This document shows positions 1-64,000 of a DNA stretch of 64,000 nucleotides, piece after piece. The stretch is from assembly GCA_037951105.1 (NCBI GenBank), contig JBAMJV010008056.1, positions 248,001-312,000 on the forward strand, in the 5' to 3' direction. The position numbers and the translations under genes are program-made. Positions within the stretch are counted from its first letter, which is position 1. Each line of letters opens with the position of its first letter. The stretch comes from Echinarachnius parma. Lineage: Eukaryota; Echinodermata; Echinoidea; Clypeasteroida; Echinarachniidae. The notes below the pieces were generated by a model. That model saw nothing but the letters and a program-made list of their open reading frames with translations, was not told the origin of the DNA and made no database searches.

Positions 1-635
1 CGAAATATCCAGGAGCTAGGGCATAATTGATAATGCAGATTACAAATCCCAGGTAATTTACAGTTCTCCATCTTTCCATTGTGTTATCACATATTATGTT
101 CAACTACAGACAACATTTTTAGTGATGATGACTTGCATCTGTTCAAATCCGCTTAGCTTCCCATCCCTTTCCTCCTAACTGCAAAAATATAACTTCAAAA
201 AACATTTCAAAAACACGTTTTAATACTGGTTGTCTTTGTCTTCTATTTTGTATTACTATTTATAGTGGTAATAAAGCTGGAACAGTCTCGGGTGACTTGT
301 TTTTGTTTGTTTTTTATTTGTTATTTTGCTTATTTTTGCTCTTCATCCCTATCGTTCACCAGTTGAAATGACCTGGCTGGATAGGGTGACTCCCCATTCA
401 AATGTAAATCATGACTGGTGTGGTGCATGCGTGATACTGAAATTGAAATTACTTAAAATGATAAAGTCATTTCTTATTGTTTTGCAAATGATTATAAATG
501 GCAGTCATTTTCATTAAGGTTACAATTAAAATATTATTCACCAATATGACTGAAAAAAGGAAAGTTATTTTCAAATAAATATTTAATATTTGTTTTATCT
601 TATCAATGTATTATTGTTTTGTTTTATATATACAG
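1..635. other. AT-rich non-coding stretch
   Basis: No open frame with coding character and no recognisable repeat. The last 45 bases are pyrimidine-rich and end in an AG that could serve as the splice acceptor of the candidate exon that follows. Confidence 0.4.
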
Positions 636-729
636 GTATTTTCAACCTGTACCAGAGTCTGGCCCTTATATAATCTGGATCTGCACTGAAAACCTTGACG
701 GAAACTGTTCAAGTGAGACAGAAGGCTGA
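636..729 (+). CDS. Candidate terminal coding exon (speculative)
   Basis: A T-rich tract ending in TATATACAG at 627-635 looks like a splice acceptor. Read in phase 1, the following bases give 30 sense codons rich in Pro, Glu, Thr and Cys, including VPESGPYIIW and NLDGNCSSETEG, and then a TGA at 727-729. I do not recognise the peptide and no upstream exon lies in the window. It could be the last exon of a gene entering from the left, or a chance open frame in AT-rich DNA. The evidence is the acceptor plus a reasonable amino-acid mix, nothing more. Confidence 0.2.
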
Positions 730-1077
730 AAATCAGTACGAAATATATAGTTAATTATATGGTTTATTTCTTTAAGAAATCAAGAATTTAGTTTGTTTGG
801 GTATTTTGTTTTCCTTCACAATTTGATAGGGAGGGGAACGATCGAGTCATGTGTGTAGCTAGTCATTAATCTTGTTCATTCTTTACAATCATCATTTATG
901 AAACAAAATTAATTGCTGTATCTGTTTGTATTTGTTCATGTTGCAATATATATATATATCAATTTAAAAACTACTAACTTTTACCAGAGCAAGTTATAGA
1001 ATAATTGTATACAATATTATATATCATTATTCAATGTAAATGTAAAATATATTATATGCAATTCAATTGTAATTGAA

Positions 1078-1372
1078 ACAACAATGTAAATGAAAATGAG
1101 CAAAGAAAAATAGGCCGGGAACTGAACCAGATACCTCCCGATTGCTAGACCTGTGCTCAACCATCGAATTGCGAAGACCCTTAAAATATGGGACGTTCCC
1201 AGCTTCTAGTTATTCAAGCAATGAGAAGGGTTTCATAAGAAACGTCCACAGTTCAAGGGCCTTTGTGGCTCAATGGTTGAGCACTGGTCAATCAAGCAAT
1301 CCGGGGGTCTAGGTTTGATTCCCGGCATTTTTTCTTTGCTCATGTTTATTGATTTACATTATTTCTGGTCAG
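1078..1372. repeat. Foldback element with two opposed tRNA-like arms
   Basis: The right arm (about 1258-1335, + strand) carries an A-box-like TGGCTCAATGGTTGAGC and a B-box-like GGTTTGATTCCCGGC. The left arm (about 1108-1180) carries the same elements on the - strand, with B-box-like GGTTCAGTTCCCGGC. Beyond these the arms keep pairing through AGCAAAGAAAAA on the left and TTTTTTCTTTGCT on the right. The anticodon region and acceptor stem do not fold convincingly, so this is not a functional tRNA. I read it as a head-to-head pair of tRNA-derived SINE heads or a foldback that captured one. Confidence 0.5.
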
Positions 1373-2021
1373 TTTCCTTTTTGTTTGAATTTGAAATAAC
1401 AATGTATTAATTCTTTGTTTATGACAGAAATACATGCAGCATATCTGTATCATAGTACAATACCAACATATGACTTGTCAACATTTTAGGCAATTATCTG
1501 AATGTTTCTTTATCAAGCTTATTCTGATTGTTCTAGTTAAAAATGTCAACTTTCTGAAATAGAGGTACACGATTATGGGTTCTTAACTGTGACTGATAAT
1601 GATCATATTTCAAATGAATCTTGTATTTATCATATAGCAATGCAGCTGTTAATTTTTACCATTATGATAAAATAAAAGTAATACATTCATGACATTTTCA
1701 GATGTTGTAATTGCAGCTGAATTTGAAATTCACTATTTGTATTGTTCTATGATAAAAATCCATTCAGCTTATAAATCTTGATAGTACATTATATAAATAG
1801 TTTCAGTTTCATGCAGTTAATTATTATCATTCAATTAACTTAGTGTTTATGTTATAATGTGTATTTAAATAAAATCACCTTTCTGATTTGGAGCCAAGTT
1901 AAATACAATATTGCATTCAAATTACATTTATTTAACTGTGAATAATTATGGTTGTATATTAAGAGATAAGATTGTACGTTGCATTTCAATTTCTCTATTT
2001 ATTCTACAGCTGTGTTACATT
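1373..2021. other. AT-rich non-coding stretch
   Basis: No coding signal, tRNA or inverted repeat that I can support. A short open frame beginning near 1911 has no domain character and runs into the foldback to its right. Confidence 0.35.
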
Positions 2022-2213
2022 ATACAGTTGTTAACTGGTGGAGGAAAGAAAAGCACGGAATGTTCCATTCCGGGGGATTTTAAATGCTATTGAGGGAAGA
2101 GTAAATAAGTCCTGAGACGTATTCGAGGGACTTATTTTCTCAACGAAATAGCATGTTAAATCCAGAGGGGAACATTCGATGATTTTCACAACAGCAAAGT
2201 TAACAACTGTTTT
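2022..2213. repeat. Small foldback (hairpin) element
   Basis: The outer arms ACAGTTGTTAACT and AGTTAACAACTGT face each other. The inner arms pair across about 45 bases: left includes TTTTAAATGCTATT and AATAAGTCC, right includes GGACTTATTTT and AATAGCATGTTAAA. The whole block is about 190 bp and is probably a hairpin MITE. I cannot fix a target-site duplication. Confidence 0.5.
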
Positions 2214-2506
2214 ATCATCTGAATTGGCCAGTTAACAGTGCTATGTAACAGTTACAAATTGTACATGGCAGTTGATGCACTGTATTTTACTAAGTCAGGT
2301 GATAAATATGACAGGTGGCAGGAATTTATTTGACTTTTATGATAAAACAATGAGAACAAGCTAAAATTATTAGATGGAAATCTAATGAAAGATTAAAATA
2401 ACATAACTTAACATAGAAAACAAGCGGGTTCAGTAGCGGGTAAGAATGTGTGTATGTGTGACTGAGATTATATTTGTGTGTCTGTGTGTTAGTGTTTGCG
2501 TTGGTG

Positions 2507-2700
2507 AATTATTATTATTATTATTATTTATTTGACAAATAAAACATACACAAACAATTATCATACATAGTATAACGAAACGGTCACAGGAATGCCAGGG
2601 AAAGAAAAAGATTAACTTAATGACTATAGTTAGACAATAATTAAATTAAATGTGATACTATAATTGTATTTGTAGGTCCTTTATAAGGTAATCCAATTAC
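2507..2700 (-). mobile_element. LINE 3'-end fragment with (ATT)n tail
   Basis: An (ATT)n run at about 2507-2528 is followed by TTATTTGACAAATAAAACA and an AT-rich segment. This is the arrangement expected of a 5'-truncated LINE lying on the - strand, and it resembles the tails at 12411 and 31197. There is no reverse transcriptase frame. The left boundary is the simple repeat; the right boundary is unclear. Confidence 0.35.
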
Positions 2701-2829
2701 TTCGATTAACATGGATTTTCGTATCAAGAGCCATATTGTTAAATATCCATGAGAAGCATTTCCGATTAGTTTCTAACATTTATTAACGTAACAAATCGTC
2801 AAAACTCCTATTTCCACAATAATTTCACA

Positions 2830-3330
2830 TAATGTGCCACATAGACCTATGTATTAAGAGCACATTACCGAACGCTCGCTTAACACGCGCGCCTATGGAA
2901 GACGCCCTTCTGTGACAGCGCGCATCGCGCTTGTTTGCTCCCGGCAGAAGGGCGCTAGGCGCGTACGGCCCTTCTGCAGGGAAGACGATTGCGCACGGGC
3001 GGTCCCGGCAGAAAGATTCTAGCAGTTAAACGCTCGTAACTTAAAAAGTATTTAAAATTCGGTTTTACAATTTGGTATCGTGACAGATCTTTATATTTCG
3101 TAAATTATATCCAAATTTAAGTAATGCAAACTAAGGAGTTCAGTTTTGGTAGGCATTCAAAACTTTAAAACGCGATTATCTCGAAAACGTTTTTTTCGCG
3201 CGCGCACCGGCTAGCGCCCTTATGCAGGGCATGCGACGAAATATGCATGACTTGGATTTCTATGAAAAAGTAGTGAGCAGGAACAACGATATTTCAAATC
3301 GCATAAACTAAGAGAAATTAAGTGTTTCAT
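2830..3330. other. GC-rich island in AT-rich flank
   Basis: A stretch rich in GCGCGC, GCGCC and CCCTTCTGC words stands out against the AT-rich surroundings. CCCTTCTG and its complement CAGAAGGG recur several times, so it can form local hairpins (for example GCAGAAGGGCG near 2944 against CGCCCTTCTG near 2903). No open frame. Probably repeat DNA, or the outer part of the composite palindrome to its right. Confidence 0.3.
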
Positions 3331-3552
3331 GAAGAGAAAGGCGTCGATACAACGCCTTATATTCCAAAGTTTATGTTATTATTTGTTTCGCTTCAATCTG
3401 ACGTAGATAAAAGGGTGAAATTTAAGGTTAAAATATGATAATAAAACAAGAATTGAATGATTCATGTTTACCTTATAACATAATGGATCAAATGTGCTTG
3501 CGTCTCGGTAATTTTTACATCATTGGAAAGAGAAAAGTACAGGCAATTCATA

Positions 3553-3932
3553 CGTCTAGCACTGGCTCGGCACTGGATAAATCCACTGCCGAGCCAGTGC
3601 TAGACGAAAAAGCCGACCATTCATACTCGGCATCAACAGTGGATAACTGACGCGCAAGTATAAATACAACAGTGGATCGAAAAGCTGTCTAGGACATGAC
3701 TGGGCATGCGCACTAGTACACTTCTATTGTGACGTAACGATGACTTGCAAATTCTGAACGCGCAATACCGTAATGCGCATGCGCAACCTTGTGCTAGACG
3801 AGGTGTCTAGCATCAACAGTGGATCAACAGTGGATCAAAGTTATGCCAGGCTGAGCACAGACTGATGCTAGACATTCCATTCATATCTGCGTCTAGCAGT
3901 GGATTTATCCAGTGCTGAGCCAGTGCTAGACG
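3553..3932. mobile_element. 380-bp MITE, TA target duplication
   Basis: The ends CGTCTAGCACTGGCTCGG and CTGAGCCAGTGCTAGACG are inverted repeats flanked by TA on both sides (3551-3552 and 3933-3934). At the left end the terminus is immediately repeated in inverted form, making a near-perfect hairpin of about 54 bp at 3552-3606. The interior contains CAACAGTGGAT repeats. TA duplication and TIR style fit a Tc1/mariner-type non-autonomous element, but that placement is inferred from the TA alone. Confidence 0.6.
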
Positions 3933-3974
3933 TATTGCCTGTTATTGGCTCAGATACTTCACCATTCATATATT

Positions 3975-4295
3975 CATTCATTTTTTTGAATAGTCAGGAG
4001 CTAGCAAAATATCACAAGATGTTAAAAAATTACTGCGAATTTACAAATTCCAGCTCTGTGATTGGCTTATTCAACATTACGCGAGACTTGTGGGCTATTC
4101 AACCAAGACCGCATGGTGACAAAGCGGGCAATGTCAGGTGCGAATGACTGTTGCTATGGGCCCGTTACCTCAGCAACAGTGGTCAGTAGTTGAATGAGCC
4201 AATCACAGAGCTGGAATTTCGGAAATCACAGTTATTTTTTGATCCCGTGTGATATTTTGCTAGCTCCTGACTATTCTAGAAGGTTAATGAATATG
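3975..4295. repeat. Foldback, about 310 bp, inside the composite palindrome
   Basis: The left arm starts GAATAGTCAGGAGCTAGC and the right arm ends GCTAGCTCCTGACTATTC. Inner segments also pair (CCAGCTCTGTGATTGGCT near 4050 against AGCCAATCACAGAGCTGG near 4197). It is probably a hairpin MITE inserted within the older outer palindrome. Confidence 0.6.
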
Positions 4296-4510
4296 CGAAT
4301 CATTTCTCATCAAAAACGAGACTTTACCCTTTCCAATGATGTAAAATTTACCGAGACGCAAGCAATTATAATAAGTTAGTTTACGATATAAATGTGCTGA
4401 ACATTTTTGCTTTTCGTATCCTCTATTCAACCTTAGAATTCACCCTTTTATCTGTGACAGATTGATATGAAATAAATATTAATATGAACTTTGGAATGTT
4501 ATTCATTCAA

Positions 4511-6229
4511 TGAACACTTTTCTTTCTATAGAATATTCGATTTATCCTAGTTATTTCGATTTAAAACATCGGCGTTTTAGCTCAGTATGTAGGAAAATGA
4601 CACGTACAGGTCGGTCAATTAATTATAAATTCTTCGATTCTGCCTCATTATCTCGGCGAGTGCATTCAAGCTGAATACGCGCTCTGTGCCAGGACTATTG
4701 CGCTAAGGGGGCCAGTGTCACAAACAGAACATAGTGCAGTGATGGTTCTATGATCAATGGTTTGTTTTCCTTTTGTTTTCCTTAATACTTAAGTTTAATT
4801 GAAATCATTTATTTGTGCGATGATTATAATCATGCGAATGATATAGAGCAAACAGAAGGGATATCAAACAAATATACCAACCTTTTAGTTCAAAAGTATA
4901 GTGGAAATTATATATCTTCGGAGGGACTGGCATAGTTACTATTTTTGTCCTAAATATAAATTTTTCTTTCGGTAATATTTGTCTTACACGTAACAGGATG
5001 GTTCATAATAATATGATAATTTATGCAGCAATCACAATTGTCTGGTTTGTTTAGTGTTCCTTTTCTTTTCAGAGTTTGCAAACAAAGCCACCGCAACTAT
5101 TTGCATGCGTTATGTAAATACATTTTTTGAACTGCATAGTCTCACTGCCTACTTATCTATTTATACATATCGACAAAATAGCATGCATTGCAATGTATCG
5201 GTAGTGATCATTATCATCCACCCAGCCTAGAAAACTGCAATTTATCTTCATCAACTTTTCACAATGCGTATCTTGACTGATGTCCAATCGTTTACATAAG
5301 GCTGCAATATTCGTTGGATGTTTTGGTTTCATCGCCAGAGATTGTAAGTATGTTTGCAAAGTTTCTATAATAAATTACCACTGTTGAAGTTATTATCCTT
5401 TTCCTTTTCATGATGTTTCTAGCATTAGAATGTAATTCATTATGTTGATTTACTCACCAACAATCACAAGTACACACAAACAAAAAGCGATCAATAAATC
5501 AAGAAACTCGCATTGGAACACAGCTTAAAGCATTTTGATATATTGAGGTATTTTTAAAATAGCTATAAATGACTGTTTTTGTTGGAATGGTAAACGTAAA
5601 ATATCAATAAGCTCATGGTGTGATGGGGAGAGGGGGGGGGGGGGGGGGGGGAAAGCCATCCCATCATCCTCACTACCTAGTCCGGTGACTTATGTAATTT
5701 TGTGAAAATTTCATATACATTTTGGGAAACAAGCCTAAATCGACGTATTTTTTATATGCTTGTTTACATTTTTTCATTTTAGCCCAAAAGTGAGATTTTA
5801 GCCAAAAACTATACCGCTTCGAAGAGGCAGAAAAATGCTCGTCTGACAACTTCCGGTCATGAAAGATGGCATGAAATGACGCGGTGAGTACACTTTAATA
5901 CATTTTATTAACTTGAAAACGCATAATATATGTTTAGGTCATATTATTTAACGGAACTGTTCAATTTCCGTAGGAAAGGAGTATGAAAAACACAAATAAA
6001 AACGTGCAGTAAATGCAAGTAATTTACGTTTGTGATAATACCCACGAAATGAAGGAAATACAACAACAGAACTTCAAAAATATTAATTAACTGCATGTAC
6101 TGGAAACTTTATATTTTATGTTGTACATAATGCTCAAATTAAGACAGTGCAGTAAATCATGTAAAACTTATAATTTATCAAAATTAAAAGAAGCCATGAA
6201 TTTGAAATTGAAAACGATCAATAAACTAG
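4511..6229. other. Non-coding interval with dispersed repeats
   Basis: No supported gene. Contents: a dispersed repeat at about 5150-5430 that recurs at about 26640-26950 and more weakly at 42420-42610 and 43180-43370 (shared words TTGGATGTTTTGGTTTCAT and AGATTGTAAGTATGTTTGC); a G20 run at 5632-5651; and at 5695-5750 a segment (TTTCATATACATTTTGGGAA) that recurs in inverted orientation near 15555 and 25885. Confidence 0.45.
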
Positions 6230-6815
6230 AGTCTAGACTTATTATTTGTCGACCTAGATCGACAAATCGATAGCCTCTTTGACATTATGTATTGTATTTT
6301 TCTCTGTCGGCATTGTAATGCCGACAGAGAAAAATACTATATATAATTTGTCGATCTATTGTCGACCTAGTTCTAGTCCTAGGCTAGGACTACTACAGTA
6401 CTATAGTCTCCTACTCCTATACCGTAGACGTCTTTAGTTTTGTGTAGATTCTGTCAAGAAATTGTACAGCATACATGATGATGTATACATGTAGATGGCA
6501 GATTCGACGGTTGAGAAAATAAAAGACTAAAGAGTGAGAGAGCCCTAGGCCTAGGCCTAGGGCTAGGCTAGCCTAACCTAGATCGACAAATCTATCGGCC
6601 GCTTTCATTGCCTCTTTGACATTATTTTTGTAAATGTTCACTGTCGGCGACAGTGAAAGTTAAATAGGCCATGAAAGCGATAGATCTGTCGATCTAAGCC
6701 TAACCTACCCTAGTACTAGTACAGGCCGGCCTAACTCTATAGAGAATGCCAGTGCGAAACGCCAGCGCTTCGCCCTGGTGTTCTCTAGAGTCTAGAGTTA
6801 AGGCCGGCCTAGTCT
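6230..6815. repeat. Three adjacent hairpin elements
   Basis: First, about 6235-6385, centred on a perfect palindrome TTTTTCTCTGTCGGCATT / AATGCCGACAGAGAAAAA. Second, about 6540-6720, centred on CACTGTCGGCGACAGTG with arms CTAGATCGACAAATCTATCG and TCGATCTAAGCC. Third, about 6725-6812, with arms GGCCGGCCTAACTCTA and TAGAGTTAAGGCCGGCC. The first two share CGACAAATCGATAGCC-like arms and GCCTCTTTGACATTA, so they are copies of one family. Confidence 0.5.
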
Positions 6816-7496
6816 AGTTGCTTCTTAATCTTAGACCAGGTCCTCCCTAAGCTATGGGCTATATGTCACAGTAAATGGAGGTAAATCTGTAGAGCTAAAC
6901 AAAATCTAGTCAATAACACTAACACAAGCTTATTTAACGGAATCAATTATCTTTAAACTTTAATAATAATACTGTAAATGTTTTTTACTGTAGGCTAAAT
7001 GAAATAGCATGCGATCTCATTTCATTTCCTAATAATGATTTAATTCTGAAAACCAACTTCAAGTTACTTGCAATATTATCTGGGTATGATCTACTGGAGA
7101 TGTAGACTTATTCCTATTCAGGTTTATTTGTCAAATGAAAACAAATACCAACGTCCAACAATTAAATGATAACAAAAATAAAAAGCCACACACAAGAGCA
7201 GCAGTAAAATAAGCAATTGAATATTATGTATTACTACTACAAAAGGAGCATTGATTTAACAGGATTATTTAAGATGTGGCATAATAATTATAGCCTAAAT
7301 GTTGATTGCCCTGGGCTGTTAACTTTTATACCGTTGACCTTATCCTAATCTATTTGATTTGCATGACTGTATGTAGTGGTGTATCATATTGGTTGCACTA
7401 ACTACCAATTTTAATTAATTTATTTATAATTTATTGATTGGATATGTTTTTGTTGGGGGAGGCAAGATCTGTATATTGTGTTATTTTGTATGTTAA

Positions 7497-7920
7497 AGGG
7501 GAAGGAACTCCTAGCCTTTTGACTTACTGGATGTGATGAGAGCATTTCTAGTCACTTATTTCCTCATGAATATTCCCAATAATGAAAATAATATTTTATG
7601 GCCCACTGTCGTCTGCTTTCAATGCCAACAGGAGGCGGCCATTTCTTCAACTTCTCGCGGTGAAATGACGTGTCAGGCGGAGAACACAATAGCGGGTTAC
7701 GATATATGCTATAGTGTTCTCCGCCTGCCACGTCATTTCACCGCGAGTAGTTGAAGAAATGGCCGCCTCCTATGGGCATTGAAAGCAAACGACAGTGGTC
7801 CATAAAATACTGATTATTTTTGTAATCGGGAATATTCATGAGGAACTAAGTGACTAGCAATGATAGTAGTTATGCTCTCATCACATCCAGTAAGTCAAAA
7901 GGTTAAGGGTTAATTCCCCT
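7497..7920. mobile_element. 424-bp foldback MITE, TTAA target duplication
   Basis: The ends AGGGGAAGGAA and TTCCCCT sit between TTAA at 7493-7496 and TTAA at 7921-7924. Nearly the whole element folds on itself: left GAGGCGGCCATTTCTTCAAC and CGCGGTGAAATGACGTG pair with right CACGTCATTTCACCGCG and GTTGAAGAAATGGCCGCCTC. The 73-codon open frame across the left arm is a by-product. The TTAA target suggests piggyBac-type mobilisation, an inference from the duplication only. Confidence 0.65.
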
Positions 7921-9012
7921 TTAAGAGTAGACATTCCTATTTTGAAAATTGGATTTTGAGGGACCAAGTGCCCCTCCTCCCTTTTCCCTTGCACTACACT
8001 GCTATATCAATTTGTAAACAGATCTAGCAAAGATTATTTAATCTTCCTAGATATCATTTTGTCTTCCAGGTCACTTTGGGTCCCATAACTCACATTCCCG
8101 GGGGGGGGGGGGGGGGGGGGGGGTCTGCCCTCATAGAAAGGGGGTATTCGAGTAATTCATCTTTTTGAGACCCTAACGAGTAATTCATCAACCTAAAAAA
8201 GATACCCTTTTTCCTGATTTTGGGTGATTTTGAGACCCTATTCGAGATACTCGAGTATCTCCCCTGATCGTAAAAAACCACCCTAATTACTTATTTTCTT
8301 GGTCACGCATGATACCCCCCTTTCAATGAGGACATACCCCCTCCCCCCGGCCTCCCATTATACTTCAAAAAGGCTATCCATAACGGAAGTTGTCATCCAA
8401 ATGCATGGCAAGGCATTAGTTTTTTGTATTATTTAATTGTGTTGATTAAGTTTGTAAAATACCTTCCCTTTACTTGTTTGTTTTATTGTATCGGGGGCTG
8501 CACTGTACCGCTGGATACAAATTAAAATTATGGGCAACAAAATGTATTTATATGTGATGCAAAGTTCCTATACATTATTTTGTCATCCAGGTCACTTTGG
8601 GTCCCATTGGACTTCCAAACGACTCACCATTCTGGAAGTTTCATCACAAGGCATGGCTGGACATGTGATTGAGTAACTATGATGGTAAGTGATTAGTAGG
8701 AAATTCCTCTGTAATGCCAAATTTACCAATAAATGTGACATTCAATTCAATTCAACATCTAATTTAAACATATTTACTGGCATTAATGCTCTAAAATGGA
8801 TGAAAAGACTATATCATTTTACATGGTGGATTTTATTTTAGCCGTTTTGGGTTCAGTGCTTCACATTTCTAGAATGCCCAAGTGTAATTCCCTAATCAAT
8901 TGCCCAGACCTGGAGTGAACAAAGCACCAATTCAGAATCAGGCTTATTGAAAAGATTGATTGGATATGTATAAACCAATCTCATATGGGAACCTGGTGGG
9001 TCCAAGGAATGA
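7921..9012. other. Non-coding interval
   Basis: Contains a G24 run (8100-8123) flanked by a low-complexity segment with CATACCCCC words, and a direct repeat: CCAGGTCACTTTGGGTCCCA occurs near 8070 and again near 8589. Open frames across the G run are homopolymer artefacts. No gene. Confidence 0.4.
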
Positions 9013-9366
9013 CTGTAAAGTGTCAACTCCACGAAAATTACTTGGAGCTTCCCCCTTCTCTTCTACCGTGTTGTTTAGTTTATGGTAAGAGAATAATACA
9101 ATATGGTTAGATTTTTCAAATGCCCCTTTAGAATGACGATATGTATCATTCAGCTCAAGAGCGTTAATGAACGGTCATAAACCTCATAAGCGTCGTACAG
9201 TAATTTGTTGTAAAAGCTGACGCATATTTTCGTTTTCTTTAAACCAGGAAAGCAGAGTTCTTTTTGAATGAAACTTTCACACATCATTCGGACATATCTT
9301 GCAATGATTTAGGTACAGAATTGAAGTCTCAAATGTACCTTTGGGCAATATCTGACACTTTACAGG
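9013..9366. mobile_element. MITE with CTGTAAAGTGTC termini (copy 1)
   Basis: The ends CTGTAAAGTGTC and GACACTTTACAGG are inverted. The interior matches the longer copy at 28028-28558 (shared CACGAAAATTACTTGGAGC and TCTTCTACCGTGTTGTTTAG). The left flank has lost a clear TA; the second copy keeps TA on both sides. Confidence 0.6.
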
Positions 9367-9430
9367 TTTACCTTTAACTTTAGGGGAAACACAACCATAG
9401 GTATATGGAATCAGTTAATAATACAAACTT

Positions 9431-10155
9431 AAAGGTATGGTGACAAGAAAACTGCCTCAAAATTGGGTTTTACTGTATCTAAGGTAGATTTTCATGAAGA
9501 TTACTAATACAAACATATTTTCCTCGTGGGAAAACCCGGTAAAATAAAAAAATCAACTTGTAAATTCACTTTCGGAACCCCCGTAAAAAAACTGAGTCCC
9601 GAGCGAACAAAAAATGACGTCATCTTTGTGACGTCACCTGCAGGCAATCGCAGTTTAGCTCGGTCATAGACGTACACGCTGAGTGCAATACTCACGTTGA
9701 CACAGATATATTATTTCCATTTGTTTCAATATTTGCAAACATTTGTTCAGGTTTATATCGTGGACGATATACACTCAGATGTGTAGCTGCATCCTGCTAC
9801 AATTCATTTCTTAGCAATTCTTAAGCATTTTCAGTAAAACCTCAATTTACAAGCAAAAACGAGTTTGTTTTACAAGCAAGTCATAGGCTCTGCATGTTAA
9901 CAATGCACATTCCTCCGCGTTGCGGTCTGCATGTGATGTCATGAATCGGGTGACACGTGCGCACATTTCCGCTCTGCTATAAATGACTTTTTTTAGGAGC
10001 ATGGAACGCCGATGCGTAATAAAGCAAAAAAGTTGCATGAAATTTATCTTTTTTTCCCAAATTAAGGATTTCTTTGAAAAAAAGAGTGTGGTATATCAAT
10101 AAAGGCACATATTTAAAGCTATAAACCTGAATCAAAGCCGGGATTACACCCCTCC
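9431..10155. mobile_element. Possible TTAA-type element
   Basis: TTAA precedes AGGTATGGTGAC at the left and follows CACCCCTCC at the right, giving ends that resemble the AGGG...CCCT family in this window, though only about 8 of 11 terminal bases match. The interior holds two TGACGTCA-type words near 9615-9640. The assignment is tentative. Confidence 0.25.
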
Positions 10156-12410
10156 TTTAATGCACACTAAAGACCCTGATTTTTGATGAACTTTCAACTT
10201 CAAGTTCTGAATGCTACAGGTTGTACTTTTTAACTATGCAGCCATTGAGTGGGTTGCCAGGGAGCAATAATATCCAATAGTATGTTCTCTCTTCTTCTGT
10301 TAAAACATGTTAAACACACAATTCATGTAACTATCATGAATTGTCAATATTTTAAATTTTGTTTTATAACCTTTTCCTGGTTGAATAGTACAACAAAACA
10401 AATCTAACAACTTTTAGTCAATATAATTGTCATGTTTCTTTTGTATTTGTTTCATTCCCTACTGCAGGATCATGACCTGGATGGATTGTGAATCACCATA
10501 GGCGTCAATTTCTCACCCATTTGGAAGGGGGAGGCGGGGCGGGGACTGATGCGTAATCGGCGAGGGAGTACAGGGACCAACCCAGCAGCATGCCCATGAC
10601 TTGACGGGAGAGGGGTGGGGGGGGGGGGGGGTACGTAAGGGACCCATGTTTTGTAACCGAATGACACCTAAAGTCAACGAACATTGTGTGTATGTAGCAC
10701 AATTGGCGAGCACTTTGGCAAAAAACACGTGAGAATGGTCTGTGTAGGGCCATGCTATGTAACCACTGCTGGGGCACATGGGGGCAGAGCCCCTGTAAGG
10801 CTTTTCTGATTTTAATAGCTGCCTACAGGTATAAAATCAGTCAAGGGATAAACACAATTCGAATCTTAATGGGTGTCCAGGGGGCAGAGCCCCCTGGAAG
10901 CTTTTGAACTGTTGTTATCCAGAAGTAAAGATGTTTATAATTCGATTTCCAAAGTTTAGCTAATAGTATCGGCTCTATTTCAGTGGGCATATTATATTTA
11001 CTATAAATCCTATTCAAATGACATTTTGACAATTGAGAGCTTACATCTTTTTAAATCAGACATACATTTTGAAATAGCTGTTCAAAAAAAAAATTACTGA
11101 GACAGTTTTATAGCCTACAACATATTTTTGACTGTGTATTCATTAAGTTGAATTTAGAATATGATCATGTAATATAAACCCTGGACGTTTTCTTTACACT
11201 CATTTAGTTAATTTTATTGAAGTAGGCTACTTACATTTGATAATCATTCAATATAACCCAACAAGGCTTTATTTATTAACTGTAATTTAATGTTATGATT
11301 TACAGTTTACAGCCATTGGCTCTCCTGTGCATTATTATTGATTTGCTTGTAACTCTTACTCGATTAGTTAAACAATGTTCGCATTTGTTCGTTGATTTGT
11401 AACTTTGATAGAAACTAAAATTTTCATATAAACAGTCTGCTTTGAACGCTCTTACAATTAGTTTAATTGAAGTGAAGATTACCCATGTATTATTAAAATT
11501 TATATTTTTATTTTTAATCATTGAATATAACTTTAGCTACTTTACGTAAAGTTTGTTTGATAATAATTGATGTTTAATTTACACTAGGTTGATATCATAT
11601 TGATGCTGTTGTTATTCCTCATATTTTGAAAGGCAATATTTACATTCTGCCATTCAACAATCACTTGTATTCTTATTTATATTTTGTATTGGTATAATAT
11701 TATGTATATTTTCTTTCAATTTGTGTGAAATTTTTAATGTTTTTTACCTTGTAAATTCACTTGTAATTTAGCATTGTGGCTACAAATAATTGCTACAAAT
11801 GCTGTGCTAGCCATATACGATAGATCGGAAATTAATGAAATGACTGTATCAACATTACCACATTCAATCAAAGAGAGGCACAGCTTGAGACCGAATGGGG
11901 GCCATTTTGCGCCCCTTCCATTTTGCGTAAAAAAAAAAAAACGATACAAATTTGCTACCGTATACACTCTCACCACCACTTTTACCGTATAGTTTGGCAT
12001 TGTATAATCACATCATCTGTATATATATACATAAACAATTACTTTAAAGAGGAAACTGTTATATATACATATTTTCCAATTTGTGTAGCAAAAAAAATGA
12101 TATCAATCATTATATTTGAAGCTGCATATCCTGTATATCTGTTTTTCTTCATACGACAGTTTACACGGGTATAGTCTACCGACCCCCTCCGTTTTGATTT
12201 TGCTTATATAAGTATTATTACACTCGTTAAAACACGGACAAGTTGCAGGAAGAATACTCGCTTATCTTGCCTATAGGTTTAAAACAAAGAAATACATAAG
12301 CATTAATAAAGAAATACATAACAGTTCAAATGTGGTCAGCCCCTCTTACTTTCAAAACCTTTCCGCGGCCACTGATCAATATGGGCCTAATACGCGCACT
12401 GGACGAGAAA
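10156..12410. other. Non-coding interval
   Basis: Contents: a 'CATAGGCGTC...GGGGG' poly-G repeat at about 10498-10631; two GGGGGCAGAGCCCC hairpin words at about 10782 and 10876; then about 1.4 kb of AT-rich sequence with no repeat I can identify. Open frames on the - strand rich in proline lie across the G run and are artefacts. Confidence 0.35.
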
Positions 12411-15067
12411 TTGTTTGTTTGTTTGTTTTTATTTCCGAATTAAAAATACAACAAAAGTCATAACATTCATCATAAAACAATATACAAAGATGTTAACAAT
12501 ATTCAAATTACAGAGTCATAAAAATATAAATAGTATGTTGCATATTATAAGAAAATTATATCGGGAGGATAGCCCGTTTCAGAACCATCATCACGATGGT
12601 TCTGTTCTTCCACGGGGTCCTATTAAAATGATGGTATAAATATATAAACATATAGAGTTTAAAAAATCACACATTCTGTTATCAATTACATTACCCTACC
12701 CCCTACCCCCCCCCCCCCCCCCCCATCCTTAAGTCACTCTGAGTCCCCCATCCCATACTCCCAACCCAACCTCCCGAGCCCCATTTATTACTAGCGGGTC
12801 ATACAAATTCTGCATAATTCCATAATTGCACATAATTATACACATATACATAATTGCACATTATACAAATATAAATATATTGAATAATTACAAGGTTATT
12901 TGGCTCACTATCTGCTAAGCTACTATAATTATGTAATCGTTTTAATTTCTTTATTGAATGAAATTAAGGAATTCAGATTACAGGTATTCGCAGGTAGGTT
13001 ATTATACAGTGTGCTACCACGATAAAAGAAAGTACGTCTACAATTCTCTGTGTTTGGTTTTGGGAGAGACAATTTATCCTTATGTCGTAATCCATATCTA
13101 GTTACTCTAAAAGTAAACTTTTCTAATAAATACACAGGTGCCATGCTATGTAAAATCTTAAACATTAACAAATGAATATGTCTAGTTTGACGAATCTGCA
13201 ATGTCTTCCAATTAAGAATATCATGTATTTCATGAACAGATCTATGTTCTAATAAATGTATCTTTAAAATTATTCTTCCTGCCCTATTTTGTATTTTTTG
13301 TGGGACATCCAATTGTGTTTTAGTAGCAGAAGACCAAACAACATCCCCATAATCGAAATGAGGGATAATTACAGCATTATATAACATTGTTAGGCATGAC
13401 TCATTGATATATTTACTTAATCTTCCTAGGAAGCTTATCATCTTACTAATCTTTTTACATAAATAATCAATGTGTACAGTCCATTTCAATTGTGAATCAA
13501 TAAATACTCCCAAGTATTTCAAATGTTGGACTTGTTCAATCTTTTTATCGTATATATGCAAATTCAATGTACTGTGCTTATGTAACATGCAGTTAGTTCC
13601 TATTAACATACATACTGTTTTCGTACAATTTATCTTTAATTTATTACGATCCATCCATACTTGTAAATTCTGTAATTCAACATTTAATACATTTTCAATA
13701 ATTTGTGGGTTTTTATTTGAATAGTATAACACCGTATCATCTGCGTATAAATGCACTGAACAATTATGAAAGCAATTTGGCATGTCATTAATAAAAATGA
13801 GAAATAGAATTGGTCCCAGTATAGAGCCTTGTGGTACGCCATGTGACACAGGTAGTTCGGTTGACATTGTATTATTAATTGACGTTGTTATACGCCTATC
13901 ATTCAAATAGCTATATAACCATTCATAAGATTTTCCTTTCAATCCAGTACAAGCAAAAAGCTTGGCTAAAATAATATCATGATTGACCAAGTCAAAAGCC
14001 TTTTGTAGGTCAACCGCAACTACCCCTGTATACATACCATTGTCAAGAGACATAAGCCATTCATCCGTAACTTGTATTAAGGTTGTACTTGTTGAATGCT
14101 TCGATCTAAATCCAGATTGGTGTTTAGTCAAAGTATTATTGTCTGTTAAAAAGCGTACAAGTTGACGTTGAATGACCCTTTCTAATAATTTTGAAACCGC
14201 AGGTAATAATGATTTTGGTCTATAGTTATCTGGATTGGCTTTGTCGCCTTTTTTAAAAATCGGTATTATCTTCGCAATCTTCCACCTTTTTGGGACTACA
14301 CCTTGACTAATTGATTTATTTATAATACATATTATACTTTTAACAATATCAATTCCACATAATTTCAAAATAAATGAGATTTTACCATCAATACCAAAAG
14401 ACTTTTTACTTTTCAATGAAAATATTTCTTTTAAAACCTCAGCATGTGAAACACAAGACAACTCCAAAACATTTCCTTTGTGATTAACATCATAATTAAC
14501 ATCAACAGCATCGTTCACAACATTGCACTTCTCCGCGACGTTTGCAAAATGATTATTAAATTCATTGACCAATTGTTCACTATTGCTAACACCAATGCTA
14601 GTTGATGTCTGAGGTAGCAAGGACTTAAGAACTTCCCAAGATTTTGATCTAGCTTGATAATCGCGTATTTTTTCAGTATAATATTGCTTTTTTGTCTTTT
14701 TAATTGTGTACGTTACTTTATTACGCAACTTTTTATAATCTTTCCAATCGTCATCGCTGTTTGTATGTTTAGCTCTTTTTTTAGTTTTGTCGCGCTCTTT
14801 CATCAAATTAAATATTGACTCATTAATCCATGGAGAGTGCATTTTCCGTACCCTCTTAGTTCTTATTGGCATATATTTATTGAGTACTTCTAGTACAAGC
14901 TGTTCCCATTTTGTGATCGCTTCATTTATATCACAACAATCTTCCACTTCCGACCATGTCTGAGACCTCATGTCTGCCCTGAATGCATTTTCATCAATAC
15001 CCTTAGATTTTCTAAAAGAAATCAATTTAACGTGGTTCATTGTATCATTTACATGCCCTACTTTCAA
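12411..15067 (-). mobile_element. 5'-truncated non-LTR retrotransposon (CR1/L2/jockey group)
   Basis: The element runs on the - strand from the end of its reverse transcriptase frame to a 3' tail of (AAAC)n, seen as TTGTTTGTTTGTTTG at 12411-12425. The 3' untranslated part includes a C19 run (12706-12724, as read on +) and a hairpin of 10-bp arms (CAGAACCATC / GATGGTTCTG, 12580-12604), a feature typical of LINE 3' ends recognised by their own reverse transcriptase. The apurinic endonuclease region that precedes the reverse transcriptase in this group is missing, so it is 5'-truncated or disrupted. Confidence 0.8.
12929..15067 (-). CDS. LINE reverse transcriptase (endonuclease missing)
   Basis: An uninterrupted frame of 712 residues. 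It begins at the linker that normally follows the endonuclease (SPWINESIFNLMKERD at about 78-93) and runs through the polymerase: KRWKIAKIIPIFKKGD (270-285), NYRPKSLLP (281-289), AVDLQKAFDLVNHD (351-364, catalytic D353), SHGVPQGSILG (408-418) and YADDT (441-445, catalytic D443 and D444). Thumb and C-terminal parts follow (KYLGVFID, HFDYGDVVWSS, IQNRAGRIIL). The catalytic aspartates are intact and no stop or frameshift is seen, so the copy is fairly young, but without an endonuclease it is probably unable to move by itself. K for the usual I in YRPxSLLP is a minor oddity. The annotated start is simply the first Met after the upstream stop. Confidence 0.88.
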   Translation of the reverse strand: MKVGHVNDTMNHVKLISFRKSKGIDENAFRADMRSQTWSEVEDCCDINEAITKWEQLVLEVLNKYMPIRTKRVRKMHSPWINESIFNLMKERDKTKKRAKHTNSDDDWKDYKKLRNKVTYTIKKTKKQYYTEKIRDYQARSKSWEVLKSLLPQTSTSIGVSNSEQLVNEFNNHFANVAEKCNVVNDAVDVNYDVNHKGNVLELSCVSHAEVLKEIFSLKSKKSFGIDGKISFILKLCGIDIVKSIICIINKSISQGVVPKRWKIAKIIPIFKKGDKANPDNYRPKSLLPAVSKLLERVIQRQLVRFLTDNNTLTKHQSGFRSKHSTSTTLIQVTDEWLMSLDNGMYTGVVAVDLQKAFDLVNHDIILAKLFACTGLKGKSYEWLYSYLNDRRITTSINNTMSTELPVSHGVPQGSILGPILFLIFINDMPNCFHNCSVHLYADDTVLYYSNKNPQIIENVLNVELQNLQVWMDRNKLKINCTKTVCMLIGTNCMLHKHSTLNLHIYDKKIEQVQHLKYLGVFIDSQLKWTVHIDYLCKKISKMISFLGRLSKYINESCLTMLYNAVIIPHFDYGDVVWSSATKTQLDVPQKIQNRAGRIILKIHLLEHRSVHEIHDILNWKTLQIRQTRHIHLLMFKILHSMAPVYLLEKFTFRVTRYGLRHKDKLSLPKPNTENCRRTFFYRGSTLYNNLPANTCNLNSLISFNKEIKTIT

Positions 15068-15629
15068 GGATACAACCAGAATCTAAGAGTAGAGTTTGTT
15101 CTTTTGTTTTATTTTTGTTTCCAAATTTGTTAACAGAACGCCTTTTCTCAATAATAAGTTAAACTTCGGCATTCACAAAGTAAAGTGCGTTGACTTTGAC
15201 CTGCGCGTATATGGAGTTTTGATTAGTAAACTATAAACGCATGGTTTATTAATTAAAATGTTTTGCACGATTTATTGTCGTTACATCATAAAGCCAGTTT
15301 GTAAAGAATAAGAATTTATATTTCTTTTCCTTACTGAATAATGGTATTTGTTGAAAAAATATATTTATCGCATATAGACGTTGACTTTTTAGAGTTCAGA
15401 AGTCAAACGCGCTTCGAGTCAAAACGCGCGATTTTGTGTTGCGGAAGCAAAAAACATGCATCCTTAAAGTCGAAATTGCGATACCTTTCGCTGTTTTAAC
15501 AAAATGGACACAACCATATTCTGAATCTACGGAATTTTCTATTTCGTTTAAACCTTGTTTCCCAAAATGTATATGAAATTTACACCAAAAAAAATCTATA
15601 CTATATGTTCCTCATAAACGGGCTATCTA
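15068..15629. other. AT-rich interval between LINE and 3.7-kb element
   Basis: No gene. The last 100 bases (about 15525-15595) contain GGAATTTTCT and TTGTTTCCCAAAATGTATATG, which recur in the same orientation just right of the second 3.7-kb element (25855-25910) and inverted near 5700. ACGCGC-rich words lie at about 15405-15430. Confidence 0.4.
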
Positions 15630-15679
15630 CCCAGGTAGCAAGCCAACGTTGGACCAACGTCGGAAACTTGCAAACTCGT

Positions 15680-16968
15680 TGGAACTCGTTGGACGTTGGA
15701 CAATCTCGTTGGATCAACGTTGGACCAACATCGGTAACTCGCAGTGAAAAAGAAGTTGGACAATCTCGTTGGACCAACGTTGGACCAACATCGGTAACTC
15801 GCAGTGAAATGTACGTTGGACAATCTCGTTGGACCAACGTTGGATCAACATCGTTAACTCGCAGTGAAATAGACGTTGGACAATTTTGTTGGACTAACGT
15901 TGGATCAACATCGGTAACTCGCAGTGAAAAAGACATTGGACAATCTCGTTGGACCAACGTTGGACCAACATCGGTAACTCGCAGTGAAAAAGACGTTGGA
16001 CAATCTTGTTGGACCAACATTGGACCAACATCGGTAACTCGCAGTGAAATGGACGTTGGACAATCTTGTTGGACCAATGTTGGATCAACATCGGTAACTC
16101 GCAGTGAAAAAGACGTTGGACAATCTCGTTGGACCAACGTTGGACCAACATCGGTAACTCGCAGTGAAAAAGACGTTGGACAATCTCGTTGGACCAACAT
16201 CGGTAACTCGCAGTGAAATGGATGTTGGACAATCTTGTTGGACCAACGTTGGACCAACATCGGTAACTCGCAGTGAAAAAGACGTCGGACAATCTCGTTG
16301 GACCAACGTTGGACCAACATCGGTAACTCGCACTGAAATGGACGTTGGACAATCTCGTTGGACCAACGTTGCACCAACATCGGTAACTTGCAGTGAAATA
16401 GTCGTTGGACAATCTCGTTGGACCAACGTTGGATCAACATCGGTAACTCGCAGTGAAAAAGACGTTGGACAATCTCGTTGGACCAACGTTGGACCAACAT
16501 CAGTAACTCGCAGTGAAATGGACGTTGGACAATCTTGTTGGACCAATGTTGGATCAACATCGGTAACTCGCAGTGAAAAAGACGTTGGACAATCTCGTTG
16601 GACCAACGTTGGACCAACATAGGTAACTCGCAGTGAAGAAGACGTTGGACAATCTCGTTGGACCAACGTTGGACCAACATCGGTAACTCGCAGTGAAATG
16701 GACGTTGGACAATCTCGTTGGACCAACGGTGGACCAACATCGGTAACTCGCAGTGAAATTGACGTTGGACAATCTCGTTGGAGCAACGCTGGACCAACAT
16801 CGGTAACTCGCAGTGAAAAAGACGTTGGACAATCTTGTTGGACCAACGTTGGATCAACATCGGTACCTCGCAGTGAAAAAGACGTTGGACAATCTCGTTG
16901 GACCAACGTTGGATCAACATCGGTAATTCGCAGTGAAAAAGACGTTGGACAATCTCGTTAGACCAACA
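15680..16968. repeat. 60-bp satellite array (about 21 units), copy 1
   Basis: Unit: GTTGGACCAACATCGGTAAC, then TCGCAGTGAAAAAGACGTTG, then GACAATCTCGTTGGACCAAC. The units stay in register for more than 1.2 kb apart from one shortened unit of about 41 bp near 16180-16220. Because 60 is a multiple of three, long open frames appear in several frames on both strands (up to 466 codons on -). These are products of the repeat, not genes. Each unit contains the palindrome CCAACGTTGG. Confidence 0.9.
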
Positions 16969-17985
16969 GTAATGAGTGGACTCAAGTAGAATTACAATCA
17001 TAAATAGAAGTGCGCCATCCCCGGTGAATTACCATATAGGATCGATATCGGGTGTCAAGAGACCATGTATGAGTTGGGCCATCGATCTACAAGCAGTTAA
17101 TAAAGTAAGCTTTCAACTATACTCGTGTGCTTGTATTATATTACAACATGGTGTCTGAAGTGAAAGTGACTGTATGTCTGATTCGATTCGCCATGACCTG
17201 TGTTGTAGAAATGCTAATTTGAATCCATTTTGGGAGGCGAGCTTCACGGTTGATGTGTGACCGGATATACCATCCAGAAAACGCTTTATTGAGAACTGTA
17301 CTGTTCGTTATCAACGGTGCATAGCTAGTAGGAAGAAAGAGCTCCAGAAGAGGCAGAAGCGATACTATGACCAGGGTGCCAAGTCGCTGCCGGTGTTGAA
17401 GTCTGGAGAACGTGTGTACTACCAAGTGGGAAAAGAATGGAAACCTGGCGTAGTGACAACTCAAGATTCAACGCCCCGCTCGTACCACATCCAGAGTGAG
17501 AAAGGTGGGCGGTATCGCCGGAACAGACATCATCTAAAGAAGCGTCGCGCACCTGAAGGTAACATCCATGTTCCAGTAAACGAGGAAACGGAGGTCCCAG
17601 AAGCGTGCTGGAGTGAGGTGAAGCCGCCCTCGCAAGAACGTGACAGGCGCTACCCACTTCGACGTCTACTCTCAGACCACCGGATAGATTAGATTTGTGA
17701 TAGAGATGAATACCATTTAGGGCAGAATAATCCCTTGGTATCATCTAGGCGTTGGGTAGTCCACCCTGGCACTAGCACGTTAAACCATTTTGCATAAGGT
17801 AAATGTCGGTCTTACAATAGGGGATGACAACCGTACGAAAGGGGCAGAATAATCCCCTGGTTCCATCTTCTGGGTGTCGGGTAGTCTACCCTGACACTCA
17901 AGTTTGTAATTTACCAGTATTTATTATTGTTATGCCAGAGTTACACATGGCATTTCGCCTACTTGTATTATATTACAACACCATG
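16969..17985 (+). mobile_element. Internally deleted Ty3/gypsy LTR retrotransposon inside copy 1
   Basis: The satellite is interrupted at about 16969 and resumes at about 17986. At 17148 an LTR-like end (TTGTATTATATTACAACA) is followed by TGGTGTCTGAAG, which resembles a tRNA primer binding site. The same LTR end recurs at 17963-17980. Between them only the end of the integrase frame survives, followed by a duplicated GGGCAGAATAATCCC block (about 17719 and 17842). LTR 5' limits are not clear. Gag, protease, reverse transcriptase and most of integrase are gone. Confidence 0.6.
17261..17692 (+). pseudogene. Ty3/gypsy integrase C-terminal fragment, copy 1
   Basis: An open frame of about 143 codons after an in-frame TGA at 17258. 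It carries the basic C-terminal tail of gypsy-type polyproteins: KRQKRYYDQGAKSLPVLKSG, then GVVTTQDSTPRSYHI and RYRRNRHHLKKR. This tail normally follows the DDE integrase core and binds DNA; the core is absent. It sits between the primer-binding-like site and the 3' LTR end. The same frame is intact in copy 2. It might still be translated if transcribed, but I see no start or splice signal that requires it. Confidence 0.7.
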
Positions 17986-18725
17986 CGATGGATCAACATT
18001 GGTAACTCAAAGTGAAATGGAGGTTGGACAATCTCGTTAGAGCAACGTTGGATCGACATCGGTAACCCACAGTGAAACGTTCGTTATTCCAACGAGAATC
18101 CAACATTTCACATCTGTTGTTCACTACATGTAGCTGTTATGTTAGAAAAGGTAATTTTTTTACTCGTAGCACAGGTGGTCAAAACCCCCTTGCATAATAA
18201 AAGGATTTAAAATTAGCTGCTGAAAGCAGGATGTATGCCATCGTTGGATCAACGTTGGTTCAACGTTGGATGAACGTTGGTTATTATTCATGAATATTCA
18301 TGAGTGGTTATCATTGACTGCAAAAAGCATTAATAATCATGTTATTTGATTGTTCAGAATGAATCCAATGTTATTATTTACTCATTATTTGAAATATATG
18401 TAAGTTATTTATCTACAAAAACATTCTAAAGGTTTGTTTCCATGATGTATTTGTGTAAATTCTTAAAACTTTATCCAAACATTCAACTTTATCGAAATAC
18501 CAACCATCAAACAAATATTAACACAGAAGCTAGGTTATATAAAGCTGAGTGGATGATGTAGATGTAGTGAGTGTAGGAATAGGAATAGGACTATATGGAT
18601 AGGGATAGGAATAGGACTAGGAATAGGGTTAGGGTAAGGTTAGTCTTAGGTAAAGGGAAAGCTAGGATAGGATGTTCTAGATATCACCAATAGGCGTGTC
18701 ATATGAATATTAATTAAATTTTTTT
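17986..18725. other. Interior AT-rich segment of the 3.7-kb element, copy 1
   Basis: Contains one and a half degraded satellite units (17986-18080), a short CAACGTTGG cluster (18240-18275), and a GGAATAGGAATAGG/AGGGTTAGGG minisatellite at 18572-18640. No gene. Confidence 0.55.
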
Positions 18726-19335
18726 AGTACGGTGAGACGTTGGTCCAATGTTGGACCAACGTTGGACCAACGTTGGATCAACGTTGGACCAACGTTGGAG
18801 AAATGTTGGTGAATTACGCTGGACCAACGTTGGATGCTTGTTGGAGACATGTTGGAGACATATTGGATGCTTGTTGGACACATGTTGCTTTGACGTTGGA
18901 TCAACGTTTGCGTACGCCCAATCAACGCTGCTCCAACAAAATACCAACCTTGGATTAACGTTGGAAAAGCGTTGGTCCAATGTTGGCTGCTTGTTGGATG
19001 CATGTTGGAGACATATTGGATGCTTGTTGGACACATGTTGCTTTGACGTTGGATCAACGTTTGCGTACGCCCAATCAACGCTGCTCCAACAAAATACCAA
19101 CCTTGGATTAACGTTGGAAAAGCGTTGGTCCAACGTTGACAAATAACAACTTTTCAACGATGGACCAACGTTGATCCAACGTTGGCATTTCGTTTTCGGC
19201 AACGTTGGAGCAACGTTGATTGGGCGTACGCAACCATCGTTGGTCCAACGTTGCCGGACAACGTTGGACCAACGTTGCCGAAAAAATTGGACAACGTTGG
19301 TCCAACGTTGGAACAACGTTGGCTTGCTACCTGGG
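18726..19335. repeat. Right subterminal CCAACGTTGG array, copy 1
   Basis: Repeated TTGGACCAACGTTGGA-type units, including a tandem pair of a 153-bp block (about 18829-18981 and 18982-19135) marked by TTTGCGTACGCCCAATCAAC. The array leads into the right terminal inverted repeat. Subterminal arrays of this kind are often transposase-binding sites; here that is inference. Confidence 0.7.
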
Positions 19336-19555
19336 TATATACAGCTTATACGCGATATGCGCATTGCCTGAAAATAGCTGCTTTAATACTATGATTCAAT
19401 GTAACAATTATACATTGGCTAAACAGGATGACAACCATGAAAACAATGTGACTTTTAAGGAGCAGAATCTACTCTTTCGATTAATATTTGTTTTGTCAAT
19501 GTTCCAATTTGACGTATTTAATTATATTATGGTAATGTAAACGGTTCCATGACAT

Positions 19556-19712
19556 ATGCTCCGCCGACATTTGCTCCGAAAAATGCGACAAATGCTCCGC
19601 GACAAATGCTCCGCGATATTTGCTCCGCCGACAATTGCTCCGCCGACAAATGCTCCGCCGACATTTGCTCCGCCGACATTTGCTCCGCCGCCAAATGCTC
19701 CGCAGACAAATG
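19556..19712 (-). repeat. 15-bp tandem repeat, left terminus of the Mutator-like element
   Basis: Units of TTGCTCCGCCGACAA type with interspersed GCTCCGCGACAAAT. Read on the - strand they give a pentapeptide periodicity (SAEQM/SAEQL) that is a by-product of the 15-bp period. Confidence 0.8.
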
Positions 19713-20125
19713 CCCAAGTAATTAGATGATTTTTTTTTCAAAAAAATATTTTTAAAATGCTTGCACTTTTTCAAAAATTTTCAAAATCATTTTTGGAATA
19801 AACCCCTCAAAAAAAGTTCGGAAACTCAAGTTTGATCGATCATATCTCTCGTATTTTGTATTAAGCATATTCGAAATTGGTGTCACAATAAAGCCTCATT
19901 ATATACCTTTCAAACGGTGCATTATGTGTAGTGATTATGCAATTGGGGCGATTGCAGTTGCCCAGAGAATAGGGGGAGGCAGGAAGTGAAATGTCGCAAA
20001 ATGGCTCAATGCATTTAATTTACGAGTGCATGACTGTGCTGACCAGTTTTTTGAAAGTTCACTTTCTATTGAATACTGCCACCCTTTCCATTCATCAAAA
20101 TCATTGGAATTTGATACCATTTTAA

Positions 20126-20748
20126 AGGGACAAGTCCACTTTTACAAAACGTCTAAACAGCTTTCAGTTGACGGATGGTGATCAATGTAACACGCAAAAA
20201 AAATTCAGAGCGAACAGCCCTCTAATTTGGATTCTACGAATGAAAAACGAATGCGTCCCTCCATTTAAACTATATATCGGTCAATAAAGGAGTTCAACTG
20301 ATTTAGCATAATATTACAACAATATAGTACTAATTCTCGTAAAGGTATTGTGAAGCCGACATTTGTGAACGTATGTCACGGAAAAAGATCTCAAAAAGAA
20401 AGAATATATAATTACATGTAGTCAGTTTAAGCGATGTTTGGGTATTTTGCTTGGTAAACGCTCACACATTAGTACTTTTGCGCGGGTCACGTAGCTAGCG
20501 CGGGTCACGTAGCGGTCATTGCATACCGATCTGGCACTCCGTGAAATCTATGTACGAACTTACTCACCGGCCGAAAATACGTATGTACCTAATTAACCGA
20601 CGTCCCTCAGTTTTAGGTCTATAACGCCACGAAAAAGAGATTTCAAGCCCTAATTTTTTCAGGCATGCTATTAAATGACATTTCCTTTCATATAAGACAA
20701 TAACCTCGCAACTTTTTAATTTTGGCTTGCAAAAGTGGATCTCTCCCT
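20126..20748. mobile_element. 623-bp TTAA MITE nested in the Mutator-like element
   Basis: The ends AGGGACAAGTCCACTTTT and AAAAGTGGATCTCTCCCT are inverted and bounded by TTAA at 20122-20125 and 20749-20752. The ends match the AGGG...CCCT family at 7497, 27432, 31505, 54653 and 56006. The interior has no open frame of note. Confidence 0.6.
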
Positions 20749-21289
20749 TTAATGATAATTATCTTTTCATTATCTTTTTCATAGGCAAATGGGTTGTGCG
20801 CAGCAAACCGGATTATGGAGATGGGTCGAGTGTGAAATCAGACAAAAAATATGGATTTTGTTAGCATTTCAAATGAAATATTCATGATTCAAATTGATAT
20901 CAACGGAAAGCCCAACAACTCTTCTGTATGAAAATGTGAAATTTATAATGATTTTTGTTAAGGGCGGCTGCAGGGAGATGAATGACTCCAGTCGAACCCC
21001 AATGTAACATCAAAAACTAAAGCCAGTGTTGTGTGTTATTGCGCCTCCCCTTCTGCTACTAGATGCAGGCTGCAGGGTCACGCATCCTTACAACACTGGG
21101 CTTGACTGCCCCCCCCCCCCCCCCCCACCCTGTATAAAGAAACGTGAAACAAACAAACCAGCCAAATAAAATATTTGAATGAATCGATGGTTACTGAATC
21201 GATCGTACTCCAATTTCACAAGAGATTCGCATAACATATAAAAGCGCACTTCATACCAAAGGTACTTGAGAATTCATTTCAGAGTTTAA

Positions 21290-21742
21290 TCTTCAGCGGA
21301 GTAAATGTCGGTGGAACAAATGTCGTATCTCCGGAGCATATTTCGGCGGAACAATTGTAGGCTAAGCAATTGTCGCATATTCGAAGCATTTTCGGCGGAG
21401 CAATTGTCGCATCTTCGGAGCATTTGTCGGCGGAGTAATTGTCGGCGGAGCAAATGTCGGCGGAGCAATTGTCGGCGGAGCAAATGTCGGCGGAGCAATT
21501 GTCGCATCTTCGGAGCATTTTACCGCGGAGCAATTGTCGGCGGAGCAAATGTCGGTGGAGCATTTGTCGGCGGAGCAAATGTCGGCGGAGCATTTTTCGG
21601 CGGAGCAAATGTCGGTGGAGCATTTGTCGGCGGAGAAATTATTGTCGTCGGAGCAAATGTCGGCGGAGCAAGTATCGCGGAGCATTTGTCGCGGAGCAAT
21701 TGTCGCATTTTTCGGAGCAATTGTCGGCGGAGCATATGTCGT
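21290..21742 (+). repeat. 15-bp tandem repeat, right terminus of the Mutator-like element
   Basis: About 25 units of GTCGGCGGAGCAAAT and GTCGGCGGAGCAATT, with occasional CGCATCTTCGGAGCA variants. The array is the inverted counterpart of 19556-19712. Open frames up to 173 codons on both strands result from the 15-bp period. Confidence 0.85.
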
Positions 21743-21764
21743 GTCACCGAATACCAATGTAAAC

Positions 21765-22093
21765 ACAAGCATTTAGTGAATCGATTTGTCACGGGATATA
21801 AAAGATACGTACGTTTGCTTGTGTAATTGTTTTTAGCAGGAAATATACACGCAATTTTAGAAAAGTTCCAATATATTTTCGTCAGATTTAATAACATATA
21901 ATTGTTAAGCGATTTCCAAAAAAATATGAATATAAAATTATTATCACTTTTGAATAAAGGAAATGCGTGAAAAATCAGGTGTAACGCAACGATAAACTTT
22001 TTCGCATTTCAGAGTTGAGCGCGCGTTAAGTAAAATCGCGCAATATTTCTGTTTCATGAGCCAATGACATTAGGTCATTCAATTTCGAATATA
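21765..22093. other. Spacer between Mutator-like element and second 3.7-kb copy
   Basis: AT-rich with no gene. GAGCGCGCGTTAAGTAAAATCGCGC at about 22016-22040 loosely resembles the ACGCGC-rich segment near 15405. Confidence 0.35.
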
Positions 22094-22143
22094 CCCAGGT
22101 AGCAAGCCAACGTTGGACCAACGTCGGAAACTTGCAAACTCGT

Positions 22144-23432
22144 TGGAACTCGTTGGACGTTGGACAATCTCGTTGGATCAACGTTGGACCAACATCGGTA
22201 ACTCGCAGTGAAAAAGAAGTTGGACAATCTCGTTGGACCAACGTTGGACCAACATCGGTAACTCGCAGTGAAATGTACGTTGGACAATCTCGTTGGACCA
22301 ACGTTGGATCAACATCGTTAACTCGCAGTGAAATAGACGTTGGACAATTTTGTTGGACTAACGTTGGATCAACATCGGTAACTCGCAGTGAAAAAGACAT
22401 TGGACAATCTCGTTGGACCAACGTTGGACCAACATCGGTAACTCGCAGTGAAAAAGACGTTGGACAATCTTGTTGGACCAACATTGGACCAACATCGGTA
22501 ACTCGCAGTGAAATGGACGTTGGACAATCTTGTTGGACCAATGTTGGATCAACATCGGTAACTCGCAGTGAAAAAGACGTTGGACAATCTCGTTGGACCA
22601 ACGTTGGACCAACATCGGTAACTCGCAGTGAAAAAGACGTTGGACAATCTCGTTGGACCAACATCGGTAACTCGCAGTGAAATGGATGTTGGACAATCTT
22701 GTTGGACCAACGTTGGACCAACATCGGTAACTCGCAGTGAAAAAGACGTCGGACAATCTCGTTGGACCAACGTTGGACCAACATCGGTAACTCGCACTGA
22801 AATGGACGTTGGACAATCTCGTTGGACCAACGTTGCACCAACATCGGTAACTTGCAGTGAAATAGTCGTTGGACAATCTCGTTGGACCAACGTTGGATCA
22901 ACATCGGTAACTCGCAGTGAAAAAGACGTTGGACAATCTCGTTGGACCAACGTTGGACCAACATCAGTAACTCGCAGTGAAATGGACGTTGGACAATCTT
23001 GTTGGACCAATGTTGGATCAACATCGGTAACTCGCAGTGAAAAAGACGTTGGACAATCTCGTTGGACCAACGTTGGACCAACATAGGTAACTCGCAGTGA
23101 AGAAGACGTTGGACAATCTCGTTGGACCAACGTTGGACCAACATCGGTAACTCGCAGTGAAATGGACGTTGGACAATCTCGTTGGACCAACGGTGGACCA
23201 ACATCGGTAACTCGCAGTGAAATTGACGTTGGACAATCTCGTTGGAGCAACGCTGGACCAACATCGGTAACTCGCAGTGAAAAAGACGTTGGACAATCTT
23301 GTTGGACCAACGTTGGATCAACATCGGTACCTCGCAGTGAAAAAGACGTTGGACAATCTCGTTGGACCAACGTTGGATCAACATCGGTAATTCGCAGTGA
23401 AAAAGACGTTGGACAATCTCGTTAGACCAACA
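22144..23432. repeat. 60-bp satellite array, copy 2
   Basis: Unit-by-unit the same as the copy 1 array, including the shortened unit (near 22650-22680) and individual variant bases. The two arrays therefore descend from one master rather than expanding independently. Long open frames on both strands are period artefacts. Confidence 0.9.
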
Positions 23433-24456
23433 GTAATGAGTGGACTCAAGTAGAATTACAATCATAAATAGAAGTGCGCCATCCCCGGTGAATTACCATA
23501 TAGGATCGATATCGGGTGTCAAGAGACCATGTATGAGTTGGGCCATCGATCTACAAGCAGTTAATAAAGTAAGCTTTCAACTATACTCGTGTGCCTACTT
23601 GTATTATATTACAACATGGTGTCTGAAGTGAAAGTGACTGTATGTCTGATTCGATTCGCCATGACCTGTACGGTTGTAGAAATGCTAATTTGAATCCATT
23701 TTGGGAGGCGAGCTTCACGGTTGATGTGTGACCGGATATACCATCCAGAAAACGCTTTATTGAGAACTGTACTGTTCGTTATCAACGGTGCATAGCTAGT
23801 AGGAAGAAAGAGCTCCAGAAGAGGCAGAAGCGATACTATGACCAGGGTGCCAAGTCGCTGCCGGTGTTGAAGTCTGGAGAACGTGTGTACTACCAAGTGG
23901 GAAAAGAATGGAAACCTGGCGTAGTGACAACTCAAGATTCAACGCCCCGCTCGTACCACATCCAGAGTGAGAAAGGTGGGCGGTATCGCCGGAACAGACA
24001 TCATCTAAAGAAGCGTCGCGCACCTGAAGGTAACATCCATGTTCCAGTAAACGAGGAAACGGAGGTCCCAGAAGCGTGCTGGAGTGAGGTGAAGCCGCCC
24101 TCGCAAGAACGTGACAGGCGCTACCCACTTCGACGTCTACTCTCAGACCACCGGATAGATTAGATTTGTGATAGAGATGAATACCATTTAGGGCAGAATA
24201 ATCCCTTGGTATCATCTAGGCGTTGGGTAGTCCACCCTGGCACTAGCACGTTAAACCATTTTGCATAAGGTAAATGTCGGTCTTACAATAGGGGATGACA
24301 ACCGTACGAAAGGGGCAGAATAATCCCCTGGTTCCATCTTCTGGGTGTCGGGTAGTCTACCCTGACACTCAAGTTTGTAATTTACCAGTATTTATTATTG
24401 TTATGCCAGAGTTACACATGGCATTTCGCCTACTTGTATTATATTACAACACCATG
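23433..24456 (+). mobile_element. Internally deleted Ty3/gypsy retrotransposon inside copy 2
   Basis: Same remnant as in copy 1: LTR-like end at 23616 followed by TGGTGTCTGAAG, integrase tail, duplicated GGGCAGAATAATCCC block, LTR-like end at 24451. Its shared position inside both satellite arrays shows that it was captured before the two copies separated. Confidence 0.6.
23732..24163 (+). pseudogene. Ty3/gypsy integrase C-terminal fragment, copy 2
   Basis: The open frame is the same as at 17261-17692, with the same basic tail (RYYDQGAKSLP, STPRSYHIQSE, RYRRNRHHLKK). The catalytic DDE core is absent, so it is a relic carried as cargo of the DNA element. Confidence 0.7.
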
Positions 24457-25194
24457 CGATGGATCAACATCGGTAACTCAAAGTGAAATGGAGGTTGGAC
24501 AATCTCGTTAGAGCAACGTTGGATCGACATCGGTAACCCACAGTGAAACGTTCGTTATTCCAACGAGAATCCAACATTTCACATCTGTTGTTCACTACAT
24601 GTAGCTGTTATGTTAGAAAAGGTAATTTTTTTACTCGTAGCACAGGTGGTCAAAACCCCCTTGCATAATAAAAGGATTTAAAATTAGCTGCTGAAAGCAG
24701 GATGTATGCCATCGTTGGATCAACGTTGGTTCAACGTTGGATGAACGTTGGTTATTATTCATGAATATTCATGAGTGGTTATCATTGACTGCAAAAAGCA
24801 TTAATAATCATGTTATTTGATTGTTCAGAATGAATCCAATGTTATTATTTACTCATTATTTGAAATATATGTAAGTTATTTATCTACAAAAACATTCTAA
24901 AGGTTTGTTTCCATGATGTATTTGTGTAAATTCTTAAAACTTTATCCAAACATTCAACTTTATCGAAATACCAACCATCAAACAAATATTAACACAGAAG
25001 CTAGGTTATATAAAGCTGAGTGGATGATGTAGATGTAGTGAGTGTAGGAATAGGAATAGGACTATGGATAGGGATAGGAATAGGACTAGGAATAGGGTTA
25101 GGGTTAGGTTAGTCTTAGGTAAAGGGAAAGCTAGGATAGGATGTTCTAGATATCACCAATAGGCGTGTCATATGAATATTAATTAAATTTTTTT
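24457..25194. other. Interior AT-rich segment of the 3.7-kb element, copy 2
   Basis: Matches 17986-18725 except for single-base differences (ATCGG for ATTGG near 24470; GGGTTAGGGTTAGG here against GGGTTAGGGTAAGG). No gene. Confidence 0.55.
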
Positions 25195-25804
25195 AGTACG
25201 GTGAGACGTTGGTCCAATGTTGGACCAACGTTGGACCAACGTTGGATCAACGTTGGACCAACGTTGGAGAAATGTTGGTGAATTACGCTGGACCAACGTT
25301 GGATGCTTGTTGGAGACATGTTGGAGACATATTGGATGCTTGTTGGACACATGTTGCTTTGACGTTGGATCAACGTTTGCGTACGCCCAATCAACGCTGC
25401 TCCAACAAAATACCAACCTTGGATTAACGTTGGAAAAGCGTTGGTCCAATGTTGGCTGCTTGTTGGATGCATGTTGGAGACATATTGGATGCTTGTTGGA
25501 CACATGTTGCTTTGACGTTGGATCAACGTTTGCGTACGCCCAATCAACGCTGCTCCAACAAAATACCAACCTTGGATTAACGTTGGAAAAGCGTTGGTCC
25601 AACGTTGACAAATAACAACTTTTCAACGATGGACCAACGTTGATCCAACGTTGGCATTTCGTTTTCGGCAACGTTGGAGCAACGTTGATTGGGCGTACGC
25701 AACCATCGTTGGTCCAACGTTGCCGGACAACGTTGGACCAACGTTGCCGAAAAAATTGGACAACGTTGGTCCAACGTTGGACCAACGTTGGCTTGCTACC
25801 TGGG
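25195..25804. repeat. Right subterminal CCAACGTTGG array, copy 2
   Basis: Same layout as 18726-19335, including the 153-bp tandem pair with TTTGCGTACGCCCAATCAAC. One substitution near the end (GGACCAACG instead of GGAACAACG) was noted. Confidence 0.7.
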
Positions 25805-25806
25805 TA

Positions 25807-27431
25807 ACTACTTTGGGCTATTCAAAAAAAATGTAAACAACCAGATTCGGAATCTATGGAATTTTCTCTTTCGATTAAGCCTTGTTTCCCAAAATGTATA
25901 TGAAATTTTCACAAACCTCGAGTTTCTGACATAAGGCACCGGACTATACCAGGGCCAGGGACATTTTTGGTACAGTAATTTATTTCCAATTAGTCATCAA
26001 CCAAAACAAAATAGACTCATTCATCATTATGTTTTACCATGTAACAATATTCTTCATTCAAGACGTCCATCCAACATAAATGGGACAAAGAAAGAGCCAT
26101 GCGTATTCCATGTTATAAATACACAAATGAATCCGACGGAGTTTAAAAGTACACAGCATGCACCCATATCGCGTACTTCATACACACACACAGTGGCGTA
26201 GCGTGGTCGGACTGATTGGGGGGGGGGGGGCACGAACAGATTGGATGGATCTTCAAAGAGGGACAAATAAGCTTAGCTTCCAGTCTCTACAAACAAGTAA
26301 ACAAGTAATTATTGGGGGAGCACACCTTTTGTATTTCTTTGTTTTTTCAAAAAATGTCCCCTTATGTATTCTATTGTTTTTTTCGAAATTATTGGGGGGG
26401 GGGGGGGGGGCACGTGCCACCCGTGCCCCCCCCCCCCCCCCCCCCCCCCGTAGCTACGCCACTGCACACACACACACACACAGTACGAAAAAGGGCCATA
26501 CACACAAGTTTTGCACATTATTACAACAAAGCTCGGCATGCAATGATGCAAAGCGCGCTCAAATCAAACGCACGTGCTGCATGCATTTCATGTATATATT
26601 GTGCATGGATGGAGCGACAACCGTACACACGGGAATCGCACATGTATCGCAACCGTATCAGTAGTGCTCATTATCACACACCCGGCCTTGGAAACTGCAA
26701 TTCATTTATCTTAATAAACTTTTCAGAATGTGTATCTTAATCAGTTTCCAACCGTTTATATAAGGCTTCAATATTTGTTGGATGTTTTGGTTTCATGACT
26801 TTAAGTAGCATCGCCAGAGATTGTAAGTATGTTTGCAAAGTTTCTTTAATAAATTACCATTGTTGAAGTTACTATCCCTTTCCTTTTCATTATGTTTAAG
26901 GCATTATAATGTTATTGATCATGTTTATTTTCTCACCAACAATCACAAGTACACACAAACAAAAAGCGACCAATATATCTAATAATTGCTGCTTGCTGGC
27001 CCTTGAAAAGAATGTAATACTTTATTGTATGTAACGTAGTTCTACCATGATCATGATGATCAGCAGTATTTCCTACCAAAGTTCTCTTAATCACTTTTGT
27101 ACTTGTCCTAATTCGTTATTCTCACATTTCCCCTCTTAATTTACAATAACTATGTTTTGCTCATCACATGCTCATTCACCATCAACCATCCATCAACCAA
27201 CACAAAACAAAATAAAGGAAGAATCAGATATTAATTTACATGTAGAAGACATCGGTTTTCATTGTTATTTTATTTAGTGTTTCGGATGTACTAAGTTTAC
27301 GTGTGTGCCGTTATAATACACAGACAATTAACTAGTGTCACTCTACCCTGACCTACAATAGCCCACCTGCCTGGAAATCCTGTCCCTTTTATACTTTACC
27401 CGGCTTCAAGATTTTACATGAAATCTTTTAA
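25807..27431. other. Non-coding interval with poly-G repeats and a dispersed repeat
   Basis: 25840-25920 matches 15525-15595. 26189-26464 holds a pair of facing tags, AGTGGCGTAGCGTGGTCGG at the left and CGTAGCTACGCCACTG at the right, enclosing G13, G17 and C24 runs, followed by a short (CA)n. 26640-26950 is a second copy of the repeat at 5150-5430. The proline- and glycine-rich open frames here are homopolymer artefacts. Confidence 0.45.
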
Positions 27432-27806
27432 AGGGGTACTCAGTTTTGGTATAGAGGGCGCTGCACGAAATAATGTTTTGTTGTGAAATAATGAAAAACT
27501 GAATGTAAAATTTGAAAGAGCATACAATTTTAATGGCAGAATAAACTTTATTTGATCAAAGTTGGTTAAGAAACTGCTAAAATATCAATAAATATATCCG
27601 ATCGGATAAATCTGGGACCCAAATGTATTCAATGATTGGTAATGTTTTTATTTCAAATATGCTTACACTTTTTCAAAAATGTTTGCAGTGTTTGTAATAT
27701 TCTATACCCGTCGAGCCTGGTGGAGTTGTAACTATTAATTACTAATTATGTTATTGTGCAGGTGTTGGTAACTAAAGCTCAGCTGTACCAAAACTGTACT
27801 ACCCCT
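27432..27806. mobile_element. 375-bp TTAA MITE
   Basis: The ends AGGGGTACTCAGTTTTGGTA and TACCAAAACTGTACTACCCCT are inverted and flanked by TTAA at 27428-27431 and 27807-27810. The interior word TATAGAGGGCGCTGCACG recurs in the copies at 31505, 54653 and 56006. Confidence 0.7.
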
Positions 27807-28027
27807 TTAACCCCTTTATATCAGTATAGGGATCCCACATATTGCTGTATCACAAGCAGCAACTATACATTAGACAACAATACACTTGGGACGTTGTACT
27901 AAATAATTTCCATCCATCTTTCATCTCTCGTCACAAAACAATGGTGCAGAGAGTGTACACAATATACATGTATACACCGTGTGTAAATACGATTACTATA
28001 AATTAGGGTCAAACATTAATCAAAATA

Positions 28028-28558
28028 CCTGTAAAGTGTCCAAATCCACGAAAATTACTTGGAGCTTCCTCGTTTCTCTTCTACCGTGTTGTTTAGCCTA
28101 TGGTAAAAGAAGAATAAAATAGGGTTTGATTTTTTCAAATGTCCATTTAGTATGAAGATAATTATCATTTAAATCTTTTATTTCAATCACGTTGATTAAC
28201 GCTTTTGATAAAAAGTACAATTGTCCTAGCTAAGAACGTCCGCATGCAGCACCCGTGAGAACATTCGGAGATTGAACTTTGAGCCGAGCGAGTTCAAATT
28301 CCATGAATTCTGTACTACGTGTGTAAACATACACGGGTGCGAATATCTCAAACGGATCATTCATTACTGCGACAAATGTATGGCAGACCATCAGTATTCG
28401 GTGATAAAATATGAACTCAATATTCGTTTTTTTCACTAGGTAAACAGTGTTCGTTTTCTTTCAAACTTTCACAAATCTTTCAACTGTATTTTACAATGAT
28501 ATTGATATAGGATTGAAGTCTCAAATGTCATTTTGTGCAATATCTGACACTTTACAGG
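28028..28558. mobile_element. MITE with CCTGTAAAGTGTC termini (copy 2)
   Basis: CCTGTAAAGTGTC and GACACTTTACAGG are perfect inverted termini flanked by TA (28026-28027 and 28559-28560). The interior is shared with 9013-9366 but is longer, including a short open frame on the - strand with no domain character. Confidence 0.65.
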
Positions 28559-28739
28559 TATCACTTTAATCAAAATTAATTTGAGAAATTTTCTTGGAAT
28601 ATTAGACACTAAATTATGTGTATCAGTCAGAGATGTCCCATCACTTCATGGCTGAATGTGCTCAGATTAAAGACACAATTACAAACTAGACATTAAATTC
28701 GTCACGTTGACGAATTAGGTGATACGTATGTACCCTCAA

Positions 28740-29500
28740 TTATTCCTTTGACCTTTGACATTTGACCTTCATTCACAGAGTTAAGAAATAATTTTCATGA
28801 TCTCAACCTATTTTGTATGATGTTCAGCTTATCAGGATCGATCCACGTTTCAAAATTCAACTTTGCATCTGTGAGAGTTACAGAGATACTGCAAAATGAT
28901 CATATTGACCTTTGACCCTGATTTTCATAATGAAGACACACTATTAGTTAATACATCCTATTTTACAAATGTTTAGCTCCTCCAGAACTTTAAATGGCTC
29001 AATGATCAGCTCAATAGTGGTGATAATATCACATTTTATCATAATGAAGAATACATCTTTATGATTTTATTTAATTTTGTGAAATGTTACTCTTATCATG
29101 GACAATACACATGCCGAGTTACATCTTTGTAGCATTTGCCATGTTGGATCTATTGTATAAAGGACGAACTTGTATGAGATTTGACCCGTGTTTTACCCTA
29201 ATGACAGCGTTTTTCTGAGTTGGTTTTTCTTTCGAATTAATCCTCATTTTATGTATGTCAAGTCGTCCAATTTTGAAGTTTACACCATGTATGATTACCA
29301 AAATCATTCGAATATTTGACCTTTGACACTGATTTACATGTTGAAAAATACATGTTCGTGAGTTGATGTTGTGTTATGAAATGATTCTCATATCATGATG
29401 TACAAGTCTACAAAGTTGCATCTCCATAACTACTACGGGTCTTGAGGTAACAGATTTGACCTTTGACCCCCGATTTGCATAACGAAAACAGCCTTTTTGC
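28740..29500 (-). repeat. Degenerate TGACCTTTGAC repeat region
   Basis: TTGACCTTTGAC occurs near 28748, 28906, 29316 and 29457, at spacings that are roughly multiples of 150 bp. On the - strand this reads GTCAAAGGTCA, the same core as the array at 48395-49925, but the bodies between cores differ. The units also share words such as TTTTCATAATGAAGA. It is probably an old, diverged relative of that satellite. Confidence 0.45.
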
Positions 29501-31196
29501 AATTTCCGTTTGTTTTATAAAACGTTCATCTCATTATGTTCCATGTTCTTGCTTGTCAACAATCTAGAAGCAGCAACCCGTAATGAGTTACAAAACAAAA
29601 ATACATGTAACGGACTATCCTTAGTTATCGGAGCTTCGGACCCCTAGACTTCAATTAAAAAAATCAATGTGATGCCATCACCTGAGCAAACAATAAAGGA
29701 CACATAACTTTTCGCTCATGATCTCAGCTACAACATATCAAAATTAGGGAGAAATTCGAGTTATAGGCAACAATACATCGTAGAACATAGTCGGATATAA
29801 TGAAATCGCTCAAAACTGCAAATTTTCACTTCACATGGCCATGTGATGACGTCATAGAGTCCGGTTGGCCAAAATGATGGATGGAATTATAATTTCAACT
29901 GATAATCTGTCATACATATTCATTTTAAAAACTTTGACTGTGGATTTTAAAAAAAATTATCAATTACAAGTACAAATTTTGCATAATATAGCAGCACGCG
30001 TGGTTTTTAATGTTAAGCCCGCGGGAAGATCTGAAAATTGTTTAATTTCATTAGAAATGTTATTGGAAAGCCATCCCACGTAAAAACAAATACTTTCCTT
30101 GTTCCGTACGTGCAGCGCGCTGAAAAAACGCGCGCGCACGCGCGGACAATTTTGAAATGCTCGGAATGACCTGAAACGTATAGACAATTGGTAAGTTGGT
30201 CATTTGGAGCATTTTAAAATTTTAACGCGCGCGTACGCGTCCGTTTTCTACACAAACGACTTTTGACCCAATGACCCGTTTTGTTGCTCTTGACATGAAC
30301 CTTCTATACTCGAATTCTGGTTTAGAAATATCATTGCATAAGAAATATATGGGCATCTGAATTATTTTACAAAATGGCGTCTCTATGACGTCACAGGGTA
30401 GTGACGTCAAAGTTATTACCCAGGTGCACAACTTCAGACCAATATTTATTTGGATAATAAAACATCAAACATCATATGCGAACCAAGTTTAATAATGATA
30501 TCCCTAGCCGATTTTTAGATCCATCGTGCACAAGACACGCACATAAATAAAAGAAAAGGAAGATGAAAGAAAAAAAAAAAAGAATTGTGCTTCCACAACT
30601 CGGTCTTTTCAACAACGGAAATGACCACGGGAAATGATTACGGATAATGATAGCGTTACTAATCTTGTCATATGATAATTTGATATGTTCTGAACAAAAT
30701 CTTATCAAGATCGAGATTTGTAACATGACACGAATTATATAAACAAAGCAAAGCTGATCGTCAAACATAATGTGATTGTGGAAGCACACGCTGAGTAATA
30801 ACAAAAGTTTTTACGCTATACGTATCACCTCAATATCAAAACGAACTTGAGCATGCTTGTATTCAAATAACATATGTGGTTGAATGCATTGATTTGTGAA
30901 ACAATGCCGTTTTGAAATTCTATCAATTTAGATGTATGAATTGCACATATGGTTAATTGTTTTCGTTGTTATTGTAAAACGCTCCAATTTAAAATGCCTT
31001 ATTTCTCAATAAATAGCATTAATAATATTACATTTGTAATTGTTGGGTTACCATGAAGTAACGGTTAGGTAAAGAAATTACGAACAGTTTTTAGGGGCGG
31101 AATTACTTGTTATAGTAAGGTTATAGTTGAAATATCTTGAGTATTAGACCTTTTTATACAATCATGTACATTTTATCTGACAATTCATACAATAAT
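29501..31196. other. Non-coding interval
   Basis: No supported gene. 29830-30430 contains several TGACGTCA-type words and alternating GCGCGCACGCG stretches (30112-30145 and 30223-30240) in otherwise AT-rich DNA, perhaps a repeat. The remainder is AT-rich without recognisable structure. Confidence 0.35.
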
Positions 31197-31420
31197 TATG
31201 TCTCCATTATGAAATGAAATGAAATTTGTTTATTGTCAATAATAATGATTTCAATATTTACAATTTACAATAAATAACGTATTCATATTACATATAAATA
31301 ATACATATTGACATTAACAATACAATTGAAGAATGGACAAAAGGGGCTAACAATATAGCACAATATAGTAGAGGTTAGCCCCGATAATAATAAGTTACAT
31401 AAACAAAAGAAATACGGTAC
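31197..31420 (-). mobile_element. LINE 3' end, strongly 5'-truncated
   Basis: A (GAAAT)n run at 31204-31218 is followed by TTTGTTTATTGTCAATAATA and a hairpin GGGGCTAAC / GTTAGCCCC (31343-31382). The tail repeat plus 3' hairpin matches the layout of the LINE at 12411, so this is read as a - strand 3' fragment with no coding part. Confidence 0.5.
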
Positions 31421-31504
31421 ATTACCGCTGAATTGACTTATTTAAGTATGTACACACATTGAACTAGTATCTATCACAACCTAAAATGAACTATTTGTCA
31501 TTGA

Positions 31505-32072
31505 AGGGATAGTTGCGTTTTTGTTTAGACGGCGCTAGACAAAATAACTTTGTTATAAGATAATGAAAAAATGAGTGTCAAATTCGAAAGAGCATATAAT
31601 TTTAATGACAGAATAAACTTGACTTGATCAAAATCCGTTAAGAAATGGCTAAAATATCCATAACATAACCATTTTTAATAATTGTGGGGCCCCACGATTA
31701 TTCGATAATTTTGAACCAGCCGTTAAAACAATTTAAATAATGCTTCCTCTTCTCAAACATTTACAAAAGAGGTTTTTAAACTTTTTGTTGATTATCTCTC
31801 TATCTAGTCACTATTTCAACAAAACATCACAGCACAACATTTTGTTTATAATGGTTGAAACACAAAGGTGTTTAGAGAGCACCCTCTTGAGTTTTAACGA
31901 CTCTTTTTGAATGATAGCAGGCTTTTTAGTTTTTACTTATTCATTTGTAATTTGTTATTCCTTTCGAGCATGGTGGAGTTATAACTATTATTTTGTATGT
32001 AATGGTGCAGGTTTTGGTTACTAAAATTCAGTTTGACCAAACTGTACTCTTTACCAAAACTCAACTATCCAT
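31505..32072. mobile_element. 568-bp TTAA-family MITE
   Basis: The left end AGGGATAGTTGCGTTTTTG follows TTGA (a one-base change from TTAA); the right end CTACTCTTTACCAAAACT-type sequence leads to CAACTATCCAT and TTAA at 32073-32076. The interior matches the copies at 27432 and 56006 (GAGTGTCAAATTCGAAAGAG, TTTTAATGACAGAATAAAC). Confidence 0.6.
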
Positions 32073-32341
32073 TTAACTACGGTTGTTCTAATCGTTGTAC
32101 TCGCTGCAAAGGTATTGTTTTAGTGATTGGCAAAAGCTTTTCCGTTTAACATTTTATCTTAAATCCATCGGTAGATTGTTCCACAAATGTGGCCCTGAAA
32201 ATGATATTGATTGATTTCCAACGTTTGTGTGGAGTATCTTTAAACGGATGTAGTGACATTGTTAAAATCAACAGAACTTACTCTTTACATACCTTGTTGT
32301 TTTTGTAAATGGGACAGGTTTCTGTTTCCCGAATTTTTCCG

Positions 32342-32538
32342 CCTGGACACTAGAGATATGTCACCTTAATGGGCACGAGCCATACCACTGTTGGGACGTC
32401 ACAAACCCAAGTCGTTTAGTGAATGCAGACAACTTGGAACTTCTCGCCACGTAATCGGCGAACCATTTGTCTTCCATCTGTTCGGTCAAGGATGTTATGG
32501 CTCGTACCCATTAAGATGACATATCTCTAGTGTCCAGG
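32342..32538. repeat. 197-bp inverted-repeat element
   Basis: The arms are CCTGGACACTAGAGATATG and CATATCTCTAGTGTCCAGG, extending inward for about 43 bp (GGGCACGAGCCATA / TATGGCTCGTACCC). No clear target duplication. It lies just downstream, on the - strand, of the Tc1-like fragment. Confidence 0.55.
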
Positions 32539-32595
32539 GACATCAGGTAAATCTCGGTTACATGGTATTGGGTGGACACTTGGTAGTTTGTCTTG

Positions 32596-33078
32596 CTATG
32601 TGACCATGTTAGAGGGATTGCTGATGTACAGTTTGGCGGAAGGCGTTGATTCCATAGTGTTTTCTTCACAGTCGGCGAAGGCTCCTTTTTGGCATTTCCG
32701 GTTTCTACGGCACAGGGTTAGCAATTTGCGATAATCTATCCTGGTGGTCAATCGTAGACGTCCTAGAGATAATCTTGGCTTTAATTGACCCTTCTCTCGA
32801 TAACATCTGAGGACTTTACAGACCTTAACATGCAATGGTCCAACGAAATAGTGGACATTGCTTGTTGACACCCCTTCCTGGTGGAGCACAAGCATCGTTC
32901 GGCGGGTAGCCAATGGCATTGGACCGGGTATGGCCTCGAGAGCCTCTGTGCCAATTTTGGTTGAAAATATCACGGCCGACTTTGAGAAATGACCCATAAC
33001 GATGACTCGTTGGACATACGCTTTGGAGAAGGAAAGGGGCCAATCATCAAAGGTCCTGCATTTCAAAGCTAAAAACAA
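32596..33078 (-). pseudogene. Tc1/mariner-like transposase N-terminal remnant
   Basis: A 160-codon frame. Residues about 56-125 resemble the paired-type DNA-binding region of Tc1-like transposases: a helix-turn-helix-like stretch (LATRRTMLVLHQEGVSTSNV), then VLRCYREKGQLKPR, then a GRPR-like hinge (GRLRLTT) and RIDYRKLLTLCRRNRK. The DDE catalytic domain that should follow is missing; the frame ends after about 35 more residues and the next feature is a 197-bp inverted repeat. The similarity is by pattern only and divergence is high, so the assignment is moderate. Confidence 0.5.
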
Positions 33079-33494
33079 AAGAATAATTTAATTAATGCAA
33101 ATTCATGCTACCATGTATTGTACATTGGTAGTTTAGAAACATAATGTAATGACTATAGTCTAAAATGATTCATTCGGAGCAAAAAACAGGAAAAAGAATA
33201 AAGTTGGATCTAAAAAAAAAATATTCCAACAAGCTAAATTAGGAAGAATGACATAAAAGGATGATGTAACTGTTATTTGTTTTATCACGTCCAGCCAATT
33301 AAGTGCGTTTGCGTTTCTGTTCTAATGGCAAGTGGCTCTCTTATAATGACAATTATTTAGTTGCAGACGAATCAGAGCACGCCATAGGCAGTCAGGCGCA
33401 AGATCGCTTTTCCTTCCACCGACCGAGGGCGTAAAATGTTCCCCCGCGCACTAGATTCGCTTGACAGTCACTTACTTAAAATATTACAATGACA

Positions 33495-33759
33495 CAAAAT
33501 CAGCCGCCCATACACAAACACAAACATAAACACCCACAAACAAAGGCACACGTGCACACACACATATAAATACACGTACATACACATCTATACACAGTCA
33601 CAAACGCACAACCGCATACACACGTATACATACACACACACACATGCAAACACGTGCGCGCACACACACACACCCACACACTCCCAAGCAAACACACAGA
33701 CACACACGCCCACAAACAAACACACAGCCACTCACACACACGCACTCACACACAAAAAC

Positions 33760-33791
<32 letters not shown>

Positions 33792-33990
33792 CCACACACT
33801 CACAAGCAAACACACAGACACACCCACACACACACACACACACACGCACACACAAACACGCACAGCCACAGACACACACACACACTGGCATACACTTACA
33901 TACGCACACAACACACACACAAACACACACACACACACATGCATACTCACATGCACTTACATAGACGCATACATACACATATAACCATGA
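33495..33990. repeat. Long (CA)n microsatellite
   Basis: Nearly 500 bp of CACACA-rich sequence with CACG, CATA and CAAA interruptions, followed by a short (CAT)n run at 33998-34075. All open frames here (cysteine/valine-rich on -, threonine/histidine-rich on +) are products of the dinucleotide repeat. Confidence 0.9.
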
Positions 33991-34079
33991 TAACTATCAT
34001 CATATCATCATCATCATCATCACTATAATCAACACCATCACCACCACTATCATCGTCATCATCATCATCGTACTTAATG

Positions 34080-34795
34080 AACATCATCAAAGTAACGTCG
34101 ATATACTATAAAGACTAAAGCCAGTTCATATAGCTCTGCGTTTAGCAGACATTTGTCATGTTTGTGGAAAGGTCGGGCCTTCATGACATATACCACGAAA
34201 TTTACTCGTTAAACTTGGGTAAAATTGAGAAAAAAACGATATAGCAAACACCAATTTATCTTTGATGCATAATTAAGGCGTTTAATATCAATACCATGGA
34301 CGTTAAATTAAGTTGACAAAATGACTTTGACCACATAACAAAAAGAAAACCTGTAAGGAATATGACATTCTGGAGTCTCCTCAAAATAGAATTGATAAAT
34401 GTTTCCGAAAACATTTCCATGAACTAATTATGTGTTGAAATACATAATTTACAATGGTTTGGATAGAATTGATACCCGGTAGAATGAACGTATATAATAT
34501 TGAAAGAACTAGATTTTCATTTGAGAATAATAAATATTTGATGCGATATCCATTATAATATAACAAAATATTTTTATGGTATTTTTAAAACATAAATTGC
34601 ATCTAAATTTCTTTAGATATTGACTGAAACTAGGGAAGAGGTTCGGAAACCAATTTAGAGGCAGGGATATGCATCAGCCAGAATAACAAGGAGAAGACTG
34701 AAGGCAAAACATAAGGTCTTAACAACTACAAATAGTGGCATTCATTGCATTTTCATCGCCGAATTACATGTACGCGATAGCAAGGCGCCGGAAGT
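34080..34795. other. AT-rich non-coding interval
   Basis: No gene, tRNA or repeat I can support. It ends at a G21 run (34797-34817). Confidence 0.4.
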
Positions 34796-35097
34796 TGGGG
34801 GGGGGGGGGGGGGGGGGAGGGCAGGGGGGCGGCCGCCCCCAATCCAAATAGCGGGAGGCAAAACTCTGTTTTGCCCCCCAAAAAAGCCCCCCCCCCCCCG
34901 AAAAAAAATGTATCAGTTAAGACTCTAACGTTCAAAAACTAATTTATGCATCCATTTTAAGATTTCGCTGCGCGCTTCGCGCGCGAACAGATTATCTCAG
35001 TTTGTTGTAACTTGCGTATCGTCTGGCGTGAGTACTTTTTCTGTACCGGGCCACGTAGTTCCCGTGTAGGCTGGCATTGCTCTGGCTGCTTGTGTGA

Positions 35098-35835
35098 CGT
35101 GCACCAAATTGAACAATTTCAGGTAAATAAATGCAAAATCTTCCTTGTGGGAGGGGGATACCCCCTCCCAAACCATTCCCCTCTGGCTCTGCCCCAGCCC
35201 TCGGTCGCTTCGCTCCCTCGGGACTCATTCTTGGTTGCAGGCTACATTGTTGGATCATACATAATGTGGCATATTTTAGTGTGTCAATTATTTGTTCTCT
35301 TCGTGAAAAATGTATTTAAAATTTCTGATCGATCGAACCATAACACGCTTTCCTAGATACACTTAATCCTAAGCCCGAATTTCCTCTTTAGGTATGCACC
35401 AGATTGCACCATATCAAGCATATAAATGCAAAATCTTACCCTTGGGAGGGGGATACCCCCTCCCAAATTCTCCCCCTCTGGCTCTGTCCCAGCCCTCGAT
35501 CGCTTCGCTCCCTCGGGACTCATTCCTGCATGGATGTAGGCTATGTTGTTGGATCATACAAAATGTGGCATATGTATAGGTGTGTCAATTATTTGTTTTC
35601 TTTGTAAAACATATATTTAAAATTTCTGGTCGATCAAATCATAACACGCTTTCCAAAATACTTCTTAAGCCCGAATTTCCCCTCTAGGTATGCACCAGAT
35701 TGCACCATTTCAAGTATATAAATGCAAAATCCCAACCCCCCCCCCCCCCCCGGCCTCTGGCTCTGCCCCAGCCCTCGGTCGCTTCGCTCCCTCGGGACTC
35801 ATTTTTGGCTGTAGGCAGGGGCGTCGATCACGGGG
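35098..35835. repeat. Tandem repeat of about 296 bp (2.5 copies)
   Basis: Copies begin at 35098 (GTGCACCAAATTGAACAATT), 35393 (TATGCACCAGATTGCACCAT) and 35689 (same start). Each contains a GGGAGGGGGATACCCCCTCCC hairpin or a C run in its place, then CCCTCGGTCGCTTCGCTCCC and GGATCATACATAATGTGGCA. A further partial copy lies at 38391-38600. In the third copy the hairpin has been replaced by C16. Confidence 0.7.
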
Positions 35836-36202
35836 GGGGGGGGGGGGGGGGATGGGGGGATATATCCCCACAATATTTGAGGTGGGGGGATGGCCTGTAT
35901 TACCATCCCCCCCCCAATATTTGGGAGGGTAAAAAAGAAAAAGTATACTGGCGCATGTAATTGTGGAAGAGGCTACCAAATTGGACTAATATACACCGTT
36001 TTCTTTATATTTAGGTACTATTGTTTGTGTTATGATATATGTGCCTGTATATTTTGTCTGAAGTGAGATTAATCAATATAATACATGAATGCCTAAACAT
36101 GCGACCGGGGAGGGGGGGGGGGGGGCTGTCGGCACGTGCCCCTAATAATAATATTAAAACAAAAACAAACTGGGATATCAAAAAAATATAAGGAGAATTA
36201 CA

Positions 36203-36787
36203 CACTCAAAAAACAGAAGTGCTGTTTTTAGCACTTGGAGGGCTACATTCAGCACCTTTTCGGTGCTCGCATAGGCAGATAGGGACAGCACCGCCTGTGC
36301 TGGTTTTGCACTAGTACAAGTGCTAGTTTAGCACCACTTGAGGTGTTACCGAATTTGCACTTTTGGTGCTGAGAAATCCACATTGTGTGTGGTGAATAGA
36401 ACCCATAGTGCTAAAAGATAATACGGGGGAAGGGGTGGCTTCCGTTAACTCGGAATTTAATTTAGCTCATATGTATTTCGTGGTAAAAGAAGCAGGATAA
36501 AGATGTAGGATTCGAACCTTGGATCCCACGCGTCCAAGTCAGACGCGATACCGACTGAGCTAACTCGCATCATGGGATGCCAAATGCACTCTAACGAAAG
36601 TATCATACAGTTTCTATTGTTACGAATTTAGCACGTTGTGGTGCTGTTCTCACAGCACCAGTTTTCAGCACCGATCTTGCACCTCGCAGACTTGTATTCA
36701 CTACTTACACTTGAAGTGCTAAATTAGCTCCTCCAGGTGCACGATCGCGAGCAGCACTCGTTTTTTAGCACCTTCATTTTTAGAGTG
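36203..36787. mobile_element. MITE containing a tRNA-like segment
   Basis: The ends CACTCAAAAAACAGAAGTGC and CACCTTCATTTTTAGAGTG are inverted. GTGCT/AGCAC words recur throughout. At about 36500-36580 on the - strand it carries an A box (TTAGCTCAGTCGGTA) and a B box (GGTTCGAATCC). Target duplication not resolved. Confidence 0.55.
36500..36580 (-). pseudogene. tRNA-like sequence (SINE head or tRNA pseudogene)
   Basis: On the - strand: D-arm-like TTAGCTCAGTCGGTA, anticodon stem GCGTC / GACGC around a seven-base loop, and T-loop GGTTCGAATCC. The base before the anticodon is G rather than the usual T, the T stem is only partly paired, and no acceptor stem forms. Internal RNA polymerase III boxes are intact, so it may still be transcribed, but it should not make a working tRNA. 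Confidence 0.5.
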
Positions 36788-36814
36788 CATAACGTGTGCC
36801 CCTAATAATTGTGT

Positions 36815-37345
36815 CTGCCACCGCCCCCAATCAGTCCAACCACACTATGCCACAAGTTGAGAGCCAAAGTATAAAACAAAAACATCTGAGGGGGGGGGGG
36901 GGGGTTAGGGGGTTTAACCCCCCCCCCCCCCCCCCCTTGGGCTGCCAAGTGAAAATGTGATGTGCATAGACAAACGCCATCATAGGTTTAACCCCCCCCC
37001 CCCCCCCTTGGGCTGCCAAGTGAAAATGTGATGTGCATAGAAAAACGCCATCATTGTGTCCAGACCCACACAGTATCCGTATCGTCATTGGGTCAACCCC
37101 CCCCCCCCCCACCCCCCTTTAGCAAAATAGCCCCCCAAAAATCGCCTCGCCGCTACGCGGATCGTGGACGATGCTCCGCATCGTCATTGGGTCAAACTTC
37201 CCCCCCCCCCTTAGCAAAATAGCGAAATAAAAATCGCCTCGCCGCTACGCGGCTCGTGGACGATGCTCCGCATCGTCATTGGGTCAAACCCCCCCTTAGC
37301 AAAATAGCCACAAAAAAAAAAACGCCTCGCCGCTTCGCGGCTCGT
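36815..37345. repeat. Poly-C/poly-G cluster and 90-bp tandem repeat
   Basis: Contains the reverse complement of the 'GTGGCGTAGCGTGGTCGGAC' tag (36822-36853), G15 and C19 runs, a duplicated segment (TTGGGCTGCCAAGTGAAAAT at 36937 and 37010), and from 37070 about three copies of a 90-bp unit with CGCCTCGCCGCTACGCGG and ATGCTCCGCATCGTCATTGG. Confidence 0.6.
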
Positions 37346-38266
37346 CTGCCGTCCCAAGGAAAAAGGCAGTATCTACACGATTCAGCGTTTTCTAGAAACT
37401 GAGATATTGACCCTTTTGTGTTTTTGCCACAGCCGCTCGGAAATAATAAACTTGTGAAGATAACTTCAGTGTGTGATTAAAGGCTATATAGGAGAGTATT
37501 TTTCTTCATACATGAACAATTGAATTTTTCGTTTAATTTTGAGATTTTCATGAAAATGTAGATACTTTGGGAAAATCCCTGGTTCGTAACCGATTTCCCC
37601 AAGGAAAAAAGCAGTATCTACATAGAAATTCGTCGGGTGTTGAATTATGCCTTACGTTATGGATAAACCAATCGAAAATGTTTCGGCATATATTCTGTAT
37701 GTATTATTAACATACTTTAAAGGGAAAAAAAGTTTGATTAATTAAAAAGCGCCCTCTCTAGGCGAGTCACACTTTTCTTTAAAAAGGGACTTATTGGCCC
37801 ATATTTCCGCAATGAAAGGAAATACGAAGCATGAATTGTATTCATTAACCACGCAAACATTATTGTTTATACATTTGTTATGAAAGTGTATAAGTTAAAG
37901 TGAAAACAAAACTTTGAAATGATAAAGAGCGCCCTCTCTTATCAAGTCTGAAGTTACTTTAAATATGGAATAATGCATGTTACAGTCTGTGCATTGTGTG
38001 AATGTGGCAGAGGTACACGCACTTTCATGCATACTTTGTCTTGTGGCGAGACTAGCTGAGCTGTGTAGATACTGCTTTTTTCCTTGGGGAAAGTGGAGGT
38101 TGACTGTACATGCTGCGTTTGAGGGTTGGGAAAAAATGGTGTTCCCAAATTTTTTTCAGAAAACTGAATGTATCACATGAAAGAGCATTGTTTATTGAGT
38201 ATTTTTCTGCAAAAAAGTGAAAATCAACAAAAATGTCAGATACTGCGTTTTTCCTTGGGAGGGCAG
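37346..38266. mobile_element. 921-bp MITE, 4-bp TCGT target duplication
   Basis: Left CTGCCGTCCCAAGGAAAAA and right TTTTTCCTTGGGAGGGCAG are inverted termini; TCGT flanks it at 37342-37345 and 38267-38270. The insertion splits one unit of the 90-bp repeat, which continues on the right with GGACGATGCTCCGCA, an independent proof of the boundaries. Inner copies of the terminal motif (CCCAAGGAAAAAAGCAGTAT at 37597 and its inverse at about 38068) make it a nested palindrome. No open frame. Confidence 0.65.
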
Positions 38267-40510
38267 TCGTGGACGATGCTCCGCATTGTCATTGGGTCAA
38301 ACCCCCCCTTAGCAAAAATCCCCCCTCGGTCGCTTCGCTCCCTCGGAATGACTGATCATCCCCCCCCCAACCATGAGAAGAAATCGACGCCGATGGCTGT
38401 AGGCTATGTTGTTTGATCATACATAATGTGACATATTTATTAGTATGTAAATTATTTGTTTTCTTCGTAAAAAATCATAACACGCTTTCACAGATACAGT
38501 TAATCTTAAGCCCGATTTTCCTGTGGGAGGGGGGACACCCCCCTCCAAACGCTCAGTCACTTCGCTCCTTTAAAATGTCTCACACTCACCTCTGGCAACC
38601 CTGTGAGTGTGGTTGGGCATGAGCTCCTACACACAAAATTCGTGAGCCCCCTTAGGTCTTTACCACCCCCCCCCTACCCCCAAACCAAAACTGCTTCCGG
38701 CGCGCCTGCATGATAGTACAGTTTCGATTAGGCTCCATGATGTGCTAATTATGATGATCCAAATCCAAAATGCGCGCGGAAGTTTCATGTAGCGCGCTCT
38801 GTGTGCTGCGCGTACTTAAGCCGTGCGTACGCGTGCGTAGTGTGTGTATGCAAGTACTGATATTCGACCCTCGATCGAGCCTCCGAAGCACAGGATCAGG
38901 CCCCGAAGTCCGGCGCTGTGCATGTCTCTTTGCTATAGAGTAAGGCTAGAGGGACTTTGTCAAAGTTTGTAATTTTCCAGTAGGCAGATGGATAAACACT
39001 CTCTTTCCCCCTTCCTCTCCTCTTTCTTCCCTCTTTCTGTTCTTGCATTTCTTTCCGATCATACATAATACATATAGACATATTTTCTCCCCAAAAAAGT
39101 GGGGGGGGGGGGGCCCGCGCCCCACCCCCCCCCCCCCCGTTGCACCGGCCCTGAGTCCCGGGGGGGGGGGGTACTCACGTATATTGGGTATACGGGGATG
39201 TGCCGCTGGGAAGGGTGACTTTTTCAAGAAAGATCCTTTTCATTAAAAAAATCTTTAGACATAGGTCCCTTTTTTTCATTTCCTCTCTTTTATCGGGGAT
39301 TTTGGGATTTGCCGATGCGAAATTGCAAACATTTTCAAGCTCGCTACGCTCGCTGAAAGAAACCACAAAATTTGCTGGAAATACACAGCGAACATGCGAC
39401 GCCGGCGGAAAAATCCTTAGACATGGGTACCTATTTACAGCAAAAGGACCCTTAGATGTGGGTATGGGTTCGGAGGTCTCAGCCGCACACCCCCGTCCGA
39501 CTATAATCTGAGTACCCCCCCCAAACCCCCCCCCCCCCCCCCCCCGGGCCCTGAGTAAAAATGTAGAATCACTTTGATATGTGAGACTGTATCCTGTCTC
39601 TATTGATGTAGGCGATTTATTATATCCTTATCAAGTTTCAGTTTCACAACTTTGCCAGATTATGAGGAAGTAGTGAACAATGTATTATGCTTTATCGGTG
39701 TTTTCCATAATCAATCATTTAAATCAAATAGTTATGCTTTTCTTTTCATTGTCTATGATTTTCTCTCCAACAGTCAATAATGTATGCAAAATCAAACACA
39801 CACATATTCAGAAAGAAATTATATTTTGTAACAGAATATTCCGCATTCAATGTAACCAATGAGACCAATATTACAAATATGTGAGGGTGTTGTGGCACGA
39901 TCGGGTAGGCCCCGAGCCAAGTTCAAACCCGAATCGATGCCCTTGTACAGCACTTGTGACATTCAGCAAGGCACTTTATCCCCCGGGGGTGTCACTCTAA
40001 ATTTGGCCTCATACCCACATGATCGTTCACAATTTCAAGTAAAAAGGGGTATTTTTTCATGGTGTAGGCGAACATTTCAATCATGCGAAAATTCTCAATA
40101 CCCTAGTATATTTTCATGAAAATGTACGCTAAACAAACTTGAAAAATAGAGGATATTTTCTCACTTGGTCTCATGATCAGGCTTCCTATCTAGTTATTTC
40201 ATGTCAATAATAACTACCCCATGCTCTCCCAACCCCCCCCCCCCCCCTCCCATAACCGTGGCTGTGCCATGCGCTCATATATTGGTTCCTCTGCATCCGG
40301 CTATTTTCTTTTAATGCCTTTGATCTCTGTAGATTAGACGGGTACATATTAAATGTCTTTTAGAAAGTAATTTGTGGAAGCTGTTTTTGACCTTGTTTTG
40401 ATCATGGGGTTGATTAAAATGTACTTATATGGCCTTTTTATATAGCATATTCGGTTGTGCTACATTATGTATTCTGAAATCTGTAAGACATATTTGTTAA
40501 CTTGCAAGAG
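38267..40510. other. Non-coding interval rich in poly-G/poly-C repeats
   Basis: 38267-38310 is the rest of the split 90-bp unit and 38391-38600 a partial 296-bp repeat copy. 39060-39545 is a low-complexity block with several G and C runs flanking GAGTCCCGG/CCGGGCCCTGAGT words in inverted orientation. 39880-40010 contains GTGGCACGATCGG and CAGCAAGGCACTTTATCC, typical of tRNA-derived SINEs of deuterostome animals. C15 lies at 40233-40247. No gene. Confidence 0.4.
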
Positions 40511-40529
40511 GTTTGGGGTGGCATCTTGA

Positions 40530-41560
40530 ATGCGTTAAACGTGTATCCAAGGAATGTGATCTCTTAAATATGTCAATAAAACACCATTTTCATAGATATC
40601 CCATTTCCATGAATAAATTTGCATATATTATGGAAATGAGGCCTAATTTACATAGATACATAGTGTCCCTATTGATAAATTGTCTTCTTATGATCCAAGG
40701 AATATGTTCTCTCAAATATGTAAATAAAAACACCATTGGCATAGATATCCCATTTCCATGAATGCATGTGCATAAATCATGGAAATTAGGTCTAATTTGC
40801 ATAGATACAGAGTGTCTCTTTAGATGATTTTTTATAAGCCAACATTGGATCAACGTTGGAATCTCGCAACTCGTTGGATATTGAAATCTGGTTGGATATC
40901 AATGTTGGTCCAACGTTGGATTAACGTTAGAATCTCGCAACTTGTTTGATGTTGAAATCTGGTTGGATACCAACGTTGGTCCAACGTTAGAAACTCGAAA
41001 CCCATAATACGTTGGACAAACTGGTTGGACCAACGATGAATCAACCATTGTACCAGCGTCCAACGTTGCCCGTCAACGTTGGAGCAACGTTGCGAAAAAA
41101 ATTGGCCAGCATTGGTCCAACGATGGGCCAACGTTTGTTTGCTTCCTGGGTGATCTCTCAAATATGTCAATAAAAACACAATTTGCATAAATTATGGAAA
41201 TTAGGCTTATTTGCATAGATACAGACTGCGATCTCCTTGAATAAATTTTCTTCTTTTGATCCAAGGAATATGTTCTTTAAAAATATGTCAATAAAAACAC
41301 CATTAGTATAGATATCGCATTCCCATGAATACATTTGCGTACAATTATGGAAATTAGGCCTAATTTGCATAGATACAGATTTCTCTTTGATAAATTTTCT
41401 TATCCAAGGAATATGTTCTCTCTCAAATATCTTAATAAAAACACCATTTTCATAGAATATCCCATTCCCATGAATAAATTTGCATAAATTATGGAAATTA
41501 GGATGAATTTTCTTCTTTTGATCCAAGGAATATGTGTGCCAAGTAAAGCAATCGTACCCA
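40530..41560. repeat. Tandem repeat of about 148 bp, interrupted
   Basis: Units contain CCAAGGAATATGTTCTCT, AAATATGTCAATAAAAACAC, CATAGATATCCCATTTCCAT and TTATGGAAATTAGGCCTAA. Copies start near 40546, 40694, (gap), 41258, 41403 and 41519. The array is split at 40838-41150 by a relic of the CCAACGTTGG element. Confidence 0.65.
40838..41150. mobile_element. Diverged relic related to the 3.7-kb element
   Basis: It starts AGCCAACATTGGATCAACG and ends GTTTGCTTCCTGGGTG, recognisable but decayed forms of the 3.7-kb termini, with CAACGTTGG repeats between them and no gypsy remnant. Either an ancient short family member or an internal-deletion derivative, inserted into the 148-bp tandem array. Confidence 0.5.
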
Positions 41561-42185
41561 AAATTGCAGTGAACGCCCATATGTTTGGCCCTTAACATCC
41601 CTACTATCTGGGCTGCCTGTCTAATAAGGGTATATTATGTACACAAACGTTGCTCGAGAATTGGACACTCGTGTACGCGGCTGGGATCCATCGATCGATG
41701 CTGGGAACCCCCAAATCTATATCAAGTGTGTGTTTCCGTGTATTCTTTGTCTGTGCCTACCGGTGCCTACTGCTCGCGAGAAGTAGAATACAAATTGAAC
41801 GCATGCACCTTTTTACATTATTTATGCGGACATTCATTACCAATGTACGTGATGGTTTGGATGCACCTCGGAGCCGAGTACACCACATTTGAATGAGCTG
41901 AATTTGTATAACATATTTGTAAGTATTTTGCGTACGTACTGTATTTGTGCAATGAATGTCTAATTTTGACATTTTAATTTTGTCAGGCAAACTGCACATC
42001 TAATTCGGTAAAAGGAAATCAATGCATGTCATATCCAGGCAAACGCATGTCCCAACTGTTCGGGCAAAACACAATGTGTAATTTTAGCCAAAATCATCGA
42101 AATCCAAGGCTGAATTGGGGTACTTTCTTCACAAGGGGAAGTTATTTTACCTCCCCGCCTTTTCAACTGCCTAGAAAAAAAATCT
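41561..42185. other. Non-coding interval
   Basis: Two overlapping open frames of about 100 and 80 codons (41585-41896) have no domain, splice or codon support and are probably spurious. No repeat recognised. Confidence 0.35.
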
Positions 42186-43398
42186 TCGCCTCTTTAATGC
42201 CCGAAAATTATGTTTTTGATGGTTAAGTCCGGAAAAATCATGTTTTTGCCCAACAATAACCATACGTTGTATATTTTCCCTAAATTGACGTGAATTTGCC
42301 TGAAGGTAACATGAGTTTGCCCCAGTATGACGGATTTGCCCAAATATGATAACTCTAGCTGTAGATCAGTGCTATGTTCTTAGTGAAAAACAATTATAAA
42401 TTATTAACTTTCGAGATTAATGCGTCCTCGTAATTGGTTTCCACTCGAACATGTAGATCATTAATATTCTTAAAATGTTGTGGTTTCATGGCTTTGAGTA
42501 CGTGCCATGCATCTCCATATTGGTAGTTTAACTCATGGAAAATGTATATAATAAATTAAGTCTGCTGAAGAAATTATCCCTTTCATTTTCATATATTGTA
42601 TGAAAATTATTTATTTAATTTGTAATTCTCTCCAACTATCCGTTAACTTTATATGTTTTCCAGAAATTAATATTTGAGAATTAAATCATATATATGTACC
42701 AATTTCATCGTAAGATTCTAGACAAATATATGTGAGATTTTATAAAGAAGGAATAGTGTTTATCTACTGAAAACACAGGCCTACACAAATCAATATCTGA
42801 TTTAAGTAAACGAATTCGGATAATAATAATATAAATATCTTCATAGTTAGTGAGATGTTTGAACATTTAAAGGGGTGGTTCAGTTTCGGTATAGAGAGCC
42901 CTGAAGACATAATTTATTTGTGAGATAATGACAACTTGAGTGTAAAATCCTCGCCACTTTGATGCCCAAAAATGATGTTTTTGATGGTTTAGTCCGAAAA
43001 TAGCATGTTTTTGCACGACAATAACCATACGTGATTTATTGCCCTAAATTGACATGATTTTGCCTATAGGTAACAATAAGTTTGCCCTAATATGACGGAT
43101 TTGCCCAAATATGACAACTGCTGTGTTTATCAGTGCTATGTTCTTAGTGCTAGAAAATAACGACTTACAATTTATGAACTTTCGAGAATGTGTTTCGTAA
43201 TTGCTTTCCACTCGAACACGAAGATCATTTATATTCTTTAAATGTTTTGGTTTCATGACCTACGTATGTGCCATCTCCATATTGAAAGTTTGCTTATGAA
43301 AATTTATATAATACATTGTGTTTGCTGAAGTAATTATCCCTTTCATTTACATATATATTGTATGACAATTATTTCTTTAACTTGTAATTCTCTCTAAC
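42186..43398. repeat. Direct duplication, period about 760 bp
   Basis: CCCGAAAATTATGTTTTTGATGG-type sequence at about 42190 recurs at about 42955, followed in both by CAATAACCATACGT, TGACGGATTTGCCCAAATAT, CAGTGCTATGTTCTTAGTG and TTTGGTTTCATG-type words. The copies differ by many substitutions. Between them (42868-42950) lies a partial TTAA-family MITE (AAAGGGGTGGTTCAGTTT). Confidence 0.55.
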
Positions 43399-43400
43399 TA

Positions 43401-44715
43401 AACCCCTCAACAAAAGTTCCGCAATTCAAGTTTAAACGTTTATATCTCTCCTATTACATTACTACCGTTCATGAATTTGGTATCATTGGAAAGCTTGTAT
43501 TCCTCCCTTTACATTGATATGATATTTGCTATGAATATTGTATCATGGAATGTGCATGTCACCCGTATATAGGGCAAAGTCAAAAGTGAAATGTTGCAAA
43601 ATGCATTTATATTGTCAACAGTGTACCCTCCTTTTGTTGGAAGAATAAAGTGTTCTTAATGATGTTAAGTCGGTCATGCGTAAATGTCTATGGCGTATTA
43701 TCATGATTGTCTTTGGAGGATGAAATGTGTCTTTACGGTTTTGAGGTGGTGCAATAACGTGTGTGTATGTTGTTAGGAAGATGTACTGTGTTTATTGACT
43801 AATTTATAAATTATAATTATGTTTGACTTTTAGACAGGTTATTGCAAGTTTGTCAGTTTGCCAAGTTTACAAAAAACCCAATTACAGTACAAACGTCACT
43901 TTTTATTGTCTAAACTATAGAATAATTCATTATTGTATTCATGACTAATTAAAAATCGTTCTATCCTCCAGGGGAAATGATAATAAGCCATTTACATCAT
44001 GCATGATCGCCTCAACATCATTCAAAATACCACTTTCATATTCTCCCAGCAATGACATGATAAATCATATTGACAATTGACAATGCAATTTGCAACATTT
44101 CAGTTTTGACTTTGCCCCATAGTTGGGTGTCATGCACATTCCATGATAACATATTCATAACAAATGTCATGCCAATGTAAAGGGGCGAGACTTAGCTGAT
44201 ACCAAATGTATGAACAGTAATAAAGTAATAGGAGAGATATGAACGCTCAAGCATGAATTGCGGAATTTTTTGCAATAATCTGTGAACAAATCAAACTAAT
44301 GATTATTACTCAATCGGTCAATACAACACAATATACATCTTCCTACCAATATACAACAACGTTATTGCACCACCTTAAAATCATTAAGACACATTTCATC
44401 CTCCAAACAAGATAATAATACGCCATTGACATTCACGCATGACCGACTGAACATTATTCAGAACACTTTATTCTCCCAACAGAAGGAGGGTACACCGTTG
44501 ACAATATCAATGCATTTTGCAACATTTCACTTTTGACTTTGCCCCATATAAGGATGTCATGCACATTCCATGATAATATATTCCTAACAAATTTCATATC
44601 AATGTAAAGGGGTAAAAACAAGCTTTCCATTGATACCAAATTCATGAACGGTAATTAAGTAATAAGATAGATATGAATGCTCAGCCTTGAATTGCGGAGC
44701 TTGTTGTGAGGGGTT
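43401..44715. mobile_element. 1.3-kb foldback element, TA target duplication
   Basis: The ends AACCCCTCAACAAAAGTTCC and TTGTTGTGAGGGGTT are inverted and flanked by TA (43399-43400 and 44716-44717). Arms of about 400 bp pair through CGTTCATGAATTTGGTATCA / TGATACCAAATTCATGAACG. A third, shorter arm in the right-arm orientation lies at about 43961-44280. A related left end occurs at 19800-19850 inside the Mutator-like element. No coding frame. Confidence 0.6.
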
Positions 44716-45144
44716 TATAAGTGCAACCCCCCCAATAAAATAAAATAAATAAATAAATAAATAAATACAAATAAAATAAAGAATAAATCAAAACAATACA
44801 AAAATTATTACAGTGATCCGTTAACTTTATATTTTTTTCAAAAAATAATATTTGAGACTTAAATCATATATCATTTCATTGTCATAGAAACATGAATAGT
44901 GTTTATCTAGTGAAAACATACACAAATTAATATCCGATTTAATCAATTTTTTTCATTTCAAAGACTTTATTTTCTGCAAACAATAAACAAATCAGTTACA
45001 ACAAATATGAATAATAATATAGAATAATAAAACACAAGGTATGCAAACAGTATGTACATAATATAAAACAAAAATACTTATACATAAGTAAGAGTGTATA
45101 CGCTTGGCCATTGCGTGTATAAAGACAGAAAGCAGAAGGTCGCC

Positions 45145-47339
45145 GGCTTGGTACGAACAGTCACGTTCACGTCACGTTCACGTCACGTTCAGGTTCTGTA
45201 CCTTTTGTGAAACAGGTCACCCAAATCTACGAACAGTCACGTTCACGTCACGTTCAGGTTCTGTACCTTTTGTGAAAGAGGTCACCCAAATCTACGAAGT
45301 GTAGGGTAACGTGACCCAACAATTTGTTGACCTGCTATATGCAATCTACGAAAGCTCACGTAAATTGCCGCTGGCGTTTTAAAACATAACGTAAATTGTC
45401 ATTGAGAAGAGACTAATGGCAAAATAGCTGGTTCAGGGCGAAGATGTCGTATAGATTATGTGAAATGAATGAAACAAAATGTACCATTCATAGGCGTACC
45501 CATGGGGGCGGGTAGGGGGGGGGGGGGGGATGTACCCCATAAATACTGTTTTGGCTGTTTTTAATTCACTCCAAATATCTACAGCTAACCCCCCCCCCCC
45601 CCCCCCCGCTCAAAGAAATTTGGCTGACGAAATAACCCCCTCTCCTTTCCCTTTGAAAAAAAACAAAAACATGTGTGCGGCCACTGCATGCTACCATTAC
45701 TCAGTGTACTAATGATGCAGCTAATGCTAGCTGAAACTAATACAATGGAATGTACCAATATATAATGTATCGTGTATGGTGTAAGGAAAAGCGCATACAC
45801 TTATCAAAGGATGATAATGACACAGCTAGACAAATGCATGCACACCCATACACAATGGTAGCTAGTTATACCCTCCCATACACGCAAATTATACGTACAC
45901 AAAAGACAAACATGTAATAAAAACAACAACAAATGAAAGTCCCCCTTTATAAATATAGCGAAATAATTTTAACGAATAGGTTTGAGCAAAATAACTTTCT
46001 ACACGTATTGATTACTTGTGTGTGATAATAAAATTCAGTGGTGTAGCGTGGTCGGACTGATTGGGGGGCAACAAAATCACTAGCGAACCCACGATTTTTT
46101 CAAGGGGGTTTTTGTCAAAAAATGTGATGTTGGTCCAGGACCAGTCCCAAAATGTTGAACCTAGACCAGGACCAAGTAGTTGAAAAAATCCTGTCAGGGG
46201 GGGGGGGGGGGGGTGGGGGTAGGCTTAGTCGTAATATTTTTTCGAAGCCTAGACCAGGACCGGTTCCAACAGGACCAGGACCTAGCAGTTCATATAATCC
46301 TGTCAGCGGGGGGAGGGGGGGGGGGGGGGGTAGTCGTAATCGCCGCGCCTTGCACAGGTACGTTTCATTGCATTGCGTGCGTGCATATCGCATATAGTGA
46401 TCTGATGCGTCGCGACGATATCGACGAGATTCGAGAGCGAGGCCGAGGCACAGTTTGACGACGCGGCGATCGAGTAAATTGCAGGCTAGGCGCTGGATAT
46501 TTTCGATGATATAAAGTGAGAATGTGAGTTTAGTTTTGTATATCATTATACGTTTCCAGCTGTTACGAGGACATGCCATATGCCCAAGCCCAAGGCTCGA
46601 CACGGCTATGGCCCAAAGCCTGGCAGGACTTCGTAATCAAGGCTATTATATGCACTAGATATCTGCCAGTGAATTCCAGAGTGCAGTGGCAGTGCTAGCT
46701 TGCATGCTATTATGGCCGGTCTAGGCCCTAGGTAGGCCGGCTATGCTATGCAGTGGCAATCTTTGCACATGGCTCATGCAGCCAAAGCCGTGTCGAGCCT
46801 TGGGCTTGGGCATATGGCAAGTCCTCGTAACAGCTAGAAAAGAATAATGATATACCAAACTATACTCACATTCTCACTTTGTATCATCGTCATCGAAAAT
46901 ATCCGGCGCCTAGCCTGCAATTTACTCGATCGCCGCGTCGTCAAAATGTGCCTCGGCCTCGCTCTCGAATCTCGTCGATATCGTCGCGACGCATCAGATC
47001 CCTTACATACAATTTTGTGTGCGCTGCGACAAATCCTTAAACACGCAATCCCCATAGGAATTCATCGCACAAAAAGGACAAGTTGTGTCGTCGAGATATT
47101 CTGGATGACGTCATTACTAGTCTTAGTAACAAGCGCTTTCACTTTTACAAATAATGATTAAACACTCACGTCACGTTTTGGTAGACGTGACGATTCGAGT
47201 TTTACCGGCATGGAAAACGACAAATTGTTGGGTCACTTTACCGTGACTGTTCGTAGATTTGGGTGACCTGTTTCACAAAAGGTACAGAACCGTGAACGTG
47301 ACGTGAACGTGACGTGAACGTGACTGTTCGTACCAAGCC
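45145..47339. mobile_element. 2.2-kb Mutator-like element with 9-bp target duplication
   Basis: AAGGTCGCC occurs at 45136-45144 and 47340-47348. The termini GGCTTGGTACGAACAGTCAC and GTGACTGTTCGTACCAAGCC are inverted and continue with GTTCACGTCAC-type repeats and a 75-bp tandem pair containing CAGGTCACCCAAATCTACGA. A second inverted pair inside (about 46390-46640 and 46785-47010, with CCAAGCCCAAGGCTCGACAC) makes a large central palindrome. It carries poly-G repeats but no transposase frame. It lies in the 3' untranslated part of the old LINE. Confidence 0.65.
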
Positions 47340-47719
47340 AAGGTCGCCGGTATAAGCAAAAGCTTGAGCAGACGGTCAACCGAGCTAAAATAAAATGAGC
47401 TTTGAAATGTTGGCTAAGTAATACATATTACAAAAAAGAGGGGGCCATGATACTCAAATAATGCATATTTCAATTAAGATGGATATTGACAGTCCAATTC
47501 AATATAAATAGTTATAGAATTAGCATGTGAATGTCATTTTTATCAGGCTAATTATACGTACATGACAGAGATAAGAGAGAAATTAAACAAAAAGTGTGCG
47601 AGTGGTGCGTGTGTGTGCAAGTGCAAGTGTCCTCATGCGCAAACATGTTGGATCATCAAAGGTACTATGTAACGTCAGACCAAAATTTAATTTCATTTCT
47701 AGAGTTAACATATTATTTT

Positions 47720-48345
47720 CTAACCATATACATTGTACTGTGAGATAATGTGTTCTTTATGTGTAGCCTTAAATGAATAAAGAGATGTACATTGTTTAAT
47801 ATGTCCAGGTAGTGCATTCCAAATGTCTGGACAATGATATCTTATGGACTTTTGCGCATAAAATGTTTGAGCAACTATAGAAATATATTCAATAACAATA
47901 TAAATAACCTGATCAAAGTGTGTTTGGTAAGCACATGAATGTATAAAACACGTTTTATCTAAATTAACGGACAATGTATTGCATTTAAACCATGTTGAAA
48001 CTTTAACTACGGTAATTTATAATTGAGAGTATAAATGGAGTATTTAAACAGTTATGGGAGTAAAATGTGCTAGTGTCATCTGCGAAAAGTACAAAAGTAA
48101 GAAGTGGTGATGATTTTACTATGTCATTAATTTAAATAATAAAAAGAAGGGGGCCTTAAATTGATCCTTGTGGAACACCACATAACACATTTGATTAAGG
48201 GGGAATTTACTTGACTGAAATTATAAAAATTGCATTAAATTAGCTAAATAATTCTTAAAACATTTTAATGCTATGCCTCGAGTATCATAATAAGTAAGTT
48301 TTTGTAACAAAATGTCATGATTCATAAATCCATAAATGCCCCGTC
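47720..48345 (-). pseudogene. LINE reverse transcriptase C-terminal relic
   Basis: Recoverable blocks on the - strand, in order: NHDILLQKLTYYDTRGIALK, KNYLANLMQF, CGVPQGSI, FADDTST, and an 84-codon open end containing KSIRYHCPDIWNALPGH and FKATHKEHI, the usual C-terminus of LINE polyproteins. Frameshifts and stops separate the blocks. The palm catalytic residues of the FADD box are still readable. Confidence 0.65.
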
Positions 48346-48394
48346 TGTCTGTCTGTCCGGCGTCCGTCCGTCAGTCCGTGACCCTTACACAAAT

Positions 48395-49925
48395 TTGAAT
48401 AACTTTCCAACCCTGCATCTGTTTGTAACCAAACTTGATTGTTAGATGCCCTACACTGCCCTCCATCATATGCTGGGTCAAATGTCACATAAGTAGGTCA
48501 AAGGTCAAATGGGGTCAAATGTGAAAGTTTACCTGTGAGAGCCTATTAGGGTTGATAACTTTCCAACCCTCCATCTGTTTGTAACCAAACTTGATTGGTA
48601 CGTGCCCTATATTAGCATCCATGATATTATGAGGTCAAAGGTCACGTAAGTAGGTCAAAGGTCAAATGAGGTCCAATGGGATATTTTACTTGCAAGAGTC
48701 TATTAGGGTTGATTACTTTCCAACCCTGCATATGTTTGTAACCAAACTTGATTGGTAGATGCTCTACATTGGCCTCCATGATATTCTGGGTTCGAATGTC
48801 ACATAAGTAGGTCAAAGGTCAAATGGGGTCAAATATAAAAGTTTACCTATAAGAGTCTATTAGGGTTGATAACTTTCTAACCCTGCATCTGTTTGTAACC
48901 AAACTTGATTGGTAGATACATTGGCCTCTATGATATTCTGGGGTAAAATGTGACATAAGTTGGTGAAAGGTCAAATGAGGTCCAATGTGACATTTTACCT
49001 GCACTATTACGGTTGATAACTTTCCAACCCTGCATCTGTTTGTAACCAAACTTGATTGGCAGATGCCCTACATTAGCCTCCAAGATATTCTGGGGTCAAA
49101 GATTACATAAGTAGGTCAAAGGTCAAATGGGGTCAAATGTTAAAGTTAACCTGTAAGAGTATATTTGGGTTGATAACTTTCCAACCCTACATCTGTTTGT
49201 AACCAAACTTGATTGGTACGTGTCCTTTTTTAGACTCCATTATATTCTGGGGTCAAAGGTCACATAAGTAGGTCAAAGGTCAAATTGGGTCAAATGTGAA
49301 AGTTTACCTGTAAGAGTCTATTAGGGTTGATAACTTTCTAACCCTGCATCTATTTGTAACCAAACTTGATTGGCAGATGCCCTACATTAGCCTCCATGAT
49401 ATTCTGGGGTCAAAGATTACATAAGTAGGTCAAAGGTCAAATGGGGTCAAATGTTAAAGTTAACCTGTAAGAGTATATTTGGGTTGATAACTTTCCAACC
49501 CTACATCTGTTTGTAACCAAACTTGATTGGTACGTGTCCTTTTTTAGACTCCATTATATTCTGGGGTCAAAGGTCACATAAGTAGGTCAAAGGTCAAATT
49601 GGGTCAAATGTGAAAGTTTACCTGTAAGAGTCTATTAGGGTTGATAACTTTCCTACCCTGCATCTATTTGTAACCAAACTTGATTGGTAGGTGCCCTATA
49701 TATGAATCCATGATATTCTGGGGTCAAAGGTCACGTAAGTAAGTCAAAGGTAAAATGAGGTCCAATGTGAAATTTTACCTGCAATAGTCTATTAGGGTTG
49801 ATAACTTTCCAACCCTCCATCTGTTTGTAACCGAACTTGATTGGCAGATGCCCTACATTAGCCTCCATGATAGTATTGGGTCAAAGGTCACAAAAGTAGG
49901 TCAAAGGTCAAATGGGGTCAAATGT
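48395..49925 (+). repeat. Satellite array of about 155-bp units with DR1 motifs (10 units)
   Basis: Each unit has GTTGATAACTTTCCAACCC, CATCTGTTTGTAACCAAAC, TTGATTGGTAGATGCCCTAC, GATATTCTGGGGTCAAAGGT, CACATAAGTAGGTCAAAGGT and CAAATGGGGTCAAATG. Eight of ten units keep a perfect AGGTCAAAGGTCA; two are degenerate (near 48960 and 49738). Two neighbouring blocks (around 49080-49310 and 49385-49620) are almost identical, suggesting recent unequal exchange. It interrupts the old LINE. Confidence 0.75.
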
Positions 49926-49959
49926 TGCATGAATGCACGCAAGTGGGCAAGACACTTTA

Positions 49960-50105
49960 AGGCTATCGCCTTGTTTATAAATAGGGATCACTTTGGCTAT
50001 CTTTAAAGCCCAAGTCCAGTTTCGGGAAAGTAGCCGAATACATCTATATTGATCAATATTGTTGAATATGTATTGAAATAGGGCTTGTGTGGTAAAATCC
50101 AAACC
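49960..50105 (-). pseudogene. LINE reverse transcriptase N-terminal relic
   Basis: The - strand frame contains TTQALFQYIFNNIDQ followed by ALKIAKVIPIYKQGDS, the start of the reverse transcriptase fingers region. A frameshift lies just before the second block. It is continuous in orientation with the relic at 47720-48345 on the far side of the satellite array. Confidence 0.6.
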
Positions 50106-51079
50106 TAAGCATCGTTAAATACAGAAATATCGGAAGAAATCCAATAACTGCCTGTGAAATTCATAAATCCACCGCCCGTTCAGACCTGTCAGCGCCGCTA
50201 GCGCTGGGGGAGATATCGACAAGCTAGGGACAAGCCCGTATAGCGCGACAACTCGTGTACACCTCGTGGTCGTAATACACGAAGCGTATGAGCGATTCCG
50301 CGATGGCGATATCTATCCCGGGTGGGATAGATATGATAATTTACCAAATATATCAATTAGTAGGCGGTTTCTTGGCCAAATTTGGATAATCCTATATTAG
50401 TACAATTATATTCTTTCACATTATTGGTAATAAGAGCTTCCATTTCATTTTTTTGAGAGGGGGCCGTTTCCAAAACTGGCCTTTATTTTTAAAGAGTCCG
50501 GGAAAATGCCTTTCGAAAGTGATAAATTACAAATATGAACTAGAGGAGAGGCCAAACAATGAATAATCTTTTTAAAGAAATATACTTATTTCATCATAAC
50601 CATAAGATCTACTCATCTTAAGAGATCAAACTATATAAAATATTTCATTTTCATTAATTGGCCTACAAAATAGTGAATTTTCATTGCCATCAAATAAAAT
50701 TAATCCCTAAAGTTAGCATTTGAATGTATTATTGAGGCTAAATTGGACCAGTATTAAGAAATAAATTATTAAAAGCAGTAGCAATTGAATGTGAATCAGT
50801 AATTTCAACTTTCAACTATTACATCTGAGCATACTTTCTTTTTACTTTTTAACGATCATTAATATTTGTCCATAGTACCTTTACATTCCCTTCATTATAT
50901 TATATTTCATTTGAATAATACCATTTACGTGATACACGAATTAAAGTCGTTAATCCATTTCTATAATGCTTATATATATCTTTATTCTGACTGGTTTGTT
51001 TACACAATGATATTTTATACAAACGATTGCGATTAAAAAATGATTACATTAACCCCTGAGTGATCCACGGCTGTTTTAT
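50106..51079. other. Decayed LINE interior and inserted unique DNA
   Basis: 50110-50345 is less AT-rich and contains the palindrome ATCTATCCCGGGTGGGATAGAT, perhaps a small insertion. 50400-51079 reads as decayed LINE linker on the - strand, ending with the QPWITQGLM word (about 51035-51070). Confidence 0.4.
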
Positions 51080-51250
51080 ACTTCATTGTTGATATGTGCA
51101 AAAAGTGATAAATTGTTGATACACTGTATATTGTTGTTATCTGATAAAAATTATGTCCAGAGGGTATTGTGTGAACATTTCAAGTCAAATGGACGTTATA
51201 TGGCCGAGTAATGAGCAAAAATGCAATGTGATATTCACAAACTCATTGCA
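51080..51250. repeat. Dispersed repeat, copy 1
   Basis: TTGATATGTGCAAAAAGT, TGGACGTTATATGGCCGAGT and AATGAGCA match the sequence at 63869-64000 in the same orientation. The nature of the repeat is unknown. Confidence 0.55.
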
Positions 51251-54200
51251 CTAAATTTGTACACGGTTTTCGCGATCCGTTGGATGATTTAACATCTGAA
51301 AATTTCAATCGTAAATATCTTTTTAACGGAAAGGAATTTGAAAAACCGAAACCTGTCCCATGATTTTTTATTGTTGATACGAATGCAACAAAGTATGAAG
51401 GAACCGCTAGAATTGCAATTGTATTTTGAGGATTTGGACAATGTTACTAAGTCCCTCTAATGAATGGCATATTCTTATCTATATCAAAGGAGAGTTTATG
51501 CAAAAAATGGAATCATAATTAGGTTGACGTCTTTCGGCCGAAAAGTGAAAATTATTAATAGATTACATTAACATTTCAAAAGAAAGAACATTTCTATTCA
51601 AACTTCGAGCATTTTAATTATACATAGAAAACTATACACATGCGCATTCAAAAGTGCATCTGATTCTCTCAAGTCTATGATGAGTAAGTTGATGACACAG
51701 TGATACATTTTGCTAGTTTAATTTCACTTAAAAAGATAATACAAGCATTTTATATAATTTAAAAGACGTCATTGTAATTATGATTCCATTTTTGTTGTGG
51801 TTATGCATGCAACAAATACTAAATGAAACTATGGACACGTGAGTGTACAGATGCCAATGTACATGTGCATATAAGCACAAAACATGGGACCAGAAATTAA
51901 AAATGGCCGTCAACCTGTGTAATGCGACCACCTGTCTATAGCGATCACTTTTCGCCGATCTCTTGAGCGGTCGCTATAGAGAGGTTTGACTGTATTTTTT
52001 ATTTCTTCACCGATTGTGCTCATATTTTCAGGGACTATTCATCCTATTTAGTGTCTTATACTGCACACAACAATTCGTACGGATGTCATTATCCTTTAAA
52101 CGTTATTTGCCGGACTGCATGATCATTATGTCATGCGCCTCGAGCGTCGAAAGACGGTACGTGCGCTATATAAGTAGCCACCATTATTATTGTATTATTA
52201 TTTAGTGTTATTCACCTAGTCTTAAGCAATGTATTTGATGACAACCGTTTTCAAACACTTGCATAACGTATGCACTTATTCTGGCACAGTGTTTGTATAA
52301 TATACGTATATATTAATATTGTCACTATCTTGATCGATATGGCAAAGGTGTTTTTTATATTTCATTTTGCCTATGGGGAACCGAGTGGGCTATGTACAAA
52401 GTCTATGGGGATTTCAGAATCTGGTATGGAACGGGTTAATTGATTAATGTGTTAACGGTGGTTGTAGTACTGTTATCTAATTATTGTATTATATGAACAC
52501 AATTTCTTTGTACGTTTAATTAATGTTGATGTTCCTGGAAGGATGGGAACGCGTTTCCTTAGCACTGTCCGCGCCTAATAGGCGACTTGCTGGAATACTA
52601 CATAGGGAGTGGAAAATGTAGACTTAATGTGCATGAATGATTGCAGTGTGTATCCGTTGACCGGGGTAATAATAATCGTGTAAAGCGTTATGATCCCCAC
52701 GGGAATAGCGCTATATAAATAACAGTTATTATTAATATGTATTATGTTTGTAAATACCGTTGCATTTGTTGTACATGTCACTGCTAAAATTTAGCTTTGA
52801 GCTACGAATGTGCTTTTTGAATAAAAATACCCTTATTATTATATTGAGTAAAACTACAAGTCCAATTATACCACAAGTATAATTATTTACATCAATTTGA
52901 CGAAATTAAAATGTTGACAGTACTGTTATAAAGAATTTGAGGATCACTTATCCTTTCTATTACAAATGTATGTTTGTCGTATTTTCAGGGGGGCTGAGGT
53001 CTTTTGCCCGAATTGTCTAATGATCCTCGCCGCGTTGTTGCCCGTAAGTAAGTAAGATCAAAATATTGTTTTTCATTGTGACGTCATAACAGAGGCATAC
53101 CATAAATTCGTGCGTGATAATTGTGAAGTTCGCGCCCGCGCATTATTATGAATGAATTTACGCTAATATTACCATGGCAGCCAGTCGAATTAACATAACA
53201 ATCGGTGGTTCTCTTCATTAAAAATTTGGCCAACTTCCATTTTGAGTTGGGGGGGCCTGTATCCAGTGGTGTATATCGATGTTCGAGACTCGTAGTTTGG
53301 GTTGACCTCATGACCGAGATATGCTTCCGGTGTGAAAACAAGTCATGTGAGTGCGCGTGACCTCAAATGAGAAAGGCGCGCACACTACTTCCGGTTTTAA
53401 TTCTTAAGAATTGAAACTCTCGAGAATTGGCATCGTTTGAACACACATTTTGCAATTCTTAAGAGTTGCAATTCTTAAAGGGGACCACCGGGCAAATAAC
53501 AACACATTACTTTATGTTTTGGTTCTGTTTTGTGATATCAAATAGATACCCAACATTTTACAAAGGGTTGTGTAATTCATAAACAAAGCAATTAATTTCC
53601 ACCACTTACGGAACCACTAGTATGTCCTGGTTCCTGGTTTGCGAGTGCGCCAATGCTATTCACGCGTACGTTTGTAGGCAATGTAATCCCGGGCGATTCG
53701 CTTGCTGCACCCGCAGTAGTCTACTCAATTCAGACCGCATGAACGCATGCTTTAGAATGGTGATGCGTTTTCCAATTATATATTTTTTTCTGAAAACCTA
53801 TTTGTGTGAACTTGTTGATGGAATGGAATACTAAAGATGTTACCTTTCTATAATAAGAATATTAGATTTGGGTGCGCGCGCGCTCGTGTAAGTGTGTGTG
53901 TGTATGTGTGTGTGCATCTATACGAGATTGACCCTCGTCAAGCCTGTAGCAAGGGGTGCTTCAGGTTCCTCCCCTCTCCCCCCGAAAAAAACCGTCCACT
54001 TTACATTGGTCCCGACGATCTTAAATAGTCTTGACTGCGAAACAAAAAATTACGACTAAGCCCCCCCCCCCCCCCCCCAACAAAAAAGGCCACCCTGACC
54101 CTAATCCTAACTTTTAATTGGTCTCGACCGTCTCAAATGGTCTTGGCTGCGAAACAAATATTGACGACGGATCCCCCCCCCCCTCTTTTAGAGAGGACTT

Positions 54201-54652
54201 TTAACCAATTCCCTCGGTCTTGACAAGTTTTTGCAGGCGTTCTCGGCCGGCAAAACAGTTGGAGAACACCTCCCCCACCCCCCCCCCCCCCCCCCCCCCC
54301 CACTGAGAGGACTTTCAGCCAGTTGACTTGTTCTCGAAATATTTCGGCAGGTGGTCTCGGCCGCGAAAAAATTCCCCCCCCCCCCCTCCCCCAGATGTAA
54401 GAACCTGTCTACGCCACCGATATAATTAAATAAGTTGCTGCACTTTTGCAAGAGAGACGGAGAGATCAAACACAATATGTAGGGTCTATATTCAGTTAGC
54501 CATAGACATGCGCGTGGACAAAACTCAATTGATTTTGGCAATTTTTCATACGAAATTGTGCATTTGATGATTTGTTAAAATGATGATTATATATAGATAA
54601 CATCAATTTTTTTGATTTTTGATATTTTGATTTTTTTCGAAGTAGTCTTTAA
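51251..54652. other. Non-coding interval with SINE tails and poly-C runs
   Basis: Contents: 51925-51993, a palindrome-like segment (TCTATAGCGATCACTTTTCG and GAGCGGTCGCTATAGAGAGG); SINE-type 3' ends at about 52130-52200 (GCGCTATATAAGTAGC then TTATTATT) and 52650-52745 (GGGAATAGCGCTATATAAAT); a LINE/SINE-like A+T segment to 53000; AATTCTTAAGAATTG-type palindromes at 53395-53480; C runs at 54061, 54278 and 54374 separated by a repeated GGTCTCG/GGCCGCGAAA segment. No supported gene. Confidence 0.4.
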
Positions 54653-54721
54653 AGGGGTAGTTTAGTTTTGGTACAGAGGGCGCTGCTCATCACAATTTTG
54701 TTGTGAGGTACCCCTACCCCT
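54653..54721. mobile_element. Minimal 69-bp TTAA MITE
   Basis: AGGGGTAGTTTAGTTTTGGT, then AGAGGGCGCTGCTCATCAC, then directly the right end CCCCTACCCCT, with TTAA at 54649-54652 and 54722-54725. It keeps both termini but has lost almost all of the 370-570 bp interior seen in its relatives. Confidence 0.6.
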
Positions 54722-54832
54722 TTAAGCATTTATTGTATTTTTCTAAAAAGTCAAAATTTCCCTCCGGCCGGTGGACTTATGAATACAATATCTTTAAATC
54801 AAATTGTACAACTATGTGAGCATTTGATTTGA

Positions 54833-55490
54833 AATGATTCTCATGTTTTATGTTTTATTCAATGAACTTTCAAATGGAATTAAAACCAACCAATTTAGTG
54901 CCAAGGGGAATTTCGGGAATTACCAGAGGCTCATGTATACCTTTAATGGAATGATACGTTTTTTTAGAACCATTATAATTTTAAGACAAGATAACGTGAC
55001 GTCACTTCTTCAGTTATACCGGCAACATTACCTTTGGTGTACCCCAGGGATCGATTTTGGGTCATATTTTATTGTTGATTGATGAAAATAATTTTAAATG
55101 TTCTTCTCATATATTGCAGTTTAAAATGTTTGCTGATGATACTAGTGCTTTTGGTAAACAAAGGTCTTTATATTTTTTTACAAATATAATTAATTTTGAA
55201 AAAGGTTCATAATGTTTTTGTACGCAATTAACTTGCCTTAATACTCGGAAAACTGAGGTAATAGAAAGAGTAATTTAAAATTATGGGTGTCACTTATGAG
55301 GAAGATTTTAAATGGAAGAATCATGTTAATAGTATTTTGTGTACAATCTCTAGAAATATTGGTATTATGAATAGAATGAAGGACTTTCTCCCAGAACATG
55401 TATTTATATTGTTTTATAATTCATTGATACTCCCGTATTTGAGTTATTGTAATATAAATTGGGGTTCATGCATCAAATATTTGTAAGATA
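54833..55490 (+). pseudogene. LINE reverse transcriptase relic
   Basis: From 55036 the frame reads GVPQGSILG and, 32 codons from the start, KMFADDTSAFG, then breaks at a TAA near 55210. A second frame from 55283 (67 codons) continues with TYEEDFKWKNHVNSIL and ILPYLSYCNINWGS, the thumb region. The sequence before 55036 is frameshifted. It differs from the two other LINEs in the window and is clearly inactive. Confidence 0.65.
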
Positions 55491-56005
55491 TAATATAGTT
55501 ATAGTATAAATAGTGCTAATCATCATGGCTAAAGTGCTCGACTAAATAAATAGGAGCAATTATATATGCAATAATATTCAATATGACTTCATTACAGCTA
55601 CAACGTTGTTTCGTAGGCACAATGAAAAACGCAGTATCTGACATTTTTGTCATGTGCCCACTCTTCAGGTTAGAGTAAAATAGAATATGTAAAAAAAAAT
55701 ACAAACATATCGGTTTTAGACTCATTTCACAATTTTCATCTCAGCACATACTAGGCCCTGTTTTCGAAATGTAAAATACGCCCTAACCATAATTTGAGTG
55801 TATGCATGTACTATTACCTTAACGAAATGCTACAAGTTCATTTTAAAGCACTTTTTAGTCAGAATGTTGATGTTCACTTATATAATACAAGGACTAAATG
55901 TGAGTATCGCTCAAACAATGGCCAATCAACATTTGTATAATTTTATATTTGACAAATATTATTGAATTCTTAACCATCTGAAAATAAAGAAAGCAAAACT
56001 CTTAA
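55491..56005. other. AT-rich non-coding interval
   Basis: No gene or recognisable repeat between the LINE relic and the next TTAA MITE. Confidence 0.4.
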
Positions 56006-56541
56006 AGGGGTAGTACAGTTTTGGTAAGGCTGAACTTTAGTAACCAAAACCTGCACAATAACATTACAAACTAATAGTTATAACTCCCCCATGCTCAACA
56101 TGTATACAACATTACAAACGACCGAGTAAAAGGCCTGTTATCATTCAAAAAGAGCCATTAAAACACAAGAGGGCGCCTTCTAAAATGGCATTGGATTAAA
56201 CCATTTTTCATTCAAAAATATGCATGTGATGTTTTGTTGATAAAATTATTAAATAGAGAGATCATCAACAAATATTTAAAAACCGCTTTTGAAAATTGCT
56301 GAAAAGGTGTAAGTATTTGTTATTGTTTTTAAATCATCGAATAAATTTGGGGCCCACATTATTTTATTACGATAGGATATATTTGTTAATATTTCAGCCT
56401 TTTCTGAACCGATTTTGTCCAAATAAAGTTTATTCTGCCATTAAAATGTCATGTTCTTTCAGATTCGACATTCAGTTTTTCATTACCTCACAAAAGCATT
56501 GTGATGTGTAGCGCCCTCTCTACCAAAACTGAACTACACCG
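56006..56541. mobile_element. 536-bp TTAA MITE
   Basis: AGGGGTAGTACAGTTTTGGT at the left and CTACCAAAACTGAACTACAC at the right are inverted; TTAA lies at 56002-56005 and 56542-56545. The interior words CATTAAAATGTCATGTTCTTT and GCGCCCTCTCTACC match the other family members in opposite orientation. Confidence 0.65.
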
Positions 56542-56545
56542 TTAA

Positions 56546-57244
56546 CACTTTTAAATCCAAACTCAAAGATTATTTAATGAAGTATTTGTAGATTCTTGTA
56601 CATTTATGATAGCATTTTGCCAGGTTATGAGTTGTTGTATTTTGTGAACATTGTATATACTTTAAATGAATTGTGGAAATAAAATAAAATAAAATTAAAT
56701 TAAATAGTCTCCAACAGTTTTTAAAATGAGTGAAATGGGGCAAGAAAACTGTCGTTTGTTGCCAAATGTGCTGTGTACATCGTACTTCATATATTTGCCA
56801 AATGGCCAATCAAACACAAAATTGTGACGTCAAGTCTGTATGAGATCGATATTAATGATGGCATGCAGAGCCATTCCTAATATCAACATGTTCTAGTTCA
56901 AAATGTTAGAATAAGCCGTATTGCCAAAGGTGCTACTTCCATCGATTGTGGGTAATATTATTGAGGGGACATGTTCACTAACGATACCGATTTACTTTAT
57001 GGAGCTCCTAAAAATCAGTATAGGTGTTATCAGGAGACATCTCATCGTGACAAAGTACTGCATGCATAATATTTGCGCAGCGTACTTTGTCATGATACGA
57101 TATCTGATGATAACACATCACATTATAATGATTTTTATGAGCTCCAGAATTAAATCGAATTGATTTGTTGACTCAATAAGATGATGTTTACAATAAATGT
57201 ATTTGTTTTCCTGCTGAAGATGTCTCACCAAAGTCAAATACAAT
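56546..57244. other. AT-rich non-coding interval
   Basis: Includes AAATAAAATAAAATAAAATT low-complexity sequence near 56680 and an inverted pair around 57010-57110 (ATCAGTATAGGTGTTATCAG / CTGATGATAACAC). No gene. Confidence 0.35.
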
Positions 57245-57321
57245 TTAATGTTGGTTTGAGCATACTGCTTGTACTACTTCTACTACTAATAATAAAAAAA
57301 ATATTACTACTACTACTACTT

Positions 57322-57386
<65 letters not shown>

Positions 57387-57500
57387 GATACATACAGTAA
57401 TAATACTATCGTTTATTTATATAACGTTATTCACGTGAGAATCATAGCGCTTGGCAATATTATTATTACCCCGGCCAACAGAAACACACTACGCACAAAG
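57245..57500 (-). mobile_element. SINE 3' end with (CTA)n microsatellite tail
   Basis: On the - strand the segment reads CCGGGGTAATAATAAT, CCAAGCGCTATGATTCTCAC and TATATAAATAAAC, then runs into a (TAG)n tail (57300-57386 as (CTA)n on +). It matches the SINE end near 52660 (CCGGGGTAATAATAATCGTG). The leucine-rich open frame on + is an artefact of the triplet repeat. Confidence 0.55.
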
Positions 57501-57687
57501 TGCACATTTCTACTCCCTTGGTAGAATTTCCTTCATAATTAAAAGAAAACAATGATGTTATAAAATCAAACATTGAACAAAATCAATACCTGAATGCTCA
57601 CTGTCAGACAATTATACATTGAGACCATACCTAAAGAGGTACGCGCATATTTTAACTGAGGGAACAGGGTCTTTGGCCTAAATGTCA

Positions 57688-58349
57688 CCCCCCCCCCCCC
57701 CCCCCCCCCCCCCCGTTCGTGCCAAATTAAGTAGAACATCACGTGATTTAATTATGTCCCAAAATAATGTAATTTGGATTGATTTGTAATTGTATGTAAA
57801 GATAAGTATGTATAATTATTATGCCTCTTCCCCCCCAAAAAAAATAAAAATTTGCATGCTGATGCAACTCCATCCCCATCTCACATTGCTATGAATCCTA
57901 GATGGTATCCCTTTTCTGAACCGATTTTGTCCAAATAAAGTTTATTCTGCCATTAAAATTTCATGTTCTTTCAGATTCGACATTGCTATGAACTGTCATG
58001 ATCTACCTAATTTATCTTCTAAAAACATAACGGCATTATACTCCATTATCTTCGCTTTCGTTTTCTTTTTCTTTTCTCATGTTTCTTCTACTCCTGCTTC
58101 TTCCTCTTTCTTCATTTTATTGTTCTTCTTATTCTTGTTATCTTTTCTTTCTTCTTTTCGCCTTCTTCTTCTTCTTCTTCTACTTCTTCGTCTTCTTCAT
58201 CTTCATAATTTTATTCTTCTTCTTCTCCTACTTCTTCGTCCTCTCATTTCACTTTGGTATGTGTTGATCTACATAGTATCCTAATTTCGTTCCTCCACTT
58301 TCAGCCATTTCGGAGAAATCATTTGTCTTGTTTTATTTTTCTTCCATAG
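57688..58349. other. Region upstream of the host-gene exon
   Basis: C27 at 57688-57714; a partial TTAA-MITE interior at 57907-57984 (CTGAACCGATTTTGTCCAAA); and a polypyrimidine (CTT)n tract at 58045-58250 with artefactual open frames. The final segment TTGTTTTATTTTTCTTCCATAG at 58328-58349 is a strong splice acceptor, so an upstream 5' untranslated exon is expected but not identified. Confidence 0.45.
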
Positions 58350-59146
58350 GTGCAAGATGGGTTTACTTCTTCGCGCATTCATCTTCGTATACCTGGTCAC
58401 GTGTACTCTCCATGGGATCTCTGCGTATGGGAACTCATCGGTCGAATCACCTCTAGGAACAAACGCGATTATAACATTCTTTCATCAGTTGACGCATCAA
58501 GATGTTGACTATAGCCTTTACGTATTTATCATAGGCAATAATCAACCATTTTACTATAATGGAAAAATCGATCCACGGGGTCTGAAACAAGGTCAATATG
58601 ACCGCTTTGCTATTCAGGTCCAAAAGACAGAACAAAATATTACAATTATTGTTCAGATTGTCAATGTACAAGTAGTTGACGAAGCTCGTTATGTAGTAAG
58701 CAAAGCGGAAGACTTTAAGTCACCTAATATGATACAAAGCTCATATGAAACATTCCTTAAGGTAACTTACCCGCCAGGGAGGGCAGAATGTAAAGTTCAG
58801 ACACCGATTCCTCCCGGCGGTCTCTGGCTAACGGTCCATTGTAATGCTACACTTGGAAATGACGACCACGGATACATCTGTTGTCTTCAAAACAACATTC
58901 AGATGCCTTACCATCAACCAGTAAGACATGATGGCTTACAACTAACTGCTGCTTTTTGGATAGATCCGAAACTTGAGGTGAGGTGCTGTTCCATCGATGA
59001 TGTCTCTACCATTGACAAGGACGCCTGTGATCATTTTGTGTACCCTGGTCAAGAAGACAGCGTTACATCAGTCAGTTATATGCCTACCACAAACATTTTG
59101 CCACCAACCATCTCTCCTGACACCCCATTTAGTCCAACACAACCAG
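58350..59146 (+). CDS. Exon 1: signal peptide and Ig-like ectodomain
   Basis: Acceptor CTTCCATAG at 58341-58349, then seven bases and ATG at 58357. Residues 1-24 are a clear signal peptide (hydrophobic LLLRAFIFVYLVTCTL core). Residues 26-130 resemble a V-type Ig domain: RFAIQVQK, NITIIVQIVNVQVVDEARYV match strands D to F, but the two disulfide cysteines are replaced. Residues 138-228 form a second, cysteine-rich domain (C145, C162, C175, C176, C210, C211, C224). N-glycosylation sites: N26, N94, N163. A Thr/Pro-rich stalk follows. The donor is CCAG|GTAAAG after 59146 (phase 1). Reading through the donor gives a 284-residue secreted form ending at 59211. Confidence 0.75.
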
Positions 59147-62100
59147 GTAAAGTGAATAAGTCCAGCGCCTCAAAAGAGCTCGCACTGAAGTCCATGTCAA
59201 CGTTAATGTAAACATGTAATCAGTGGCGTTTCTACTAACACAATATAACAAGCATAACATAAACCTTTTTTGGGAAAACAACATAGAAACAAAACAGATT
59301 GCCTGCTCCCAATCAGTCTGACCATATAAGGTCACTGCAAATGGTCCGTCAATGACACATTACGAACAAAGAAGGCGATTTTGTTATGATTGGTATCTTT
59401 CTGAGTTATTTCGGAGATAATGCATTATAAGTGTCATTTCTTACACTATAAGAGTGACATACATCCTATTTATATTGTCATTAAAATACATAAATAATTA
59501 CATTTGATAATAACATCATGTGCATCATGTCGCATACAAAGGGACCACCAATATACGTGTGCACTTGTTATATTTACTTTAACATGTATATCAATCCTCC
59601 CTCGGATTAATGTTCTTCAAGTTAAAAAGGGCCGTGTCCTAAAGCACCCCGGTTTTTATCTTCAAACCAAGGGGGGCTTTGGACGGAATGGCATTACCAA
59701 TTCTTAGGTTCATAGAGTTGTTAGTGAAACTAAATATTTTGAAATTCTCACAAAATATTGATAATATATTAAGTAAGCTCATATAATGGCATGTAGGTAT
59801 TAGGCATTAACAAATTCCCACAAAAGATGAAGCCAATAATAGTGATTAAGAATTGAAGATTGTTCTGAAAATGTAACTTTTTGAAATCGTGTCAAACAAA
59901 AAAACTATAGTATAGACCATTTCATTGAAATGCTCGTTTCATGGATAGATTTGTAAGTCTAATTTTGTGATAAGAAACGTTTATAAACAAATATAATGTT
60001 TATAACCAATAATGTTCCAATCACCCTGATAACATTTGAGACAACCTGCTAGGTGTTAATACAATATTTTGCATCTGCATTAATGTTTTACCTATAAATA
60101 CTATTTGTAGATAATTATTCTAATAGTTTTGGATAAACAGGTTGTACATAAAAGGTCTAATATTATTTGTTAAACTTTTGTTTTCTTTTTCTTTCATTTT
60201 TTTTGTTGGGGGGGGGGGGGGGGGGGGGAGCAGTAAACACATTTCACTTAAGCTATTTCGAATTGTTTGGTAGGAATTGGTCACATTATAACAACTATAT
60301 TTCTTTGCCTCACATCTACAGATACGACAAATACAAAATGGACTGTGCTTAATACCTTGTTCGGTGTTTTCCTAGTAATCTTGATCGTCTTCGTCATAAT
60401 CTTCTGTAAACGTCGAGAGAAAGGTGTGACAATATTTTGTTCGTAACTGTTATATACTTGTTGAGTCAATCCAAACATTTGCAAACTGACCAGAAATATG
60501 TTTTAATAAACGATAACGAGCAAGTATATTGTTTCTACATGTCTCAAACCGAAAACCTCCACATTGTTATAGACCCGTGCTCTGAACATTAAGCTAGACG
60601 CTGTTATGATGGCGGCACGTCCACGATAAGTTTGAAATGTACAGTATACAAACCTGACACACACACAAAGGATCGGAAGCAATGTACATACGTACACAGG
60701 GATTAACCGATTAATTTTACTTAATCCAAAATAACAAGAAAACTGACCAGAATTATCTGTAAATAACGGCCGTTCTTATAACCCTTCTCAATGATCATCC
60801 TACATACAAACTTGTTAACCCTGACACAAGCCCGAACAAAAAATTAACTTATGGATGTGCAAAGGATCATCAAGGTGATACATTTTTTTCGACTAGCGTG
60901 AGCATTCAGGGTTACGGGGAAGGGCCAGCTTCGAAATAGCTTGAAGCGGGCTTGAAGCTTAGTGCTAATACCACCGTTCTAGCAATTCTGAGGCCTCGTG
61001 CTCAATGTATTTGCTTCTTGTCATCCATAATTATGACATGAGAAGAAAAGTTATAGAAAACTGTTATAATGGTTATGAAATGTCCATTTAAACTTAATTT
61101 CAAATCTTAGTTGTAAATACTCAAACGCATATTTTATTATACTATTAAATTACTGGACTTTATATTCTAGATGCCGTAGATGACGAGAAAGAAGAACTGA
61201 TTCAAGGTATGTGTTTCATTACCTAATAATGTCATATCGATCAAAATTGTGTTTCGATCGGCATGACATAACTTAAATCACTGAAATATAACTATATACA
61301 TAACTGTCAGGTATGAGGCACATATGTGTAGGTACATAATATCATAGTAAGTGGTTTGAATTGGTGATATCGGAAATGTAATAGCCACATTGCTCGCAAT
61401 CGTCTAATTCGGGATCACATCGTATTTGTGTCTGGTAATTATTAAACACACGCATAATAAAAAGTAAACAAACACACCACTTTATTTAAAATACTGACTT
61501 CAAGGTATTTTTGTTATAAAATGCTCCTGTAAGATTATTTCTAAATTTTAGATTTCTAGTTGTATAGTTTCTTTTATATATCACTAATAATGGAAATAAT
61601 CAATGTCTTTGAGACCACTATCATCTGTTTTGACTGACCACTGGAGGCCGCCATGTTGTCAACGGTGCCAAATGAAACGTCATCTGATCGTGCACGAACA
61701 TAATCGGGTTACGTAACCAATGTTGTCTGATGTTTGATGATATGTCGTTTTTTTTTGTTGCGCACACTTAAATGACGTTTCACCTACCGTTTAAAACATG
61801 GCAGCCTCCAGTGGTCAGTCAAAACAGACGAATTTCCATTATTAGTGATATCCAAGTTGAAATATACGAATAGAAGTGACAGGTATCATGCAATTATCAG
61901 TAACATTAAGCAAACATGCCAGTTTTGTAGTTATCGAGTTGAAGTAATTTTTCGATCCTTTATTTAGAAACAGAATCAGATCCATTGTTTGATGAATTGC
62001 TTCCATCGTGGGCAAGCAGCACGTACCAACGCGTTCGAATCAGGGGAAAGAAAGTGACGAAATTCCCACCAATCACGATACAGCGAAGATTCCAGATGAC

Positions 62101-63124
62101 CAAGGATAAACACCCAGACAAGGTTGCACTGGCCGTCAAGAACTCGATGCAAGACGAGACATGGAGTGAGTGGACATATCAGGAATACTGGGATGACTGC
62201 AGGAAATTTGCCAAGGCACTCATGAAGGTATTTGGAAATAATAATTTAATCAAGACAAATAAAATAAGGGCGGACATGAGGAAGAAAAAGAACGAACGAA
62301 CAGTGAAGTCAAGTGTGAATTATATAACACGACCGCACTCATTCACAATTAACACTTTTCAGCAATCATTTGCTGCAGTACAAATATAGTCAAATATATG
62401 TTAAGAACAAATGTGTCAAGATGTTTATTATGTTTTTTTATGAGCAAGTAATTAGGGTTTCTCTGGAATTCGAACACGAGAGCTCCGGAATATTAGACTA
62501 CTGTGATAGTTTGTGCGTCCCTTAAACCCTTTCAGAATATATTCTTATCCTTCGGGTTTCTGTCGGGTGTATTATGTTGCTTGTCAGTTGAAAGAAGAGA
62601 AGGATATTCGGGTATAATACCTAAGCACCCCCTACTCGTCATCCGCCAGGATTGATGTGTCCGTATGCCCAAGCAGGTTCAAAGTGTTTAAATATGCTCA
62701 TTGTGATAAGCCCTAATCGAACGAATACGACATCAGTATCAAAGTTCATCAGTATTGGTAATTCATAAGATATCCATTTAAAACCTTTTCATCGCAATAC
62801 AAATATTTATATAAATATATCCAGCCTTCGTCAGCGTTGTGACTCGACTTGACCTTCGTGACATAACGAACGATTAATCACCGGGTCGTAGACATTCGGT
62901 AGCTTGTATCCCCCCCCCCCCCCCCCCTCCCGATTAAACAAATACTTAATAAACTTTAATAAATGTTCACGGAAATCTCTGAAATTCTAACAAAAACAAT
63001 TCTTACTTCAGTCAATAAAACATTTTATTTCCAAGCTTGGGATACAGAAACACCAAACAGTAGGGATCTGTGGACGTAACTCACCAGAATGGGCGCTGTC
63101 TTTCATGGGTTCCATAATGGCTGG
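58357..63124 (+). CDS. Ig-like transmembrane receptor fused to bubblegum-type acyl-CoA synthetase (5' part, five exons)
   Basis: Gene model: exons 58350-59146 (coding from 58357), 60322-60423, 61171-61206, 61968-62227 and 63036-63124, continuing beyond the window. Joined, they encode 425 residues: signal peptide (about 1-24), Ig-like ectodomain (about 25-230), Ser/Thr/Pro-rich stalk (231-270), one transmembrane helix (about 271-292) with a CKRREK stop-transfer signal, a short acidic linker, and the N-terminal part of an ACSBG-type long-chain fatty-acid-CoA ligase (from about 310). ACSBG enzymes activate long-chain fatty acids to acyl-CoA using ATP; here the enzyme would face the cytosol. Introns are phase 1, 1, 1, 0 and 2. 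The ATP/AMP-binding signature lies beyond the window. The alternative, two adjacent genes, would require an unseen polyadenylation and promoter between exons that match in phase. Fusion is my preferred reading. Confidence 0.72.
60322..60423 (+). CDS. Exon 2: transmembrane helix
   Basis: Acceptor CCTCACATCTACAG, donor AAAG|GTGTGA, 102 bases, phase 1 at both ends. With the last G of exon 1 it encodes D, TTNTKWTVLN, TLFGVFLVILIVFVIIF and CKRREK: a 20-residue hydrophobic helix followed by basic residues, which places the C-terminal side in the cytosol. The exon is too short and in the wrong frame to appear as a long open frame, but its hydrophobic pattern and phase match are convincing. Confidence 0.75.
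61171..61206 (+). CDS. Exon 3: 36-base acidic linker exon
   Basis: Acceptor TTTATATTCTAG, donor CAAG|GTATGT. Encodes D AVDDEKEELIQ. Phase 1 at both ends, so it can be included or skipped without changing the frame. It is the least certain exon because of its size, but both splice sites are good. Confidence 0.55.
61546..61868. repeat. Foldback MITE in intron 3 of the fusion gene
   Basis: Arms TCACTAATAATGGAAAT / ATTTCCATTATTAGTGAT and GACTGACCACTGGAGGC / GCCTCCAGTGGTCAGTC pair over more than 100 bases each. GAGGCCGCCATGTTGTC and TGAAACGTCAT echo the element at 7497-7920, so the two may be related. Ends are not resolved to a target duplication. Confidence 0.5.
61968..62227 (+). CDS. Exon 4: start of the acyl-CoA synthetase domain
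   Basis: Acceptor CCTTTATTTAG, donor ATGAAG|GTATTT. With the preceding G it encodes 87 residues, ETESDPLFDELLPSW and onwards. It contains the family's N-terminal landmarks: KFPPITIQRRF (usual form PPITV..LF), HPDKVALAVK, WSEWTYQEYWDDCRKFAKAL. These match the start of ACSBG (bubblegum) ligases, where this segment lies about 70-100 residues into the protein and leads to the adenylate-forming domain. The exon has no plausible initiator Met near its start, as expected for an internal exon. Confidence 0.8.
63036..63124 (+). CDS. Exon 5: acyl-CoA synthetase domain, continued
   Basis: Acceptor TTTTATTTCCAAG, donor CTGG|GTAAGT. Phase 0 in, phase 2 out. It encodes LGIQKHQTVGICGRNSPEWA, then LSFMGSIMAG. 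This is the conserved ACSBG segment (family pattern LG...VGIxGFNSPEW...GxIxAGG). R replaces the usual F in GRNSPEW. The next exon should supply the second Gly and the YTTN-type segment. Confidence 0.82.
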
Positions 63125-64000
63125 GTAAGTATTACAATTACGCTCTAATAAAATTGACATTATATATTTACATGATGTAAACATGCAATTTGTATGGGAT
63201 TTGTAACATTATTTAAAACCATATATTACATGTTCCAGTTTTGACTGCATAAAGGCAATTTAAATGTTATTGACAGTTCCAGCCTTAACCCCCAACATAC
63301 ACAGATCTGCTGTACTCTATTAATTGAATTAATGTAATAAAGATATTAAAGGGATCTATTTACATTGTCAAAGTCCTTACACATATTTAATATCCAGGGG
63401 TTATCACAATACGGATTGCATTCGTATGATTGATATAAACATGGAACATAATATGTTGGCTTTCGTTATGAAGATATTTATGATCAAAGTCTTCAGCCTT
63501 AATGATTTCCATGGGATAATATAAACTCTGTACAAAGTTAGTGCAGTGAGTTAGCAAAAATCACTTTGCATTTTCATTAATTACTCGGTAGTTAGACATT
63601 TATCGGATCATTCAAATGCACATTGTATTAGTCCTTGGTCAGTTTGTGCACATAATTTGAACTAAGTTACTAGATCAATTAAAATTTGACTGCCGAACGG
63701 TTCACCCCCCCCCCCCTCGAACAAAACAATTAAAATAAATAAAAATAACATAACAGCGATATTATTATTACCTTATATATTCATTTGAGAGGTATTCTGA
63801 GAAGTTTTGAAATTATCTTGATAATAGTTATATTGATGTTTATAGCATTTAAAGAGATCTAGTAACTTTGTTGATATGTGCAAAAAGTAATGAGTGGTTG
63901 ATATAGATTGTTGTAATCAGATATGTCCACTGAGTGTTGTGTGAAAATTTCAGGTTAAATGGACGTTATATGGCCGAGTAATGAGCACAGATGCAAAGTG
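63125..64000. other. Intron 5 of the fusion gene (incomplete)
   Basis: AT-rich, no further exon detected. C12 at 63705-63716. From 63869 to the window end it matches the dispersed repeat at 51080-51250 (TGGACGTTATATGGCCGAGT). Confidence 0.5.

Follow-up and report, generated by a model that had tools for sequence, protein, structure and literature searches.

Receptors with a pseudoenzyme as cytoplasmic domain are already known, the pseudokinase receptors being one example, and Ig-type receptors form expanded families such as KIR/LILR. Acyl-CoA synthetases can also be anchored in membranes: ACSL and FATP/SLC27 proteins are active enzymes without an Ig ectodomain, held by an N-terminal helix, which in FATP/SLC27 follows a short extracellular N-terminus. 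To our knowledge, no receptor carries an acyl-CoA-synthetase tail, and we know of no counterpart to a route from receptor to lipid via a disarmed tail of this kind. Among the top-ranked titles of the open-licence literature, none described Ig receptors whose tail is an acyl-CoA synthetase. As for the enzymes themselves, PMC2868784 states that they make acyl-AMP from ATP, that ATP binding at the P-loop of a bacterial enzyme opens the fatty-acid channel, and that ACSL6 has a predicted transmembrane segment at residues 21-42.

The window analysed here is a stretch of 64,000 nucleotides of Echinarachnius parma, positions 248001-312000 of contig C8044, and the genome searched was its own assembly (one genome, 1.2 Gb, 14,790 contigs). 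Five exons on the forward strand of the window (58357-59146, 60322-60423, 61171-61206, 61968-62227 and 63036-63124) join into a single open frame of 425 amino acids. Exon 1 starts at its own ATG, all internal borders are AG/GT, and the exon phases (0>1, 1>1, 1>1, 1>0 and 0>2) match at the junctions (1, 1, 1, 0). This looks like the 5' part of one gene, represented by its first five exons, which would encode a single-pass type I receptor. With a probability of about 0.76, we read it as one member of a multi-copy family of Ig receptors whose tail is a pseudoenzyme of acyl-CoA-synthetase origin. Such a protein would resemble the pseudokinase receptors in being a single-pass receptor with an enzyme-descended intracellular domain devoid of catalytic residues, but the fold of its tail would be that of an acyl-CoA synthetase. 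It is this fold that would be new, as we have not seen it described in a receptor tail.

By sequence, the encoded protein has a signal peptide, one transmembrane helix and a cytoplasmic tail (a hydrophobic N-terminus judged by eye, the transmembrane exon, and the basic KRREK). Exon 1 (58357-59146), as read from the frame join and the family alignment with domain borders placed by eye, would encode the signal peptide (about residues 1-22), a V-like Ig domain without the usual cysteine pair, a Cys-rich second domain and a Ser/Thr/Pro stalk. A membrane helix ahead of an acyl-CoA synthetase domain is shared with ACSL and FATP/SLC27, but the window gene differs from FATP/SLC27 by the 263-residue exon-1 product that precedes its transmembrane exon. 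Exon 2 (60322-60423; 102 nt, phase 1-1) encodes the helix (about 60345-60407), whose most hydrophobic 19-residue stretch averages 3.05 on the Kyte-Doolittle scale, followed by KRREK. Exon 3 (61171-61206; 36 nt, phase 1-1) is an acidic juxtamembrane micro-exon, DAVDDEKEELIQ. Exon 4 (61968-62227; phase 1>0), which has counterparts at 18 receptor-type loci, begins the acyl-CoA-synthetase-derived domain, and exon 5 (63036-63124; phase 0>2) continues it (GICGRNSPEWALSFMGSIMAG); together they match the AMP-binding family PF00501 at 1.5e-16 (score 60.6 bits; cut-off 29.9). The first-pass annotation had proposed this join, noting its good splice sites and phase agreement, as well as a single membrane helix and the beginning of an acyl-CoA-synthetase-type tail, and the rebuilt gene agrees with it on each of these points. 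Because C8044 ends at 312046, 46 bases beyond the window and before exon 7, the enzyme part of the window gene cannot be completed, and its later exons would lie past the contig end.

The juxtamembrane anatomy recurs elsewhere in the genome. A 102-nt phase 1-1 transmembrane exon followed by a phase 1-1 micro-exon of 27 or 36 nt was read in the window gene, in C3443, in C14722 and in copy 2 on C8044, and C11880 has a 114-nt transmembrane exon with a micro-exon of 27 nt, which makes five loci in total; outside the window the micro-exon is 27 nt long at each of them. Besides that of the window, the micro-exon peptides read DDEAEEMEQ, GDEFEPLMH, GNTDHELMQ and DEDAEPLMQ. An acidic dileucine-like pattern was recognised by eye in three of the five (window, 61171-61206; C14722; C11880), so the micro-exon would suggest control of trafficking through a signal of this type. 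At C12077, no transmembrane exon was found in the 2.2 kb upstream of the synthetase exon, where the contig ends.

We next consider the ectodomain. The window member had no Pfam match at E<=1, and is the sole exception among 18 aligned ectodomain members, the 17 others matching V-set (best 5.1e-7); the Ig-like character attributed to it in the first-pass annotation is thus backed through its family. Structural searches gave little: an AlphaFold model of exon 1 made without alignment was uninformative (mean pLDDT 37.4), the best E values of the ectodomain alone against the PDB were only 0.072 and 0.13, and the ectodomain profile retrieved titin and sodium-channel beta-4 at E 0.33-0.61. Within the second domain, six cysteines are invariant across all 18 aligned ectodomains, which also share a D-E-x-x-Y segment. 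The window exon-1 protein had at least 145 genome matches at E<=0.001 (145 of 356 candidates scored), and the ectodomain of C8044 copy 2, used as a query, at least 150 (150 of 342 scored). Judged by these matches, the Ig-like ectodomain exons are a large multi-copy family in this genome. A second Ig exon is present in C8044 copy 2 and many relatives, and absent from the window copy; in one relative it scored 0.0014 with Ig_3, under the cut-off of that family. In the protein database, where animal coverage is uncertain, the 18-member ectodomain alignment found nothing at E<=0.01 among 2090 candidates.

Not all of these heads are followed by a synthetase. Nine other ectodomain loci were scanned over about 9 kb downstream, and none showed a synthetase exon there, nor was a common transmembrane exon recognised; the tail therefore appears confined to a sub-family of the ectodomain genes, and the remaining copies may have tails of other kinds. 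The likeness to KIR/LILR lies in the large multigene family, the divergent Ig heads and the broken copies, whereas a sub-family with an enzyme-derived tail sets the present genes apart.

The receptor tail derives, by its sequence, from an acyl-CoA synthetase, probably of the bubblegum (ACSBG) type. PF00501 was matched above cut-off also by exons 4-8 of C3443, with which a PDB search retrieved adenylate-forming enzymes (best 2.4e-10). The exon 4-5 query gave 39 genome matches (all 43 candidates scored), two of them from C8044 copy 2; the 18 receptor-type exon-4 loci are counted leaving out one duplicated C8044 exon, two C7990 fragments and C814 (33% identity). Queried with exons 6-8 of C3443, the genome yielded 56 matches from 57 candidates, every one of which was scored. 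In ordinary acyl-CoA synthetases, exon 7 carries the ATP-binding signature. This exon was found and read at 18 receptor-type loci and at C814, an ordinary-looking copy retrieved by the exon 4, 7 and 8 queries. Twelve of the 18 are among the loci with an Ig-type exon upstream, and six (C12077, C795, C804, C10159, C9269 and C4397) count as receptor-type on similarity alone. Because the near-identical exons 7 of C795 and C9358, and of C5803 and C3076, may be haplotypes, 18 loci do not mean 18 genes.

TSGTTG is absent from every one of the 18 receptor-type copies, of which C14722 is an example (CCSITYPITLSGKLKGCMISHDN), whereas C814 retains YTSGTTGNPKG and reads CCALIYTSGTTGNPKGVMISHDN. In other respects the exon is preserved: it is alignable throughout with that of C814, with CC, Y, G and SHDN invariant in 18/18 receptor-type copies; the frame is open and the AG acceptor present in all of them, a GT donor follows in 17 (C3076 was read only to the exon edge), and length differences are whole codons. 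In the later exons of C3443, C14783 and C14722, the segments matching what we take to be the conserved YLPLSH and GVPR were, by eye, altered too. The window's own copy, whose contig ends before exon 7, would by the evidence of its relatives also have lost the motif.

C814 and the receptor tails, which may both belong to the ACSBG family, share the PF00501 fold, but no Ig-type exon was found on the C814 contig among the matches listed. C814 is a separate gene and a more distant one. In the protein database, the 425-residue join retrieved two AMP-binding proteins at E<=0.01 (P0001 and P0002) among 1798 candidates. Both align beyond chance only to window exons 4-5, and P0002 comes from a transcriptome collection. 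With P0001, which has the motif, as a genome query, 13 matches were obtained, and past query residue 151 only C814 was matched, at four places. The synthetase part alone found no protein at E<=0.001 among 10 candidates of the same database, again with uncertain animal coverage.

Loss of the motif was not accompanied by loss of constraint. Using NG86, dN/dS across the synthetase exons was 0.18 (window-C3443), 0.21 (window-C14722), 0.22 (window-C14783, 29 codons), 0.30 (C3443-C14722), 0.25 (C3443-C14783) and 0.30 (C14722-C14783), with individual exons reaching 0.49; for exon 7, all pairs of the 18 copies pooled gave 0.36, uncorrected for relatedness. Between window and C3443, 8 of the changes in the tail are synonymous and 6 nonsynonymous (p 0.003). 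From these values, the tail is under purifying selection even though the motif is absent: in the family, the AMP-binding fold is kept and the catalytic motif gone, the window copy being read in exons 4-5 only. For the same pair, the first 149 aligned codons of the ectodomain differ by 8 synonymous and 21 nonsynonymous changes (p 0.30, synonymous fraction 0.22), the C-terminal ectodomain being left out as it crosses the C3443 frameshift. In seven ectodomain pairs, of which three include the window, dN/dS was 0.26-0.55. The transmembrane exon of the window-C3443 pair, with 1 synonymous and 9 nonsynonymous changes, counts against our reading.

Could the family be a collection of decaying pseudogenes, left by an old fusion that lost the motif and is no longer made into protein? 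Several copies are indeed damaged. In C3443, the ectodomain has a frameshift and a stop, and exon 9 is, by eye, out of frame; copy 1 on C8044 is interrupted by stops in its ectodomain, its transmembrane exon and a duplicated exon 4, and its second Ig exon is split; in C8044 copy 2, the frame changes within exons 4 and 5; and exon 11 of C14722 hits a stop, past which similarity carries on in another frame (by eye). C14783, by contrast, is open in the parts that were read. Part of this damage could be assembly error. The motif missing from all receptor-type copies read would fit decay as well, but the open frames, splice borders and whole-codon length differences of the 18 exons 7, the dN/dS values of 0.18-0.36 and the five intact exons of the window make this explanation quite improbable. 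Three receptor-synthetase copies were located on C8044, at 23687, 165845 and 306357, nearly equally spaced, at intervals of about 142 kb and 141 kb; both of the left-hand copies are broken.

The same fused receptor might have kept an active acyl-CoA synthetase as its tail, ligand binding then steering fatty-acid activation. This was the proposal of the first-pass annotation, in which extracellular binding was coupled directly to fatty-acid activation. An AMP-binding fold that is retained and under purifying selection is what an active tail would show, and the window's own exon 7 lies off the contig, but TSGTTG is found in 0/18 receptor-type copies of this exon and is kept by C814 in the same genome. 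Catalysis by the family tails is therefore unlikely, and we regard an active tail as very unlikely. Since related genes are without the ATP-binding motif of the enzyme, the role of the tail is probably binding or signalling, not catalysis: the earlier proposal probably had the fusion right and the catalysis wrong.

The fusion itself is supported by linkage. The second-Ig-exon query gave 19 genome matches (all 68 candidates scored), corresponding to 13 loci at E<=1.5e-39, one extra row for copy 1 on C8044, and another five rows that were set aside as weak (5e-5 to 9e-4). At 12 of the 13 strong loci, synthetase exon 4 lies downstream on the same strand, at 2.4-12.0 kb, C6182 being the exception. 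Starting from the synthetase side, 15 of the 18 exon-4 loci are preceded within 15 kb, among the matches listed, by a same-strand exon of the second-Ig or ectodomain kind. The remaining three are C12077, whose contig ends 2.2 kb upstream of exon 4, C795, where exon 4 comes only 2.65 kb after the contig start, and C4397, for which the matches listed include no Ig exon although the contig is 134 kb long. Random placement would give such linkage at about 1e-4 per Ig locus, tandem copies not being independent.

If the exons belonged instead to two adjacent genes, one for a short Ig receptor that stops after exon 3 and one for an independent synthetase whose first exon is unseen, this would explain the C4397 locus and the nine ectodomain loci devoid of a nearby synthetase exon. 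Against this stand the same-strand linkage seen from both sides, the phase-matched transmembrane exons and micro-exons at five loci, and the start of exon 4, in which the first methionine is at residue 43 (window), 60 (C3443) or 58 (C8044 copy 1) and is absent from C14722. In the window, the in-frame stretch upstream of exon 4 reaches a stop and contains no ATG. An independent synthetase transcript would thus require a first exon that we did not see, and with the same layout recurring at many loci, and exon 4 lacking a usable early start codon, the two-gene explanation is highly improbable. Chance joining of unrelated exons was rejected, as the order, phases and near-constant lengths of the exons, including the transmembrane and micro-exon anatomy, and the linkage of Ig and synthetase exons recur at other loci.

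How a receptor with a pseudoenzyme tail might work can be pictured as follows. Outside the cell, it would display a V-like Ig domain and a Cys-rich one behind the signal peptide, with a further Ig exon in many relatives; one helix would lead through the short acidic micro-exon to the intracellular domain, most likely a pseudoenzyme that kept the fold and lost the ATP-binding loop. Binding of a ligand by the diverse head may cluster or move the tails, which would act without acyl adenylation, either as a docking site or as a module responsive to fatty acid or acyl-CoA, and could possibly pair with an active enzyme. More tentatively, and rather less probably than not, a diversified Ig receptor family may have recruited the synthetase fold as an intracellular signalling module with its ATP site disarmed, recognition being read out via fatty-acid or acyl-CoA binding or via control of an active enzyme. 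If head and tail are one protein, a lipid-metabolic enzyme fold would have become the tail of a receptor and stayed under selection after losing its ATP site, and Ig-type recognition would be connected with lipid metabolism in a way that can be tested. With an ordinary copy and many disarmed ones in one genome, a direct comparison is possible.

The rest of the window contains repeats and relics of mobile elements. A direct duplication (about 6.47 kb) relates 15500-19382 to 22026-25821, and contains 60-bp arrays (15692-16967 and 22156-23431), 153-bp repeats (at 18820 and 25289) and identical 143-residue open reading frames (at 17261 and 23732), which we take to resemble the tail of a retroelement integrase. 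On the reverse strand, 12929-15082 is an open frame of 717 residues, presumably akin to a non-LTR retrotransposon reverse transcriptase. A 157-bp tandem array of about 9.8 copies (85% matches) occupies 48399-49925. Finally, reverse-transcriptase-like stretches in different frames at 54828-55486, on the forward strand, are probably the relic of an old element.
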